Below are positions 1 through 64,000 of a stretch of 64,000 bases of DNA, piece by piece. The notes under the pieces were generated by a model. That model had not been told where the DNA came from. It did no database searches and was given only the letters and a program-made list of their open reading frames with translations. The position numbers and the translations under genes were made by a program. How positions within the stretch are numbered: the first letter of the stretch is position 1; each line of letters begins with the position of its first letter. This DNA comes from Salinicola avicenniae (GTDB taxonomy: Bacteria; Pseudomonadota; Gammaproteobacteria; Pseudomonadales; Halomonadaceae): NCBI RefSeq assembly GCF_023736115.1, contig NZ_JAKQZC010000001.1, forward strand, positions 1-64,000, in the 5' to 3' direction.

Positions 1-81
1 AGTGATTTATTCAATAAAATCAAACGCTTGGCTTTCTTCTTCACTGCCGTCGAAACCCTGTCTCGTCGTCAGCGGATGCGT

Positions 82-110
82 ACTTTACGGACCCAACGCC
101 GTGTTGGCAA
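82..110 (-). promoter_or_regulatory. Sigma-70 promoter, probable rRNA operon P1 reading out of the left edge
   Basis: On the minus strand a -35 TTGCCA (110-105) is followed by a 17-bp spacer and a -10 TAAAGT (87-82). The sequence after the -10, ACGCATCCGCTGACGACG, resembles the discriminator and start region of E. coli rrnB P1 (GCGCCACCACTGAC). In Pseudomonas aeruginosa a 16S-23S-5S operon lies directly downstream of a tyrS-type gene in the same orientation. The promoter is seen in the sequence. Its assignment to an rRNA operon is inference, because no rRNA sequence lies inside the window. Confidence 0.5.
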
Positions 111-153
111 GGCCTGTTTGCAGAAAAGATTGACCGAATGGTCCAGTACGCAC

Positions 154-177
154 AAAAACGCCCGCACAAGGCGGGCG
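154..177 (-). terminator. Rho-independent terminator of tyrS
   Basis: A 7-bp GC stem (159-165 paired with 171-177) with a 5-nt loop is followed on the minus strand by five T residues. It lies about 40 bp after the tyrS stop codon. Confidence 0.85.
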
Positions 178-214
178 CTGTCGGGCCAGCAGGCAGAGAG
201 CGCTGGCCGGCGAC

Positions 215-1414
215 TCAGCTCAGCGTGACCCGCGCATAGCGCTTCTTGCCGGCCTGGATGACATAACACTTGCCGGTTGCCAGCATGGCACCCGGCTCGA
301 TGACTTCGCCATCCACCTTCACTCTACCGTTCTTGAGCATGTCCTTGGCCTGGGCACTATTGCTGGCCAGATCGGCACGATTGAGGACCGCAGCGATCGG
401 CGCTTCCGCGGCGCCGTCGAAAGTGACCTCGATCTCGGGCAGATCTTCGGGCAGTTCGCCTTCGGCCAGCTGATTGCCGACTGCCTTGTGCGCATTGGCG
501 GCCGCTTCCTCGCCGTGATAGCGGCCAATGAGCTCGCGCGCCAAAGCCATCTTGATGTCGCGCGGGTTGGCACCCTGCTCGATGTCCTGGCGAATCGCCT
601 CGATCTCGTCGTTGGACTTCAGCGACAGCAGCTCGAAGTAGCGCCACATGAGGCTATCCGGCATGGAGACGATCTTGTTGAACATCACGCCCGGCGTGTC
701 GTCGACACCGATGTAGTTGTTCAGCGATTTCGACATCTTCTGTACGCCGTCGAGGCCTTCCAGCAGCGGCATGGTGATGACCACCTGCGGCTCCTGGCCG
801 AAGTGCTTCTGGAGCTCGCGCCCCATGAGCAGGTTGAATTTCTGATCGGTCCCCCCCAGCTCGATATCGGCCTTCAGGGCGACCGAGTCGTAACCCTGCA
901 CCAGCGGGTAGAGGAACTCGTGGATAGAGATCGACTGTCCGGCACGATAGCGCTTCTCGAAGTCATCGCGCTCGAGCATGCGCGCCACGGTGCTCTGGCC
1001 CGCCAGCTCGATCATGTCGGCGGCGGACATCTCGCCGAACCACTCGGCATTGAAGCGCACTTCGGTCTTTTCCGGATCGAGAATTTTGAAGACCTGCTCG
1101 CGATAGGTCTGGGCGTTGGCCTTGACCGCCTCTTCGGTCAGCGGCTTGCGCGTGACGTTCTTGCCGGTGGGGTCACCGATACGCCCGGTAAAGTCACCAA
1201 TCAGAAAGACCACCTCGTGCCCGAGATCCTGAAACTGGCGCATTTTGGTCAGCAGTACGCTGTGCCCCAGGTGCAGATCCGGCGCCGTGGGGTCGAAGCC
1301 TGCCTTGATGCGCAGCTTGCGACCGGATTCGAGCTTTTTCACCAGCTCGTCTTCGATCAGAATCTCCTGCGTACCACGCTTGATCAATGTCAGCGCGTCG
1401 GCGACCTCGGTCAT
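215..1414 (-). CDS. tyrS: Tyrosyl-tRNA synthetase
   Basis: Charges tRNA-Tyr with tyrosine in the cytoplasm. The 399-aa protein has the class I signatures HLGH (within [10 protein letters not shown]) and KMSKS, and ends in an S4-like RNA-binding domain ([22 protein letters not shown]). The reading frame stays open for another 400 bp upstream, but that part runs antisense through anmK. The start at 1414 ([14 protein letters not shown]) matches the family N-terminus. HLGH/KMSKS spacing and length fit the TyrZ subtype of bacterial TyrRS. It is divergent from anmK, as in other gammaproteobacteria, and a strong terminator follows it. Confidence 0.97.
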
Positions 1415-1513
1415 CGTATCCGTCTCCACTACGAACGCTATCGGGCTTGGAAAGGTCGCAATGGTAGCACGAGTCGTTCGCTGACGCTGAAGCCCGCCCT
1501 GCAGGAGGAATCC

Positions 1514-2626
1514 ATGGCGCTTTTCGTGGGACTGATGTCCGGCACCAGCCTGGACGGTATTGACGCCGCCCTGGTCGAGATTGACGACGAGGGCTCCCGC
1601 CCACGGCTGATCGATGCACTCTGTCTGCCGCTGGAAACGGCACTGCGCGATGGTCTGCTCGCCTTGACGCAAGCCAGTGGCGTCACGTTCGCCATGCTGG
1701 GCGAAATCGAGCACGCCTTCTGCGAGCACCAGGCCCGCGCGGTCAATGCCCTGCTCGCGCGCCAGTCGCTCGAAGCGGACGCCATCACCGCAATCGGCAG
1801 TCACGGCCAGACCATCGAGCACGCGCCGCAGGCCGCCTCCCCCTTTACCTGCCAGCTGGACAACCCGAGCCGGCTAGCCGAACTGACCGGCTGTCGAGTC
1901 GTGGCCGATTTCCGCCGCCGCGATCTGGCCGCCGGCGGTCAGGCCGCACCGCTCGCCCCGATATTCCATCGCGCGCTGTTCACCCATGCCACGCGCACAC
2001 GGCTGGTGCTCAACCTCGGCGGCATCGCCAACCTCACCCGGCTGGCCCCGACCCAGTCGCCAGAGCCGGTCGTCGGCTTCGACACCGGGCCCGCCAACCT
2101 GCTGATCGACGCTTGGCACCGTCGCCATCGCGGCACCCCATTCGACAAGGATGGAGCCTGGGCCGCCAGCGGCCGAGTCGACGCCCCACTGCTCGAGCGC
2201 CTGCTGGACGATGCCTACTTCACCGCCCCGCCACCCAAGAGCACCGGACGCGAACACTTTCATCTCGATTGGGTCGCGCCCCGACTTGGCGGTCACGAGA
2301 CGGCCGCCGACGTTCAAGCCACGCTGACCGAGCTGACCGTCGTCAGCGTGGCCCGCGCCACCGCGCCGTTCGTCAGGGCCGGAAACAGCGATCTGATCGT
2401 CTGCGGCGGCGGCGCGCACAACGCTCACCTGATCGCTCGATTGATGTCGTCTCTGCCGGGGATACAGCTATTGCACTGCGAGGATTTCGGCTGGTCGGCC
2501 GACTGGCTGGAAGCGGGCGCGTTCGCCTGGCTGGCCTGGCGCCGCCTGCACGGCCTGCCGGGCAATCTGCCCGAGGTCACCGGCGCCAGCGGCGAGAGAG
2601 TGCTAGGCGGTGTCTACGCCCCCTGA
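1514..2626 (+). CDS. anmK: Anhydro-N-acetylmuramic acid kinase
   Basis: Phosphorylates and hydrates 1,6-anhydro-MurNAc to MurNAc-6-phosphate during cell-wall recycling in the cytoplasm. The 370-aa protein starts with the family hallmark [17 protein letters not shown] and carries [13 protein letters not shown] and [10 protein letters not shown], all typical of AnmK. The start at 1514 has AGGAGG at 1503-1508. The same frame is open upstream as far as 488, but that segment is antisense to tyrS and is not coding. It stands alone as a short divergent unit opposite tyrS and is convergent with pilU. Confidence 0.96.
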
Positions 2627-2663
2627 GTGACGGTTGCTCCCGGGCGTCACACTCCAGGCGACA

Positions 2664-3788
2664 TCACTCGTCATCGATCAGCGAGAAGCCGCCGCCGGCC
2701 TCACCGCCGCGTCCCGCGGTGCCGTACTTGATCAGCATGCGCAGATCGTTGGCGGAGTCGGCGTGCGATAGCGCCACCCCCTCGCTGATCGCGCCATCGC
2801 GATAGAGCGCGTAGAGAGCCTGATCGAAGGTCTGCATGCCCTGTTCGCCGGAGCGGCGCATCAGATCCTTGAGCTCGCTCACTTCGCCGCGTCGGATCAA
2901 CTCGCTGATCAGCGGCGACTTGAGCAGCACCTCGGCGGCCACGCAGCGGCCGTCATCATGCTGACGCGGCAGCAGTTGCTGCGCCACCACCGCGCGCAGA
3001 TTGAGCGATAAATCCATCCAGACCTGTTCCTGGCGAGAGGGCGGAAACAGATTGAGGATTCGCTCGATGGCCTGATCTGCGCTGTTGGCGTGCAGCGTCG
3101 CCAGACACAGATGCCCGGTTTCGGCAAAGCTCAGCGCCAGCTCCATGGTATCGCGACTGCGGATCTCGCCAATCATGATGACGTCCGGCGCCTGACGCAG
3201 CGCATTCTTCAGCGCGACTTCGTAGGACTCGGTATCGATGCCCACCTCACGCTGATTGATGATGCCGCGCTGATGCGGATGCATGTACTCGATCGGATCT
3301 TCGATGCAGATGATGTGCCCGCCGATCGAGCGATTGCGATGCTGGATCATCGACGCCAGCGTGGTCGACTTGCCGCTGCCGGTACCGCCGACCACCAGCA
3401 CCAGCCCGCGACGGATCGAGGCCAGCGAGCCGACGACCTCGGGCAGCCCGAGCGTTTCAAGCTCCGGAATATCGAACGCGATGCGCCGCACCACCATCGC
3501 TGGCTGGCTGCGCTGGAAGAAAGCGCTGACCCGAAAGCGCCCCTTGCCGCTCAGGCTCAGCGCGAAGTTCGCCTCGTGCTCCGACTCGAACGCCACCCGC
3601 CGCTCACGCGGCAGCGTCACCGCCACTAGCTCGCGCACCTGCTCGGGCTGCAGCGGCACGTCGCCCAGCGCGACCAGTTTGCCATCCAGCTTGAGACATG
3701 GCGGCGCCCCGGTGGAAACCAGCAAGTCGGAAGCCTGTTTGGCCAGCATGATGTCGAGAAGCTGTTCGAACCATTGGGATGGGGTCAT
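2664..3788 (-). CDS. pilU: Type IV pilus ATPase PilU (retraction accessory)
   Basis: A hexameric secretion-type ATPase that assists PilT in type IV pilus retraction at the inner-membrane base of the pilus. The 374-aa protein has Walker A GGTGSGKSTT, the Walker B region MIGEIRSRDTMELAL and the His box TGHLCLATLHANS. The N-terminus MTPSQWFEQLLDIMLAKQASDLL and the acidic, glycine-rich C-terminal tail separate PilU from PilT. It lies 53 bp downstream of pilT in the same direction, the conserved pilT-pilU order. No other pilus gene is in the window. Confidence 0.93.
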   Translation of the reverse strand: MTPSQWFEQLLDIMLAKQASDLLVSTGAPPCLKLDGKLVALGDVPLQPEQVRELVAVTLPRERRVAFESEHEANFALSLSGKGRFRVSAFFQRSQPAMVVRRIAFDIPELETLGLPEVVGSLASIRRGLVLVVGGTGSGKSTTLASMIQHRNRSIGGHIICIEDPIEYMHPHQRGIINQREVGIDTESYEVALKNALRQAPDVIMIGEIRSRDTMELALSFAETGHLCLATLHANSADQAIERILNLFPPSRQEQVWMDLSLNLRAVVAQQLLPRQHDDGRCVAAEVLLKSPLISELIRRGEVSELKDLMRRSGEQGMQTFDQALYALYRDGAISEGVALSHADSANDLRMLIKYGTAGRGGEAGGGFSLIDDE

Positions 3789-3841
3789 GATGCGTCCTGC
3801 GCTGAAGTCTTTATCCTGCTCGAGAAGCGACCTATGCGATC

Positions 3842-4876
3842 TCAGGCATCGATGCCGGCACGCGACTTTGCCTGAGCTTCCTGACGCGAGACCAGGCCAT
3901 CGGCCACCAGACGTGCAAGGGCGGCATCCAGCGTCTGCATGCCGAGGCCGCCGCCGGTCTGGATCGCCGAGTACATCTGCGCCACCTTGCCTTCACGGAT
4001 CAGGTTGCGGATCGCCGCACTGGCCACCAGGATCTCGTGTGCCGCGATACGCCCCCCACCCTCGCGCTTGAGCAGCGTCTGCGAGATAACCCCCTGTAGC
4101 GACTCGGACAGCATCGAGCGCACCATGCCCTTCTCTTCGCCAGGGAAGACGTCAATGATGCGGTCGATGGTCTTGGCCGCCGAGGTGGTGTGCAGGGTAC
4201 CGAAAACCAGGTGCCCGGTCTCGGCAGCGGTCAATGCCAGCCGGATCGTTTCCAGGTCACGCAGCTCGCCGACGAGGATCACGTCGGGGTCCTCGCGCAG
4301 GGCCGAGCGTAGCGCGGGGGCAAAACCGCGGGTATCGCGATGCACTTCACGCTGATTGATCAGGCAGAGTTTGCTCTCGTGAACGAACTCGATCGGATCC
4401 TCGATCGTCAGGATATGATCCTGACGATGGGTATTGATGTAATCGATCATCGCCGCCAGCGTGGTCGACTTGCCGCTACCGGTGGGGCCGGTGACCAGCA
4501 CCAGGCCACGGGGCAGCATCGCCAGACGCCGGAAGACATCCCCGAGGTCGAGATCGTCCACCGTCCGCACGTTGCTGGGAATCGTACGGAAGACGGCCCC
4601 CGCCCCGCGCCCCTGAGTGAAGGCATTGACGCGAAAGCGCGCGACGCCGGCCACCTCGAAGGAGAAATCGGTCTCCAGCTCGGCTTCGAAGTCGCGCCGC
4701 TGACGATCGTTCATGACATCGTAGATCAGGCGTCGTGCCTGGCCATCGTCGAGCGCCGGCACATTGAGACGACGCATGTCCCCGTCAACGCGAATCATCG
4801 GCGGCAGGCCGGCCGAAAGGTGAAGGTCGGAGGCCCCGTGCTTTGCCGAGAACGCCAGCAGTTCGGTAATATCCAT
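3842..4876 (-). CDS. pilT: Type IV pilus twitching motility ATPase PilT
   Basis: The main retraction motor of type IV pili. The 344-aa protein opens with MDITELLAFSAKHGASDLHL and has the N-terminal PAS-like domain, Walker A GPTGSGKSTT, the Asp-box peptide IEDPIEFVH, Walker B ILVGELRDLETI and the His box TGHLVFGTLHTTSA. Length and motifs are ordinary for PilT. It is divergent from yggS with a gap of only 40 bp, so the two promoters must overlap. The pilT/yggS divergence is the arrangement found in Pseudomonas (PA0395/PA0394). Confidence 0.96.
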   Translation of the reverse strand: MDITELLAFSAKHGASDLHLSAGLPPMIRVDGDMRRLNVPALDDGQARRLIYDVMNDRQRRDFEAELETDFSFEVAGVARFRVNAFTQGRGAGAVFRTIPSNVRTVDDLDLGDVFRRLAMLPRGLVLVTGPTGSGKSTTLAAMIDYINTHRQDHILTIEDPIEFVHESKLCLINQREVHRDTRGFAPALRSALREDPDVILVGELRDLETIRLALTAAETGHLVFGTLHTTSAAKTIDRIIDVFPGEEKGMVRSMLSESLQGVISQTLLKREGGGRIAAHEILVASAAIRNLIREGKVAQMYSAIQTGGGLGMQTLDAALARLVADGLVSRQEAQAKSRAGIDA

Positions 4877-4916
4877 GCGTTTTTATTCGTTCCCCTGCGT
4901 AAGGTACTGACCCAGT

Positions 4917-5633
4917 ATGCCAGATGCCTCGGTGTCCGAGTCGCTATCCGCCGCCCGCCAGCGACTGACGGCGGCGCTATCCGCCGCCGGCCGGGCGCCG
5001 GATGCTGCACGTCTGCTTGCCGTCAGCAAAACCAAGCCAGCCGATATGCTGCGTCAGGCCTACATGGCCGGTCAACGCGCCTTCGGCGAGAATTATCTGC
5101 AGGAGGCGCTGGAGAAGCAGGCCGCCCTGTCGGATCTCGTCGGGATCGAGTGGCATTTCATCGGTGCGCTGCAGTCCAACAAGACCCGTGATGTTGCCGA
5201 GCACTTCGACTGGTGCCACGGCGTCGAGCGCGCCAAGATCGCGCGCCGTCTCGACGAACAACGCCCCGCCGGGCGCGCACCGCTTAACGTCTGCCTGCAG
5301 CTCAATGTCAGCGGCGAGGCCTCCAAGGCCGGCGTCGCGCTTCACGACCTGCCAGCGCTCGCCGAGACGGTGCTCGCACTGCCCCATCTGCGGCTACGCG
5401 GGCTGATGGCGCTGCCGGCTCCCAGCGACGATGACGCGGTACAGCGCCAAGCCTTCCGTCAGGTCGCCGACGCCCTGAACGACCTGCAGCAGCGCTTCCC
5501 CGAGGCCGCGCTCGATACACTCTCGATGGGCATGAGCGGCGATCTCGAAGCTGCGGTCGCCGAAGGCGCCACGATCGTCCGGCTGGGCACCGCCATCTTT
5601 GGCGCCCGGCCACCGCACGCCGCGCAGGCCTGA
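4917..5633 (+). CDS. yggS: YggS/PLPBP family pyridoxal phosphate homeostasis protein
   Basis: A PLP-binding, non-enzymatic protein that buffers vitamin B6 and amino-acid/2-oxoacid pools. The 238-aa fold-III barrel carries the PLP lysine in LLAVSKTKPADM (about K38), the EWHFIGALQSNKTR motif and the C-terminal phosphate-binding segment LSMGMSGDLEAAV followed by VRLGTAIFG. It begins a co-directional run yggS-proC-yggT-metX-metW. The gap to proC is 58 bp, so co-transcription is likely. Confidence 0.95.
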   Translation: MPDASVSESLSAARQRLTAALSAAGRAPDAARLLAVSKTKPADMLRQAYMAGQRAFGENYLQEALEKQAALSDLVGIEWHFIGALQSNKTRDVAEHFDWCHGVERAKIARRLDEQRPAGRAPLNVCLQLNVSGEASKAGVALHDLPALAETVLALPHLRLRGLMALPAPSDDDAVQRQAFRQVADALNDLQQRFPEAALDTLSMGMSGDLEAAVAEGATIVRLGTAIFGARPPHAAQA

Positions 5634-5691
5634 CCCTGATCTTGGCCACGCGCGGCCAGATGACACCCGATTCCGGAGACAGGATTTCGCC

Positions 5692-6531
5692 ATGAACGAT
5701 TCGACCCCAGCCAGCCGCATCGTCTTCCTCGGTGCCGGCAACATGGCCAGCGCCATCTTCGGCGGCATGCTCGAAAGCGGCTATCCGGCCAATGCCATCG
5801 TCGCCACGTCGCGCAGCGAAGCGACACGCCAGGCCGTGACCCAGCGCTACGGCATCCGGACCAGCGGCGACAACGCAGCGGCCGTTGCCGAAGCCGATGT
5901 CGTCGTGCTCGCGGTGAAACCGCAGATGATGCGGGATCTCTGCCTGTCGCTGCGCGAGGCGGTGCAGGCCCGCCGTCCACTGATCGTCTCGGTCGCCGCC
6001 GGTCTCGAGGCGGATACGCTCGACCAGTGGCTGGGCGGTGGTCTCGCTGTCATCCGCTGCATGCCCAATACGCCCTCGCTGGTCGGCGAAGGCGCCAGCG
6101 GCCTTTACGCCAATGCGCGTGTCAGCGAGACGCAGCGGCGACTCGCCGGCGAGCTGCTCGAATCCGTGGGACTGGTCGAGTGGGTAGAGGAAGAGGCCCT
6201 GATCGATGCCGTCACCGCCGTCTCCGGTAGCGGGCCGGCCTACTTCTTCCTCTTTATTGAAGCGCTGGAGGCCGCGGGCATCGAACGCGGTCTGCCGCCG
6301 GAGAGCGCGCGGCGGCTCGCATTGCAGACCGCCTTCGGCGCCGCCAAGATGGCGCGGGAAAGCGAGTTCGAGCCTGCCGAGCTGCGCCGCCGCGTGACCT
6401 CGCCCAACGGCACGACCGAACGCGCCCTCGCCGCCTTCGAAGCCGCCGGCCTGACCGACATCGTCGACCAGGCGACGCGTGCCTGCGCCGACCGCGCCCG
6501 GGCACTCTCTCAGGAGCTGAGCCAGGCATGA
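5692..6531 (+). CDS. proC: Pyrroline-5-carboxylate reductase
   Basis: Last step of proline synthesis: NAD(P)H reduction of 1-pyrroline-5-carboxylate. The 279-aa protein starts MNDSTPASRIVFLGAGNMA with a Rossmann GxGNMA motif, contains AVKPQMM and IRCMPNTPSLVGEGASGL, and ends with the dimerisation-domain signature SGSGPAYFFLFIEALEAAG. Translation could extend upstream to 5599, but that stretch overlaps the end of yggS and is not conserved in character, so 5692 is chosen. Proline has osmoprotectant value in halophiles, though nothing at this locus shows osmotic control. Confidence 0.96.
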   Translation: MNDSTPASRIVFLGAGNMASAIFGGMLESGYPANAIVATSRSEATRQAVTQRYGIRTSGDNAAAVAEADVVVLAVKPQMMRDLCLSLREAVQARRPLIVSVAAGLEADTLDQWLGGGLAVIRCMPNTPSLVGEGASGLYANARVSETQRRLAGELLESVGLVEWVEEEALIDAVTAVSGSGPAYFFLFIEALEAAGIERGLPPESARRLALQTAFGAAKMARESEFEPAELRRRVTSPNGTTERALAAFEAAGLTDIVDQATRACADRARALSQELSQA

Positions 6532-6659
6532 GCCGGCGCAGCACAGAAGATAACTGCGGAGGCAATGCCGCCCTCTTGTCGAAGGCGGCCCTCCCCCGAT
6601 GTCACCCGGCAACCATCGATCCCCGATAAGCGCCTACCCTCTACCAACAGGAGAACTCA

Positions 6660-7250
6660 ATGGGCAGTAACCTCGGAAGCGCCGGCCTGATGCTGATCAA
6701 CAGCCTGGTCAGCATCTATCTGTTCGTGCTCATGCTGCGCTTTTTGCTGCAGTTTTCGCAGGCGGACTACTACAACCCGCTGAGCCAGGGTGTGGTCAAG
6801 GCCACGCAGCCGGTCGTCGCTCCGCTGCAGAAGATCCTGCGCCCGATCGGACGCATCGATATCGCCACCCTGTTCGCCGGCTTCCTGCTCAAGGCCCTGG
6901 TCATCCTCGCCATCTTCCAGTTCGCCGGCTTCGGCGTGCCACCACTGCAGGGGCTACTGCTGGCCGCCGTCGCCGGCGTGCTCAACGCGATTCTCAAGAT
7001 CTACTTCTTCGCCCTGATCATCATGATTATCCTCAGCTGGGTGGCGCCGCAGGCCAGCCATCCGGGGGCGCTGCTGGTGATGCAGATCGTCGAGCCGATC
7101 ATGGCGCCGGTACGCCGCATCATCCCGCCGCTGGGGATGATCGATCTGTCGCCGATCGTGGTCTTCATTGCGATCAACTTGCTCGACAGTCTGGTGGTCG
7201 GCTCACTGGCACGCGCTGCCGGTCTGCCGGGCGCCCTGGTCGGCTTCTGA
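6660..7250 (+). CDS. yggT: YggT family integral membrane protein
   Basis: A 196-aa inner-membrane protein with two YGGT repeats, each a pair of hydrophobic helices around a conserved core (RFLLQFSQADYYNPLSQGVVKATQPVVAPLQKI-like first half; ILSWVAPQASHPGALLVMQIVEPIMAPVRRIIPP-like second half). Function is unproven; roles in osmotic tolerance, division-linked processes and K+ uptake have been proposed in other bacteria. CAGGAG about 8 nt upstream supports the start. It sits in the conserved yggS-proC-yggT-metXW order. Confidence 0.93.
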   Translation: MGSNLGSAGLMLINSLVSIYLFVLMLRFLLQFSQADYYNPLSQGVVKATQPVVAPLQKILRPIGRIDIATLFAGFLLKALVILAIFQFAGFGVPPLQGLLLAAVAGVLNAILKIYFFALIIMIILSWVAPQASHPGALLVMQIVEPIMAPVRRIIPPLGMIDLSPIVVFIAINLLDSLVVGSLARAAGLPGALVGF

Positions 7251-7300
7251 ACCGCCGACCTCGTAGCGGTCGATTCCCGAACGGTCGACTCATGAACCTC

Positions 7301-7358
7301 CGCCGCGGCAGCATTTGCCGTGGCGTTCGGCCGCGCCGGTCAATGACCGGTGCGGCCG
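7301..7358 (+). promoter_or_regulatory. Two tandem hairpins with complementary loops in the metX leader
   Basis: Hairpin 1 is a 10-bp stem (7301-7310 with 7316-7325, one G-U) and loop GCATT. Hairpin 2 is a 13-bp stem (7328-7340 with 7346-7358, one G-U) and loop CAATG. Only two bases separate them. CAUU of loop 1 can pair with AAUG of loop 2, so a kissing interaction is possible. No T tract follows. The metX Shine-Dalgarno (AGGAGAG, 7368-7374) begins 10 bases after hairpin 2. The structure is seen in sequence; a regulatory role is inference. Confidence 0.5.
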
Positions 7359-7385
7359 CGTAGCCCCAGGAGAGACACCCGTTTC

Positions 7386-8543
7386 ATGTCCGCTTCCTTC
7401 CCGCCCGACTCCGTCGGCCTGGTCACACCGCAGGTCGCGGCCTTCGAATCGCCGCTGGCCCTGGCCTGTGGCAAGACGCTCGATCGCTTCGAGCTGATCT
7501 ACGAGACCTACGGCACGCTCAATGCCGAGCGCAGCAACGCCGTGCTGATCTGCCATGCGCTCTCCGGACACCACCACGCTGCCGGCTACCACGATCCGGA
7601 GGATCGCAAGCCCGGCTGGTGGGACGCCTACATCGGCCCCGGCAAGGTGATCGACACGGATCGCTTCTTCGTCGTTTCACTCAACAACCTGGGGGGCTGC
7701 CACGGCAGCACAGGCCCGGCCAGCGTCGACCCGCAGACCGGGCGCGAATGGGGCCCCACCTTCCCGGTCATGACCGTGGCCGACTGGGTCCACAGCCAGG
7801 CGCGTCTGGCCGACCGCCTGGGCATCGAGCGTTTCGCCGCGGTGGTCGGGGGCAGCCTCGGCGGCATGCAGGCCATGCAGTGGACGATCGCGTATCCGGA
7901 GCGGGTCGCCAACGCTGCCGTGATCGCGGCCACGCCAAGGCTTTCGGCACAGAACATCGCCTTCAACGAAGTCGCTCGCCAGGCGATCCGCTCCGATCCC
8001 GATTTCCACGACGGCTGGTACGGCGCACAGGCGGCGATTCCCAAGCTGGGCCTGAAACTCGCGCGCATGATCGGCCATATCACTTATCTCTCCGAACACT
8101 CGATGGGGGCGCGCTTCGGCCGAGATCTGCGTAGCGATCAGCTCAACTTCGGCTACGACGTCGAGTTTCAGGTCGAATCCTACCTGCGCCATCAGGGCGA
8201 TACCTTCTCGACCCGTTTCGACGCCAATACCTATCTGCTGATGACCAAAGCGCTCGACTACTTCGACCCGGCGGGCCAGCACGGCGGCGATCTCGCCGCG
8301 GCGCTGGCCCCGGTCACCTGCCCCTACCTCGTCATCAGCTTCACCACCGATTGGCGCTTCGCCCCGGCCCGCTCGCAGGAGCTGGTCAACGCCCTGCTGC
8401 GCGCGGGCAAGTCTGTCAGCTACGTCAACGTCGACTCGCCCCATGGCCACGACGCCTTCCTGCTGCCCAATGCCCAGTACGAGGCCGTGTTCGGCAGCTT
8501 CATGCGGCGCGTCTACGCCGATATCGCAGGGGAGACAGCCTGA
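7386..8543 (+). CDS. metX: Homoserine O-acyltransferase MetX
   Basis: Activates homoserine as the acetyl or succinyl ester for methionine synthesis. The 385-aa alpha/beta hydrolase has the nucleophile elbow [14 protein letters not shown] (Ser about residue 157), the oxyanion-region [12 protein letters not shown], and the C-terminal catalytic Asp and His ([18 protein letters not shown]). Gammaproteobacterial MetX members next to MetW often use succinyl-CoA rather than acetyl-CoA; the sequence alone does not settle the donor. An ATG at 7386 with AGGAGAG is preferred over a GTG at 7350, which lies inside the upstream hairpin. The stop overlaps the metW start (TGATG). Confidence 0.95.
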
Positions 8544-9139
8544 TGCGCGCGGATCTCGAACTGATCTATGACTGGGTGCCCGACAACGCCCGCATTCTCG
8601 ATCTGGGCTGCGGCGACGGCACCCTGCTGGCGGCACTCGCCCGGCACAAGAACGTGACTGGCTATGGCCTGGAGATCGACCCCGAGGGCATCGCGGCATG
8701 CCTGGGCAAGGGGGTGAATGTACTCGAGCAGGATCTCGACGACGGCCTCGCCAACTTCGTCGACGACGCTTGCGACGTCGTGGTCATGACCCAGGCGCTG
8801 CAGGCGCTGCGCCGCCCCGACACCATGCTCGACGAGATGCTGCGCGTGGCACCGGAGTGCATCATCGCCTTCCCCAACTTCGCCTATTGGAAGCATCGCC
8901 TGCATCTGACCTTCCGCGGGCGCATGCCGGTTTCGCGCTCGCTGCCGCATGCCTGGTACGACACCCCCAACATTCACCTGTCGACGTTCCAGGACTTCTC
9001 CAACCTGTGCCGCGCCAAGGGCGTGACTATTGCCGATCGCGCGGTCGGCAGCGCCGATCACGAAGGTCACTGGAGCTCGCGCTGGTGGCCGAACCTGTTT
9101 GGCGAGACAGCCATCTTCCGCGTCCGACGCGGTCGCTGA
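8543..9139 (+). CDS. metW: Methionine biosynthesis protein MetW
   Basis: A 198-aa class I SAM-methyltransferase fold protein (ILDLGCGDGTLLAAL near residues 18-32) that is almost always encoded with metX and stimulates homoserine acylation. Family-typical segments include VVMTQALQALRRPDTMLDEM, FPNFAYWKHRLHL and MPVSRSLPHAWYDTPNIH. The start codon overlaps the metX stop, so translation is probably coupled. The substrate of any methyltransferase activity is not known. Confidence 0.95.
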   Translation: MRADLELIYDWVPDNARILDLGCGDGTLLAALARHKNVTGYGLEIDPEGIAACLGKGVNVLEQDLDDGLANFVDDACDVVVMTQALQALRRPDTMLDEMLRVAPECIIAFPNFAYWKHRLHLTFRGRMPVSRSLPHAWYDTPNIHLSTFQDFSNLCRAKGVTIADRAVGSADHEGHWSSRWWPNLFGETAIFRVRRGR

Positions 9140-9179
9140 TCGATCCACGTCGGACGCGGCGGGTGAGCCTCGGGCGACG

Positions 9180-9962
9180 TCAGCGCGCCCCCGCACTCTC
9201 GTCGGCCGCATCCGGCGATGCGTAGCGACGAGCGAGATCGACCGGCAGGCGCCGATCGATCTCAAGCCCCCGCGGGGACGCCGGCGTTCCCAGCACCCGA
9301 CAGCCGTAGGCCATCACCTCGACGCCGTCTGCGGCGGCGGCCTCGAGCGCGGCGGCGTAGGCGGGATCGAGATGCGCCGCCGGTGCAACGTCCTCGATGC
9401 CGGTGTGCGCCGCGCAGAACAGCAGGACGCTGCGATGCCCCTCTCGCGACAGCGCCCGCAGCACCTGTAGATGCTTTCGCCCGCGTTCGCTGACCGCATC
9501 CGGGAAGTAGCCGTGGCCATCCGCTTCCTTGAGCGTCACCTGCTTAACCTCGACAAAGGTGAGCGAGCCATCGTGGGCTTCCAGCCGGAAGTCGAGCCGA
9601 GCCTTCTCCGCCGGTACCTTGACCTCGCGCCGCAGGCTGACGTTGCCCGCCAGCTCGGCAATCTTGCAGTCTCGCAGGGCAGCCTCGACCAGCGCATTCG
9701 TGCGCCCGGTATGCACCGAGGCAAGATCGTGGCCGCCACGGTCGTTCGGCAGCGCGATCAGCTCCCACGTCCACGCCAGCTTGCGCGCCGGATTGGTACT
9801 CGGCGATAGCCAGACCCGGCAACCCGGCACGTTGACGGCACGCATGGAGCCGGTATTGGGGCAGTGCGCGACGACCTCCCGGCCATCATCGAGCGTGATA
9901 TCGGCCAGAAACCGCTTGTAGCGCCGCTCGAGCCGGCCGGGTACCAGCGGGGGCAGCGTCAT
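9180..9962 (-). CDS. sfsA: Sugar fermentation stimulation protein homologue SfsA
   Basis: A 260-aa protein with the SfsA signatures LVPGRLERRYKRFLADITL, HCPNTGSMRAV and LDFRLEAHDGSLTFVEVKQVTL; the latter part resembles a PD-(D/E)xK nuclease core (D...E-x-K). E. coli SfsA was found through maltose metabolism and binds DNA, but the molecular role is unsettled. Its ATG overlaps the TGA of the upstream aminotransferase by 4 bp, so the two are a coupled pair. It is convergent with metW. Confidence 0.93.
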   Translation of the reverse strand: MTLPPLVPGRLERRYKRFLADITLDDGREVVAHCPNTGSMRAVNVPGCRVWLSPSTNPARKLAWTWELIALPNDRGGHDLASVHTGRTNALVEAALRDCKIAELAGNVSLRREVKVPAEKARLDFRLEAHDGSLTFVEVKQVTLKEADGHGYFPDAVSERGRKHLQVLRALSREGHRSVLLFCAAHTGIEDVAPAAHLDPAYAAALEAAAADGVEVMAYGCRVLGTPASPRGLEIDRRLPVDLARRYASPDAADESAGAR

Positions 9963-11128
9963 GCCCCCTCCTGGCTCGCCAGAAAGCGCCCGATTCGGGC
10001 TACGGCCTCCTCCAGCCGCGCCACGTCGGTGGTGAATGCGATGCGCACATAGTGCTCGCCGCCCGTGACGGCGAAATCCACCCCCGGCGTGATCGCCACG
10101 TTTTCGGCCTCCAGCAGACGATGACAGAACGTTTGACTGTCATCGGTGTAGGCCGACACGTCGAGCCAGACATAGAACGCGCCCTGCGGCGGCAGCGCCG
10201 GCGCCAGCCCCAGCGAAGCCAATGCGGCGAGCAGCGCATCGCGACGACCCGCCAACGCCCGCCGTCGCGCCTCGAGCTCTTCACGGCAATCCGGCGTGAA
10301 GGCCGCCAGCGCCGCGTGTTGCGACAGGGTCGGCGGGGCCAGAAAGATATTCTGCGCCAGGCGCGTCAACGGCTCGATGGCCGATTCGGGTGCCACCATC
10401 CACCCCAGCCGCCAGCCGGTCATGCCGAAGTACTTGGAGAAGCTGTTGACCACGAATGCCTGCGGCGCGCACGTCACCGCCGACACCGGATCGAGGTCGT
10501 AGCACAGCCCCTGATAGATTTCGTCGACCAGCAGCGCCCCCTCGCGAGCCGTGACGGCAGCGGCGATCTCCCCGAGCTGGGGCGCGCTCAGCATGTGCCC
10601 GGTCGGATTGGAGGGCGTCGCCAGCATGGCCAGACGCGTGCGCGCCTGCCAGTGGCGCGCGATCAGGCTCGCATCGAGCTGCCAGCCGCTGTCGGGCCCG
10701 ACGGCGACCGTATCCACGGCGGCGTCGGCCAGGGCCATGAAGTGACGATTGCAGGGATAGGTCGGGTCCGCCATCAGCACGCGATCGCCGCGCTGTACCA
10801 GCAACTGGCTGGCCAGCAGCAGCGCCCCCGAAGCCCCCGGCGTGACTATGATGCGCGCCGGGTCGATGTCGACCCCGTGCAGGCGATGGTAGTGAGAGGC
10901 AATGGCTTCGCGCAGCGCGGGCAGGCCGCAGGCCGGCGTGTAGCGGGTCTGTCCCGCATCCAGTGCCCGCCGCCCGGCCTCGATCACCGCCGCCGGCGTC
11001 GGGAAGTCTGGCTCGCCGATCTCCAGGTGGATGACGTCATGACCGGCGGCTTCACGGCGCTGCGCCGCCTCCAGCAGCCCCATGACCCGAAAGGGTTGTA
11101 CGGCATCGAGCCGCTCGCTCCAGAACAT
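9959..11128 (-). CDS. PLP-dependent class I/II aminotransferase
   Basis: A 389-aa fold-type I aminotransferase of the aspartate/alanine aminotransferase group. It has EIGEPDFPTP, GASGALLLASQ, the SNPTG motif and the PLP-lysine region NSFSKYFGMTGWRLGW. Substrate cannot be read from sequence. A homologue lies beside dksA in Pseudomonas as well. The start at 11128 (MFWSERLDAVQPFRVM) has GAGGAG about 10 nt upstream; an upstream in-frame ATG at 11167 is less well placed. It is divergent from dksA and translationally coupled to sfsA. Confidence 0.88.
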   Translation of the reverse strand: MFWSERLDAVQPFRVMGLLEAAQRREAAGHDVIHLEIGEPDFPTPAAVIEAGRRALDAGQTRYTPACGLPALREAIASHYHRLHGVDIDPARIIVTPGASGALLLASQLLVQRGDRVLMADPTYPCNRHFMALADAAVDTVAVGPDSGWQLDASLIARHWQARTRLAMLATPSNPTGHMLSAPQLGEIAAAVTAREGALLVDEIYQGLCYDLDPVSAVTCAPQAFVVNSFSKYFGMTGWRLGWMVAPESAIEPLTRLAQNIFLAPPTLSQHAALAAFTPDCREELEARRRALAGRRDALLAALASLGLAPALPPQGAFYVWLDVSAYTDDSQTFCHRLLEAENVAITPGVDFAVTGGEHYVRIAFTTDVARLEEAVARIGRFLASQEGA

Positions 11129-11239
11129 CTGAAAAGACTCCTCGGCCGGCCTCTCGCGGCACGCCAACGCCGCCGTGCCACATCAAAACGCGGTAACGGT
11201 TCGTATCGGTGGCGTGAGAAAAATAAAGCGGCCATTCAG

Positions 11240-11268
11240 TTGCAATGCGGCTACTTTTTCGCTAAATA
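11240..11268 (+). promoter_or_regulatory. Sigma-70 promoter of dksA
   Basis: TTGCAA (11240-11245), a 17-bp spacer and TAAATA (11263-11268), which predicts a transcript start near 11275 and a leader of about 70 nt. It lies in the divergent gap between the aminotransferase and dksA. Confidence 0.6.
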
Positions 11269-11345
11269 AGCATGGCTTCGGGTAGCGGTGACGCTGCCCC
11301 CGGCCGATCCTCGGCCCAAGTCACTTGCGTAACGAGGCTGCCCCC

Positions 11346-11783
11346 ATGCCAGTAGCGGAAAAGAAAACGGAAGCGCCCAGCCAATTCACCCCGTACCAGC
11401 CGGCGCCGGGTGAAGAGTACATGAACGAAAAGCAGCTTGCGCATTTCCGTGAGATCCTGCTGGGCTGGAAGCAGGACCTGATGGAAGAGGTCGACCGCAC
11501 GGTGCGCCACCTGCAGGAAGAAGCCAACAACTTCGCCGATCCTGCGGATCGTGCCACCCAGGAAGAGGGTTTCAGCCTGGAACTGCGTACGCGCGACCGG
11601 GAACGCAAGCTGCTCAAGAAGATCAACGAAACGATCGAGAAGATCGACGAAGACGACTACGGCTTCTGCGAAGCCTGCGGCGTCGAGATCGGTATCCGCC
11701 GCCTCGAGGCTCGTCCCACCGCCACGCTGTGCGTCGACTGCAAGACGCTCGCGGAACTCAAGGAGAAGCAGCTCGGCGGCTGA
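11346..11783 (+). CDS. dksA: RNA polymerase-binding transcription factor DksA
   Basis: Binds the RNA polymerase secondary channel and works with ppGpp in the stringent response. The 145-aa protein has the coiled-coil tip [12 protein letters not shown] (D65, D68, A70; the DxxDxA tip needed for activity) and a complete zinc finger, C108-x2-C111 and C129-x2-C132. MPVAEKK at 11346, with CGAGG upstream, is a better start than the in-frame ATG at 11325. A terminator follows, then gluQ, the same order as in E. coli and Pseudomonas. Confidence 0.97.
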
Positions 11784-11808
11784 AACGATCGACCGGCTCT
11801 GCTTGTCA

Positions 11809-11840
11809 CGGGCACCCTCGCAGGTGCCCGTTTGCGTTTT
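11809..11840 (+). terminator. Terminator after dksA
   Basis: An 8-bp stem (CGGGCACC, 11809-11816, with 11823-11830) and a 6-nt loop are followed by TTTGCGTTTT. It lies between dksA and gluQ and probably lets only part of dksA transcription continue into gluQ. Confidence 0.8.
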
Positions 11841-11875
11841 TCCGCCCCGCGATTTCCTTTCGGCCTGAGGCGCCC

Positions 11876-12754
11876 ATGATCTATACCGGCCGCTTCGCCC
11901 CAACCCCCTCCGGCCCACTGCACTTTGGCTCGCTGGTCGCCGCGCTCGGCAGCTGGCTCGATGCGCGCGCCGCCGGCGGCCGCTGGCTGCTGCGTATCGA
12001 AGATATCGACCCACCGCGCTGCCCACCGGGGGCAGACAGCGAGATTCTCGCGCAGCTGGAAGCGTTCGGCCTGACGTGGGATGGCCCGGTGCGCTACCAG
12101 CACGAGCGCGGGGACGCCTACCAGGCGGCGCTGACGCGACTGATCGAGCTCGACATGGCCTATCCCTGTGGCTGCTCGCGCCGGGAGTGGCAGCACCTTG
12201 AGCACTACCCCGGCTGGTGTCGCCATGGCTCGCGCCACCCCGAACGACCGCAGGCATGGCGCCTGCGCACGGATCGTGGCGCCAATCCGGTGGTCTGGCA
12301 GGACCGTCTTTTCGGCCGCCAGGCACTCGATCCGACCCGCCACGGCGACGTGGTCATCCAACGCAAGGACGGTCTGTGGTCCTATCAGCTCGCCGTGGCG
12401 GTCGACGATGCCGACCAGGGCATCAGCGATATCGTTCGCGGCCACGACCTCCTCGACAACACGCCCTGGCAACGCCAGCTTCAGGTCGCGCTCGGCTACC
12501 CCGAACCGCGCTACCTGCACCTACCCCTGGTGATGGGCGAAGACGGCCAGAAACTCTCCAAGCAGAACCTTGCACCCCCGCTGCCACGGCAGGATGACGC
12601 GGTACGCCCATTGCTGCACCGGGCACTGACGCTCCTGGACCAGGCGCCTCCGCCGGCGCTACGCACCGCCCCGGTGGCGCAGCAGCTCGAGTATGCCCAA
12701 GTGCACTGGCAGCCTCGGCGGCTGCGTCCGCAGGCGCACCGCATCGCCCGCTGA
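11876..12754 (+). CDS. gluQ: Glutamyl-Q tRNA(Asp) synthetase
   Basis: Attaches glutamate to queuosine at the wobble position of tRNA-Asp. The 292-aa protein resembles the catalytic half of glutamyl-tRNA synthetase without an anticodon-binding domain. It begins [21 protein letters not shown], where HFGS replaces HIGH, has the zinc-binding segment CGCSRREW...GWC and the KLSKQN loop in place of KMSKS. The frame is open upstream into dksA, but homology starts at 11876. In Pseudomonas the next genes are cbrA-cbrB; here the next feature is the CrcZ-like RNA. Confidence 0.94.
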
Positions 12755-12982
12755 GCCAGTTGTCGATCGAGAAACGACGCCGGAAGAGACTATGGTCTAA
12801 GCGAAACCCATCGCGTTTTACGCCACCCTGTCGCCAGCGCCGCATGGGTGCACCATAAACAGGCAAAATTGATTCTTGATGCCCCTTAATGAAACATCGC
12901 CGCCCCCGTTCCTACGGGCCCGCGGCAACCTGGCATCACCAGAATAATCATAACCCCATGTTTAAAAGCGAAAAAAACTGGA

Positions 12983-12999
12983 GTGGCACGGTGGGTGCA
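12983..12999 (+). promoter_or_regulatory. Sigma-54 (RpoN) promoter of the CrcZ-like RNA
   Basis: The sequence GTGGCACGGTGGGTGCA has GG at 12985-12986, exactly 10 bases, then GC at 12997-12998, the invariant -24/-12 geometry of sigma-54 promoters; TGGCACG matches the -24 consensus perfectly. The predicted start is about 13010. An A-run lies just upstream (12971-12977). CrcZ promoters in Pseudomonas are also sigma-54 dependent and activated by CbrB. No binding site for an activator could be identified with confidence in 12755-12980. Confidence 0.8.
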
Positions 13000-13009
13000 A
13001 TATCTAGGA

Positions 13010-13501
13010 CAAGAAAAACAAACATCGGGTGCCGATCGCCCCAACAAGAACAAGATCACGATCGGCCGGTACCCCAGACTGCCGCCAACAACAACAACAC
13101 GGCATGAAGATACAGGCTCTCGCCGACGGACCGCCAACAACAATAAGGGTCCCGACAGCAACCGACGGCAAACAACAATAATGGCCGCACGGAGCCAGAC
13201 TCAGAATCAGGACGCGACGCGCTTCGCCGATGGGGCAACAACAACAAGCCTCCCCGAGATGCGAAGACTTCCCGGAACAACAACAAGAACCGGGTAGGGC
13301 ATTGCCTGTCGTGTTGGATGATTGTTTTGAATACGAGGTGGTCGCTCACGGCCAGGCCGACAACGACAAGTCAGTGACTGCGATATCGTTCAGCGACTGT
13401 GATGCGTATTCAAGGCGATGCGCCATCACGAACAAGAAGAAGCGGCATGGACGTTGCACAGCATCCTTGGAAAGGGGAGGCCGATCGGGTCTCCCCTTTT
13501 T
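13010..13501 (+). ncRNA. crcZ: CrcZ-like small RNA (Hfq/Crc decoy)
   Basis: About 490 nt with no conserved reading frame, bounded by a sigma-54 promoter and an intrinsic terminator, immediately before pcnB. It carries eight AANAANAA-type motifs starting near 13011, 13043, 13087, 13136, 13170, 13237, 13276 and 13431, plus a weaker one at 13360. Most lie in hairpin loops, for example 13031-13038/13059-13066, 13080-13084/13100-13104, 13128-13132/13148-13152 and 13271-13275/13290-13294. In Pseudomonas, CrcZ (about 400 nt, between cbrB and pcnB) uses such motifs to sequester Hfq and Crc and so relieve catabolite repression. Position, promoter, size and motifs agree. Function here is inferred, and neither hfq nor crc is in the window. 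Confidence 0.82.
13472..13501 (+). terminator. Terminator of the CrcZ-like RNA
   Basis: An 8-bp stem AAGGGGAG (13472-13479) pairs with CTCCCCTT (13491-13498) and runs into five T residues. It defines the 3' end of the noncoding RNA, about 215 bp before the pcnB start codon. Confidence 0.88.
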
Positions 13502-13654
13502 GCTGTCTACTCTTGTGGCTGTCTGAGACAGGCAGGCGCTTCCCCGAACGCCCTCTGCGCTCGTTCTCCCCGCCGCCGTCGAAACGGCCTGTTCATTCAC
13601 ACAGCAGACCGCCAATTCCCCTTGGCAATGCGGGCGGACACGAGGGTCGCGTCT

Positions 13655-13682
13655 TTGCAAGCCATCGGGGCTCCGCTACACT
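13655..13682 (+). promoter_or_regulatory. Sigma-70 promoter of pcnB
   Basis: TTGCAA (13655-13660), a 16-bp spacer and TACACT (13677-13682), with a predicted start near 13689. It gives pcnB-folK a promoter of its own after the terminator of the noncoding RNA. Confidence 0.6.
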
Positions 13683-13716
13683 GGGGTTTTGCTATCTCGC
13701 GAGTCGATTTCGCCGC

Positions 13717-15147
13717 ATGTTCAAAGGATTTTCCCGCTTTCTACAACGTCCCGGTGAACGTTTGAAGACCCTCTTCGGCGCTGAATCCGCCCAAGCTTCC
13801 GAAAACACCCGTCCCACGCGGCGAGTCCTGCCTCGCGACGAACACGATGTCTCACGCCGGGATCTCAGCGAAAACGCCCTCAAGGTGCTCTATCGCCTTA
13901 ACAATGCCGGCTACGACGCCTATCTGGTCGGCGGTTGCATCCGCGATTCGCTGCTGGGCAACCGCCCCAAGGATTTCGACGTGGCCACCGCGGCCACCCC
14001 CGACGAAGTGCGCCAGCTTTTCCGCAATTCGCGCATCATCGGTCGACGCTTTCGCATCGTGCACGTGCGCTTCGGGCGCGAGGTGATCGAGGTCACCACC
14101 TTCCGGGGCCGACACGGCGAGGAAGACGGTGGCAACCACAGCCAGCAGTCCGATGAAGGGCTGCTGCTGCGCGACAATGTCTGGGGTAGCGTCGAGGAAG
14201 ATGCCATCCGGCGCGACTTCACCGTCAACGCGCTCTACTACAGCGTCAGCGATTTCTCGATCCACGACTGGACCGGCGGCCTGCAGGATCTCGACGACCG
14301 CATACTGCGTCTGATCGGCGATCCCGAAACGCGCTACCGCGAAGATCCGGTGCGCATGCTGCGGGCGGCGCGCTTTGCCGCCAAGCTCGATTTCAGCCTT
14401 GCTGCAGAGACCGAGGCGCCGATCCGCGAACTGGCACCGCTGCTGCTGCAGATCCCACCGGCGCGTCTGTTCGAGGAAGTCCTCAAGCTGTTCCTCTCCG
14501 GCCACGCCGTACAAAGCTTCCGCGTACTGCGCGAGCTGGGACTGTTCGCCATGCTGTTCCCGGAAAGCGACGAAGCGTTGCAAGCGCTCCCCTGGGCCGA
14601 GGCACTGGTGGAGCAGGCGCTGGCCAACACCGACACCCGGCTGGCAGAGGATCGCCCGGTCACGCCGGCGTTCCTGTTCGCTGCCCTGCTCTGGCCCTGC
14701 GTGACCCAGCGCACGGCGCAGGTCGCCCACGAACAGGACCTGCCGGAGGTGCCCGCACAGCAGGCAGCCGCCCAGCAGGTCATCAGCCGACAGTTGCAGC
14801 ACACCTCCATCCCCAAGCGTTTCAGCATGCCGATGCGCGATATCTGGGAACTCCAGCAGCAGCTGCCTCGCCGCCGAGGCCGGCGTGTCTTCCAGACGCT
14901 CGAGCATCCGCGCTTCCGCGCCGCCTACGATTTCCTGCTGCTGCGCGAGGAAGCGGGCGAGCTGACACCGGGGCTGGGCCAGTGGTGGACCCGTTTTCAG
15001 GATGCCGACGAGAGCGAACAGCATCAGTTGATGGCGGAGGTCGATGGCGGCCATCCGGCCGGCAACAGCGGCAAGCCGCGCCGCCGCCGTCCGCGCAAGC
15101 GCCGCCGTAATCCCAACCGCTCGACGCCGCCGACGCTGGATGAGTGA
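13717..15147 (+). CDS. pcnB: Poly(A) polymerase I
   Basis: Adds 3' poly(A) tails that promote RNA decay. The 476-aa protein has the class II nucleotidyltransferase core LVGGCIRDSLLGNRPKDFD (catalytic DxD), RRDFTVNALYY and IGDPETRYREDPVRMLRA, and ends in a long Arg/Lys-rich tail (RRRRPRKRRRNPN) as in other gammaproteobacterial PAP I. The open frame reaches back into the noncoding RNA, but MFKGFSRFLQRPGERLK at 13717 is the natural start. folK begins 8 bp before its stop, so the two are coupled. Confidence 0.95.
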   Translation: MFKGFSRFLQRPGERLKTLFGAESAQASENTRPTRRVLPRDEHDVSRRDLSENALKVLYRLNNAGYDAYLVGGCIRDSLLGNRPKDFDVATAATPDEVRQLFRNSRIIGRRFRIVHVRFGREVIEVTTFRGRHGEEDGGNHSQQSDEGLLLRDNVWGSVEEDAIRRDFTVNALYYSVSDFSIHDWTGGLQDLDDRILRLIGDPETRYREDPVRMLRAARFAAKLDFSLAAETEAPIRELAPLLLQIPPARLFEEVLKLFLSGHAVQSFRVLRELGLFAMLFPESDEALQALPWAEALVEQALANTDTRLAEDRPVTPAFLFAALLWPCVTQRTAQVAHEQDLPEVPAQQAAAQQVISRQLQHTSIPKRFSMPMRDIWELQQQLPRRRGRRVFQTLEHPRFRAAYDFLLLREEAGELTPGLGQWWTRFQDADESEQHQLMAEVDGGHPAGNSGKPRRRRPRKRRRNPNRSTPPTLDE

Positions 15148-15637
15148 GGCATCGCGGCCCGCGCTGGCCTATATCGGCCTCGGCAGCAACCTCGAGACAC
15201 CCCGCGAGCAGCTGCGGCGCGCACTGCGAAGCCTGGACGCGCTGCCGCTGACTCAGTGCGTGGCGCGCTCGTCGCTCTACGCCAGCGCCCCGATCGGACC
15301 GCAGGACCAGCCAGACTTCGTCAACGCCGTGGCCGCCATTCACACTCGCCTGTCACCACTGGCACTGCTCGATCAGCTGCAGGCGCTCGAACAGCGCCAC
15401 CGCCGCGTGCGTCGCCGCCACTGGGGACCCCGTACCCTTGACCTCGATCTGTTGTGGTATGCCGGCCTGGCACAATATCACCCGCGCCTGACGCTACCGC
15501 ACCCGCAGATGCCGTATCGGCGGTTCGTCCTGGAGCCGCTGGCCGAGATCGCGCCGGACTTCACCCTCGCCGACCGCCCCCTGGCGTCGTACCTTCCAGC
15601 GCTCGCCGATCAGCCACTGCACCGCCTCGACGACTGA
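15140..15637 (+). CDS. folK: HPPK, 6-hydroxymethyl-dihydropterin pyrophosphokinase
   Basis: Transfers pyrophosphate from ATP to 6-hydroxymethyl-7,8-dihydropterin in folate synthesis. The 165-aa protein has the GLGSNLETPREQL start and the HPPK signature HWGPRTLDLDLLWY. The start codon at 15140 overlaps the 3' end of pcnB by 8 bp. panB follows after 147 bp. The pcnB-folK-panB-panC order is that of Pseudomonas and E. coli. Confidence 0.95.
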   Translation: MSEASRPALAYIGLGSNLETPREQLRRALRSLDALPLTQCVARSSLYASAPIGPQDQPDFVNAVAAIHTRLSPLALLDQLQALEQRHRRVRRRHWGPRTLDLDLLWYAGLAQYHPRLTLPHPQMPYRRFVLEPLAEIAPDFTLADRPLASYLPALADQPLHRLDD

Positions 15638-15784
15638 CGCCGCCTCCGCGCCGACTCCCGGCACTCGCCGCAGCCTCTCCGCCGCCATATGGGGCCAACG
15701 TCGAGTTGCGTCGTGTCGACAACCCGTTACACTCGGCCGCGCACGGCCATGCCGGCGCCCGCCGGCGTCAACGAGCGAGAGACC

Positions 15785-16576
15785 ATGAAGAGCGTAACCC
15801 TCCACTCCCTGCGCGACTGTCGGGCGCGCGGCGAGGCGTTCAGCTGTCTGACCGCCTACGATGCAACCCTGGCGCGCTGCGCCGACAGCGCCGGTATCGA
15901 TGTGCTGCTGGTCGGCGACTCCCTCGGCATGGTGCTGCAGGGACATGCCAGTACACTGCCGGTCACGCTGGAGGACATCGTCTACCACACGCGCTGCGTC
16001 GCCCGGGGCAAGCAACGCAGCCTGCTGATGGTCGATCTGCCCTTCATGAGCAACGCCGATACCGGCCAGCTCCTGCGCGATGCCGGCCAGCTGATGCGCG
16101 CCGGCGCCGAGCTGGTCAAGATCGAAGGCGAAGCGTGGATGGCCGACGGTATCCGTGAACTGACACGCCGCGGCGTGCCGGTCTGCGCGCATCTTGGCCT
16201 GACGCCGCAGAGCGTGCATCAACTGGGAGGCTTCAAGGTGCAGGGCAAGGCCGACGCCGAGGCCCAGCGCATTGTCGACGCGGCCCGTCATCTGGTCGAT
16301 GCCGGGGCCGCGGTGATCCTGCTCGAATGCGTGCCCCGCGATCTCGCTCGGCGTGTGCGCGATGCCGTCGAGGTACCGGTGATCGGCATTGGCGCCGGCC
16401 CGGACGTCGATGGCCAGATTCTGGTCATGCATGACGTGCTCGGCCTCAACAGCGGCTACGTGCCACGCTTCGTGAAGAACTTCCTGCACGGCCAGGAGAG
16501 CATCGAGGCGGCCTTCCGCGCCTATGCGGAGGCCGTTCATCAGCGCCAGTTCCCCGCCGCGGAGCACACCTTCTGA
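15785..16576 (+). CDS. panB: 3-methyl-2-oxobutanoate hydroxymethyltransferase
   Basis: First committed step of pantothenate synthesis, using 5,10-methylene-THF to make ketopantoate. The 263-aa TIM barrel shows the metal- and substrate-binding segments [29 protein letters not shown] and [18 protein letters not shown]. The start at 15785 ([13 protein letters not shown]) matches family length; upstream in-frame ATGs add residues that are not family-like. Its TGA overlaps the panC ATG. Confidence 0.97.
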
Positions 16577-17439
16577 TGCAGCTCGAGCACGACATCACCC
16601 CCTTGAGAGAACGGCTGGCCATCGCACGGCGCGAGGGGCAACGTATTGCGCTGGTACCGACCATGGGCAATCTGCACGCAGGGCATCTGGCGCTGGTCGA
16701 GCGCGCCCGCGCACTCGCCGATCTGGTCGTCGCCACACTGTTCGTCAATCCGCTACAGTTCTCCGCCGGTGAGGATCTCGGCCGCTACCCGCGCACGCTC
16801 GACGCCGACCGGGCGCAGCTCGCCGCCCACGGCTGCGACTTGCTGTTCGCCCCGGACGTCGAAACGCTCTACCCCGGCGGCCTCGAGGCTCAGACCCAGG
16901 TGCAGGTACCCGTGGTCTCGGAAGGTCTCTGCGGCGGCTCGCGAATCGGTCACTTCGATGGCGTCGCCACGGTCGTCTCCCTGCTCTTTCATCTGGTGCA
17001 GCCGGACGTCGCCTGCTTCGGCGAGAAGGATTTTCAGCAGCTGGCGGTGATTCGCAAGCTGGTCGCCGACCTGCACTTCCCGATCGAGATCGTCGGTGTC
17101 CCGACGGTGCGCGCCGACGACGGGCTGGCGCTATCGTCGCGCAACGGCTATCTCTCGCCGAGTGAACGCGAACAGGCCACGGCGCTATACCGGACACTGT
17201 CGCGCTGTGCCGAAGCCCTTGCTCGCGGCGAAGCGGTCGACAGCGCGATCGCCACGGCCCGCCGCGAACTGGCGGCCAGTGGGCTGCGTCTCGACTATCT
17301 GGAGCTGCGTGCCCCTGACCTGACGGCCTTCGACCCGGCTCGGCATACGGCGGGCCGCCTGCTTGGCGCCGTCTACCTCGGGACGACGCGCCTGATCGAC
17401 AACGTTGCGGTCCGCATGCCGAGCCGCAGCGATGGGTGA
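16576..17439 (+). CDS. panC: Pantothenate synthetase
   Basis: Condenses pantoate and beta-alanine with ATP. The 287-aa protein has the HIGH-like [44 protein letters not shown] and [10 protein letters not shown] (KMSKS-like) motifs of the family. It is translationally coupled to panB. panD (aspartate decarboxylase) is not in the cluster and must lie elsewhere. Confidence 0.97.
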
Positions 17440-17935
17440 GCGGCGCTGGCGAGCCGCGCTGCCGAGCGATCTGAAGACGATCGCCCGCTGGGTCGATTCG
17501 CCGACCTCGCTGACTCGCTGGGCCGGTCCCGATCTCACCTGGCCAACCGATGGCCCGACCCTGTGGCAGGAGCTCGAGGGCGGCGCCACGCCGACGTTCT
17601 GTGTCGCCGAGGGCCCGCTGCCGGCCGCATTCGGCCAGCTTATTCAGAAAGGGCCGCGCCATTGGCATCTGGCCCGGATCATCGTCGACCCTGCCCGGCG
17701 CCGGGAGGGTCTCGGCGAGCAGCTGTGTCGAGCGCTACTGCAGGAAGCGCACGCGCGACACGCCGAGCATGTCACGCTCAACGTCTTCGCCGACAACGCC
17801 GCGGCGATCCCGCTCTATCGGCGCCTGGGCTTCGTTGCCCATGGCGAGGTCGATACGCGTGGCATTGTGCCCATGCACCTGAGACAATTCGCCGCGCACG
17901 ACGGCGATAACCAGGCCCCGGGCGAGCCAGCGTGA
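17432..17935 (+). CDS. GNAT family N-acetyltransferase
   Basis: A 167-aa acetyltransferase with the acetyl-CoA binding motif A ([19 protein letters not shown]) and motif B ([18 protein letters not shown]). Substrate unknown. The ATG at 17432 overlaps the end of panC by 8 bp, so it is probably the last translated partner of panBC, though coaA follows after only 34 bp. A role in acetylating a pathway protein or metabolite is possible but unsupported. Confidence 0.85.
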
Positions 17936-17969
17936 GGGCTGTCGCGGGTCAGCAGATCGAAGAGATGCA

Positions 17970-18926
17970 ATGAACCAATTGAGACCGGACCCGTTTTCCC
18001 CGTATCAGTTTTACACGGCCGAACAGTGGTCCGAATTCCGCGCCGATACCCCGCAGACGCTCTCCGCCGAGGAAGTACAGCGACTGCGTTCACTCAACGA
18101 TCCGATCGACCTGAACGAAGTCCGGCGCATCTATCTTGCCCTGTCGCGGCTGCTCTCGGCCTACGTCGAGGCAAGCCAGGCCCTCTACGCACAGCGCAAG
18201 CACTTCTTCGATATCGACGATACCCAGAAGACGCCCTTCATCATCGGTATTGCCGGCTCCGTGGCGGTCGGCAAGTCGACCACCTCGCGCATTCTCAAGG
18301 AGCTGCTGGCACGCTGGCCTTCGAGCCCCAAGGTCGACCTGGTCACCACCGACGGTTTTCTGCACGCCAACGCCGAGCTGCGCGAGAAAGATCTGATGTC
18401 GCGCAAGGGCTTCCCGGAGAGTTACGACATCGGCGCCCTGCTGCGCTTTCTCTCCTGGATCAAGGCCGGCGTGCGCAACGTGCAGGCGCCGCTCTACTCG
18501 CACCTGACCTACGACGTGCTGCCCGACACCTTTCAGACCGTCGATCGCCCCGACATCCTAATCGTCGAAGGCATCAACGTGCTGCAGGTCCGTGATCTGC
18601 CGGAAGATGGCAAGATGGTGCCCTTCGTCTCCGATTTCTTCGACTTTTCGATCTATATCGACGCCGAAGAGTCCCATATTCATGACTGGTACCTGGAGCG
18701 CTTTCGCCTGTTGCGCGAGACCGCATTCCAGAACCCGGCCTCGTTCTTCCACCGCTATGCGCAGATCGAGGAAGCGGAAGCCGTCGCCATCGCCGAGGGC
18801 CTGTGGCGAGACATCAACCGCCGCAACCTGCGCGAGAATATCCTGCCGACGCGCCCCCGCGCCGATCTGATCCTGCGCAAGGGCCCCAACCATCTGGTCG
18901 AGCAGGTCGCCCTGCGCAAGCTCTGA
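17970..18926 (+). CDS. coaA: Pantothenate kinase type I
   Basis: Phosphorylates pantothenate, the controlling step of CoA synthesis. The 318-aa protein has Walker [13 protein letters not shown] at residues 96-107, [12 protein letters not shown], the [12 protein letters not shown] substrate loop and [11 protein letters not shown]. It lies 34 bp after the GNAT gene, making a panB-panC-GNAT-coaA run. In Pseudomonas the enzyme is usually the type III CoaX, so a type I CoaA points to another family, in keeping with a halomonad. Confidence 0.96.
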
Positions 18927-18932
18927 GCGATC

Positions 18933-18954
18933 ACGGCCGCGCTGACGCGGCCGT
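18933..18954 (+). terminator. Hairpin after coaA
   Basis: A perfect 9-bp GC-rich stem (18933-18941 with 18946-18954) and a tetraloop lie 6 bp after the coaA stop. There is no T tract, so termination may be weak or the hairpin may protect the 3' end. Confidence 0.45.
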
Positions 18955-19124
18955 CCCATCACGCCGGGGCGCTGATCGCCCGAGCCTAGCGCCGATCCTG
19001 TCCTGGCCCTTGCCCGACGTTTTTCGAACAGCGTTTATCCTTTTCCCTCATCGGCGTGAACTTTTTGCGTCGATACCCTTCCCATATAGCGTCAATGCAT
19101 GGCCATCAAGGGATTGAGAAAGGG

Positions 19125-20150
19125 ATGTTGATTTCGGTACAGGCGCTACGCGCGCTGGCGGCATGGATCGTCGTCTTCCACCACTTCATGCAGGTGTTCT
19201 TCGGCTTCGAGGCCGACAACTGGGTCGAATACCTGTTCTCGACCCGGGGCCAGGTCGGCGTGGATATCTTCTTCGTCATCAGCGGCTTCGTGATCACCGT
19301 CTCGACCCGGGGCAAGTCGCTTTCCACGCCACAATTCCTGCTTCACCGGCTGGTGCGCATCGTGCCGGCCTACTGGCTCTACACCGCGATTACCGCGGCG
19401 ATTCTCTATTTCGCCAGCAGCGTGATGCCGGAGTACGGCTTGAGTCTCAAGGGGCTCTTGATGTCGCTGTTCTTCATTCCCACGGAGAACCCGGCCGGCT
19501 ACGGCTACTACCCGATTCTGCCGGTCGGCTGGACGCTCAACTTCGAGATGCTGTTCTACGTGGTCTTCGCCGCCTCACTGATGCTCAAGCGTCAGTGGCG
19601 CCTGTGGGGCCTGGTGCTGGCGATCGTGGTGATCAACACGCTGTTCGCCCACCAGCCGTTCATCAGCAGCTTCTACACCGATCCGATCATTTTCGAGTTC
19701 CTGCTGGGCGTGGGCATCGGCGTGATCTACTCACGCCACGGCCTGCCCGGCGGACGCTGGTGGCCGATCGTCCTGGCGCTGACGAGCCTCGGCACGATTC
19801 TCGCCTTCAACGACCCGTCCGGCATGCTGCGCTTCGTGGCCTGGGGCCTGCCAGGCGCCGCACTGGTCATCGCCTTTATCGGCATGGAACCGAGACTCGG
19901 CCACAACCGCGTGGTCAAGGCGATGGGCGACTGGTCCTACTCCACCTATCTGCTGCACGTGATCGTACTGTGGTCCGGCGACTACGTGCTGACCCGGCAG
20001 TACGGCCTCAGCCCCTATCTGGCGCTGGCGATCTGCGTGCCGATCATCGCCATCGGCTCGTGGCTGAGCTACGAATTCGTCGAGAAGAAGCTCTCGCGCC
20101 GCCTCAAGCGATATCTGCCGGCCCCGCGGCGTCAGACCGCCACGGCCTGA
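19125..20150 (+). CDS. Membrane O-acyltransferase family 3 (OafA/YrhL type)
   Basis: A 341-aa protein with about ten membrane helices that transfers acyl groups to surface polysaccharide or glycan substrates. It starts LISVQALRALAAWIVVFHH (the catalytic-site R-x10-H pattern) and has GVDIFFVISGFVIT and LHRLVRIVPAYWLYT, all diagnostic of acyltransferase 3. The start is uncertain: ATG at 19125 fits the family but its purine-rich AAAGGG is very close; ATG at 19095 is possible. No other polysaccharide gene is near, so the acceptor is unknown. Confidence 0.88.
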   Translation: MLISVQALRALAAWIVVFHHFMQVFFGFEADNWVEYLFSTRGQVGVDIFFVISGFVITVSTRGKSLSTPQFLLHRLVRIVPAYWLYTAITAAILYFASSVMPEYGLSLKGLLMSLFFIPTENPAGYGYYPILPVGWTLNFEMLFYVVFAASLMLKRQWRLWGLVLAIVVINTLFAHQPFISSFYTDPIIFEFLLGVGIGVIYSRHGLPGGRWWPIVLALTSLGTILAFNDPSGMLRFVAWGLPGAALVIAFIGMEPRLGHNRVVKAMGDWSYSTYLLHVIVLWSGDYVLTRQYGLSPYLALAICVPIIAIGSWLSYEFVEKKLSRRLKRYLPAPRRQTATA

Positions 20151-20163
20151 GAAGCCCCCTACC

Positions 20164-20198
20164 CAAAACGCCCGACCCGCACAGGGCGGGTCGGGCGT
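20164..20198 (-). terminator. Terminator of pnp
   Basis: A perfect 13-bp stem (20168-20180 with 20186-20198) and a 5-nt loop are followed on the minus strand by four T residues (20164-20167 complement). It sits between the convergent acyltransferase and pnp and may stop both. Confidence 0.85.
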
Positions 20199-20238
20199 TG
20201 TCGTGTCGTGATCGCTCAGGCCTGGCGGCCTGCTGTCA

Positions 20239-22368
20239 TCACACTTCTTCGACGAGCGAGGCCTCGAATGCTGCCTTCTCTTCCGGCGTGATCTCCTTGA
20301 TGGAGAGCTTCACGCGATTGCGGTTGTCGATGTCGAGCACCTTGACCGTCACTTCCTGCCCTTCGCTCAGGTAATCCTTCACGTCGTTGACGCGCTCCGG
20401 CACGATCTGCGAGATGTGCACCAGGCCGTCGGTTCCCGGCATGAAGTTGACGAAGGCACCGAAGTCGGCCAGACGCACGACCTTGCCACGGTAGAGCTTG
20501 CCGATCTCGGCCTCGGCGGTGATCTCGTTGACGCGGTCGATGGCACGCTTGGCCGCAGCGCGGTCCTCAGCGTAGATGCGCACCAGGCCGTCGTCATCGA
20601 TATCGATGGAGGCGCCGGTCTCTTCGCAGATGCTGCGAATGGTGGCACCGCCCTTGCCGATCACGTCGCGGATCTTGTCCGGCGAGATCTTGATGGTCTG
20701 CATCGCCGGCGCGTGCTCGGAGACTTCGGTACGACTTTCGCCGATGACGACATTCATCTTGTCGAGGATCTCGATACGCGCCTGGTGCGCCTGCTGCAGC
20801 GCCGTCTCCATGATCTCCTCGTTGATGCCCTCGATCTTGATGTCCATCTGCAGGGCGGTCACGCCGTTGACGGAACCGGCCACCTTGAAGTCCATGTCGC
20901 CGAGGTGATCCTCGTCACCCAGGATATCGGTCAGCACGGCGAAGCCATCGTCGTCCTTGACCAGCCCCATGGCGATGCCCGCTACCGGTGCCTTGAGCGG
21001 CACGCCGGCATCCATCAGCGCCAGCGAGGAGCCGCACACGGAAGCCATCGAGCTGGAGCCGTTGGACTCGGTGATCTCGGAGACCACGCGGATGGTGTAG
21101 GGGAAGTCGTCTTCGTTCGGCAGCATCGCCTGGATACCGCGGCGTGCCAGACGGCCGTGACCGATCTCGCGACGCTTCGGACCGCCCATGAAGCCGGCTT
21201 CGCCGACACTGTACGGGGGGAAGTTGTAGTGCAGCAGGAAGCGATCCTTGCGCTCGCCCTCGAGCGACTCGATCAGTTGAGCGTCGCGCAGCGTACCGAG
21301 CGTGGCAACGACCATGGCCTGGGTTTCGCCACGGGTGAACAACGCGGAGCCGTGGGTACGCGGCAGCACACCGACCTTGACGTCGAGCGGACGCACGGTC
21401 TTGTGGTCGCGCCCGTCGATACGCGGCTCGCCGGCGATGACGCGGCGACGCACGGTATGCTTCTCGAGGCTCGCCAGCGCGCCGGAGACGGCGTCGGCAT
21501 CGAACTGCGGCGACTCGCCGCCGGCCAGCTGTTCGATGGCCTCGGCGCGGATCGCGGCTAGCGCGTCCTGACGCGCCATCTTGTCGGTGATGCGGTAGGC
21601 CTCGCCGATCTTGGCTTCAAAGGCGCCGGCAACGGCATCCTTGAGCGCGACGTTGGTCGCGGCAGGCTGCCAGGCCCACTTGGGCTTGCCGGCTTCGGCG
21701 ACGAGCGAGTTGATCGCGTCGACCGCGACCTGCATCTCCTGGTGGGCGTAGAGTACCGCGCCCAGCATTTCGTCTTCGGTCAGTTCCTTGGCTTCGGACT
21801 CGACCATCAGCACGGCCTTGTCGGTACCCGCCACCACCATGTTCAGCTCGGAGCTGGCCAGCTCTTCGACCGTCGGGTTCAGGAAGTAGCCGCGCGACTC
21901 GGTGAAGCCGACGCGTGCCGCGCCGATCGGGCCGCTGAACGGCAGGCCGGAGATCGCCAGCGCCGCCGAGGTGCCGATCATCGCGGCGATGTCCGGATCC
22001 TGGTTGGCGTTGGCGGAAAGCACGGTGCAGATGACCTGGACTTCGTTCATGAAGCCCTTGGGGAAGAGCGGACGAATCGGGCGGTCGATCAGACGCGAGG
22101 TCAGCGTCTCTTTCTCGGTCGGACGGCCTTCACGCTTGAAGAAGCCACCGGGGATCTTGCCCACGGAGTAGGTCTTCTCCTGATAGTGCACGGAAAGCGG
22201 GAAGAAGTCCTGACCGGGCTTGAGGTCCTTGCGCCCGACCACGGTACACAGGACCACGGTGTCATCCATGGTGACCAGCACGGCGCCGGTGGCTTGGCGG
22301 GCGATGCGCCCGGTCTCGAGAGTGACGGTGCTCTGACCGTACTGGAAGGTGGTTTGTACCGGATTCAC
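20239..22368 (-). CDS. pnp: Polyribonucleotide nucleotidyltransferase (PNPase)
   Basis: A 3'-5' phosphorolytic exoribonuclease of the RNA degradosome. The 709-aa protein has two RNase PH domains (active-site segment [15 protein letters not shown] in the second), a KH domain ([19 protein letters not shown]) and a C-terminal S1 domain ([18 protein letters not shown]). Translation starts at a GTG with AAGGAA six bases upstream. In most gammaproteobacteria rpsO precedes pnp; here the 225 bp upstream is too short for rpsO and the next gene is a glucarate-pathway dehydrogenase. Confidence 0.97.
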
Positions 22369-22506
22369 GGGCGTTCCTTTAACTTGTCGAATTCGTTGGG
22401 GTCGTTTGACTCGGCGCTCATTCTAGGCGTTCGCGGAAGCGAGAGCTACCGATGGCGACCTTGGTCCCATGCCGGACAGCCACGGTTTCTCGGCCCCGAA
22501 ACACGG

Positions 22507-22566
22507 CGACCCCCGCCTGCGGGCGGGGGTCGTCGCAATCACCAGCGGGCCTTCATGAAGGCCCGC
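22507..22566 (-). terminator. Two adjacent palindromes downstream of the semialdehyde dehydrogenase gene
   Basis: A perfect 22-bp palindrome (22545-22566, centre at 22555/22556) and an 11-bp stem-loop (22507-22517 with 22522-22532, tetraloop) lie 27-87 bp after the stop of the minus-strand gene. Neither has a strong T tract. They probably end the glucarate operon and insulate pnp. Confidence 0.55.
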
Positions 22567-22593
22567 AGGGCCAGGGGGAGCGCAGAACGCGGC

Positions 22594-24171
22594 TCAGCCT
22601 TCGCGCTTGCCGTCGACCAGGCGCTTGAGCTTGAGCGGATTGTCCTGCTTGAGCGCTTCCGGCAGCAGCGCCTCCGGCAGGTCCTGATAGCAGACCGGGC
22701 GCAGGAAGCGGAAGATCGCCGCCGTGCCGACGGACGTGGTGCGCGAATCCGAGGTGGCCGGGAAGGGACCGCCATGGACCATGGCATCACACACCTCGAC
22801 GCCGGTCGGCCAGCCGTTGACCAGGATGCGTCCCGCCTTGCGCTCCAGCGCCGGCAGCAGCGCTCGGGCAGTCTCCGTATCGGCATCGTCCATCTGCAGC
22901 GTGACCGTCAGCTGGCCTTCCAGGTGCTCGGTGACCTGCTTGAGTTCGTCGTCATCGGCGCACTCGACCACCAGCGACGTGGAGCCGAACACCTCGGCCT
23001 GCAGCGCCTCGTCACCGAGGAAGTCCGCTGCCGAAGTCACGAACAGTCCGGTCTGGCACTGGTTGGGGCCCTCGCCCTTGGCACCGCGGGCGATCTCGCG
23101 CGCCTTGCCGCTGCCGGCCAGGCCGGCGACACCGCTTTCATAGGCTTCGAAGATGCCCGGCGTCAGCATGGTCTGGGCGCCACTCTCCTTGACCGCCTCG
23201 CCGGCGGCCGCGACGAAGGCATCGAGCTCCGGCCCCTTGCGGGCAATCACCAGCCCGGGGTTGGTGCAGAACTGACCGGCCCCCATGTTGAGCGAGCCGA
23301 CGAACGCCTTGCCCATGGCCTCGCCGCGCGCCTTCAGCGCCGCCGGCAGCGGGTAGACGGGGTTGATCGAGCTCATCTCGGCGTAGAACGGAATCGGCTC
23401 GGGCCGCGACTGGGCGGCTTTCCATAGCGCCAGGCCGCCACTGCGCGAGCCGGTGAAGCCGGCCGCCTTGATACGAGGGTCGGAGACCAGTGCCGTCCCG
23501 ACTTCACGGCCGGAGCCGAACAGCAGCGAGAAGACGCCTTCCGGCAGACCGCTCTTCTTCACCGCAGCCTGAATCGCGCGCCCGACCAGCTCGCTGGTAC
23601 CGGGATGCGCGGCATGCGCCTTGACGATTACCGGGCAGCCGGCGGCCAGTGCCGAGGCGGTATCACCGCCGGCCACCGAGAAGGCGAGCGGGAAGTTGCT
23701 GGCGCCGAAGACCACGACCGGGCCCAGCGCAACGTGGCGCTGGCGCAGGTCGACACGCGGCATCGGCTGGCGATCCGGTAGCGCCGGGTCGATACGCACG
23801 TCGAGCCACTCGCCGTCGCGCACGACGCGCGCGAACAGCCGCAGCTGACCGCAGGTGCGTCCGCGCTCGCCCTGGATGCGCGCCTGCGGCAAGCCGGACT
23901 CGGCCACCGCCCGCTCGACCAGCGCGTCGCCGAGCGCCTCGATTTCGTCGGCGACGGTTTCGAGGAACTTGGCACGCGCCTCCAGTGACGTCTCGCGGTA
24001 GGCGTCGAAGGCATCCCAGGCCAGTTGGCAGGCACGTTCGACTTCGGCCTGGGTGCCACCCGGATAGCCCGGCTCGAGACGCTCGTTGGTCGCCGGATTG
24101 ATCGCCTGGATCGGATCGCGGCTGCCCTTGACGGCCGTCTGGCCGATCAGCATTTCACCTGTCAGATTCAT
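22594..24171 (-). CDS. 2-oxoglutarate semialdehyde dehydrogenase (2,5-dioxovalerate dehydrogenase)
   Basis: Oxidises 2-oxoglutarate semialdehyde to 2-oxoglutarate with NAD(P)+, the last step of glucarate degradation. The 525-aa aldehyde dehydrogenase has the cofactor region [23 protein letters not shown], the general-base Glu region [14 protein letters not shown] and the catalytic cysteine in [12 protein letters not shown]. These features, notably ASNFPLAFS and the EMSSINP segment, match the KGSADH group found with glucarate dehydratase. It is the third gene of a kdgD-gudD-dehydrogenase run on the minus strand, 107 bp after gudD. Confidence 0.93.
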
Positions 24172-24278
24172 CTTGCCTCCTGCAATGGTGGGGTCATGCT
24201 CGTGTGTCGGCTCCTCGTGAGCCGGATCCTGCTGTCTTGTCGGGGGCGGACTTCACTGCCGAGTCGCGCCCCCTGGGC

Positions 24279-25625
24279 TCAGCGCACCAGCGCCGGCCGG
24301 TTGGCATCGAAACGCCAGTACTCGATCAGGTACTGCATTGCCCTGGCATCGTCGCGGCCGCCAGCCGGCAAGCGCTGGTAGCATTCGTGGGCCTGTTCGA
24401 TGCGCGCCATGTCGATCTCGATCCCCAGGCCCGGTGCATCGCCGACCGCGATGCGCCCGTCGACGATGCGCGGCGGTTCGCGTGTGAGGTGCCCATCGCC
24501 CTCCTGCCAGATCCAGTGCGTATCCAGCGCCGTGGTCTGCCCCACGGCAGCCGCACCGACCTGTGCAAACATCGCCAGCGAGATATCGAAATGATTATTG
24601 GAGTGGGAGCCCCAGGTCATGCCGTGGTCGCGGCAGAGCTGCGATACGCGCAGCGCCCCGGACAGTGTCCAGAAATGCGGGTCTGCCAGAGGAATGTCGA
24701 CCGCGCGCAGCATCAGGGCATGCGCCATCTCGCGCCAGTTGGTGGCGACCATGTTGGTGGCCACCGGAAGACCGGTCGCGCGACGGAACTCGGCGAGAAT
24801 CTCGCGGCCGGAAAAGCCCTGCTCCGCGCCGCAAGGATCCTCGGCATAGGCGAGCGTGCCGTGCAGATCGCGGCAGAGGCGAATCGCCTCGTCGAGCGAC
24901 CAGGCCGCGTTGGGGTCGAGGGTGATGCGCGCCTCGGGAAAGGCGGCGTGCAGGGCAGTGACGGCCTCGACCTCCTGCTCGCCCGGCAGCACGCCCCCCT
25001 TGAGCTTGAAGTCGCGAAAGCCGTAGCGATCCTGGGCCGCCTGAGCCTGCTCGACGACGCGCGCCGGCGACATCGCTGGCTCGTCGCGCAGCCGGTACCA
25101 GTCATGATCGGCGCCCTGCCCCCCGCTTCCTCGCCGATAGTCGAGCGGCGTGGCGTGGCCGTCGCCGAGAAAGAAGAGATAGCCCAGCACGTCGACGTGA
25201 TCGCGCTGCTTGCCCTCGCCCAGCAGCTCGGCCACCGGGACCTCGAGATGCTTGCCCAGCAGGTCGAGCAGCGCCGCCTCGAGTGCCGCCACCGCGTTGA
25301 TCCGCAGCTCGAAGGTCCAGGCGCCCTGGCCGAGCGCGTCGAAGTCGGCGCCCTGCCCCGCCTGCTGCAGCGACGCGATCAGCGAGCGCAACCGCCCCAG
25401 CGGCTGCCCGACGACGTGGGCCTGCGCCTGCAGCAACGACTGGCGGATCGTCTCGCCGCCCGGCGCCTCGCCGACGCCCAACTGCCCGGCACTATCCTCG
25501 AGCAGCACCAGGTTGCGCGTGAACCACGGCGCATGGGCACCGCCGATATTGAGCAGCATGCTGTCGCGGCCGGCGACTGGAATGACCTGCATGCGCGTGA
25601 TCGTGGGCGTGGCGTGAGTCGGCAT
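24279..25625 (-). CDS. gudD: D-glucarate dehydratase
   Basis: Enolase-superfamily enzyme converting D-glucarate (and idarate) to 5-dehydro-4-deoxyglucarate. The 448-aa protein has the KxK base motif in [12 protein letters not shown], metal ligands in [16 protein letters not shown] and ATNM, and the catalytic His in [13 protein letters not shown]. The start at 25625 ([19 protein letters not shown]) has GGGAGA about 9 nt upstream; a longer frame to 25676 lacks support. The flanking kdgD and semialdehyde dehydrogenase genes complete the pathway to 2-oxoglutarate. Confidence 0.95.
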
Positions 25626-25753
25626 GGCTAGCGTCTCCCGCGGCCGCACGGCCTCGCAAGGCGACGGCGCGAACAATCGGTGGGCACGCGGGCAACCCGC
25701 GCGAACGACAAGGCGCGCCGAGCCCCGACCCTCGAGTCTCGGCGCCGCTGACG

Positions 25754-26671
25754 TCAGAGTGCGTTGGCTTTCTCGACCAGCGCCTTGAGCGTCGCCGTTT
25801 CCTGCGCGTCGGGCATGGTCAGCGGTGCGCGAACCTGGCCGCCGGGGTAGCCCACGATATCGGCGCCGGCCTTGATCAGGCTGACCGCGTAGCCTTTCTG
25901 GTTATCGCGCAGGGTGACGAACGGCACGAAGAACTCCTGCGTTGCCTTGCGCACAAACTCGCTGTCGCCTCGGCGCAGCGCCTGGTAGAACTTTACCGCC
26001 ATCGCCGGCACGAAATTGAAGACCGCCGAGGAGTAGGTGCTGACGCCGATCGCCAGATAGGCTTCGGCAATGATCTCGGCGGTGGGAACCCCGCCGACAT
26101 AGGCCAGACGATTGCCGAGGGTCTTGATGGTGATATTGAGCGCCTGCATGTCGCCCTTGCCGTCCTTCAGACCGACCAGGTTGGGGCAGCGGTCGGCCAG
26201 CGCCTGCACGCCATCCACCTGCAGGTAACCGTTGGCACGGTTGTAGTAGATCACGTTGAGCTCGGTCGACTCGCAGATGCTGGCGGCATACTCGACCAGC
26301 CCCGCCTGCGGGCACTCGGTCAGGTACGGCGGCATCAGCAGGATGCCGTCGGCGCCGGCTTCCTGAGCGACCCGGCAGTGCGCCTTGGCCAGCTCGGCGC
26401 TCTGACCGGCACTGGCGATGATCGGCACGTGCCCCCCGATCGTCTCGACCGCCACCGTCACGATCTCGCGGTACTCCTCGAGGGTGATATTGAAGAACTC
26501 GCCAGTGCCGCCGGCCACGAACAGCGCGGAAACCTCGTACTCCTTCAGCCACAGCAGGCGACGGCGATAGCTCTCGGCATCGAACTTGCCGTTGGCGTCG
26601 AAATCCGTCACCGGGAAGGAGAGCAGACCGTCAGTAATGGAGGCGACCACCGCTTCTCTGGAAAAATTCAC
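25754..26671 (-). CDS. kdgD: 5-dehydro-4-deoxyglucarate dehydratase
   Basis: DHDPS/NAL-family class I aldolase-fold enzyme that dehydrates and decarboxylates 5-dehydro-4-deoxyglucarate to 2-oxoglutarate semialdehyde. The 305-aa protein has the [10 protein letters not shown] motif, the [10 protein letters not shown] tyrosine segment and the Schiff-base lysine in VGLKDGKGD. It is the first gene of the glucarate operon; an AT-rich segment with repeated TATGA motifs lies 110-135 bp upstream. No sugar-acid transporter or regulator gene accompanies the operon. Confidence 0.95.
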
Positions 26672-26783
26672 CTTGATACCCCTCTTCGCGAGTGTGCGTA
26701 AATCCGGCGCCCGGCATCGGCCCGTGGCGACCCTGTCGGCTGCACACGGCAGCCGCGACGCGCCCGGCGCGTGCTGGCCCGAT

Positions 26784-26815
26784 CATATTGTCATACATCA
26801 TACGAGATATGCCGT
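26784..26815 (-). promoter_or_regulatory. AT-rich upstream region of the glucarate operon with repeated TATGA
   Basis: On the minus strand the sequence GTATGATGTATGACAATATG contains closely spaced TATGA/TATGAC/TATGAT units, bounded by CATAT/ATATG. It is an AT-rich spot in GC-rich DNA between kdgD and acdR. TATGAT (26802-26797) could serve as a -10 element; no good -35 was seen. An operator for an unlinked regulator is the likeliest reading. Confidence 0.35.
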
Positions 26816-26863
26816 TAGACATTAGGCGCACGTGATACCGTGCGCTCGCGATCAGCGGGTCGA

Positions 26864-27352
26864 TCAACGAGTAAAGGGCAGCTGCGTGGTCGACAGGACT
26901 TCGCGCAGCCCCATGAAGGAGCGGATCTGACGCACGCCGGGCAGATAGATGAGCTGCTCGGCATGCAGGCGGTTGAAGCTCTGGTTGTCGCGGGTGCGGA
27001 TGAGCAGGAAATAGTCGAACTCCCCGGTTACCACGTGGCACTCCATGCAGCCGGAAATGCCCTGCGCTGCCGCCTCGAAGTCCGCAAACGACTCCGGTGT
27101 GGAGCGATCCAGCACCACGCCGATCAGCACCACCATGCCGACGTCGAGTCTCTCGGCATCGAGCAGCGCCACCATGCCCTTGATGTAGCCCTCGCGCTTG
27201 AGCCGTTCGACCCGGCGCAGGCACGCCGGCGGGCTCAGGTGCACGCGTTCGGCGAGCGTCACATTGGCGAGTGAAGCGTCTTGCTGCAGCTGCTCGAGAA
27301 TCTGGCGGTCGATACGATCCAGCGACACCGCGTGGTTGTCGGCCCGGGCCAT
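26864..27352 (-). CDS. acdR: Lrp/AsnC-family regulator, probable AcdR
   Basis: A 162-aa leucine-responsive type regulator: N-terminal HTH (LDRIDRQILEQLQQDASLANVTLAERV, then SPPACLRRVERLKREGYI) and C-terminal RAM ligand-binding domain (MECHVVTGEFDYFLLIRTRD). It is transcribed divergently from acdS across a 242-bp AT-rich gap. The same divergent pair is known in plant-associated Pseudomonas and Burkholderia, where AcdR activates acdS in response to ACC. The name rests on this context and family membership. Confidence 0.85.
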   Translation of the reverse strand: MARADNHAVSLDRIDRQILEQLQQDASLANVTLAERVHLSPPACLRRVERLKREGYIKGMVALLDAERLDVGMVVLIGVVLDRSTPESFADFEAAAQGISGCMECHVVTGEFDYFLLIRTRDNQSFNRLHAEQLIYLPGVRQIRSFMGLREVLSTTQLPFTR

Positions 27353-27444
27353 GTCCGGCCTCCTTGCTGAGTCAATATTGTTGTGTAATTTGGCACTGAC
27401 ACGAACTATTTATCACTTAATTATCTTTTTTACGAATTTTAACT

Positions 27445-27461
27445 TTAACTAATCAGGTTAA
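27445..27461. promoter_or_regulatory. Inverted repeat in the acdR/acdS gap
   Basis: TTAAC (27445-27449) and GTTAA (27457-27461) flank a 7-bp centre inside a strongly AT-rich tract (about 27365-27465). Lrp-family proteins favour such AT-rich, dyad-containing DNA, so this is a candidate AcdR site controlling both genes. Confidence 0.4.
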
Positions 27462-27555
27462 TCTGCAACCTGCCAGAAGCCTTTTCCGCCTAGAGTAGAA
27501 CTTGTCTCCCGCCACGTCATGGCAACCGATGACGCCATGGGCCATAGCGCCACGG

Positions 27556-27570
27556 ACAACAACGACAACG
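27556..27570 (+). promoter_or_regulatory. A-rich CA-type motif in the acdS leader (possible Hfq/Crc site)
   Basis: ACAACAACGACAACG lies 25-39 nt before the acdS start codon. It resembles the AANAANAA sites bound by the distal face of Hfq with Crc, and is close to the imperfect copy at 13360-13370 in the CrcZ-like RNA. Whether acdS is a catabolite-repression target is inference. Confidence 0.35.
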
Positions 27571-27594
27571 CTCCGACGACAGACAGGTGTTTTC

Positions 27595-28611
27595 ATGAAA
27601 CTCGACAAGTTCTCCCGCTACCCCCTGACCTTCGGCCCCTCTCCGATTACCCCGCTCAAGCGACTCAGCGAGCATCTGGGCGGCGAGGTCGAGCTTTACG
27701 CCAAGCGCGAAGACTGCAACAGCGGCCTCGCCTTCGGGGGCAACAAGACACGCAAGCTCGAATACCTCATTCCCGAAGTGCTCGAAGGTGGCTACGACAC
27801 GCTCGTCTCGATCGGCGGTATCCAATCGAACCAGACCCGCCAGGTCGCCGCGGTCGCCGCCCACCTGGGCCTCAAGTGCGTGCTGGTGCAGGAGAACTGG
27901 GTCAACTACTACGATGCAAGCTATGACAAGGTCGGCAATATCGAGCTGTCGCGCATCATGGGGGCGGACGTGCGCCTCGACCCTGCCGGTTTCGACATCG
28001 GCATCCGCGAAAGCTGGGAGCGCGCCATGGAGAGCGTACGCGCGGACGGCGGCAAACCGTTCCCGATCCCCGCAGGCTGTTCCGAACACCCCTACGGCGG
28101 CCTGGGCTTCGTCGGCTTCGCCGAGGAGGTCCGCCAGCAGGAGCGCGAGCTCGGCTTCCAGTTCGACTATATCGTCGTCTGCTCGGTGACCGGCAGCACG
28201 CAGGCCGGCATGGTGGTGGGCTTTGCCGCGGACGGTCGCGCGCGCCAGGTCATCGGCATCGACGCCTCGGCCAAGCCGACGCAGACCCACGCCCAGGTGT
28301 TGCGTATCGCCCAGCACACGGCCGAACTGGTCGAGCTCGGCCAGCCGATCGTCGCCGAGGATGTGGTGCTCGACACGCGCTTCGGCTACCCCGAATACGG
28401 CCTGCCCAACGACGGCACGCTGGAGGCGATCCGTCTCTGCGGACGCCTGGAAGGCGTGCTGACCGACCCGGTCTACGAGGGCAAATCGATGCACGGCATG
28501 ATCGAGAAGGTGCGACAGGGCGAGTTCCCCCCCGGCTCCCGCGTGCTGTATGCGCACCTGGGCGGCGCCCCGGCCCTCAGCGCCTACAGCGAGCTGTTCC
28601 ACAACGGCTGA
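27595..28611 (+). CDS. acdS: 1-aminocyclopropane-1-carboxylate (ACC) deaminase
   Basis: PLP enzyme that opens ACC, the plant ethylene precursor, to 2-oxobutyrate and ammonia. The 338-aa protein has exactly the length of Pseudomonas AcdS and reads nearly colinearly with it: [20 protein letters not shown], the PLP lysine in [29 protein letters not shown], and [17 protein letters not shown] with the Glu (about 295) and [11 protein letters not shown] with the Leu (about 322) that mark true ACC deaminase rather than D-cysteine desulfhydrase. The start at 27595 agrees with that length. The Lrp-type acdR is divergent. It suggests contact with plants or algae. Confidence 0.95.
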
Positions 28612-28765
28612 CAAGATGCGGTGCCCCACGCAGGGCATCTGCCGTCCCGGCCATCTCACCTCTCGGCGACACTGCCTCTCGGCCGTGTCGCCGGGACCGC
28701 GCCGGCCGGGCGGTCTCTACTAAGGTATGCTGAGGGCTCACCCGCTTCTCAAAGCCTCGGACACA

Positions 28766-30283
28766 ATGACAAACCCTTTCTCCGACTCCGATTCAACGCC
28801 TGTCGCCGGCGCTGGTGCGGCGCCTCTCGTCCTGCCCGAGATCGTCGGCTGGGACGCCTCCACCCTCTCGCGGCGGATTCACGAGCGCAGCGTCTCCTGC
28901 CGTGAGGTGATGCGCGCCTATCTGACGCATATCGAGGCCGCCAATCCTCGGGTCAATGCCATCATCTCGCGCCTCGAGGCCGACGCCGCGATGGCCGAGG
29001 CCGCACGCGCCGACGCCGAGCTGACGGCCGGGCGGTCGCGCGGCTGGATGCACGGCTTCCCGCAGGCGATCAAGGATCTTTCGGATGCCGCCGGCCTGCC
29101 GACGACTCAGGGATCGCCGCTGTTCGCCGAGCATGTCGCCACCCAGGACAGTCTCATGGTCGAGCGCATGCGCGCGGCCGGTGCGATCGTCATCGGCAAG
29201 ACCAATACGCCCGAATTCGGCCTCGGCTCGCAATCCTACAATCCCCTTTTCGGCGCCACACGCTGCGCCTTCGACACCACGCGCACCGCCGGCGGCTCCA
29301 GCGGCGGCGCGGGTGCCGCTCTCGCCATGCGATTGCTGCCGGTCGCCGACGGCAGCGACATGATGGGCTCGCTGCGCAATCCGGCTGCGTTCAACCACGT
29401 CATCGGCATGCGCCCCTCGTTTGGCCGCGTGCCGGGGGTGAGTCCGGAGCCATTCGGGCAGCAGCTTTCCACCAACGGCCCCATGGGGCGCTGCGTCGAG
29501 GATGTGGCCCGTCTGCTGGCCATCCAGTCCGGCTTCGATGCCCGGGCCCCGCTGTCGCTGGGCGAGCCGCTGCTCCCCGACGGCGCCGACCCGCGCCGGT
29601 CGCTGCAGCGCGATGTGCACCAGGTCTCGATCGGCTGGCTCGGCGACTGGGAGGGCTATCTGGCCATGGCGCCGGGCATTCTCGCACTCTGCGAACGTGC
29701 TCTCGGTCACTTCGAGACGGCCGGCTGCACGCTCGCGCCAGCGTCTCTCCCATTTCCTCCGGAGACGCTATGGCAAAGCTGGACCACGCTGCGCCACTGG
29801 TCAGTCGCCGGCAATCTCGCCGAGGCCTACGTCGATCCCGCGCGGCGAGACTTTCTCAAACCGGAAGCCCAGTGGGAGATCGAACAGGGACTCGCCCTCT
29901 CGGCCCAGGCGATCCATCACGCCAATCGCCAGCGCGCCGAGGCCTATCAGGCGTGGCGCACGCTCTTCTCACGTTTCGATTATCTCGTCATGCCCAGCGC
30001 CCAGGTCTTTCCGTTCGCTGCCGATACGCCCTGGCCGAGGGAGATCAACGGCCGCTCGATGGATACCTATCACCGATGGATGGAAGTCGTGATTCCGGCG
30101 TCGATGCTGGGGGCCCCGGCGATCAGCCTACCCGCCGGGTGCCAGGACGACGGCCTGCCGACGGGATTCCAGCTCGTCGGGCGGCCGCGCGACGACTGGG
30201 GCGTGCTGCAGCTCGCCCACGCCTTCGAACAGGCGAGCGGCGGGCTGGCACGCCTGCCACCGGCCTTCGCCAGTCCCTCATAA
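28766..30283 (+). CDS. Amidase signature family hydrolase
   Basis: A 505-aa amidase with the Ser-cisSer-Lys triad: Lys in GFPQAIKDLSDAAGL, cis-Ser and Ser in TAGGSSGGAGAALA and GSDMMGSLRNPAA. The last motif is normally GSDxGGSxRxPA; here the first Gly of the pair is Met, while the nucleophile segment is otherwise intact. Substrate is unknown. It lies 154 bp after acdS, so it may be co-transcribed and could release amide nitrogen. An alternative start at 28727 is possible. Confidence 0.88.
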   Translation: MTNPFSDSDSTPVAGAGAAPLVLPEIVGWDASTLSRRIHERSVSCREVMRAYLTHIEAANPRVNAIISRLEADAAMAEAARADAELTAGRSRGWMHGFPQAIKDLSDAAGLPTTQGSPLFAEHVATQDSLMVERMRAAGAIVIGKTNTPEFGLGSQSYNPLFGATRCAFDTTRTAGGSSGGAGAALAMRLLPVADGSDMMGSLRNPAAFNHVIGMRPSFGRVPGVSPEPFGQQLSTNGPMGRCVEDVARLLAIQSGFDARAPLSLGEPLLPDGADPRRSLQRDVHQVSIGWLGDWEGYLAMAPGILALCERALGHFETAGCTLAPASLPFPPETLWQSWTTLRHWSVAGNLAEAYVDPARRDFLKPEAQWEIEQGLALSAQAIHHANRQRAEAYQAWRTLFSRFDYLVMPSAQVFPFAADTPWPREINGRSMDTYHRWMEVVIPASMLGAPAISLPAGCQDDGLPTGFQLVGRPRDDWGVLQLAHAFEQASGGLARLPPAFASPS

Positions 30284-30292
30284 AGGCTGGCC

Positions 30293-30354
30293 ACCATAGA
30301 GACGGCCGACAATAGAGGCGGCCGACAATAGAGGCGGCCGACAATAGAGGCGAC
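30293..30354. repeat. 16-bp tandem repeat, about 3.5 copies
   Basis: The unit AATAGAGGCGGCCGAC is repeated head to tail directly after the amidase stop, the first copy slightly diverged and the last cut short. It is noncoding and precedes the shared terminator. The embedded CGGCCG palindrome may make it slippage-prone. Confidence 0.85.
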
Positions 30355-30365
30355 CCAAAACAGAA

Positions 30366-30391
30366 AAGGCGACGGTCACGACCGTCGCCTT
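30366..30391. terminator. Bidirectional terminator between amidase and permease
   Basis: A perfect 12-bp stem (30366-30377 with 30380-30391) lies between convergent genes. Read on the minus strand it runs into TTTTCTGTTTT, a good terminator for the permease operon. Confidence 0.8.
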
Positions 30392-30437
30392 CGATATGCG
30401 TGCCGGTCGGGCAAGCCCGACCGCTGCCGAATGCAGC

Positions 30438-31739
30438 CTAGAACACGAACGTCAGTAGCAGGTTGAAGACCAGCGCGGCGACGAAGCCCAGCGGCGCGGC
30501 ACGGAACAGGAGCTTGGGCAGCAGACCCGCGCGCTCCTCGTCGCTGGGGCAGGAGCCAAGGATCAGGCTGCCACCGGAGGAGAACGGCGAGATCGAGGTC
30601 GCCTGGGCTCCCACCACGATGGCGATGAAGATGACCATCGGATCGATGCCGACGGAGGCGGCGATCGACGGTACCAGCGGGAAGAGTGCCGGCGTCACCA
30701 CGCCCAGCGTGCTGGCGAAGAGCGACATGCAGGCGGCCACGATACCGAACATCACGGCGACCAGCACCGGCGGGATGCTGGTCCCGATCCACGAGCCGAG
30801 CATGTCGATGGTGCCCGCCTTCATGGCAATCGAGATCAGCATGCCGACACCACAGATCATGATGATCGTGCCCCACGGCAGCGAGGCGATCGCCTTGCGC
30901 TCGTCGCCCAGCTTGAGCAGCAGTGCGATCACCGAGAACACGCTGGCGATCAGGCCGATATCGACCTTGCTGTTGAGCCAGGCCACGGTGGCGTTGTCCG
31001 GCGCGATGAGGCTGGCGATTGGCGGCAGCAGCACCGTGACCATCATCAGCAGTGTCAGGCCCAGGGTCATCTTCTGCTCGCGATTAAGCGGCGACGGGCG
31101 CTCGACATGATCGAGCGTCGCCATGGCCACGCCGCGGCGGCGATTGATCAGAATCAGCCCGCCCAGCACGACGATCGGCACGATCAGCGTGCTGGCAAAG
31201 ATGCCGGCGCTATTGAGAAACGCTTGGTTATCGGAGAGACCGGCCTGGGTCATCAGCGTACGGAAGATGATCCCGCTCTGGCTGGAGACAAAGTTGGCAC
31301 CCGCCAGCGCACCGTAGTTGACCGCCATCGCACCGATGATCAGGTTCAGCCCGGTTCGCGCGCAGAGCAACAGCGTCAGCGGCGCCATGAATGCCAGCAC
31401 GGTGTAGTAGCCGGCCCCCAAAGCCGAGATCACCACGGCTGCCAGGAAGATTGCGAACGGCAGCAAGTGCGGAAAGTTGCGGCAGCGATACATCAGATGC
31501 TCGGCCAACTTCTCCAGCGTACCGTTGACGATGGCGAAACTGTAGAACAGGCAGACCGAGAAGATGATGAAGAATATCTTCAGCGGCCAGGAGGCAATCA
31601 CCTCCTTCGGGCTCAGGCCGAGGCCGAAGCAGCCCAGCAGATAGGCGAAGGCAATCGCGAACAACCCGATATTGATCTTGGTTCGGTAACCCAGAACGAT
31701 AGAGACGACGATCGCCCCCACCACAAGCAGACTCATCAT
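30438..31739 (-). CDS. SLC13/ArsB-NhaD superfamily permease (MatC-like)
   Basis: A 433-aa inner-membrane carrier with about 11-12 hydrophobic helices. The N-terminal part (GYRTKINIGLFAIAFAYLLG, NGTLEKLAEHLMYR, AGANFVSSQSGIIF) resembles the MatC N-terminal domain of malonate/dicarboxylate carriers; the C-terminal QATSISPFSSGGSLILG resembles the second ion-transporter signature. It is encoded 36 bp after a lactonase-like amidohydrolase, so the cargo is likely a small carboxylate used by that enzyme. Exact substrate cannot be read. Confidence 0.8.
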   Translation of the reverse strand: MMSLLVVGAIVVSIVLGYRTKINIGLFAIAFAYLLGCFGLGLSPKEVIASWPLKIFFIIFSVCLFYSFAIVNGTLEKLAEHLMYRCRNFPHLLPFAIFLAAVVISALGAGYYTVLAFMAPLTLLLCARTGLNLIIGAMAVNYGALAGANFVSSQSGIIFRTLMTQAGLSDNQAFLNSAGIFASTLIVPIVVLGGLILINRRRGVAMATLDHVERPSPLNREQKMTLGLTLLMMVTVLLPPIASLIAPDNATVAWLNSKVDIGLIASVFSVIALLLKLGDERKAIASLPWGTIIMICGVGMLISIAMKAGTIDMLGSWIGTSIPPVLVAVMFGIVAACMSLFASTLGVVTPALFPLVPSIAASVGIDPMVIFIAIVVGAQATSISPFSSGGSLILGSCPSDEERAGLLPKLLFRAAPLGFVAALVFNLLLTFVF

Positions 31740-31775
31740 GTATTGGTTCCCTCTATCCCCGTTAGGAAGCCGGCC

Positions 31776-32609
31776 TTACATGGACCGGTCAATCTTGAAC
31801 AGCCGCGCCGGGTTCTCGACGAGAATACGCTGTCGCACGTCGGTATCCGGCAGCAGTGTCTGCATGAGCGAGAACTGCGCCTCGTAATCGGTCTGCGCCT
31901 CGAACCGGGTATGCGGCCAGTCGCTGCCCCAGAGCAGGCGCTCGCCGTGCCCGTAGGCCTCGCACAGACGGGCAATCGATACGCGCGCCTGTTCGGGCGT
32001 CGCCGCGCAGCGATAGGTCGCCGATAACTTGACCCAGAGGTTCTCGTGGGCCACCAGCGCCAGCAGTTCGCGATGTGCCGGCTCGTCTGGATCGATCGCG
32101 CCTTTCGGCAAGCCGAAGTGATCGACCACCACCGCCACGCCCGACGCCAGGATCGGCGTAATCACGCTTGCTACGTCGTCGATACCCCGCTGGACCTCGA
32201 CCGACCAGCCGCGACGCGCCAGCTCGCCGAACAGCGCCTGCCACGGCGCACTGCGATAGTCCTCCGGCGTCTTGCCGATCAGGTTGAGACGAATGCCGAC
32301 AACGCCGGCTTCGGCCAGCGCATCGAGCTCGCCGGCGCCGATGTCGCGCTCGACCACCGCGGTTCCGCGAAGACGCTGCGGGTAACGACGCAGAGCCTCG
32401 ACCATGTAGTGGTTATCGGTCCCGAGGAAGCTGGGCTGAACCAGGACCCCGTGCGATAGGCCACAGCGGTCCAGATGCGCCAGATACTGCGTCACCCTCG
32501 CGTCGTAGTCCGGGCTGTAGCGGCGGCTGCCGGCCAGCGGCAGACCACGCTCAAAGATGTGCGCATGCGTATCGACGCCAGTCACTGTCGGCGCGGCGAT
32601 TGAAGTCAT
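31776..32609 (-). CDS. Amidohydrolase, 2-pyrone-4,6-dicarboxylate lactonase-like
   Basis: A 277-aa TIM-barrel hydrolase of the COG3618/PDC-lactonase group: metal or active-site motif VDTHAHIFE near the N-terminus, VVVDHFGLP, and the C-terminal LLWGSDWPHTRFE. Family members open lactones of aromatic and sugar-acid pathways. The start at 32609 has AAGGAAAGG just upstream; a longer frame to 32672 is less likely. It is probably an operon with the permease downstream and is divergent from a GntR regulator. Confidence 0.85.
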   Translation of the reverse strand: MTSIAAPTVTGVDTHAHIFERGLPLAGSRRYSPDYDARVTQYLAHLDRCGLSHGVLVQPSFLGTDNHYMVEALRRYPQRLRGTAVVERDIGAGELDALAEAGVVGIRLNLIGKTPEDYRSAPWQALFGELARRGWSVEVQRGIDDVASVITPILASGVAVVVDHFGLPKGAIDPDEPAHRELLALVAHENLWVKLSATYRCAATPEQARVSIARLCEAYGHGERLLWGSDWPHTRFEAQTDYEAQFSLMQTLLPDTDVRQRILVENPARLFKIDRSM

Positions 32610-32817
32610 TGCCTTTCCTTGTTGTCCTTGCGTAATCACGAATAACGGCGGGCCGACAGCCCGCTTAAGCAATTTGGCTAATTATCTATTCATATATATG
32701 AATAGAAGAAGCCACAGCATACACGCAATTAGTCGCAATCTTCGTTGCCTACGACTAAAGGTGGTACATTCGTGCAGAGGACCGCAGGGGACTCATAATA
32801 TGAAAGGAAATGGCTTG

Positions 32818-33537
32818 ATGACGGACACACGGCTACCTCTCTATCAACGCCTGCGCGACGACATGCTGGCCAAGATCGCCTCCGGCGAATGGTCCCCGGG
32901 CGGCGCCATACCGACCGAGGCGGAACTGACCAAGCACTACGGCGTCGCCGTCGGCACGCTTCGCCGCGCGGTGGATACGCTGGTCCAGGACGGCCTGATG
33001 GAGCGCAGCCAGGGGCGCGGCACCTTCATCCGCCGGCCCAACTTCGACGGCTCGCTATTTCGCTTCTTCCGCCAGATCGACAACCGCGGCCAGCGCCGCA
33101 TGCCCACCGGCCGCGTACTGCTGAGACGTACCGAATCGGCGGATCACACCATTGCCGAAGCGCTGGGACTCGCGAAGGAGACGTCGGTCATTCATCTCGA
33201 ACGCGTCCGTCAGATCGACGACCGCAACGTCTATCACGAGGAGATCTGGCTCCCCACCTCGCGCTTCGCCCCGTTGCTGGAGGTCGATCCCGACGATTTC
33301 GGCAATCTCCTCTATCCGTTCTACGAGTCGAAATGCGGCCAGCTGATCGCGTCGGCCCATGAGACGCTGTCGGTGGAGATGGCCGATCGCGCCATCGCCG
33401 AGGTGCTGGAGATCGATGCGGGGCAACCGGTGGTCATGATCGAGCGTATCGCCAGGGGTTATGACGGCACGCCGCTGGAGTACCGGCGCTCTCGCGGTGA
33501 TGCCCAGACCTTTCGCTACCAGGTCGACATCTCCTGA
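32818..33537 (+). CDS. GntR/HutC-family transcriptional regulator
   Basis: A 239-aa repressor with an N-terminal winged helix (LPLYQRLRDDMLAKIASGEW, IPTEAELTKHYGVAVGTLRRA, RSQGRGTFI) and a C-terminal UTRA effector domain (SVIHLERVRQIDD, IERIARGYDGTPLEYRRS). The start at 32818 follows GAAAGGAA by about 9 nt. It is divergent from the lactonase-permease operon across an AT-rich 208-bp gap and most likely represses it until a carboxylate or lactone inducer binds. Confidence 0.9.
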   Translation: MTDTRLPLYQRLRDDMLAKIASGEWSPGGAIPTEAELTKHYGVAVGTLRRAVDTLVQDGLMERSQGRGTFIRRPNFDGSLFRFFRQIDNRGQRRMPTGRVLLRRTESADHTIAEALGLAKETSVIHLERVRQIDDRNVYHEEIWLPTSRFAPLLEVDPDDFGNLLYPFYESKCGQLIASAHETLSVEMADRAIAEVLEIDAGQPVVMIERIARGYDGTPLEYRRSRGDAQTFRYQVDIS

Positions 33538-33594
33538 CGGCACCGCGGCGACGCCCGCCTGTCAGCCGTCGCCGCCAATGACGCTTTCAAAAAA

Positions 33595-33631
33595 ACGGGC
33601 CTCCCGGTCACTGTGCGACCGGGAGGCCCGT
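33595..33631 (-). terminator. Strong terminator between gntR and uspA
   Basis: A perfect 15-bp stem (33595-33609 with 33617-33631) is followed on the minus strand by seven T residues. It lies between convergent genes and ends the first uspA. Confidence 0.9.
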
Positions 33632-33654
33632 CTCGTCTTGGCGCTGGCCATTCG

Positions 33655-34131
33655 CTATGCCGAAGCCGTCTCCGGCACGTGATAGGTAATGACCGGGCAC
33701 GGCGCGGTCTCCGATACCTGCTGGGAGACGCTGCCGAAGATCAGGTTCTGGAACTGGCCCTGCCCCCGAGAGCCCATCACGATCAGGTCGGCATCGAACT
33801 CGCGCGCCTGCTCGACGATCGCCGGCGCTGGATCGCCGGACGCAACGTGCCAATCCGCCTCGCCGTCGCGATTGCCGACCTCGTGCCAGATCGACGCCAG
33901 CCAGTGCCGTTCTTCACTATCATCGTCGCCCGGGTTCTCGAGCATTTCCACGGGCGGCACGCCCACCATCGCCCCCAGATGCTCATCTGCCGAGGGCGGC
34001 TCCTTGACCCGCAGCAGGCGCAGCGCCGCGCCGCTCATGCGCTGCAGCAGGCTGGCATGTTCCAGCGCCTGTCGCGCGCTGTCGGAACCATCCAGCGGAA
34101 CCAGAATGCGTTGCACCATCGTCGGCTTCAT
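33655..34131 (-). CDS. Universal stress protein, UspA family (first copy)
   Basis: A 158-aa single Usp domain, beginning MVQRILVPLDGSDSARQALEHA after four extra residues, with the nucleotide-binding tail MGSRGQGQFQNLIFGSVSQQV (G-x2-G-x9-G-S pattern), so probably ATP-binding. The start is uncertain between 34131 and 34119. It is 103 bp downstream of a second uspA in the same direction. No partner gene shows which stress it serves. Confidence 0.88.
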   Translation of the reverse strand: MKPTMVQRILVPLDGSDSARQALEHASLLQRMSGAALRLLRVKEPPSADEHLGAMVGVPPVEMLENPGDDDSEERHWLASIWHEVGNRDGEADWHVASGDPAPAIVEQAREFDADLIVMGSRGQGQFQNLIFGSVSQQVSETAPCPVITYHVPETASA

Positions 34132-34258
34132 CCCTGTGGCCTGATTGCATGACATAGGCCCGGCGACGTCGATGTCGCCGGTACCTGCCTGATGTCACCG
34201 CCAGCCTAGACGATAGGCCCGGCCGCACGCGACCCGGAACGGGTTCGATAGCGCGATG

Positions 34259-34702
34259 CTAGTCGGGCACGTGCAGGGTAATGACCGGGCACGGCGCCAC
34301 GTGAGATACCTTGTGCGACACGCTGCCGACCGCCAGCCCCTTGAGATCGCTGAGACCGCGGCTACCCATGACGATGGTGTCGATGCCAAGATTCTCGACC
34401 TGCGCCACGATCACCTGCGCCGGCCGCCCCTCCGCCACGTGATATTCGACATCACCGCTGCCGCCGGCGGCCTGCCACGCGGCTTCGAGCAGCGCCTCGC
34501 CCTCCTCGCGCCCCTTGGTGGGGTTGTAGTCCAGCGGCGGCGCGCCAACGCGCGCGCCAATGTAGTCGGTCGCTTGCGGCACCTCGGGAATGTGCAGCAG
34601 ATAGAGCTTGGCCTCGAGTACCCGCTGCATCAGACAGGCGTGCTCCAGTGCCCGCTGAGCGCTTTCCGAGCCGTCGATCGGTACCAGAATATGCTGAGTC
34701 AT
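34259..34702 (-). CDS. Universal stress protein, UspA family (second copy)
   Basis: A 147-aa Usp domain starting MTQHILVPIDGSESAQRALEHA, with MGSRGLSDLKGLAVGSVSHKV as the ATP-binding signature. It shares the N-terminal and C-terminal cores with the neighbouring copy (ILVPxDGSxSAxxALEHA; APCPVIT), so the pair likely arose by tandem duplication. GAGGGGGAACGATC upstream provides the ribosome binding site. Confidence 0.92.
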   Translation of the reverse strand: MTQHILVPIDGSESAQRALEHACLMQRVLEAKLYLLHIPEVPQATDYIGARVGAPPLDYNPTKGREEGEALLEAAWQAAGGSGDVEYHVAEGRPAQVIVAQVENLGIDTIVMGSRGLSDLKGLAVGSVSHKVSHVAPCPVITLHVPD

Positions 34703-35018
34703 GATCGTTCCCCCTCTTCGAGATCTCGATGAGACGATTGACCGGCGGGCGCCGCCCTTCTCGACGCCTTCTCATTATCCGGATGATCCCCATCCGGCGA
34801 TCACACCGCCGCCAATAGCCACGTCTCTCCCGTGGTCACTATCAGCCTAGACAATTCCCGGGCATCCCGAGGGAGCCAAAAGGTCGCACGCGAGGCTTCG
34901 CCCACTGGCGAGCCGCGACGACACTCACCCTCGAGCCGAAGCACCTCCCTCACAACGCAGAACGGCGCCCCGTGGCGGGGCGCCGTTCGCACATCGCAGT
35001 GTAGGGGGCTGCCCGGCG
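34703..35018. other. 316-bp intergenic region between uspA and dppF
   Basis: No gene is seen. It holds an inverted repeat CCGGAT-N7-ATCCGG (34779-34797), next to a GATAAT-like -10 on the minus strand (34779-34774), which probably belongs to the uspA promoter. At the other end lies the dpp terminator hairpin. Short open frames here are GC-driven and lack ribosome binding sites. Confidence 0.5.
34961..34987 (-). terminator. Terminator hairpin of the dpp operon
   Basis: A perfect 12-bp GC-rich stem (34961-34972 with 34976-34987) with a 3-nt loop lies 32 bp after the dppF stop. The T tract is poor, so strength is uncertain. Confidence 0.6.
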
Positions 35019-36029
35019 CTAGCCGGCTTCGGCACGCTCCACTCCCGCCACGGCCTGATCGACGTGGATGCAGGCCACCTTGACCGCGTCGCTGACCGAC
35101 TCGAGCGGCGGATCCTCCCGCGTGCACTCGGCCGTCGCCAGATGACAGCGTGGCGCAAACGGGCAGCCCGGCGGCGGAGCCAGGGGGGAAGGCGGCTCGC
35201 CCTTGAGCTTGACGCGCTGGCGGCTGCGCGTCGGATCCGCCACCGGCGTCGCCGAAAAGAGCGCCTGCGTATAGGGGTGACGCGGCGTGCTGAAGACCGC
35301 CTCCGCTGGCCCCGTCTCCACCGGCTGGCCGAAATACATCACGATCACATCGTCGGCAATACGCCGCACCACTGACAGATCGTGCGAGATGAAGACGTAG
35401 GCCAGCCCGAACTCCTCCTGCAGATCCGCCAGCAGGTTGAGTACCTGGGCCTGAATCGACAGATCCAGCGCCGAAACCGGCTCGTCGAGCACCAGGATCT
35501 TCGGATTGAGCATCAGCGCCCGGGCGATGGCGATACGCTGGCGCTGCCCGCCGGAGAACATGTGCGGGTAGCGGTCGGCGTGCTCGGGCCGGAGCCCGAC
35601 CTTCTCGATCATCTCCAAGGCCTTCTGGCGCCGCTCGGTCGCGTGCATCTCCTTGCGGTTGAGCTTGAGCGGCTCCTCCAGCATGGTCGCCACGGTCTTG
35701 CGCGGATTGAGCGAGCCGTAGGGATTCTGGAAGATGATCTGCACTTCGCGGCGCAGCGCTGCCGGCGGACGCTGGCCCTCCTTGAGCGAGACCTGATGGC
35801 CACCGATGGTGAGCTCGCCGCTGGTCGGCGGTTCGATCATCGTCAGCACGCGCGCCAAGGTCGACTTGCCACAGCCGGACTCGCCGACCACCGCCAACGT
35901 CTGCCCCGGGAAAAGCTCGAAAGACGCCTCGTTCAGTGCCTTGACCGTGGCCGGCTTCGAGAACGCCCCGCCCTTGATTTGATAGTGTCGCGTCAGATGG
36001 GTCGCGCTGAGTACGGGTTCACGGTTCAT
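35019..36029 (-). CDS. dppF: Dipeptide ABC transporter ATP-binding protein DppF
   Basis: The second ATPase of a peptide/nickel ABC importer. The 336-aa protein has Walker [15 protein letters not shown], signature [15 protein letters not shown], Walker [13 protein letters not shown] and the oligopeptide-transporter C-terminal extension with a probable Fe-S/zinc cysteine cluster ([15 protein letters not shown]). It overlaps dppD by 4 bp. The extra residues before the ABC core are typical of the F subunit. Confidence 0.94.
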
Positions 36030-37102
36030 GGGCGCACCTCCCGGTTCCCGCGGTTCACGTCGTTCGCCTCAGGCGGACGCTGCCCGTCGGATGGCGGATG
36101 GCCCGACACGTCGTGGCTCGGCGTCGCCAGCGCCTCCGCCGGGTCGTTCAAGGGATAGTGACAGAGCGTACGGGCCGGGTCGTCCGGCGCCACGACGGGC
36201 TCCACCTCTCGGCAGTGGTCGGTGACATAGCGGCAGCGCGGGTTGAACAGGCAACCCGTGGGCCGGTCGTGCTGCCCCGGCACCACGCCGGGAATCGTCG
36301 GCAGGCGGTCCTGATCGCCGGCGCGCTCCGGCAGCGCGGAGAGCAGCGCCTCGGTATAGGGGTGGCGCGGGTTGGCGAATAGCGATTTCACCTCCTGTTT
36401 CTCTACCTGACGCCCGGCGTACTGGACGATCACATGCTTGGCGGTTTCCGCCACCACGCCCATGTCGTGGGTGATCAGGATCAGCGCCATGCCCTTCTCT
36501 TCCTGCAGCTTGAGCAGCAGCTCGAGAATCTGGGCCTGAATGGTGACGTCGAGCGCCGTGGTCGGCTCATCGGCGATCAACAGCCGCGGGTCACAGGAGA
36601 TCGCCATCGCGATCATCACGCGCTGGCTCATGCCGCCGGAGAGCTGATGAGGAAAGGCCTTGATGCGTCGCGCCGGATCGGGAATACCGACCTGTGCGAG
36701 CAGATCGAGGGCTCGCTCGTGGCGCTCCTTGCGCGACCCACCCTTGTGCTGCTTGATCATCTCGTCGATCTGCGTGCCAACGGTGAAGCAGGGGTTCAGG
36801 CTGCTCATCGGCTCCTGAAAGATCATCGACATCTCGCCGCCGACGATCCGCCGCCGCTGGCGTGAACTGAGCCGCTGCAGATCCTGGCCATCGAACTCGA
36901 GCCGATCGGCGGTCACCTGCGCCGTCCACGGCAACAGGCCCATGGTCGCCAGCATCGACACCGACTTGCCCGAGCCTGACTCGCCGACGATCGACCACAC
37001 CTCGCCGCGATCGACGCTGATATCGACATCCTCGACGGCGGTAAACAGCCCGCTGCTCGTCTGGAAACGAACGCTGAGGCCTTCAATCTCTAGTAGTGCC
37101 AT
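36026..37102 (-). CDS. dppD: Dipeptide ABC transporter ATP-binding protein DppD
   Basis: The first ATPase of the importer. The 358-aa protein has Walker [16 protein letters not shown], signature [15 protein letters not shown], Walker [13 protein letters not shown] and the C-terminal [15 protein letters not shown] cysteine motif shared by DppD/OppD. It follows dppC by 16 bp and overlaps dppF by 4 bp. Confidence 0.94.
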
Positions 37103-37118
37103 GTGAAATCCTCCGGCG

Positions 37119-38018
37119 TCACGAGCGCTTCATTTTCGGGTCGAGTGCATCGCGCAGGCCGTCGCCCATCAGATTGATCATCAGCACCGTCAGCAGGATG
37201 ACCAGACCGGGGAAGGTGACCGCCCAGTAGGCGCTGCCCATGAACTCGCGGGCGTTGGCCAGCATCGCGCCCCATTCGGGCGTCGGCGGCTGCACGCCCA
37301 TGCCGAGGAAGCCCAGCGCAGCGATATCCAGAATCGCCGTGGAAAACGAGAGTGTCGCCTGCACGATCAGCGGCGCCATGCAGTTGGGCAGCAACGTGTT
37401 GAACATCAAGCGCAGGTGGCCGGCGCCGGCCAGCCGGCTGGCGGTGACATACTCGCGGCTCTTCTCGCCGATCACCGCCGCGCGGGTCAGGCGCACGAAA
37501 TACGGCAGCTGCACCATGGCGATGGCGATCATCGCGCTGGTCAGCCCCGGGCTCAGGATCGCCACCAGGCCCAGCGCCAGCAGCAGACTCGGAAACGCCA
37601 GCACCACGTCCATCACGCGGGTAATCACGGTCTCGACCCAGCCGCGGAAGTAACCCGCCAGCAACCCGAGGAAGATGCCGAACGCCATCGAAATCACCAC
37701 CACCATGGCACTGATCGAGAGCGAGTAGCGGGCGCCGTACATCAGCCGCGAAAGCACATCGCGACCGACGGCGTCGGTCCCGAGGAGGTAACTCCAGCTG
37801 CCCTCGGCATGCCAGACCGGCGGCACCAGCAGCGCCGAGCGGTCCTGCATCGCCGGATCGTGCGGCGCGATCCACGGCGCCAGCAGCGCCACCAGCATGA
37901 TGAAGGCGATGAAGATCAGCCCGTAGAAGGCGCCGCGACTGGCGCTGAAGTCACTCCAGAACGACTTGAGCTGATAACGGAAGGTCCCCGGCGCCGTCGG
38001 GGAGGCAATAGCGGTCAT
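37119..38018 (-). CDS. dppC: Dipeptide ABC transporter permease DppC
   Basis: Inner-membrane permease, 299 aa, with an N-terminal helix ([20 protein letters not shown]), a long periplasmic segment, then the five-helix binding-protein-dependent transport core containing [21 protein letters not shown] and the EAA loop ([20 protein letters not shown]). It lies 10 bp after dppB. Confidence 0.93.
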
Positions 38019-38028
38019 GTTCCGGCCC

Positions 38029-39033
38029 TCAGTGGCGAATACGTGGATTGATGACCCCGTAGGCCAGATCCACCAGCAGGTTGACGATCATCACGATGAA
38101 CGCGATCAGCACCAGCCCCCCCTGTACCGAGGGGTAGTCCCGCCGCGAGATCGCATCGATCATCCACTTGCCGATCCCCGGCCAAGAGAAGATCGTCTCG
38201 GTCAGGATCGCCCCGGCCAGCAGCAGGCCAACCTGGAGCCCGATCACGGTAATCACCGAAATCAGCGCGTTACGCAGGGTATGCACCATGATCACGCGAA
38301 AGCTGGAGAGCCCCTTGGCGCGGGCGGTACGCACGTAATCCTCGCCCAGCACCTCGAGCATCGAGGAGCGGGTCTGACGCGCGATCACCGCCAGCGGAAT
38401 GGTCCCGAGCACGATCGCCGGTAGCACCAGATGATGCAGCGCGGAGAGGAAGGCGCCCCAGTCACCGGCGATCAGGCTATCGATGGTCATGAAGCCAGTG
38501 ACATCGTCGATGAAGTACATGAACGAAATACGCCCGGAGACCGGTGTCCAGCCCAGCGTGCTGGAGAACAGCATGATCAGCAGCAGGCCCCACCAGAAGA
38601 TCGGCATCGAATACCCGGTCAAGCTGATGCCGACGATGGTGTGGTCGAGCGTCTTGCCGCGACGAATGGCGGCGATCACGCCCGCCGGCAGGCCGATGAT
38701 GACGGCGAACGCCAGCGCGAAGATCGACAGTTCCATCGTCGCGGGGAAGCGGCTCATGAACTCATTCATCACCGGCGAATGGGTGACGAGAGAATTGCCA
38801 AGATCGCCGTGCAGCAGCCCGGTCAGAAAATCCCAGTACTGCACGATCAGCGGGCGATCGAAACCGAACTGCGACTGCAGCTGGGCATAACGTTCGGCGG
38901 AGAGACCGCGCTCTCCGGCCATGAGAAGAATCGGGTCGCCCGGCAACAGGCGAATGAAAGCGAACGCCACGATGGTGACGCCGATAAAGGTCGGTACAAG
39001 CTGCGCGAGCTTGACCAGCAAAAATCTGAACAT
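38029..39033 (-). CDS. dppB: Dipeptide ABC transporter permease DppB
   Basis: Inner-membrane permease, 334 aa, beginning MFRFLLVKLAQLVPTFIGVT, with six predicted helices, a periplasmic loop (GERGLSAERYAQLQSQFG) and the EAA loop (VRTARAKGLSSFRVIMVHTL). It pairs with DppC. A 75-bp gap with a hairpin separates it from dppA. Confidence 0.93.
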   Translation of the reverse strand: MFRFLLVKLAQLVPTFIGVTIVAFAFIRLLPGDPILLMAGERGLSAERYAQLQSQFGFDRPLIVQYWDFLTGLLHGDLGNSLVTHSPVMNEFMSRFPATMELSIFALAFAVIIGLPAGVIAAIRRGKTLDHTIVGISLTGYSMPIFWWGLLLIMLFSSTLGWTPVSGRISFMYFIDDVTGFMTIDSLIAGDWGAFLSALHHLVLPAIVLGTIPLAVIARQTRSSMLEVLGEDYVRTARAKGLSSFRVIMVHTLRNALISVITVIGLQVGLLLAGAILTETIFSWPGIGKWMIDAISRRDYPSVQGGLVLIAFIVMIVNLLVDLAYGVINPRIRH

Positions 39034-39063
39034 GTTGGAGTACTAGCTAGTCACGCGTGCGGC

Positions 39064-39090
39064 GGGGAGCGGTTGTCAGGACCGCTCCCC
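39064..39090 (-). terminator. Intercistronic hairpin between dppA and dppB
   Basis: A perfect 10-bp stem (39064-39073 with 39081-39090) with a 7-nt loop and no T tract. Such hairpins after binding-protein genes protect the upstream message and reduce read-through, which would favour DppA over the membrane parts. Confidence 0.65.
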
Positions 39091-39108
39091 GTCAACGCTA
39101 GGGGAGGA

Positions 39109-40695
39109 TCACTCGATGTCGACGCCTTCGAAGCTGTGGCCACCGAGCGGGTCGACAACATAACCGGTCACTTCGGAACGCACCGGCATGAAGACCGTGG
39201 AGTGGGCGAGGGTGTCCCACGGCGCCTGCTCCTTGAAGATCTCCTGCGCCTGCTCGTAGAGCGCGGCGCGCTCGGACTGGTCGTCCAGCGTGCGGGCTTC
39301 CTTGATCAGGTCGTCGAACGGCTGATAGCACCATTGCGAGCGGTTGGAACCACCGACGCCGTCGCAGCCGAGCAGCACGCCCATGAAGTTGTCCGGATCG
39401 CCGTTGTCACCGGTCCAGCCCAGGATGACCGCGCCCTCGCGATCCTCGGCCTTGGATCGCTCGAGGTATTCACCCCATTCATAGGTGACGATGTTGGCGG
39501 TCACGCCGACCTTGTCCAGGTCCGACTGCATCAGCTCGGCGGTACGCCGGGCATTCGGCATGTACGGTCGCTGCACCGGCATCGCCCACAGGTCCATCTC
39601 GAGATTCTCGACGCCGGCCTCCTCGAGCATCTGGCGTGCCTGCTCGGGGTCGTACGGGTCATCCTCGATCTCGTCGTTGTAGCTCCACATGGTCGGCGGG
39701 ATCGGGTTCTTGGCCACCTCGCCGGCGCCCTGGAAGACCGCATCGATGATCGCCTGCTTGTTGATCGCCATGTTCAGCGCCTTGCGCACTGCCGGCTGAT
39801 CGAACGGCGGCTGCTGGGTGTTGTAAGCCAGGTAGGCGACATTCAGCCCCGGCTCCTGCATCACCTCGATGTCGGCGTTCTGCTTCATCGCGTCGACGTC
39901 GGCCGGATTCGGGAACGGCATGACCTGGCACTCGCCAGCGCGCAGCTTCTGGTAGCGCACCTGGGCGTCCGGCGTGATCGCGAAGACCAGATTGTCGATT
40001 GGCTGCTGGCCGCGGAAATAGTCCGGATTGGCCTGGTAGCGGATCGCCGCGTCTTCACGATAATCGACGAACTGGAACGGGCCGGTGCCGATCGGGCGCT
40101 GGTTGGCCATCTGCAGCTCGTCCTGCTCGATCAACTGCTCCTCGTACTCCTTGGAGTGGATCGAGGCAAAATCCATCGCCAGGTTGGCGACGAACGGCGC
40201 TTCCGGCCGTGTCAGGTGAAAGACGACAGTGTTGTCGTCGACCTTCTCGATCGAGTCGATCAGATCGCCCATCGACATGGCGTTGAAATACTCGAAGCCA
40301 CCGTTGGCGAGCTGATAATACGGGTTCTCTTCATCCATCTGGCGTTCGAAGGTCCAGATGACGTCGTCGGCCGTGAGCGGCCGGCTTGGCGTGAAGTAGT
40401 CGGTGGACTGGAACTGGACATCGTCACGCAAGTGGAAGGTAACTTCCAGACCGTCCTCGGAGACCTCCCAACTTTCGGCAATGGCCGGCTCAATTTCGGT
40501 GGTACCCGGCTTGAACTGGACCAGACGGTTGTAGACCGTCTTGCTCGACGCATCGAAGGTGGTGCCGGCCGTGTAGAGCGAAGGATCGAATCCCTCCGGC
40601 GAACCCTCGGAGCAGTAGACCAGCGTCTTGGCCATGGCGGGGGTCGCGCCCGCCATCATGGCGGCGACCCCAGCCGCTAGCAGCGTCTTCTTCAT
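39109..40695 (-). CDS. dppA: Periplasmic dipeptide-binding protein DppA
   Basis: Substrate-binding protein of the peptide importer, 528 aa. It has a signal peptide (MKKTLLAAGVAAMMAGATPAMAK, cut after AMA) and the family-5 SBP fold: YCSEGSPEGFDPSLYTAGTT, TWTFERQMDEENP-like hinge and GWTGDNGDPDNFMGVLLGCD. Sequence character is that of DppA (dipeptide or haem) rather than NikA. The start at 40695 has GGAGA upstream. Acidic residues exceed basic ones, as expected for an exported protein of a halophile. Confidence 0.93.
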   Translation of the reverse strand: MKKTLLAAGVAAMMAGATPAMAKTLVYCSEGSPEGFDPSLYTAGTTFDASSKTVYNRLVQFKPGTTEIEPAIAESWEVSEDGLEVTFHLRDDVQFQSTDYFTPSRPLTADDVIWTFERQMDEENPYYQLANGGFEYFNAMSMGDLIDSIEKVDDNTVVFHLTRPEAPFVANLAMDFASIHSKEYEEQLIEQDELQMANQRPIGTGPFQFVDYREDAAIRYQANPDYFRGQQPIDNLVFAITPDAQVRYQKLRAGECQVMPFPNPADVDAMKQNADIEVMQEPGLNVAYLAYNTQQPPFDQPAVRKALNMAINKQAIIDAVFQGAGEVAKNPIPPTMWSYNDEIEDDPYDPEQARQMLEEAGVENLEMDLWAMPVQRPYMPNARRTAELMQSDLDKVGVTANIVTYEWGEYLERSKAEDREGAVILGWTGDNGDPDNFMGVLLGCDGVGGSNRSQWCYQPFDDLIKEARTLDDQSERAALYEQAQEIFKEQAPWDTLAHSTVFMPVRSEVTGYVVDPLGGHSFEGVDIE

Positions 40696-40763
40696 GGTGG
40701 ATCTCCTGCACAGCACTCGCTGTTATTGTTGATATCGGCGTTCTGCCAATCCTTGCCCGCTAT

Positions 40764-40782
40764 CCGCCTGTCTGACAGGCGG
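40764..40782. promoter_or_regulatory. Palindrome upstream of dppA
   Basis: CCGCCTGTC and GACAGGCGG (9 bp each) flank one base, and an outer GCCCGC/GCGGGC pair surrounds them. It lies between the hxlR stop and the dppA start on the same strand, so it may be an operator for dppA or the end of the hxlR transcript. Confidence 0.45.
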
Positions 40783-40944
40783 GCAATCGCAACAGACTAG
40801 TCCGTTGAATAGCGTTTAATCAATCCGGCGAAAGCGTAACGGCAGAGGCTTGCAACAGGAGACCATTCGGTCTAGCGACACCGGAATCGATACCGCTCCT
40901 GGCGTCGGCGACGGCGTGTTCGCGCCCATGCCGACACCCTCGGT

Positions 40945-41298
40945 TCAGTCGCTCCCGCCGCGATAGAGCGCCAGGTTTTCGCTGCCCCAGACCTGAAGCG
41001 CACGCAGGATCGGCTCCATGCTGAGGCCGAGCTCGGAGAGCGAATACTCCACCTTGGGCGGCACCTCGGCATAGACCTTGCGCACGATCAAGCCGTCCGC
41101 CTCCAGCTCCCGAAGCTGATTGGTCAACATTCGTGGCGTGCAGCCGGGCATCTCGCGGTTCAAGGCGTTGAAGCGCAGCGTGCCACCCAGCAGATGCCAC
41201 AGGATGATCGACTTCCACTTGCCGTCGATCAGGCCGATGGCGGCTTCGACGGCGCAACCGGGCGTACAGTCGAAACGCGAATGGCGACGCTTGGCCAT
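40945..41298 (-). CDS. HxlR-family transcriptional regulator
   Basis: A 117-aa MarR-like winged-helix regulator: CTPGCAVEAAIGLIDGKWKS, LWHLLGGTLRFNALNR, TPRMLTNQLRELEADGLIVR and VEYSLSELG are the family hallmarks. The N-terminal cysteines (CTPGC) are placed like the redox-sensing cysteine of YodB/QorR-type members that control quinone oxidoreductases. It is divergent from exactly such an oxidoreductase, with 18-bp tandem repeats between them. Confidence 0.92.
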   Translation of the reverse strand: MAKRRHSRFDCTPGCAVEAAIGLIDGKWKSIILWHLLGGTLRFNALNREMPGCTPRMLTNQLRELEADGLIVRKVYAEVPPKVEYSLSELGLSMEPILRALQVWGSENLALYRGGSD

Positions 41299-41324
41299 GA
41301 CACTATCCTCCTTTTAAATTTCGA

Positions 41325-41360
41325 TACGGTTTTGTAAGTCAGTACGGTTTGGTAAGTCAG
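41325..41360. promoter_or_regulatory. Tandem 18-bp operator between hxlR and the oxidoreductase
   Basis: TACGGTTTTGTAAGTCAG (41325-41342) is followed directly by TACGGTTTGGTAAGTCAG (41343-41360), 17 of 18 bases identical. Each copy holds the dyad TAC-N6-GTA. The repeats start 27 bp before the hxlR start codon, so binding would affect its own promoter and the divergent gene. Confidence 0.65.
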
Positions 41361-41498
41361 TGCAGAAAAGCACAGTATAGGCGATCGATGTGCGTATTGC
41401 GGTTTTCGCAAACAGGCCACAATCTGCTCCCTGACAAACCGCCGCGCGCCATAGACACCGGCTTCGCGTGGCCATCGCCCTATCGCATGGAGCCCTGC

Positions 41499-42506
41499 AT
41501 GAAAGCTATCGGATACCGTCATCCCGGTGCGCCGGACGTCCTCGAAACGATCGATCTGCCCCGCCCACGTGCCGAAGGCCACGACCTGCTGGTCGAGGTC
41601 GCCGCGATCTCGGTCAACCCGGTCGACACCAAGGTGCGTCGACGTGCCGGCGCCGACGACGGCGAGCACAAGGTGCTGGGGTGGGACGCCGTCGGCCGCG
41701 TGGTCGAGGCCGGCCCCGAGGCCACGCTCGCCGTGGGCGACGAGGTCTACTATGCCGGCTCGATCGCCCGCCCCGGCGCCAACAGCCAGTTTCACCTCGT
41801 CGACAGCCGCATCGCCGCGAAGAAACCGCAGCATCTCTCCAACGCCGAAGCCGCGGCCATGCCGCTGACCTCGATCACCGCCTGGGAAATGCTGTTCGAC
41901 CGGCTCGACATTCGGCGGCCCGTGCCCGGCGCTGCCAACGCCATTGTGATCGTGGGCGCCGCCGGTGGCGTCGGCTCCATCGCCATTCAGCTCGTGCGCG
42001 CGCTGACCGACCTGACGGTCATCGCTACCGCGTCGCGCCCCGAAACGCAGGCCTGGGTGCGCGAGCTCGGCGCCCACCACGTCATCGACCACAGCCAACC
42101 GCTCGCGGCCCAGGTGGAAGCGCTCGGCCTCGGCGCACCAGGCTTTGTCTTCTCGGTGACCGAAACGCACCGTCATCTGGAGGAGATCCAGACGCTGATC
42201 GCCCCGCAGGGCCGCTTCGGCCTGATCGATGATCCGGACACGCTGGACGTCATGGGCTTCAAGACGAAAGCCGTCTCGACCCACTGGGAACTGATGTTCA
42301 CCCGACCGATGTTCGCCACGCCGGACATGGCCGAGCAAGGACGCCTGCTGGCCGAAGTGGCGAGCCTGATCGACGCGGGCCGCGTGAAGAGCACTCTCGC
42401 CGAAGTGTTCGGGCCGATCGACGCCGTCACGCTCCAGGAGGCCCACACCTTCATCGAGACCGGCCGCGCCCGCGGCAAGATCGTGCTGGAAGGTTTCGCG
42501 ACCTGA
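41499..42506 (+). CDS. Zinc-type alcohol dehydrogenase-like NADPH:quinone oxidoreductase
   Basis: A 335-aa MDR-superfamily oxidoreductase with the GroES-like N-terminal domain (ISVNPVDTKVRRRAG) and a Rossmann domain (VIVGAAGGVGSIAIQL). The structural and catalytic zinc cysteines of true alcohol dehydrogenases are lacking, as in quinone oxidoreductases. It reads like the ZTA1/YhdH-type zinc-binding family often controlled by a divergent HxlR regulator. TGGAG precedes the ATG at 41499. A terminator follows at 42534. Confidence 0.9.
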   Translation: MKAIGYRHPGAPDVLETIDLPRPRAEGHDLLVEVAAISVNPVDTKVRRRAGADDGEHKVLGWDAVGRVVEAGPEATLAVGDEVYYAGSIARPGANSQFHLVDSRIAAKKPQHLSNAEAAAMPLTSITAWEMLFDRLDIRRPVPGAANAIVIVGAAGGVGSIAIQLVRALTDLTVIATASRPETQAWVRELGAHHVIDHSQPLAAQVEALGLGAPGFVFSVTETHRHLEEIQTLIAPQGRFGLIDDPDTLDVMGFKTKAVSTHWELMFTRPMFATPDMAEQGRLLAEVASLIDAGRVKSTLAEVFGPIDAVTLQEAHTFIETGRARGKIVLEGFAT

Positions 42507-42533
42507 GCATCGGCCACGCTCGATGACACCCCC

Positions 42534-42564
42534 AGGGCAGCGACGCGAGTCGCTGCCCTCTTTT
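42534..42564 (+). terminator. Terminator after the quinone oxidoreductase
   Basis: A perfect 11-bp stem (42534-42544 with 42549-42559), tetraloop GCGA, followed by CTTTTC. Confidence 0.85.
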
Positions 42565-42690
42565 CGTCGCCTGCCCTCGATGGCAGCGCAGTACTTCCCC
42601 CCGAGACGAAGCGCCTCCAAACCCGGATAATGGCCGCCATTCGGTGCTCGCGTCGCGAGCGCCCTGCCATTTGCCAACCCGGTCCGTCTC

Positions 42691-44901
42691 ATGGAAATCA
42701 AGGTCAACTATCTCGACAACCTGCGCCAGGAAGCCAAGTTCGACGACTTCACGGTGATCACCGACCAGCCGATCCGCTACAAGGGCGACGGCTCGGCGCC
42801 GGGGCCGTTCGACTACTTCCTCGCTTCAACGGTGCTCTGCGCGGCCTACTTCGTGCGCGTCTACTGCAACGCCCGCGAGATCCCCACCGAGAACATCAGA
42901 CTTTCGCAGAACAACATCGTCGACCCGGAGAACCGCTACAACCAGATCTTCCGCATCCAGGTCGAGCTGCCACCCGAGATCTCCGACAAGGATCGCACCG
43001 GCATCCTGCGCTCCATCGAGCGCTGCTCGGTCAAGCGGGTCATTCAGAACAACCCGGAATTCCAGATCGAGGCCGTCGACAACATCGACGAGGATGCACA
43101 GGCGCTGCTGATGGGCGGCAAGACAGGTACGGCAGGCGCTGACAGCGAATCGACCTGGATCGAGGGCAAGGATCTGCCGCTGGAGCAGACCATCGCCAAC
43201 ATGACCGGGATTCTCGAACGCCTCGGCATGAAGATCGAGATCGCCTCCTGGCGCAACATCGTGCCTCATGTCTGGTCGCTGCACATTCGCGATGCGGCCT
43301 CGCCGATGTGCTTCACCAATGGCAAGGGTGCGACCAAGGAAGCCGCGCTCTGCTCGGCGCTGGGCGAGTTCATCGAGCGGCTCTCGTGCAATTTCTTCTA
43401 TAACGACCAGTTCTTCGGTACCGAGATCGCCGATGCCGACTTTGTCCACTACCCGAACGAGCGCTGGTTCCAGCCGGGGCCGAACGACGAACTGCCCGAA
43501 GAGATTCTGGACGACCACTGCCGCGAGATCTTCGACCCCGATGGCGAGCTCAAGGGATCGCATCTCTACGACACCAACTCCGGACGCACCGACCGCGGCA
43601 TCGTCTCGCTGCCGTTCGAGCGCCACTCGGACGGCGAGATCGTCTGGTTCCCCTCGAATCTGATCGAGAACCTCTATCTCAGCAACGGCATGAGCGCCGG
43701 CAACACCGTCGCCGAGGCACAGGTGCAGTGTCTTTCCGAGATCTTCGAGCGGGCGGTCAAGCGTCAGATCATCGAAGAGGAGATCGCACTGCCGGACGTG
43801 CCGGAAGACGTGCTGGCGCAGTACCCGACGATCCTCGAAGGCATCCGCGCACTCGAAGCGCAGGGCTTCCCGGTTCTGGTGAAGGACGCCTCGCTCGGCG
43901 GGCGTTTCCCGGTCGCCTGCGTCACGTTGATGAACCCGCGCACCGGCGGCGTCTTCGCCTCCTTCGGCGCGCACCCGAGCTTCCCGGTGGCGATCGAACG
44001 CAGCCTCACCGAGCTGCTGCAGGGCCGCAGTTTCGAGGGAATGGACGACCTGCCGGCGCCGACCTTCAACTCCCAGGCCGTGGCCGAGCCCAACAACTTC
44101 GTCGAGCACTTCATCGACTCGTCCGGCGTCGTCTCCTGGCGCTTCTTCAGCGCCGCGGCGGATGTGGAGTTCGTCGAGTGGGACTTCTCCGGCGCCGACA
44201 CGCAGGACAACGACGAAGAGGCCGCGGCCCTCTATGCCATCCTCGAGCAGGAGGGACTCGAAGCCTATGTCGCCGTGCACGAGGACCTCGGCGCGCCGGT
44301 CTGCCGTATCCTCGTGCCGGGCTACTCCGAGGTCTATCCGGTCGAGGACCTGGTGTGGGACAACACCAATATGGCGCTTGCCTTCCGCGAGGACATCCTC
44401 AACCTGCACGCGCTCGATGACGAGCCGTTGGCCGACCTGCTCGAGCGGCTCGAGGAGAGCGAGCTCGACGAGCAGATGAAGATCGTCACCCTGATCGGCA
44501 TCGAGTTCGACGACAACAGCGTCTGGGCGGAGCTGACCATCGCCGAGCTGAAGCTCTTGATCCAGCTCGCGCTGGGTCGCTTCGAGGACGCCCTCGACGG
44601 GGCCCAGATGTTCTTGCAGTTCAACGACAACAGCCGCGACCGGGGACTCTTTTACCAGGCGCTGTCGGCGGTGCTGGAGATCGCGCTGGACGACGACCTC
44701 GAACTGGACGACTACCGCCACAACCTGACGCGGATGTTCGGCGAGGCGAAGATGCGTGACGCCATCGGCGCGGTGGAAGGCACGGTCCGCTTCCCCGGCC
44801 TGACGCCAACTAGTCTCGGACTCGAGGGCATAGACCGGCACCGGCGCCTGATCGAAAGCTACCAGAAGCTCCACGCCTGGCGGGCGGCACACGCGGGCTA
44901 A
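42691..44901 (+). CDS. ycaO: OsmC-YcaO fusion protein
   Basis: A 736-aa protein with two parts. Residues 1 to about 140 form an OsmC/YhfA-like domain with the expected cysteine pair (C50 in FLASTVLCAAYF, C112 in SIERCSVKRV). Residues from about 160 match E. coli YcaO (586 aa), with the ATP-binding segments NGKGATKEAALCSALGEF and NGMSAGNTVAEAQVQ and a TPR-like C-terminal tail. YcaO is an ATP-dependent cyclodehydratase-fold protein; the E. coli enzyme supports RimO methylthiolation of ribosomal protein S12. There is no peptide precursor gene nearby. The fused OsmC domain suggests a thiol or peroxide link. It stands alone, convergent with lysR. Confidence 0.9.
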   Translation: MEIKVNYLDNLRQEAKFDDFTVITDQPIRYKGDGSAPGPFDYFLASTVLCAAYFVRVYCNAREIPTENIRLSQNNIVDPENRYNQIFRIQVELPPEISDKDRTGILRSIERCSVKRVIQNNPEFQIEAVDNIDEDAQALLMGGKTGTAGADSESTWIEGKDLPLEQTIANMTGILERLGMKIEIASWRNIVPHVWSLHIRDAASPMCFTNGKGATKEAALCSALGEFIERLSCNFFYNDQFFGTEIADADFVHYPNERWFQPGPNDELPEEILDDHCREIFDPDGELKGSHLYDTNSGRTDRGIVSLPFERHSDGEIVWFPSNLIENLYLSNGMSAGNTVAEAQVQCLSEIFERAVKRQIIEEEIALPDVPEDVLAQYPTILEGIRALEAQGFPVLVKDASLGGRFPVACVTLMNPRTGGVFASFGAHPSFPVAIERSLTELLQGRSFEGMDDLPAPTFNSQAVAEPNNFVEHFIDSSGVVSWRFFSAAADVEFVEWDFSGADTQDNDEEAAALYAILEQEGLEAYVAVHEDLGAPVCRILVPGYSEVYPVEDLVWDNTNMALAFREDILNLHALDDEPLADLLERLEESELDEQMKIVTLIGIEFDDNSVWAELTIAELKLLIQLALGRFEDALDGAQMFLQFNDNSRDRGLFYQALSAVLEIALDDDLELDDYRHNLTRMFGEAKMRDAIGAVEGTVRFPGLTPTSLGLEGIDRHRRLIESYQKLHAWRAAHAG

Positions 44902-44915
44902 ACGCTCGCGTTACC

Positions 44916-44975
44916 ACCGGCGATGTTCTCACGGGCGATGTCTCCACCGGCAACGTCTCCATAAGCAACGTCGCC
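44916..44975. repeat. Degenerate 15-bp tandem repeat, four copies
   Basis: ACCGGCGATGTTCTC, ACGGGCGATGTCTCC, ACCGGCAACGTCTCC and ATAAGCAACGTCGCC follow one another 15 nt after the ycaO stop. A reading frame through them would give T-G-D/N-V-x pentads, but there is no start codon or ribosome binding site. Confidence 0.7.
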
Positions 44976-44982
44976 GCCACAG

Positions 44983-45006
44983 GAAGCCGCCTCTCGGGGC
45001 GGCTTC
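44983..45006. terminator. Bidirectional terminator between ycaO and lysR
   Basis: A 9-bp stem (44983-44991 with 44998-45006) with a 6-nt loop between convergent genes; TCGTCGTCTTTC follows on the plus strand. Confidence 0.65.
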
Positions 45007-45018
45007 GTCGTCTTTCGC

Positions 45019-45930
45019 TCACGCTCGGGTGATACGCTCGAGCTTCTCGATCATCCAGCGGTGAATCGCGCTCTCCTGCGTGCGCGGGTGCCAGGCGACC
45101 GCCACCTCGAAGGTCGGCGTCGCGAAGTCCAGTTCGAGCGGCGCCATCTTGGGGTTGGGCAACAGCCGGGCCGGATAGAAGGCAATCAGGTCGGTGGTAT
45201 AGAGAAGGTCCGGCGCGGCCTTGAAACTGGGCACGGACATGACGATGTTGCGCTCGAGCCCCTGCTCGGCGAACCACTGATCGTGAGAGCCCTTGAGATC
45301 CGAGCGCGACGGCGAGATCACCAACTGCGGCAGCGCCGCGATCTCACCAATCGAAAACCGCCGGCCATGCAGTGGCGAACAGGGGCTGGCAACGCACGTG
45401 TGGTGGTCGTCGAAGACTTTGAGATACGGCAGCGAGCTCGGCAGAAGGTCCGGGAACGACAACACCAGGTCCAGCTCGCCGGCCATCAGCTGGCGGTCGA
45501 TCCGATCGCTCTTGAAGTTCTGCACGATCAGCTTGAGAAACGGCGCCTGCTGGCGCACTTCCTGCATAAAGGCCGGCAGGATCGCCTGGATCGCGTAGTC
45601 GGTCGCGCTGATCGTCACCACGCCCTCGTAGGTGGCCGGCGTGAACTCAGGCGGGGCCAGCAGCGCATCGACCTCCTGCAGGATGTGCGCCACGCGGTCG
45701 CCCAACGCCAGCGCCAGCGGCGTGGCGGCCAGGGTATTGCCCTGACGCAAGAACAGCCGGTCGTCGAACAGCGCCCGCAGTTTGCGCAGCTGCTCGCTGA
45801 TCGCCTGCTGGGTCAGCCCCATCTCGTCGGCGACGCGGGAGAGATTGCGCTCGCGCAGCAGTGCCTGGAGCACGCGCATCTGCTTGATGTCGAGCCGATT
45901 AAGGCGTCCGGCGTGCCGATTCCCGTTCAT
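45019..45930 (-). CDS. LysR-family regulator divergent from old yellow enzyme
   Basis: A 303-aa LTTR with the HTH LRERNLSRVADEMGLTQQAISEQLRKL and a substrate-binding domain (VVTISATDYAIQAILPAFMQ, AGELDLVLSFPDLLP). The DNA-binding part and DYAIQAIL segment look like the NodD/NahR-type branch that senses aromatic compounds. It is divergent from the OYE gene across 165 bp and most likely regulates it. Confidence 0.9.
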   Translation of the reverse strand: MNGNRHAGRLNRLDIKQMRVLQALLRERNLSRVADEMGLTQQAISEQLRKLRALFDDRLFLRQGNTLAATPLALALGDRVAHILQEVDALLAPPEFTPATYEGVVTISATDYAIQAILPAFMQEVRQQAPFLKLIVQNFKSDRIDRQLMAGELDLVLSFPDLLPSSLPYLKVFDDHHTCVASPCSPLHGRRFSIGEIAALPQLVISPSRSDLKGSHDQWFAEQGLERNIVMSVPSFKAAPDLLYTTDLIAFYPARLLPNPKMAPLELDFATPTFEVAVAWHPRTQESAIHRWMIEKLERITRA

Positions 45931-45957
45931 GCCTGCGCTCCTCGCCCGGCTTTAGTC

Positions 45958-46004
45958 ACCATTATGATTGGTAGCTTTTACAAGAAAGCCTTGTTTCTAA
46001 TGGT
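45958..46004. promoter_or_regulatory. LysR operator region between lysR and the OYE gene
   Basis: A 7-bp inverted repeat ACCATTA (45958-45964) and TAATGGT (45998-46004) encloses a second one, AGAAA-N6-TTTCT (45983-45998). Both lie in the divergent promoter gap, as expected for LTTR recognition and activation sites. Confidence 0.45.
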
Positions 46005-46095
46005 AGCGCGGACGACCTAGGCTCCCAAGCCATGAATCAGACCACGACCCCGACCGGCCAGACCCGCCGGGGCCATGAGAAAAGGTGGGAGAGCA

Positions 46096-47280
46096 ATGGA
46101 TAACGCAGCCCTGTTCGAGGCGGTCCGCCTGGGCCCCTATACGCTGAAGAACCGCGTCGTGATGCCGCCGTTGACGCGGTCGCGCAGCACCCAGCCCGGT
46201 AACGTGCCGAATGCCTGGATGACCGAATACTACGCCCAGCGCGCCGGTGCAGGCTTCATGATCACCGAAGGTACACAGATCGAGCCACGCGGCCAGGGCT
46301 ACGCCTGGACGCCGGGCATTCATTCGCGCGCACAGATCGAAGGCTGGAAGGCGGTAACGGAGGCCGTTCATGCGCGCGGCGGCGTGATCTTCTCCCAGCT
46401 CTGGCATGTCGGACGGGTCTCGCATCGCTCGCTGCAGCCGGCCGGCAAGCCGCCGGTCGCGCCATCGCCGATCCGCGCCGACGCGGTCAGCGTCTTCGTC
46501 GAAACCGCCCCGGGCGAAGGCAAGCTGACCGAGCCGAGCGAGCCCGTCGCGCTGACCACCGCGGAAGTCGAGGAGCTGGTCGAGCTCTATGCCCAGGCGG
46601 CACGCAACGCGATGGCCGCGGGTTTCGACGGCGTCGAGCTGCACTGCGCCAACGGCTATCTGGTGAACCAGTTCATCTCCGAGCATACCAACACTCGGAC
46701 CGACCGCTACGGCGGCAGCCTGGCCAATCGCCTGCGCTTTCTCGAGGAGATCGTCGAGGCGGTCGCCGGCGTCGTCGGGCCCGAACGCCTGGGCGTGCGC
46801 TTCTCGCCGCTGTTCGAAAGCACCGACGAAGACCGCGTCTACCTGGGGCTGGTCGAACGTGACCCGCACACCACCTACCTCGAGGCGGTCAAACGGCTGG
46901 AGCAGGCCGGCGTAGCCTACATCTCCATCGCCGAGGCGGACTGGAACAATGCGCCCGACCTGCCGGAAACCTTCTATCGGGCCGTGCGCGAGGCCTTTTC
47001 CGGACGCCTGCTTTACGCCGGGCGCTATACCCCGGACAAGGCACGCTGGATGCGCGAGCAAGGTTACGGTGATCTCTTCGCCTTCGGCCGACCGTTCATC
47101 GCCAACCCGGATCTGCCGTCGCGGCTCTACCACGGCTGGCCGCTGAACGACGTCGACCCGGCAACGATGTACGGCGGCAGCGACGTCGGCTACCTCGATT
47201 ACCCGACCTATGCCGGGACCGTCGATATCGAAAAAACCGATCTCGAAAACACCGACGCCGATACCCACGCGCGCGCCTGA
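46096..47280 (+). CDS. NADH:flavin oxidoreductase, old yellow enzyme family (NemA-like)
   Basis: A 394-aa FMN-binding TIM barrel that reduces activated alkenes, quinones or nitro compounds. It starts ALFEAVRLGPYTLKNRVVMPPLTRSRS and has FSQLWHVGRVSH, the substrate-binding H-x-x-N pair in GVELHCANGYLVNQF, RTDRYGGSLANRLRF and the FMN phosphate-binding FAFGRPFIANPDL. The C-terminal 25 residues beyond the barrel are polar and acidic. GGGAGAG precedes the ATG at 46096. Endogenous substrate unknown. Confidence 0.93.
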   Translation: MDNAALFEAVRLGPYTLKNRVVMPPLTRSRSTQPGNVPNAWMTEYYAQRAGAGFMITEGTQIEPRGQGYAWTPGIHSRAQIEGWKAVTEAVHARGGVIFSQLWHVGRVSHRSLQPAGKPPVAPSPIRADAVSVFVETAPGEGKLTEPSEPVALTTAEVEELVELYAQAARNAMAAGFDGVELHCANGYLVNQFISEHTNTRTDRYGGSLANRLRFLEEIVEAVAGVVGPERLGVRFSPLFESTDEDRVYLGLVERDPHTTYLEAVKRLEQAGVAYISIAEADWNNAPDLPETFYRAVREAFSGRLLYAGRYTPDKARWMREQGYGDLFAFGRPFIANPDLPSRLYHGWPLNDVDPATMYGGSDVGYLDYPTYAGTVDIEKTDLENTDADTHARA

Positions 47281-47298
47281 CGCGCGACGCGACGCCGC

Positions 47299-48714
47299 CT
47301 AGACCAGCTTGCCGGGGTTCATGATGCCGAGCGGGTCGAGGGCGGCCTTGATGGACCGCATCACGGCCCAGCCTTCACCGTGTTCGGCCTCCATGTACGC
47401 GCGCTTGCCGGTACCGATGCCGTGCTCGCCGGTGCAGGTGCCCCCAGCGGCGAGCGCCCGTTCGATCAGGCGCTGGTTGAAGGCGGCCAGCGTTGCGAGC
47501 TCTTCCTCGCTATCGCGATCCACGGCAACGACCAGATGGAAGTTGCCGTCGCCGACATGGCCGAGCAGCGGCGCGATCAGGCCGCTCTCGGCGACATCGG
47601 CCTGGGTCGCCTCGATGCAGGCGGCGAGCTGCGAGATCGGCACGCAGATATCGGTCGCCAGAAACTCCATGCCCGGGCGCAGCGCCTTGGCCGCATAGGC
47701 GGCGTCGTGGCGCGCCTGCCATAGCGCATTGCGCTCCTCTTCTTTCGTCGCCCAAGCGAAATCGCTGCCACCGAACTCCTGACACAGCTCGGCCAGGGTC
47801 TCCGCCTGCTCCTTCACCCCGGCGTGCGTACCGTGAAACTCCAGGAACAGCGTCGGCTTCTCGGCGTAGTCGAGCCCCGAGAAGGCGTTGACCGCGCGCA
47901 TGGCGAGCGCATCCATCAGCTCGATCCGCGCCATCGGGATGCCGTACTGGATCGAGGCGATAACGGTATCGACCGCGCCGGCGACATCCTCGAAGGCCAC
48001 GGTGGCGCTGGAGATCGCTTCCGGCAGACCGTGTAGCTTCACCGTCAGTTCAGTGATGATGCCGAGCGTGCCCTCGGCGCCGATCATCAGATGGTTGAGA
48101 TCGTAGCCGGCGGCTGACTTGCGCGCCCGACTGCCGGTCCTGACCACGCGGCCGTCCGGCATCACCACGGTCATCGCCAGCACGTTGTCGCGGATGGTGC
48201 CGTAACGCACCGTGTTGGTACCGCTGGCGCGGGTCGAGGCCATGCCGCCCATGCTGGCATCCGCGCCCGGGTCGACGGAGAAGAAAAGCCCCGTGGCGCG
48301 CAGGTCGGTATTGAGCTGGGTGCGGGTGACGCCTGGCTGTACCGTCGCGTCCATGTCCTCCGGACGTACGCCGAGAATGGCGTTCATCTGCGAAAGATCG
48401 ACGCAAAGGCCGCCGTGATCGGCGATCACCTGGCCCTCGATGGATGTGCCCACGCCGTAGGGAATGACCGGCACGCGGTGCGCCGCGCAAGCCTTCACCA
48501 CCGCGGCCACTTCCTCTGTGGAATGCGGAAAACAGACCGCATCCGGCGCGGCAGGATGGTGCCAGGACTCGTCGTGCCCATGCTGCTCGCGAATGCCCGC
48601 CGCCGTGGTCAGACGCTCGCCGAGCACAGGCTCGAGCTCGGCGATCAGCGCCTGCATCGTTTCAGGCGTGGGGCGGGCGGGAGATTCGGCGGAAAACGCG
48701 GCAGCGGATGACAT
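47299..48714 (-). CDS. FAD-linked D-lactate dehydrogenase-type oxidase
   Basis: A 471-aa GlcD/Dld-type flavoprotein that oxidises D-lactate or another 2-hydroxy acid into the respiratory chain. It has the PCMH FAD-binding domain (RVPVIPYGVGTSIEGQ, VDPGADASMGGMASTRASGTN) and the C-terminal LLGHVGDGNFH and GTCTGEHGIGTGKRAYMEAEHG motifs. It is a one-protein enzyme: no GlcE or GlcF partner is present, which favours D-lactate dehydrogenase (cytochrome) over glycolate oxidase. The start at 48714 follows GAGGTG. It is convergent with the OYE gene. Confidence 0.88.
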   Translation of the reverse strand: MSSAAAFSAESPARPTPETMQALIAELEPVLGERLTTAAGIREQHGHDESWHHPAAPDAVCFPHSTEEVAAVVKACAAHRVPVIPYGVGTSIEGQVIADHGGLCVDLSQMNAILGVRPEDMDATVQPGVTRTQLNTDLRATGLFFSVDPGADASMGGMASTRASGTNTVRYGTIRDNVLAMTVVMPDGRVVRTGSRARKSAAGYDLNHLMIGAEGTLGIITELTVKLHGLPEAISSATVAFEDVAGAVDTVIASIQYGIPMARIELMDALAMRAVNAFSGLDYAEKPTLFLEFHGTHAGVKEQAETLAELCQEFGGSDFAWATKEEERNALWQARHDAAYAAKALRPGMEFLATDICVPISQLAACIEATQADVAESGLIAPLLGHVGDGNFHLVVAVDRDSEEELATLAAFNQRLIERALAAGGTCTGEHGIGTGKRAYMEAEHGEGWAVMRSIKAALDPLGIMNPGKLV

Positions 48715-48858
48715 GAACAGCACCTCGGATGAATCGACTCGGGGGGAATCGTCTGAAAGCAATCCGTTCCGGCAAACTGGAACGGGTCGACAGTGAGCAC
48801 GCTATCGACCCGTTCAGCATACCGGAGTTTCCCCCCTTCGGTCGCATCCGACGCGCAT

Positions 48859-49476
48859 TCAGGCGTCGAGTGTCTCGACGCCCTCGGAGACGGCCACCCG
48901 ACCGAAAGCCTGCTCCAGATACTCGCGATACTCGCGCTGATAGCGCTCGACCTCCGGCGCCTTGATCACATCGTTGGCGATAAAGCTCGGCAGCCCCTCG
49001 AGACCAATGAATGCCTGCGACTTGTGGAACGGGAAGTAGACGCCCTCGACGCCCTTGCCCTCGAAGAAGTTACCCGGCTCGTCGAAAGCCTCACGCGGTG
49101 CGTTCCAGGTCAGCGAGAGCAGGTAACGCCGACCCTGGAGCAGGCCGCCACTGCCATACTGCTGGCTCGGGTCGTGACGCGAACGCCCGTCGCTTGCGTA
49201 GAGAGCACCGTGGCCGGCGGTGAACACCTCGTCGATATAGCGCTTGACCGTCCAGGGCGCGCCCATCCACCAGCCCGGCATCTGCCAGACGATGACATCC
49301 GCCCACAGAAAGCTCTGCACTTCAGCTTCGACGTCATAGCCCTGCTCGACCACCGTTTCGCGCACGTCGTGGCCCAGCGAGGCGAGCGTGTCACGCGCCA
49401 GCTCATGAAGCGTATTGTTGAGTTCACCGTTGGAGTGCGCGAACGGCTTGCCGCCGTTGATCAGTAAAAACTTCAT
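48859..49476 (-). CDS. mdaB: NADPH:quinone reductase MdaB
   Basis: A 205-aa flavodoxin-like FAD quinone reductase, soluble and antioxidant. It tracks E. coli MdaB closely (LINGGKPFAHSNGELN, EVQSFLWADVIVWQMPGWW, MGAPWTVKRYIDEVF, GHGALYASDGRSR, LPSFIANDVIKAPEVERY). It is divergent from a LysR gene with a clear LTTR palindrome between them, which suggests quinone- or electrophile-responsive activation. Confidence 0.94.
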   Translation of the reverse strand: MKFLLINGGKPFAHSNGELNNTLHELARDTLASLGHDVRETVVEQGYDVEAEVQSFLWADVIVWQMPGWWMGAPWTVKRYIDEVFTAGHGALYASDGRSRHDPSQQYGSGGLLQGRRYLLSLTWNAPREAFDEPGNFFEGKGVEGVYFPFHKSQAFIGLEGLPSFIANDVIKAPEVERYQREYREYLEQAFGRVAVSEGVETLDA

Positions 49477-49602
49477 TGCCTACCGCCTCGAATTCGTCTG
49501 AAGGTCCTGAATAGACACGCCTGGATGGCCAGCGCGAGCCAGTCGATGGGCGGTATTTTGGGCGAACCCTCGCGCGGAAAAACCGTTCGGAAGACAAGTC
49601 AC

Positions 49603-49621
49603 TGTTGACGTAAAATCAACA
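49603..49621. promoter_or_regulatory. LysR-type operator TGTTGA-N7-TCAACA
   Basis: A perfect 6-bp dyad (49603-49608 with 49616-49621) in the 190-bp gap between mdaB and the divergent lysR, 46 bp before the lysR start codon. Size and spacing fit an LTTR recognition site. Confidence 0.6.
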
Positions 49622-49666
49622 ACCACCGGCGCCGATCGGAAGGCTTCACATGGCGGGACGGTTCGT

Positions 49667-50569
49667 ATGAAAAGCACGCTCGAGGAACAGCAGGCGTTTG
49701 TCGCCGTGGTCGACTGCGGTTCGATCACCGCCGCGGCCGAGCGCCTGGACCTGACCGTCTCCGGCGTCAGCCGGGCACTCAATCGGCTCGAGAAGAAACT
49801 GGATACCACGCTTATGCGTCGTACCACACGGCGTCTGGAGCTGACCGACGAAGGCGAGACCTTTCTCGACCGCTGCCGCCAGATTCTCGACGCGGTAGAG
49901 AGTGCCGAGGAGGCGGTCGGCGGCTATCAGGACCAGCCGCGCGGAAGGTTGCGCATCAATGCCGCCCCGAGCTTCATGCAGTTCACCCTTGTCCCGCTGA
50001 TCGGCGAATTCCGCCGTCGCTATCCCGGCATCCTGCTGGAGCTGGATACCCACGACCGCTTTGTCGACCTGCTCGAGCAACGCGTCGACCTCGCGATTCG
50101 TATCGGCGAACTGGAGGACTCCTCACTGCACGCACGGCCTCTGGGGCAGTCACCGCGACGTCTGATCGCAAGCCCGGCGTATCTCGAACGCGCCGGCCCC
50201 CCCCACCGTATCGAAGATCTTGCGAGCCACAGCCTGCTCGGCTTCAGCCAGCTCGACCATCTCAACGAGTGGCCGCTGACCGATGCGCGCGGCGAACCGT
50301 TTCATGTGAAACCGACGCTTGCCGCCTCCAGCGGCCCGACGCTGCTCGCCCTGGCCATCGCCGGCGAGGGCATCGCCTGCCTCACGGACGACATGACCCG
50401 CCTGCCTCGCAGTCAGGGACAACTGGTGGCGGTGCTGCCGACACTCATCCAGTATCGCGCCTTTCGCGTCAACGTCGTCTACTACCGCCAGACAGCGCTG
50501 ACGCAGCGCGCCCGCCTGTTCATGGACTATCTCGCCGAAAAATTACCGGGCGACTACCTCGACGCCTGA
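49667..50569 (+). CDS. LysR-family regulator divergent from mdaB
   Basis: A 300-aa LTTR: HTH in VVDCGSITAAAERLDLTVSGVSRALNRLEKKL, and a type-2 periplasmic-like effector domain (GRLRINAAPSFMQFTLVPLI, VDLAIRIGELEDSSLHARPL). The LAIRIG segment marks the large CrgA/YhcS-like branch, whose members often govern neighbouring quinone or aldehyde reductases. Regulation of mdaB is inferred from orientation and the shared palindrome. Confidence 0.92.
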   Translation: MKSTLEEQQAFVAVVDCGSITAAAERLDLTVSGVSRALNRLEKKLDTTLMRRTTRRLELTDEGETFLDRCRQILDAVESAEEAVGGYQDQPRGRLRINAAPSFMQFTLVPLIGEFRRRYPGILLELDTHDRFVDLLEQRVDLAIRIGELEDSSLHARPLGQSPRRLIASPAYLERAGPPHRIEDLASHSLLGFSQLDHLNEWPLTDARGEPFHVKPTLAASSGPTLLALAIAGEGIACLTDDMTRLPRSQGQLVAVLPTLIQYRAFRVNVVYYRQTALTQRARLFMDYLAEKLPGDYLDA

Positions 50570-50581
50570 GCGACGCGAGCA

Positions 50582-51079
50582 TCACTCGGGAACCGGCCCA
50601 AAGCGATTGGCCGTGGTGTCACTCGGTCGCGTCATCCACCAGAGCATGACGGCAGCGACGATCAAACCCAGCATCACGCCATTCATGAGCAGGACCCCCG
50701 CCCCCGCCTGCTGGCTGGAAAGCCCGGCGTCCGAGGGCAACAGCCAGAGCACGCCGCCCCCGACCACGATCCCGCCCCCGATGGCGCCCGCGATCAGCAC
50801 CAGCAGGTAATAGCCCGGCCTGCCGCTGTCGTGCAGCCGCCGCCAGCTCACCGCCAGTGTCGGGAGCAGCGTGGCAAGAGACAACACATTCGTGAACGGG
50901 CTGGGTTGAAAGCCCTGTGCGTCGGGGTCGAGCGGGAAAAACGCCATATCGAGTGCGCTGGCAGCCAGCAGCAGCAGATTGAGGAACAGCAGATACCACC
51001 AGTATTCCGAACGGGAGGCACGCCCCGAGAAGGTCGCGTACTGTCGAAAACACACCTTGATCGCCGTGAAGAACGTCAC
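50582..51079 (-). CDS. DUF805 membrane protein
   Basis: A 165-aa inner-membrane protein with four to five hydrophobic segments and the DUF805 signatures FSGRASRSEYWWYLLF near the N-terminus and VSWRRLHDSGRPGYYLL in the middle. The start is taken as GTG at 51079, giving VTFFTAIKVCFRQYATF as the N-terminus, with GGAGG about 5 nt upstream. ATG starts further up (51160) add residues unlike the family. Function unknown. Confidence 0.82.
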   Translation of the reverse strand: MTFFTAIKVCFRQYATFSGRASRSEYWWYLLFLNLLLLAASALDMAFFPLDPDAQGFQPSPFTNVLSLATLLPTLAVSWRRLHDSGRPGYYLLVLIAGAIGGGIVVGGGVLWLLPSDAGLSSQQAGAGVLLMNGVMLGLIVAAVMLWWMTRPSDTTANRFGPVPE

Positions 51080-51380
51080 ACCACCTCCAGAGTTCGAGAG
51101 ATCCACGAGCCGGCGCCAAGGGTCTTGGCCCGATCGCTCGGTCTCAAGGATACCGCACACCGCCCATCGTGCCTGCGTCTATCGGCGGCGACACGATCAC
51201 GCTTCCGGAGGCAGAAAAGTCAAGACGGGCACAGCGTGTGCTGACATTGGAAGAAGCGTCGCCGCTCCCCATGAGCGGCTGGTCGGACTGGGACAATCAC
51301 GGCGTGTTGAACGGCGAACACCCGCTGCGCTGGCGCGTTTGAAACCGTCCTCGGGCCCACAGCACCTGTACAAGCGGCGA

Positions 51381-52586
51381 CTAGCCTGCCGACCTCGCGC
51401 CAGGAGGTACTCGCAGTGTATCGACCGCCTCGTCGTCGGCATCAGACGACCCCTGATCGTCAAGATACTCCACCCGATTGCGACCGCTCGCCTTGGCCCG
51501 GTACAACGCCTGGTCGGCACGCTTGAGCAGAGGCTCGATACCGCGCGTGAGCGCTTGCGGTGAGGCGCGGTCAAGACTCGAGACGCCGACGCTGACCGTC
51601 ACACTGGCGCCTCGTCCAGCCGCCGCGTTGGGAATCTGCTGGCGTTCGATCGCTTCGCGCGCCTTTTCGCCCAGGCGCCGGGCGCCTAGCTCTCCCGTGC
51701 CCGGCAGTAGCAACGCGAACTCCTCCCCGCCATAGCGCACGGCCAGATCGGCGGGCCGGGCGAGTACGCCGCGCAACGTCTCCGCGACCTGCTGCAGGCA
51801 GCGGTCGCCCGCGTCATGGCCATAGTGGTCGTTGAATTTCTTGAAGTGATCCACGTCACACATGATCACGGCCAGCTCGCCGGGGTGCCGCGAAAGCCGC
51901 GACCGCTCCTGTTCGAGCGCAGCGTCCAGTGCACGACGGTTGGCCAGTCCCGTCAACGGGTCCGTGTGGCTCAGCGTCTCCAGATATACATTATTGAGCG
52001 TCAGCTCTTCTTCGGCCTGATCGATCTGCTGGCGGAACAGGTAAAGCAGCGTTCCCGACAGGATCAGCACACCGGCCACGCTAAACGCATACATGATCTC
52101 GACCCACGGCGACGGTACCGGCGCCACCGCAGTATGCGGCGTGAACAGAAAGTGTGTCAGCAGATACAGGACGCCCAGCGACGCCATGATCCCGGAGTAC
52201 AGGCCCTTGGGCAGATGCTGATAGAGGAAGCACAGCACAGCGGCGAAGGTGAAATAGAACAGGTTCACCCCGGCTTCCGCACTGATGAAGTAGGTCACCA
52301 CGAACAGCTGCGTGCAGCCGTTGACCAGCAGCACGTTGCTGGCCGCGTTATGCCAGCGCTGATAATTGCAGATCAGCACCGCCCCATACGCCTTCATGAA
52401 AACCAGGTTGGCCATGAAGACGTCGCGATAGATGGCAAAATCATACAAGAGATAGAACAGTTGATAGGGCGTGGTCGCGGCGATCCCGAAGATGCTGACC
52501 TGATTACACAGAGCCACCTGCCGGCGCAACCTCACCGAATTGCCGGACATGCCGGGTGACCATAGCATCTTGATCGTCTCGATCAT
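51381..52586 (-). CDS. Diguanylate cyclase with N-terminal membrane sensor
   Basis: A 401-aa protein. About 220 residues of N-terminal sequence form six or so hydrophobic helices (a MASE-like membrane sensor; type not identified), then a short coiled linker (QQIDQAEEELTLNNVYLE) and a GGDEF domain with HTDPLTGLANRRALD and the active-site RYGGEEFALLLPG. An RxxD inhibitory site (RPAD) lies five residues before GGEEF, so product inhibition by c-di-GMP is expected. It probably links an envelope signal to c-di-GMP and, through it, to attachment or type IV pili. Confidence 0.9.
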   Translation of the reverse strand: MIETIKMLWSPGMSGNSVRLRRQVALCNQVSIFGIAATTPYQLFYLLYDFAIYRDVFMANLVFMKAYGAVLICNYQRWHNAASNVLLVNGCTQLFVVTYFISAEAGVNLFYFTFAAVLCFLYQHLPKGLYSGIMASLGVLYLLTHFLFTPHTAVAPVPSPWVEIMYAFSVAGVLILSGTLLYLFRQQIDQAEEELTLNNVYLETLSHTDPLTGLANRRALDAALEQERSRLSRHPGELAVIMCDVDHFKKFNDHYGHDAGDRCLQQVAETLRGVLARPADLAVRYGGEEFALLLPGTGELGARRLGEKAREAIERQQIPNAAAGRGASVTVSVGVSSLDRASPQALTRGIEPLLKRADQALYRAKASGRNRVEYLDDQGSSDADDEAVDTLRVPPGARSAG

Positions 52587-52723
52587 GAAACCGCCTCTGC
52601 GACACACCGTGGAAGAAATCAGCCGCCGCTGGTGCCGTGTGATCAGCGGTTATCACTCTATCGGCAGACTCTACGGATTGGCTGAGGCCTTGGGCATGTC
52701 TTTGTCGCCAGGACGCTCATCGC

Positions 52724-53659
52724 CTAACGCGTTACTACCAGCAGCCCCAACAGCAGCAGGCCGCCGCCCAACAGGAAGTTGGCCGTCAGTGGCTCATTGA
52801 GCAGCAGCGCCCCGAACAGCACCCCGAAGATCGGCGACAGGAACGAGAAGATGCCGAGCTGGGAGGCGAAGTAGCGGCGTAACAGCGCGAACCACAGAAG
52901 CAGCGCGGCGAAGGAGATGACCAGCGTCTGGAAGGCCAGACTGGCCACCGCCGAACCGCTCCAGCGAAGGGCGCCGAGGTCGCCCAACAGCGCCGCTGCG
53001 GGCAACAGCAGCAACCCGGCGACGATAATCTGGTAGCACAGCGTCTTCACCGGGGGCGCCTCCGACAGCGATGAGCGACGGATCACCAGCGTGGTCGCCG
53101 CCCAGGAAAGGCCAGCCAGCAATCCGAGGAAATCGCCCCACAGGATATCGCCGGCATTGTCGATATCGGTGGCCGGCGCCATGGCGAACACCATGCCGAC
53201 AAAGGCCAGGCCGACGCCCAGCCACTGGCGTCGTGTCAGTTGTTCCCCGGGCACCAGCAGATGCAGCCCCAACGCCGCGAACACCGGCGCCGTGTACAGG
53301 AACACCGACATGTGCGAGGCCAGCGTGTAGTGGAGCCCCCACGCCACGAAGACGAATTCCGCCGTGAACCCCAATCCGACGAGCGCCCCCGCGCCGAGGT
53401 TCGCTCGGAAATCGGCGAGGCGAATGCCTTGCCGCATCACCAGTGCCACCACCAGCAGCGCCGCCAGGGATGAACGCAGCGCAATCTGCGCCAGCGGCGG
53501 AATATCGGCCGCGACCATCTTGATGGCCACTTGCTGAAAGCCCAGCGCCAGACAGAACAGCACCATCAGCGCACCGCCCTGCATATCCAGGCGCCGGCGC
53601 AGCCGAGCGCTGGCCAAGGGCGTGAACGCGTTCGAAAGCTCGGTATCCTGATCCTGCAT
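52724..53659 (-). CDS. EamA/DMT-family transporter
   Basis: A 311-aa drug/metabolite exporter with ten hydrophobic helices in two EamA repeats (FQQVAIKMVAADIPPLAQIALRSSLAALL, then the second repeat from ILWGDFLGLLAGLSWAATTLVIRR). Substrate cannot be read. It is divergent from a LysR gene by 99 bp, a common arrangement for EamA exporters controlled by a metabolite-sensing LTTR. Confidence 0.9.
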   Translation of the reverse strand: MQDQDTELSNAFTPLASARLRRRLDMQGGALMVLFCLALGFQQVAIKMVAADIPPLAQIALRSSLAALLVVALVMRQGIRLADFRANLGAGALVGLGFTAEFVFVAWGLHYTLASHMSVFLYTAPVFAALGLHLLVPGEQLTRRQWLGVGLAFVGMVFAMAPATDIDNAGDILWGDFLGLLAGLSWAATTLVIRRSSLSEAPPVKTLCYQIIVAGLLLLPAAALLGDLGALRWSGSAVASLAFQTLVISFAALLLWFALLRRYFASQLGIFSFLSPIFGVLFGALLLNEPLTANFLLGGGLLLLGLLVVTR

Positions 53660-53758
53660 GTCACCCTCCCGTGGCCATCAAGACGGCCAAGTGGAGCATT
53701 TGTCGGCCGCGCCGCCAAACGATTAATCTGATGGTCAAGGCTCAGGAAAAGTCACCCC

Positions 53759-54721
53759 ATGAAGATCGAACGCCTTCCCCTGAATGCGCTGAGAGCTTTC
53801 GCCGAAGCCGCCCGTGCAGAGAGCTTCAAACAAGCCGCCGCGCATTTGGGCGTCACACCCGGCGCGGTCAGCCGTCAGGTCAAGCAGCTCGAAGATCGTC
53901 TCGGCGTGCCGCTATTCGCTCGTCACGCCAGCGGCGTCCAGTTGAACGAGATCGGGCGGCAGCTGGCGCGAGATATCGACGGCGGGCTCGAGCGTATCGC
54001 CGCGGGGGTTCGGACCGCTCAGGAGCGCGCCAGCGCGCGATATCAGCAGGTGCCGAGGTTGACGATCAGCGCCCCGCCGACCTTCGCGCAGCTGTGGCTG
54101 CTACCCCGGCTGTCCGAATTCGAGAGCCGTGTCGGCGGTGTCGAGATCTCACTGGACGCCAGTCAATCGCTCAGCTTGCCGGCCTGGCAGGCCGATGGCG
54201 CACGCCTCGCGATTCGCTACGGTCGCGGCCCCTGGCCGGCGTTCAACAGCCAGCGCCTGTTCGGTGACGAGCTGTTCCCGGTCTGCGCCCCCGCGCTGTG
54301 GCCGCCCGACGCTCGCCCCATGACGCCTGACGACCTGGCACACCACACGCTACTGGAAGTGCGCTGGGACTCCCCCCAAGGTGTGGCCTTTCCCGGCTGG
54401 CGAGAGTGGCTCGCTGCCGCCGGCATTGCCGACCGAGTCCCGCCGCCACAGCGCCACTACTCCCTCTCCGGCCTGGCCCTGGACCAGGCCATCGCCGGCC
54501 GCGGGATCATGCTGGCCAACCATCCCATCGTCATGGACCGGCTGGAAAGCGGGGTGCTGGTTCGCCCCTTCGGTGAGCGCTTCGTGCTGGCCTCCCCCTT
54601 GACCTATGACCTGCTGACGCCAAAAAGCGGCGAAGTACCGCCCGCGGTCGCACGCTTTATCGACTGGCTGCTGAATGAAGCCGCCCTCTTCGACGCGGCC
54701 ACGACCGGCAACCCCCACTAA
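53759..54721 (+). CDS. LysR-family regulator, GcvA-like
   Basis: A 320-aa LTTR starting LPLNALRAFAEAARAESFKQAAAHLGVTPGAVSRQVKQLED-like (the PLNALRAFEAAARHxSFxxAAxxLxVTxxAVSxQ pattern of GcvA/AmpR/TrpI types), with an effector domain containing RLAIRYGRGPWPAFNSQRLF. It is divergent from the EamA exporter and probably controls it. Confidence 0.9.
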   Translation: MKIERLPLNALRAFAEAARAESFKQAAAHLGVTPGAVSRQVKQLEDRLGVPLFARHASGVQLNEIGRQLARDIDGGLERIAAGVRTAQERASARYQQVPRLTISAPPTFAQLWLLPRLSEFESRVGGVEISLDASQSLSLPAWQADGARLAIRYGRGPWPAFNSQRLFGDELFPVCAPALWPPDARPMTPDDLAHHTLLEVRWDSPQGVAFPGWREWLAAAGIADRVPPPQRHYSLSGLALDQAIAGRGIMLANHPIVMDRLESGVLVRPFGERFVLASPLTYDLLTPKSGEVPPAVARFIDWLLNEAALFDAATTGNPH

Positions 54722-54810
54722 GCGCCAGTCACCGGCCTCGGTAGTCAGGCTCGCTCACGCCTCCTTGCCCGTTATCATCGGGCCTCTGCTCGGGGCCCGG
54801 GGTACGTCGT

Positions 54811-55131
54811 TTACCGCGACGCGTACCAGTCCGCATAAGGCGTGTTCTCGACCTTGTACTGGGTGTAATCCGGCGCGCCGTCCTGCCACCACACCGGACC
54901 GCGCTCGCCCAGCGCCCGCTTGGCCTCGTCGACGTCATGTCGAGCGTCTCGCTCCGCCTGCGAATCTTGCGCTCGCTTCGCCTGGCCCACCGCCCGGCGC
55001 GCTCGCATCAGTCGCTGTACCCACTGCTCGCGCTCCGCCTCGGCAAGATCGGGGTTCGAGCACCGCCACAAGCGGCCGCGCACCACGATATAGCGGCCGT
55101 CCGGCGTGGTCAGTGGCGAAGATGAACTCAT
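54811..55131 (-). CDS. Small conserved-type hypothetical protein
   Basis: A 106-aa soluble, charged protein of unknown function. It begins MSSSSPLTTPDGRYIVVRGRLW-like (TPDGRYIVVRGRLWRCSNPDL), followed by an Arg/Ala-rich helical middle (RLMRARRAVGQAKRAQDSQAER) and a C-terminal tail rich in Trp and Tyr (GPVWWQDGAPDYTQYKVENT). I know similar small proteins from proteobacterial genomes without an assigned role. GGAGTGG upstream supports the start at 55131. It lies alone between lysR and recC. Confidence 0.72.
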   Translation of the reverse strand: MSSSSPLTTPDGRYIVVRGRLWRCSNPDLAEAEREQWVQRLMRARRAVGQAKRAQDSQAERDARHDVDEAKRALGERGPVWWQDGAPDYTQYKVENTPYADWYASR

Positions 55132-55376
55132 GGATATCCACTCCCGATTCGATAGGAAAGCCTCCCGTGCGTATTGGTGCACTCGCACGGCCAGGTCACG
55201 TCGACAGCAGCATAGTCGTCTTTTCCTTACGCTCCCGGCTTCGCCCGATCGCCGGCATCAGTAGGTCTCGGCCTCCAGCGTCTGCCAGAGAACGATCGGC
55301 CAGCCGCGAATCGGCTTCATGCCCCCATCGATTTGCGGCACCATGAAGACCCGTTTCGCGTCGCCAAGGACCGTCC

Positions 55377-58300
55377 ATGCCTCTCAGCCTTTCTCAGGGA
55401 GCCGAGTTCAGCCCCGGCTTCATGGTGATCCACGGCAATCGTCTCGAAGCGCTGCGCGATCTGGCGGTGGAGTGGCTGCGGACCCATCCGCTGGGGCCGC
55501 TGGAGGACGAGGTGATCCTGGTGCAGAGCAACGGCATCAGCCAATGGCTGAAGCTGGCGCTGGCCGCCGACCCGCCCGCGGGTGCCGGCATCGCCGCGGC
55601 AATGGATGTCACCCTGCCGGCGCGCTTCCTGTGGCAGGCCTACCGCGCAGTGCTGACCCAGCGCGACGGCCCGGATGCGGTGCCCGAGGTCTCGCCGCTG
55701 GACAAGCCGCGCCTCGTCTGGCGGCTGATGCGCCTGCTGCCCGAGCTGCTGGAAGAGGCGACCTTCGCCCCGCTGGCACGCTTCCTGGCCGACGACGATG
55801 ACCTGCGCAAGCGCCACCAGCTCGCCGAACGCCTGGCCGATCTGTTCGACCAGTATCAGGTCTATCGCGCCGACTGGCTGGCGGCGTGGGCCGAAGGCCA
55901 CGACACGCTGATCGACGCTCGCGGTCAGGCGCGGCCACTGGCCGAGGAGCAGCGCTGGCAACCCGCGCTGTGGCGGCGGCTGCGCGACGATATCTCGCAA
56001 GGCCACGGCGCCGCCGGCCTGGCCTCAAGCCGCGCCTGGGTGCACAACCGCTTCCTCGAGGCATGCCGCGAACTCACCCCCGAAACGCGACCACGCGATC
56101 TGCCGCGCCGCGTGGTGGTATTCGGCATCTCCTCGCTGCCGCGCCAGACGCTGGAGGCACTGGCGGCCGTCTCCACGGTGACTCAGGTGCTGCTCTGCGT
56201 GCACAACCCCTGCCGCCACTACTGGGCGGACATCATCGAACACAAGGATCTGCTGCGCGCGGCGCGACGGCGGCAGCGCCATCGCCCCGGCATGCCGCTG
56301 GAGCTCGACGACACCCAGCTGCATCTGCACGCCCAGCCGCTGCTGGCGGCGTGGGGCAAGCAAGGGCGCGACTATCTGCGCCTGCTCGACGAGTTCGACG
56401 ACCACGGCGACTACCGTGCGCTGTTCGACGCCCAGTCGCTGCGCATCGACCTGTTCGACTCGCCCGTCGACGCGCCTACCGAAGACCCCGACACCTCGCC
56501 CGGCTTGCTGCAACAGCTACAGGACGACATCCTCGAGCTGCGCCCGCCGCAGGAGACTCGCGAGCGCTGGCCCGCCGTCGACCCGACGCACGACCGTAGC
56601 CTGCGTTTCCATGTCGCCCACAGTGCCCTGCGCGAAGTGGAGATCCTGCACGATCAGCTGCTCGCCGCCTTCGATGCCGACCCCACGCTGCGCCCGCGCG
56701 ACGTGCTGGTGATGGTGCCGGATATCGACACCTACGCCGCCGCCGTGCAGGCCGTCTTCGGCCGCCTGCCGCCGGATGACCCGCGTCATATCCCGTTCAC
56801 GCTCTCCGACCAGACCCGCCGCCATCGGCAGCCCTTGCTGGTGGCGCTGGAGTCGCTGCTGCATCTGCCGGAGTCCCGCCTGACCGTCAGCGATCTGCTC
56901 GACCTGCTCGAAGTCCCCGCGCTGCGGGCCCGCTTCGGGCTGGAGGCGGATGCCCTGCCGGTGTTGCGTCGCTGGATCGAGGGCGCCGGCATCCGCTGGG
57001 GGCTGGACGCCGAGCAGCGCGCCCGGCTCGATCTGCCGGGCGGGCTGACCGCCAACACCTGGGCCTTCGGCCTGCGTCGGCTGCTGCTGGGCTACGCCGT
57101 TGGGCCCGATACGCGAAGCGACGCTGCCGACGAGCCCTGGCACGATATCGAGCCGTTCGACGACATCGGCGGGCTGGAAGCCGCGCTGGCCGGCCCGCTG
57201 GTGGATCTGCTCGACGTGCTGGAAGTGCAGTGGCGCGCGCTATCCGAGCCCGCCGATGTGCCCACCTGGTGCCGCCGCCTGCGCGATCTGCTGAGCGGCT
57301 GCTTCGCCGCCGAGGACGAAACGGACCTGGCGACGCTGAGTCAGCTCGAGACCCTGCTGGAAAGCTGGCAGGAGACCACCGAAGACGCCGGCCTGCGAGA
57401 GGCCCTGCCGCTCTCCGTGGTGCGCGAACACTGGCTCGGCGAGCTCGACGACAACAACCTCTCCCAGCGGTTTCTGGCTGGCGCGGTCAATATCGCCACG
57501 CTGATGCCGATGCGCGCGATTCCGTTTCGCCATGTCTGCCTGCTGGGCATGAACGACGGTGAATACCCGCGCACCCAGCGCCCGCTGGATATCGACCTGA
57601 TGGGGCGCGACTACCGCCCCGGCGACCGCTCGCGCCGCGAGGACGACCGCTACCTGTTTCTCGAGGCCCTGCTCTCGGCGCGCGACAGCCTGACCATCAG
57701 CTGGATCGGGCGCAGCATTCACGACAACGCCCCCTGCCCGCCCTCTGTGCTGCTCGGCCAGTTGCGCGATCATCTCGCCGACGGCTGGCAACTGGCCGGT
57801 CATGAGCCCGAGGAGGACGCCGGCCAGGCCCTGCTCGAAGCGCTCACCACCGAACACCCGCTGCAGCCCTTCAGCAAACGCTACTTTACGGCGGATGCCC
57901 GCACGGATTCGGGTGCGATAACAGCCCGCGCAGATCCGGGTGCGATAACAGCGGGCGCGGTCAAAAGCGAGCTTTTCACCTACGCCCACGAGTGGCGCGC
58001 GGTGCATGCGACCCAGCCCTCGCCGGTCACCGCCGACGCCGAACTGCCACCGCTCGCGCTCGAGGCGCCGCTGACGCTCGGACGCCTCGCCGCCTTCCTG
58101 CGCGATCCGGTCAAGGCGTTCTTCACCACCCGGCTCGGCGTCTTTCTCGAGCGCGACGCCCAGGAGAGCCCCGACCACGAGCCGTTCGCGCTCGACGGCC
58201 TCGACACCTGGCAGCTGCAGCAGGCGCTGGTCGAATCCGGGCGCCGCGCGGTGGATGACGGCCGCTCGCCCACGCCCGCCGTGCACGCCACGCTTGCCCG

Positions 58301-59144
58301 GCTCGAGCGCGAGGGCCGGCTAGCCATGGGTGGCTTCGCCGAGCGCATGCGCGAAAGCCTGGTCGAACCGCTGGACAAGCTGTTCGAGGAGTACGCCGAC
58401 AAACTCGCGGCCTGGCCTCATGCCTGGGAGACCTCGGCCGCCGTCTCGCTAACGCTGGCGACGCCCGAAGGGCCACTGGCGGTGGAAGAATGGCTCGACG
58501 GCCTGCGCGAGAACGACGGCGGCGAGCGCTGCCGCCTGGTGCTGATGACCAGCAGCCTGGTCAGCCAGGGCAAGTACAACTGGAAGCACTGGATCGCCCC
58601 CTGGGTCGCGCACCTCGCCGGCCAGATCGCGCTCGGCCCGATGACCACGGTGCTGCTCTCCCGCGCCGGCGGCGGCACGCTGGAGCCGCTGCCCGCCGAG
58701 ACCGCCCGCACGCACCTGGAAGCCATCGCCAGTGCCTGGCGCAGCGGCATGACTGCGCCGCTGCCGCTGGCCCGAGATACCGCCTTCATCTGGCACGAGA
58801 AAGGCGGCGACGAGCGCGCACTGGTGCGTCTGTTCGCCGATGAAGACACGGCGGAGGAGACCGACTTCAAGGCGTGGAAAGCCGCGCAGAGAGCCTTCGA
58901 GGGTGACGACTACAACGCGGGCGAGCGTGACCGCGATCCGTACCTCGCCCGCCAGTGGCGCGATCTCGAGAGCCTGGCCCGCCATCGCGTCGCCGGCCGC
59001 CACTTTACCGAGCTGACGAATACGCTCTACGCCCCGCTGCATGACCGGGTGAAGACGCGGGGTGAGAAACGTAAGGGCGGGAGCGGAGACAAAGGCGGCA
59101 AACAGCCAGCCGGCAAGCCAACGGGAGAGGGAGCATCGGCATGA
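55377..59144 (+). CDS. recC: Exodeoxyribonuclease V subunit RecC
   Basis: The Chi-recognition subunit of RecBCD. The 1255-aa protein starts with the family segment HGNRLEALRDLAVEWL and VILVQSNGISQWLKLALA, and has the later conserved RAIPFRHVCLLGMNDGEYPR, IDLMGRDYRPGDRSRREDDRYLFLEALLSAR and SWIGRS motifs. E. coli RecC is 1122 aa; the excess includes a low-complexity stretch near residues 842-862 built from a 27-bp direct repeat (57906-57952). AAGGA before the ATG supports the start. It overlaps recB by 4 bp. Confidence 0.95.
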   Translation: MPLSLSQGAEFSPGFMVIHGNRLEALRDLAVEWLRTHPLGPLEDEVILVQSNGISQWLKLALAADPPAGAGIAAAMDVTLPARFLWQAYRAVLTQRDGPDAVPEVSPLDKPRLVWRLMRLLPELLEEATFAPLARFLADDDDLRKRHQLAERLADLFDQYQVYRADWLAAWAEGHDTLIDARGQARPLAEEQRWQPALWRRLRDDISQGHGAAGLASSRAWVHNRFLEACRELTPETRPRDLPRRVVVFGISSLPRQTLEALAAVSTVTQVLLCVHNPCRHYWADIIEHKDLLRAARRRQRHRPGMPLELDDTQLHLHAQPLLAAWGKQGRDYLRLLDEFDDHGDYRALFDAQSLRIDLFDSPVDAPTEDPDTSPGLLQQLQDDILELRPPQETRERWPAVDPTHDRSLRFHVAHSALREVEILHDQLLAAFDADPTLRPRDVLVMVPDIDTYAAAVQAVFGRLPPDDPRHIPFTLSDQTRRHRQPLLVALESLLHLPESRLTVSDLLDLLEVPALRARFGLEADALPVLRRWIEGAGIRWGLDAEQRARLDLPGGLTANTWAFGLRRLLLGYAVGPDTRSDAADEPWHDIEPFDDIGGLEAALAGPLVDLLDVLEVQWRALSEPADVPTWCRRLRDLLSGCFAAEDETDLATLSQLETLLESWQETTEDAGLREALPLSVVREHWLGELDDNNLSQRFLAGAVNIATLMPMRAIPFRHVCLLGMNDGEYPRTQRPLDIDLMGRDYRPGDRSRREDDRYLFLEALLSARDSLTISWIGRSIHDNAPCPPSVLLGQLRDHLADGWQLAGHEPEEDAGQALLEALTTEHPLQPFSKRYFTADARTDSGAITARADPGAITAGAVKSELFTYAHEWRAVHATQPSPVTADAELPPLALEAPLTLGRLAAFLRDPVKAFFTTRLGVFLERDAQESPDHEPFALDGLDTWQLQQALVESGRRAVDDGRSPTPAVHATLARLEREGRLAMGGFAERMRESLVEPLDKLFEEYADKLAAWPHAWETSAAVSLTLATPEGPLAVEEWLDGLRENDGGERCRLVLMTSSLVSQGKYNWKHWIAPWVAHLAGQIALGPMTTVLLSRAGGGTLEPLPAETARTHLEAIASAWRSGMTAPLPLARDTAFIWHEKGGDERALVRLFADEDTAEETDFKAWKAAQRAFEGDDYNAGERDRDPYLARQWRDLESLARHRVAGRHFTELTNTLYAPLHDRVKTRGEKRKGGSGDKGGKQPAGKPTGEGASA
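57906..57952 (+). repeat. 27-bp direct repeat inside recC
   Basis: GATTCGGGTGCGATAACAGC (57906-57925) recurs as GATCCGGGTGCGATAACAGC (57933-57952), 19 of 20 identical, period 27 bp. It keeps frame and encodes DSGAITARA then DPGAITAGA, an apparent tandem duplication in a surface linker. Confidence 0.8.
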
Positions 59145-62100
59145 CGGCCAACGAAGCACAGTCACCGGCCACACCGCGACTCGACCCGGTGGCCCTGCCG
59201 CTCCTCGGTAGCCGCCTGATCGAGGCCAGCGCCGGCACCGGCAAGACCTTCACCATCGCCCTGCTCTACGTGCGGCTGGTGCTCGGCCCGCGCGATACCG
59301 ACGATCGCGCCAGCTTCCCCCGGCCGCTGACGCCGCCGGAGATTCTGGTGGTGACCTTCACCAATGCGGCCACCCAGGAGCTGCGCGACCGTATTCGCGC
59401 CCGGCTGGTCGATGCGGCCACGGCCTTTTCACAGGCGCCCGAAGCCGCGCCATCGTCTTCACTAGAGCCCGACAATGAACCGGGTGTGGACAACGCGGCC
59501 CCTGTGATCGGCGATCTGTTCGCCGAACCGGCTGTGGATAACGCAAGTGTCGAAGCGGCTGCCCCGCCCAGCGACGATCCGTTGATTGCGCTGCGCGACA
59601 GCTACCCGCGCGAGAGCTGGCCAGCGTGCGCCCGCCGCCTGCGGTTGGCCGCCGAGTGGATGGACGAAGCGGCCGTCTCCACCATCCACGCCTGGTGCCA
59701 TCGCATGCTGCGCGAGCACGCCTTCGACAGCGGCAGCCTGTTCGCGCTGGAGATGGCGCTGGATCAGTCGGAGATGAATCGGGAGATCGCCCGGGACTAC
59801 TGGCGCACCTTCTATTACGACCTCGATCCGGACGCGCTGGCCGTCATCGCCCGCTACTGGACCACGCCGGATGCGCTTAACGACACCGCCGGCCGGCTGC
59901 GCAATCATGCCGCCGCCCTGCCCGTCGCCCCGCCACCGGGCGAGGCGCTGGCCCATTACCGAGAACAGCGCGCCGCCGCCCTGGCCGAGCTCAAGGCGCC
60001 GTGGCCGACCTGGCTCGACGAGCTGGAAGCCGTGCTCGAGGACGGCGCCAAGCGCAAGGCGTTCAACGGCCAGAAACTCAACGCCAGAAGCCGTGCCAAC
60101 TGGCTCGCCGCGCTGCGCGAGTGGGCCGTTGATCCCGAACTTGCGACCCCGGCACTGACCGAGGCGGCCTGGAAACGCCTGACGCCGGAAGGGCTGGCGG
60201 AAATCTGGAAGGATGGCGCACCGCCCAACCTGCCGGCCCTCGCTGCACTGGCCGAACTACCCGAACGACTGGCCGCGCTGCCTGACCCGTTCGCCGACCT
60301 GCTCGCCCACGCCGTGCACTGGATGGCCGCGCGCCGCGAGAGCGTGCAACGCCGCCGCGCCGAACTGGGCCCCGACGACCTGCTCCACCGTCTGGACGCG
60401 GCGTTCGAGGGCGAAGCGGGCGAGACGCTCGCCGCGCGCATTCGCGAGCAGTTCCCGGTCGCGCTGGTCGACGAATTCCAGGACACCGACCCGGTGCAGT
60501 ATCGGCTCTTCGACCGCGTCTATCGGCTGGCCGAAAATCGGGGTGGAGGCGATGACGTCGACCAGCATGAAAACAGGGCAGAGGCCAGTGCCCTACTGCT
60601 GATCGGCGACCCCAAGCAGGCGATCTACGCCTTTCGCGGCGCGGATATTCACACCTACCTGCAGGCCCGCCGCGACACCGCCGGCCGCCACGTCACGCTC
60701 GGCACCAACTTCCGTTCCGCCGAGGCGATGGTCGCGGCGGTCAATCGCGTCTTCGGCTATGCCGAGAGCGAACGCGACGCCGGCGCCTTCTTGTTCCAGC
60801 AGGGTCACGACAACCCGGTCCCCTTCAGCCCCGTAGACGCCAACGGCAGCAAGGACTCGCTCACCCGCCACGGCGCCACGCAGGCGGCGTTAACGCTCTG
60901 GCACCTGCCGAGCGACAAGCCGCTCTCGAAATCCGCCTATCTCCATGAGCTGGCCGGGCGCTGCGCCAGCGAGATGGCGCGTCTCCTGCGCGAGGGCCAG
61001 GCGGGGCAGACCGGCTTCGTGGCCGGCGAGGAGGACGCCCTGCGCCCGCTGGCGCCGTCGGATCTCGCCGTGCTGGTCAACAACGCCAACGAGGCCCGCG
61101 CCATCCGCGGCGCGCTGCTCGCCCGTGGCATTCGCAGCGTCTATCTCTCCGACAAGGAGGGCGTGTTCGAGACCGAGGCCGCCCTGGAGTTGGAGGTATG
61201 GCTGGCCGCCTGCGCCGCGCCGGACGACGAGCGCGCCCTGCGCGGCGCGCTGGCCACGCCCAGCCTGGGTCTCGGGCTCGCCGAGCTGGATGCGCTGAAC
61301 GGCGGCCCGCAGCAGGACGAGCTGGCGTGGGAGGCGCGGGTGATGCAGTTCCGCGACTACCACCGCCAGTGGCAGCGGCGCGGTGTGCTGCCGATGCTGC
61401 ACCGGCTGCTGGCCGATTTCGGCGTGCCCAGCCGCCTTCTCGCGGTGCCGGAGGGTGAGCGAAGACTCACCGACCTGCTCCACCTCGGCGAACTGTTGCA
61501 GGAAGCCAGCGCCGAGATCGACGGCGAACACGCCCTGCTGCGCTTTCTGAGCGAATCCCGCGCGCGGCCGCAGGCGCAGTCCGACGCCCACCGGCTGCGG
61601 CTGGAGAGCGACGCCGATCTGGTCCAGGTGGTAACGATCCACAAGTCCAAGGGGCTAGAGTATCCGCTGGTGTTCCTGCCCTTTATCGCCGCCTTCCGCG
61701 CGGTGAAAGCCGGCGATCTGCCACTGCGCTGGCACGATGACGACGGCCGGCTGCATCTCACGCTGGAGTCAGACGACGTGACGCTGGCGCGTGCCGACCG
61801 CGAACGCCTGGGCGAGGACCTGCGCAAGCTCTACGTCGCGCTGACCCGCGCCCGCCACGCCACCTGGCTCGGCCTCGCGCCGCTGGAATCGATGGAGCGC
61901 AGCGCCATCGGTTATCTGCTCCACGGTAGCGAGCCGCTGACGCCGGATAACCTGCGCGCCGCGCTGGAAGCGCTGGCCGGCGGCGGTTCGAGCCCCATCG
62001 CGATCCACGACGCCCCCGAGCCCGACCCGACACCGCTGCGGATCGAGGCCGACGAGACCCCGCTGGCGGCAGCCCGCGCGCCGACGCGGGCGATTCGCGA

Positions 62101-63013
62101 GCACTGGTGGATCGCCAGTTACTCGGCACTGCGGACCGGCGCCACGCCCGAGGGCTTCGAGCCGAGCGAGGAGGCCGCGCCCACCCCCGAACCCACCACC
62201 GCCGACGAGGCCACGGCGATGGAGGTGATCGACGAGCCCTTCGATGCCAGTGCCGCCACGGTGAGCGAGGGCTCACTGCACCGCTTTCCGCGCGGCCCTT
62301 CTGCCGGGACTTTCCTCCACGGCCTGCTCGAATGGGCCGGTGGAGAGGGCTTCGCCCGCGTCGCCGAGGACGCCGCGCTGCGCGAGGATACGCTCGCCCG
62401 CCGTGCCAACCGGCGCGGCTGGGAGGGGCAGATTCCCGCGCTGGCCGCCTGGCTGCCGGCGCTGCTGACCACGCCGCTGCCGGTGCCCGAGGCTAGCACG
62501 CCTCTGCGCCTGGATGCGCTCGACGGCTATCGCATCGAGCTGGAGTTCTGGTTTGCCGCCCACCGCGTGAATACCCGCCAGCTCGACGCGCTGATCCGCC
62601 AGCACACGCTGGAAGGCCGGCCCCGCCCGGCGCTGGAACCCGATACGCTGAACGGCATGCTCAAGGGCTTTATCGACCTGGTCGCCGAACACGACGGACG
62701 CTTTCACGTGCTCGACTGGAAATCCAACCACCTGGGCGCGGACGACGCCGCCTATACCGAGGCCGCCATGCGGGATGCCGTGCTCGAGAAGCGGTATGAC
62801 GTGCAGTACTGTCTCTACCTGCTGGCGCTGCACCGGCTGCTCGAATCCCGCCTGCCGGACTACGAGATCGAGCGCCATCTGGGCGGCGCGCTCTACGTCT
62901 TCCTGCGCGGAACCCAGGCGCCCTCTCGCGGCGTGCACGTCGAACGCCCGCCGAGCGCGCTGATTCTCGCACTCGACGCCCTGTTCCGAGACGCCGAGGA
63001 GGCCGCCGCATGA
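59141..63013 (+). CDS. recB: Exodeoxyribonuclease V subunit RecB
   Basis: The 3'-5' helicase and nuclease subunit. The 1290-aa protein has Walker A ASAGTGKTFTIAL (residues about 29-41), FTNAATQELRDRIRARL, Walker B VALVDEFQDTDPVQYRLF, LIGDPKQAIYAFRGADIHTY, TIHKSKGLEYPLVFLPF and the C-terminal nuclease motif HVLDWKSNHLG (near residue 1190; Asp and Lys of the active site) with FLHGLLEWAG contributing the His. It is longer than E. coli RecB (1180 aa), partly through an acidic insert at about 100-145. Stop and recD start overlap by 4 bp. Confidence 0.96.
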   Translation: MTANEAQSPATPRLDPVALPLLGSRLIEASAGTGKTFTIALLYVRLVLGPRDTDDRASFPRPLTPPEILVVTFTNAATQELRDRIRARLVDAATAFSQAPEAAPSSSLEPDNEPGVDNAAPVIGDLFAEPAVDNASVEAAAPPSDDPLIALRDSYPRESWPACARRLRLAAEWMDEAAVSTIHAWCHRMLREHAFDSGSLFALEMALDQSEMNREIARDYWRTFYYDLDPDALAVIARYWTTPDALNDTAGRLRNHAAALPVAPPPGEALAHYREQRAAALAELKAPWPTWLDELEAVLEDGAKRKAFNGQKLNARSRANWLAALREWAVDPELATPALTEAAWKRLTPEGLAEIWKDGAPPNLPALAALAELPERLAALPDPFADLLAHAVHWMAARRESVQRRRAELGPDDLLHRLDAAFEGEAGETLAARIREQFPVALVDEFQDTDPVQYRLFDRVYRLAENRGGGDDVDQHENRAEASALLLIGDPKQAIYAFRGADIHTYLQARRDTAGRHVTLGTNFRSAEAMVAAVNRVFGYAESERDAGAFLFQQGHDNPVPFSPVDANGSKDSLTRHGATQAALTLWHLPSDKPLSKSAYLHELAGRCASEMARLLREGQAGQTGFVAGEEDALRPLAPSDLAVLVNNANEARAIRGALLARGIRSVYLSDKEGVFETEAALELEVWLAACAAPDDERALRGALATPSLGLGLAELDALNGGPQQDELAWEARVMQFRDYHRQWQRRGVLPMLHRLLADFGVPSRLLAVPEGERRLTDLLHLGELLQEASAEIDGEHALLRFLSESRARPQAQSDAHRLRLESDADLVQVVTIHKSKGLEYPLVFLPFIAAFRAVKAGDLPLRWHDDDGRLHLTLESDDVTLARADRERLGEDLRKLYVALTRARHATWLGLAPLESMERSAIGYLLHGSEPLTPDNLRAALEALAGGGSSPIAIHDAPEPDPTPLRIEADETPLAAARAPTRAIREHWWIASYSALRTGATPEGFEPSEEAAPTPEPTTADEATAMEVIDEPFDASAATVSEGSLHRFPRGPSAGTFLHGLLEWAGGEGFARVAEDAALREDTLARRANRRGWEGQIPALAAWLPALLTTPLPVPEASTPLRLDALDGYRIELEFWFAAHRVNTRQLDALIRQHTLEGRPRPALEPDTLNGMLKGFIDLVAEHDGRFHVLDWKSNHLGADDAAYTEAAMRDAVLEKRYDVQYCLYLLALHRLLESRLPDYEIERHLGGALYVFLRGTQAPSRGVHVERPPSALILALDALFRDAEEAAA

Positions 63014-64000
63014 CGACGAACGATTTCCATCAGCGGCCCCTTTCACAGCGGCCCGAAACCGCCGCCAGCATTTCACAGCGGCCCGAATCCGCGCCGTTCG
63101 ACCCGGTCGCACTGGCGCAGGCGCCGGAGCGCGTGCTGAACGAGACGGCGATGCTGTTCGCCCTGCTCGACCGCTGGGTGGATCGCGGCTGGCTGCGCTC
63201 GCTCGACCGCGCTTTCGCCGCCTTTCTGCGCCGCGAAGTGCCAGAGGCCCCGCCCCTGCTGCTGCTCGCGGCGGCGCTGGCGAGCCATCAGCTCGGGCGC
63301 GGGCATGTCTGCCTGGACCTGCACCAGACGCTGACCACGCCGGATCTCGCGCTCTCGCTGCCGCCAGAGGGCGACAGCCTGGAAGACCCGCCGCCGCTGC
63401 CGAGCCGGGTGATGGAATCGCTGACGCTCGACGCCTGGCGCGCCGCGCTGGATCAACCGGCGCTGATTGCCAACGGGCTTCTCGGTAACGGTTCAGGCAA
63501 TACGCCGCTGGTGCTCGCCGGCAGCACCGAGCGTCCGCGTCTCTATCTACGCCGCTACTGGCAGCACGAGCAAGATATTCACACCCGGATTGGCGCTCGA
63601 CTGGCCGGCGAAGCGGATGAGAAGGCGGGAGACCAAACCGAGCGCCAAGCGCCGGACGCGGCCCGCCTGCGCCCGATTCTCGACGCGCTGTTTCCCGGAC
63701 GAGACGGCGCGAATGCTCCTATCGACTGGCAGAAGACCGCCTGCGCGCTCGCCGTGCGTTCGCGCTTTGCCGTCATCACCGGCGGCCCCGGCACCGGCAA
63801 GACCACCACGGTGGTAAGGCTACTCGCCCTGCTGCAGGCACTGGCGCTCGCCGAAAGCGACCGAGTGGAAGGCACGGCCAATCATGGCGCCCTGCGCATC
63901 CACCTCGCTGCGCCCACCGGCAAGGCCGCCGCCCGGCTGAATGAATCCATCGCCGGGCAGGTCGCGAGTCTCGATCTCGCCGGCCTCGCCGACGACCCCG
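63010..64000 (+). CDS. recD: Exodeoxyribonuclease V subunit RecD (partial, runs off the right edge)
   Basis: The 5'-3' helicase subunit; the first 330 residues are present. After a repetitive N-terminus (residues 7-27, QRP(L/E) repeated three times) comes the N-terminal domain (ALLDRWVDRGWLRSLDRAFAAFL) and then Walker A VITGGPGTGKTTTVVRL near residue 257 and the helicase motif LAAPTGKAAARLNESI. Start codon overlaps the recB stop (ATGA). The recC-recB-recD order without ptrA is that of Pseudomonas. Confidence 0.94.
   Translation, partial: MTTNDFHQRPLSQRPETAASISQRPESAPFDPVALAQAPERVLNETAMLFALLDRWVDRGWLRSLDRAFAAFLRREVPEAPPLLLLAAALASHQLGRGHVCLDLHQTLTTPDLALSLPPEGDSLEDPPPLPSRVMESLTLDAWRAALDQPALIANGLLGNGSGNTPLVLAGSTERPRLYLRRYWQHEQDIHTRIGARLAGEADEKAGDQTERQAPDAARLRPILDALFPGRDGANAPIDWQKTACALAVRSRFAVITGGPGTGKTTTVVRLLALLQALALAESDRVEGTANHGALRIHLAAPTGKAAARLNESIAGQVASLDLAGLADDP

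Follow-up and report, generated by a model that had tools for sequence, protein, structure and literature searches.

Upstream of pcnB, the halophile Salinicola avicenniae carries what is very probably an RNA of the CrcZ type, judging from its position, its promoter, its motifs and the presence of genes for its partners Hfq and Crc. We consider it highly likely that this RNA of about 490 nt is an Hfq-Crc decoy, transcribed with sigma-54, that has outlived the CbrA-CbrB system and is now switched on by another activator. In the mechanism that we propose, sigma-54 RNA polymerase would transcribe from the site at 12984-12999 and the transcript would end at about 13502; its eight mostly single-stranded A-rich clusters would bind the distal face of Hfq, together with Crc; and the bound Hfq could no longer occupy the ribosome-binding sites on catabolic mRNAs, which would be translated whenever the RNA is abundant, opening the way to less favoured nutrients. 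The RNA would have outlived CbrA-CbrB, the sensor system behind crcZ activation in Pseudomonas, in Salinicola and in six other genera, in which the CbrB subsites are gone and a different sigma-54 activator, most likely NtrC, would turn it on. The “carbon control” of which the first-pass annotation spoke would then describe the output of the RNA, and the input signal may have changed.

The gap under study runs from the end of gluQ at 12754 to the start of pcnB at 13717, within a window that comprises the whole analyzed stretch of 64,000 nt. The window’s genome is 99.99% complete in 11 contigs. For comparison, we searched a family group of 81 genomes in 24 genera, which we take to be the Halomonadaceae, and an order group of 293 genomes, which we take to be the Pseudomonadales. 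Both neighbours proposed for the gap hold up in Pfam (GluQ, PF00749; PcnB, PF01743, PF12626 and PF12627). Of 16 named Salinicola loci, 15 have gluQ directly upstream, and the remaining one (L038) ends at a contig edge; pcnB is present in all 81 family genomes, in all of which the DNA upstream of it was examined. Fifteen loci, 14 under the title Salinicola and one under “Gammaproteobacteria bacterium MFB021”, have a PcnB that is 83-87% identical to the window’s; for S. tamaricis (L089), the best segment gives 44%. The features of the region are as follows:

11876-12754, plus strand: gluQ, glutamyl-Q tRNA(Asp) synthetase, upstream neighbour
12788-12797, no strand assigned: palindrome GACTATGGTC, 196 nt before the promoter
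12849-12865, plus strand: putative enhancer TGCACCATAAACAGGCA, resembling an NtrC box (left half good, right half weak)
12984-12999, plus strand: sigma-54 (-24/-12) promoter TGGCACGGTGGGTGCA, conserved across the family
13009-13502, plus strand: predicted CrcZ-type RNA of about 490 nt; start at about 13009 placed from the promoter, end after the T5
13011-13021, plus strand: AANAANAA cluster 1, 11 nt
13043-13053, plus strand: AANAANAA cluster 2
13087-13097, plus strand: AANAANAA cluster 3
13136-13146, plus strand: AANAANAA cluster 4
13171-13181, plus strand: AANAANAA cluster 5
13237-13247, plus strand: AANAANAA cluster 6, in the loop of a consensus hairpin
13276-13289, plus strand: AANAANAA cluster 7, 14 nt, in the loop of a consensus hairpin
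13310-13428, plus strand: conserved core, a helix ATTGTTTTGAATACG / CGTATTCAAGGCGAT with inner and outer helices, in 78 of 81 family genomes
13431-13441, plus strand: AANAANAA cluster 8
about 13470-13501, plus strand: intrinsic terminator hairpin with T5, from the predicted fold; some stem pairs vary on both sides among 17 Salinicola RNAs
13717-15147, plus strand: pcnB, poly(A) polymerase, downstream neighbour

The first-pass annotation had described a sigma-54 promoter starting at 12983, eight motifs, a stem with a T5 terminator and no credible gene, and each of these elements was recovered. The promoter, which we place at 12984-12999, scores 26 of a maximum of 27 on our own consensus score, and in the family genomes the first AANAANAA mostly starts 27-28 nt past the promoter’s TGG. 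Between 13009 and 13502 we counted 17 overlapping copies of AANAANAA in eight clusters, all 11 nt long except one of 14 nt, far above the numbers in 1000 dinucleotide shuffles (mean 0.3, maximum 4). Elsewhere in the 64 kb, there is 1 more copy on the plus strand (17 of 18 thus lie in the RNA) and there are 4 on the minus strand. The array is predicted to be single-stranded, with 90% of the motif bases unpaired in the window’s RNA compared to 63% of other A’s and 36% of all remaining bases. The predicted folding energy of this RNA lies 2.25 standard deviations under that of shuffled sequences, of which 2 in 100 fold equally well.

Two other readings of the gap can be weighed against this anatomy. 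The stretch lies on the same strand as pcnB and directly upstream of it in the genomes that bear the unit, as a long regulated 5' leader of pcnB would, with no separate RNA; the hairpin with its T5 about 215 nt before pcnB makes such a leader very unlikely. The stretch is also overlapped by several ORFs of 50-115 aa, whose short proteins might be the real product. Of nine overlapping ORFs compared with 16 Salinicola loci, none is kept: the best, at 13418-13765, extends into pcnB and counts as open, at a threshold of 80% of its length, in 4 of 16, and the six that lie mostly within the RNA are open in at most one of 16. The gluQ control, by comparison, is open in 15 of 15 loci where it was matched. 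We therefore regard short proteins as the product with next to no credence.

Both protein partners of a CrcZ-type RNA are encoded in the window’s genome. One of the five Exo_endo_phos proteins found there is Crc-like, scoring 278.6 bits to Crc of P. aeruginosa (4jg3) versus 44.4 bits to exonuclease III (1ako); its scores to two entries labelled exodeoxyribonuclease, however, are 274.8 bits (2myi) and 214.1 bits (2jc5). By our reading, the GDFN and SDH words of exonuclease III are replaced by CGTWH and SEF in this protein, and a separate exonuclease III is encoded that scores 372.5 bits to 1ako. The Crc query matches all 81 family genomes at E 1e-50, the weakest match having 65% identity. The Hfq protein (L170) has Phe at the site of the distal-face Tyr25 of P. 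aeruginosa Hfq, where a Tyr25Asp exchange impairs CrcZ binding (PMC4063720, in the portion available).

The RNA resembles CrcZ of Pseudomonas and Azotobacter (Rfam RF01675), to which CrcY and CrcX are related, in having a sigma-54 promoter, several A-rich Hfq-Crc motifs and a genome that encodes Crc and Hfq, and in lying before pcnB and, in those relatives that have cbrB there, after cbrB. As described in the accessible part of PMC4063720, CrcZ of P. aeruginosa titrates Hfq and has 407 nt and six A-rich stretches, against a predicted length of about 490 nt and eight clusters here. Unlike CrcZ, the Salinicola RNA occurs where neither CbrAB nor the paired CbrB subsites were found, it is single-copy by our own model of the core (R1, see below), and the sequence of its core is particular to the halomonad RNAs. 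It is also rejected by the Rfam CrcZ model. This search had been proposed as a check, and on that point the expectation failed: the window gives 12.5 bits against a gathering score of 95, and at the gathering threshold no Rfam model matches anywhere in the 64-kb window. A hit to Atu_C4 from an E-value scan of Rfam (17.5 bits versus 80), located over the terminator, was set aside as chance. In ten other loci (nine of the family and L078), the CrcZ model reaches 22.3 bits at best; it has no match in the window’s own genome, a silence that tells us nothing because the 14 control genomes gave none either. This model is narrow: under strict filters, 14 of 293 order genomes score above its cut-off, and 59 reach E 0.001.

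For R1, 37 core sequences were chosen from 78, with at most two per genus, and the three with long inserts were omitted, leaving 34. R1 finds a single copy in the window’s genome (106.8 bits) and no second one there. Run on 22 loci from other families, including 20 matched by Rfam CrcZ, it gave nothing (E up to 10, default filters). On this result, we do not claim a structural alignment to Pseudomonas CrcZ, and the probable homology is argued from synteny, promoter and motifs instead of from alignment. We also looked for a long common helix that carries TTTTG on one side; Pseudomonas-like, f2, f20, f35 and Mangrovitalea loci yielded candidates, but rival helices scored just as high and the positions differ, so that a helix shared beyond the family is a lead only. 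Six loci from Litorivivens, Spongiibacteraceae, Mangrovitalea, Parahaliea and Sediminihaliea (L073, L075, L077, L078, L082 and L084) have a layout in which a sigma-54-like site and 6-11 copies of AANAANAA lie between an open frame of 476-552 codons and pcnB; the frame was read as CbrB-like only in L073 and L078. These are possible CrcZ-type RNAs outside both families.

Comparison of the gap across halomonads, another proposed check, supports the CrcZ-like reading together with the promoter, the motifs and the encoded Crc and Hfq. A sigma-54-like site and an A-rich array precede pcnB in 80 of 81 family genomes, with 6-9 clusters per RNA in the 60 that bear CbrB and 5-9 in the 20 that do not; where cbrB adjoins pcnB, the RNA lies between the two. 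The promoters of G007 and G018 (the latter weak) were placed by hand, and the one exception, G024, is excluded from promoter counts. In G024 (L130, L198), cbrA-cbrB lies at a different locus, with the RNA at neither place; none was found within the 1.5 kb examined beside the displaced cbrB. Within the RNA, the core ATTGTTTTGAATACGA...CGTATTCA is nearly invariant in 78 of 81 genomes, a count that excludes a spurious match in G024, and it is missing from G017, G018 and G024. Over the 34 aligned cores, 92.3% of cells pair, compared to 34-48% when one partner is slid. Covariation in the core is weak: four pairs vary on both sides, a number reached by 41 of 500 shuffles, and sliding by -1 yields six. 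The central helix has no both-side changes, with 10 of 15 pairs invariant. In other words, the support for the core is conservation, not covariation. For the full-length RNA, RNAalifold on 17 Salinicola sequences gave 68 pairs. In 11 of these (a count without a null), both partners are exchanged in one sequence or more; pairs in the motif hairpins and the terminator are among them.

The conservation of the core exceeds what a mere sponge requires, and it speaks for a reading in which the transcript would be an Hfq-binding RNA acting mainly by base-pairing or protein binding through its core, the clusters serving stability or Hfq loading. A pure decoy would not require ATTGTTTTGAATACGA to stay almost unchanged in 78 of 81 genomes, nor 10 of 15 central-helix pairs to be invariant in 34 sequences. 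The array of 5-9 clusters, however, is present in all 80 unit-bearing genomes, even in the coreless G017 and G018, and we hold this reading to be improbable, if the strongest of the rivals to the decoy. A decaying relic, its transcription lost along with CbrAB, might be seen in G018, with its weak promoter and missing core, and in G017, which lacks the core as well. In the window’s genus, however, promoter, motifs and core are intact in seven of seven genomes, and the 17 Salinicola RNAs have long invariant blocks beside variable columns, which leaves a relic marginally less credible than the pcnB leader. Loss of the motifs in close relatives, which would have spoken against the RNA, was not seen.

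What distinguishes the Salinicola locus from those of most relatives is the lack of cbrA and cbrB. In most relatives, the gene that ends immediately upstream of the RNA encodes an NtrC-class regulator. We took this regulator (query P0001) to be CbrB because its matches in family f21 are 64-66% identical and lie just before Rfam CrcZ matches (e.g., in G303 and G199); f21 was taken as Pseudomonadaceae from CrcZ scores of up to 367.8 bits. The gene order in G049, for example, is gluQ-cbrA-cbrB-RNA-pcnB, where CbrA was named by its place, its size (an open frame of 995 codons) and its kinase domains, with no Pfam match to an SLC5 domain. These other halomonads resemble the CbrA-CbrB system of Pseudomonas, with cbrB before the RNA and TGTTAC and GTAACA subsites. 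Of the Pseudomonas-like position initially claimed for the gap, the place upstream of pcnB is present, but cbrB, downstream of which crcZ lies in Pseudomonas (PMC8871633, available in part), was not found; gluQ adjoins the RNA here because cbrA and cbrB are missing from the locus.

Across the family, CbrB was found in 61 of 81 genomes (E 1e-105) and CbrA in 46 (E 1e-120), and across the order CbrB was found in 242 of 293; first-look candidates scored per genome numbered at most 20 for CbrB in the family, 10 for CbrA and 5 for CbrB in the order. The 20 family genomes with no CbrB match are all seven of the window’s genus and those of genera g7, g9, g15, g16, g17 and g18. No CbrA match was found in any of these 20, nor in 15 CbrB-bearing genomes (genera g2 and g6, with G011, G014 and G019; e.g., L153), which have CbrB and its subsites and hence an apparent orphan CbrB. 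The best match to CbrB in the window’s genome, at 47% identity, is NtrC: it exceeds the NR(I) cut-off of 620 with 757 bits, and an NtrB gene (367.8 bits against 240) lies nearby. CbrB was thus not found in this genome, yet the RNA stands upstream of pcnB, and relatives with the same RNA have cbrB. On a PcnB tree of 60 of the 81 genomes and five outgroup loci, the fewest CbrB changes are two, with Salinicola apart from the other six genera; a single loss was not rejected (p-AU 0.22).

The promoter has changed along with the regulator. In P. putida, three CbrB subsites are described, with TGTTAC forward and GTAACA reverse (excerpt of PMC6296734). Wherever a genome has both CbrB and the RNA (60 of 60), TGTTAC is found at -114 to -136 relative to the TGG, and GTAACA at -78 to -81; the pair occurs in none of the 20 CbrB-less genomes, the seven of the window’s genus included, one of the 20 (G015) having a lone TGTTAC. 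When all 6-mers and 7-mers were counted, words of the CbrB subsites best separated the two groups (GTGTTA, 59 of 60 versus 0 of 20; TGTTAC, 60 of 60 versus 1 of 20). This co-loss of CbrB and its subsites is our strongest single result. Since the RNA is kept without CbrB or its subsites, a different sigma-54 activator must, if the RNA is transcribed in these genomes, be driving it.

The best candidate for this activator is NtrC. The E. coli NtrC box has the consensus TGCACCAnnnTGGTGCA (PMC8743547, partial text), and, as in NtrC-dependent sigma-54 promoters, a 17-bp site of the TGCACCA type lies upstream of the -24/-12 element; unlike in those, the right half of the window’s site is weak. [TC]GCACCA occurs at -133 to -147 in all 20 CbrB-less genomes. 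As a marker of these genomes GCACCA was rejected, being found within -150 to -125 in 38 of 60 CbrB-bearing genomes as well, in many of them close before TGTTAC. With sites of this type so common there, NtrC is a candidate and no more. Boxes with at most two mismatches number 30 in the window’s genome against 14 for the reversed pattern, so that a single match is weak evidence; they include a one-mismatch box before ntrB and a two-mismatch box that, together with a sigma-54-like site, precedes the gene of an ammonium transporter (TIGR03644, 535.3 bits, cut-off 514). Measured against shuffles, the best box has a mean z of 2.2 in the seven CbrB-less genera (0.3 for the reversed consensus) and 1.4 in 16 CbrB-bearing genera (0.05), with no raised scores in g3, g4 and g10 of the latter. 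Among the CbrB-less genomes, p was at most 0.05 in five of seven of g1, five of five of g15, one of one of g18 and two of three of g7, but in none of g9 (one genome), g16 (two) and g17 (one). The best boxes are those of g15, which score 16-18 of 18 at -112 or -113 in five of five genomes.

Other enhancer-binding proteins of the genome could serve as activators instead: L159 (GlrR, above the cut-off), L161 (LuxO-like, below it), L162 (nothing above the cut-off) and L160, identified by reading alone. The palindrome in the upstream region, GAC[CT]ATNGTC, is present at -230 to -160 in 16 of 20 CbrB-less and 28 of 60 CbrB-bearing genomes, and we know of no factor that fits it.

A reading that fits these distributions is that the promoter was formerly served by two activators, for which Pseudomonas hutU, with CbrB and NtrC on one operator, provides a precedent (PMC8871633, in the part available). 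More tentatively, and with somewhat less than even confidence, we suggest that the decoy passed from a carbon to a nitrogen sensor: joint control by CbrB and NtrC would be ancestral, CbrA and then CbrB would have been lost stepwise, and NtrBC alone would act in Salinicola and its relatives today. If so, nitrogen limitation, and not poor carbon, would lift catabolite repression in these bacteria.

In its accessible sections, a 2022 review calls CbrAB unique to the Pseudomonadaceae, and gives the order cbrA-cbrB-crcZ as described in Pseudomonas and Azotobacter only (PMC8871633). The presence of CbrB in 242 of 293 order genomes and of a CrcZ-type RNA in 80 of 81 halomonads contrasts with this view of a private circuit. 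We found no halomonad report of such an RNA in the open-licence literature on CrcZ or CbrB in Halomonas, Halomonadaceae and related genera, including the available portions of PMC9049629, PMC13086519, PMC5073097 and PMC13414033, and no mention of NtrC control of a CrcZ RNA among the matches listed for CrcZ with NtrC in that literature or in the accessible part of PMC8871633. We infer that the RNA, which is no member of the Rfam family and lacks the activator of the known system, works like CrcZ. The lineages that have it without the described activator form a natural experiment, which suggests that the decoy is separable from its sensor and makes the question of other drivers of CrcZ-type RNAs directly testable.

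Two of the five copies of AANAANAA outside the RNA lie close before start codons. The copy at 40723 (minus strand) stands 35 nt before the ATG of a gene at 39112-40695 (minus strand) for a DppA-like dipeptide-binding protein (NCBIfam 755.7 bits, below the cut-off of 1005; Pfam SBP_bac_5), a candidate target of Hfq-Crc. The copy at 4880 (minus strand) stands 11 nt before the ATG of a PilT/PilU-family ATPase gene at 3845-4876 (minus strand; TIGR01420), which is likewise a candidate target.
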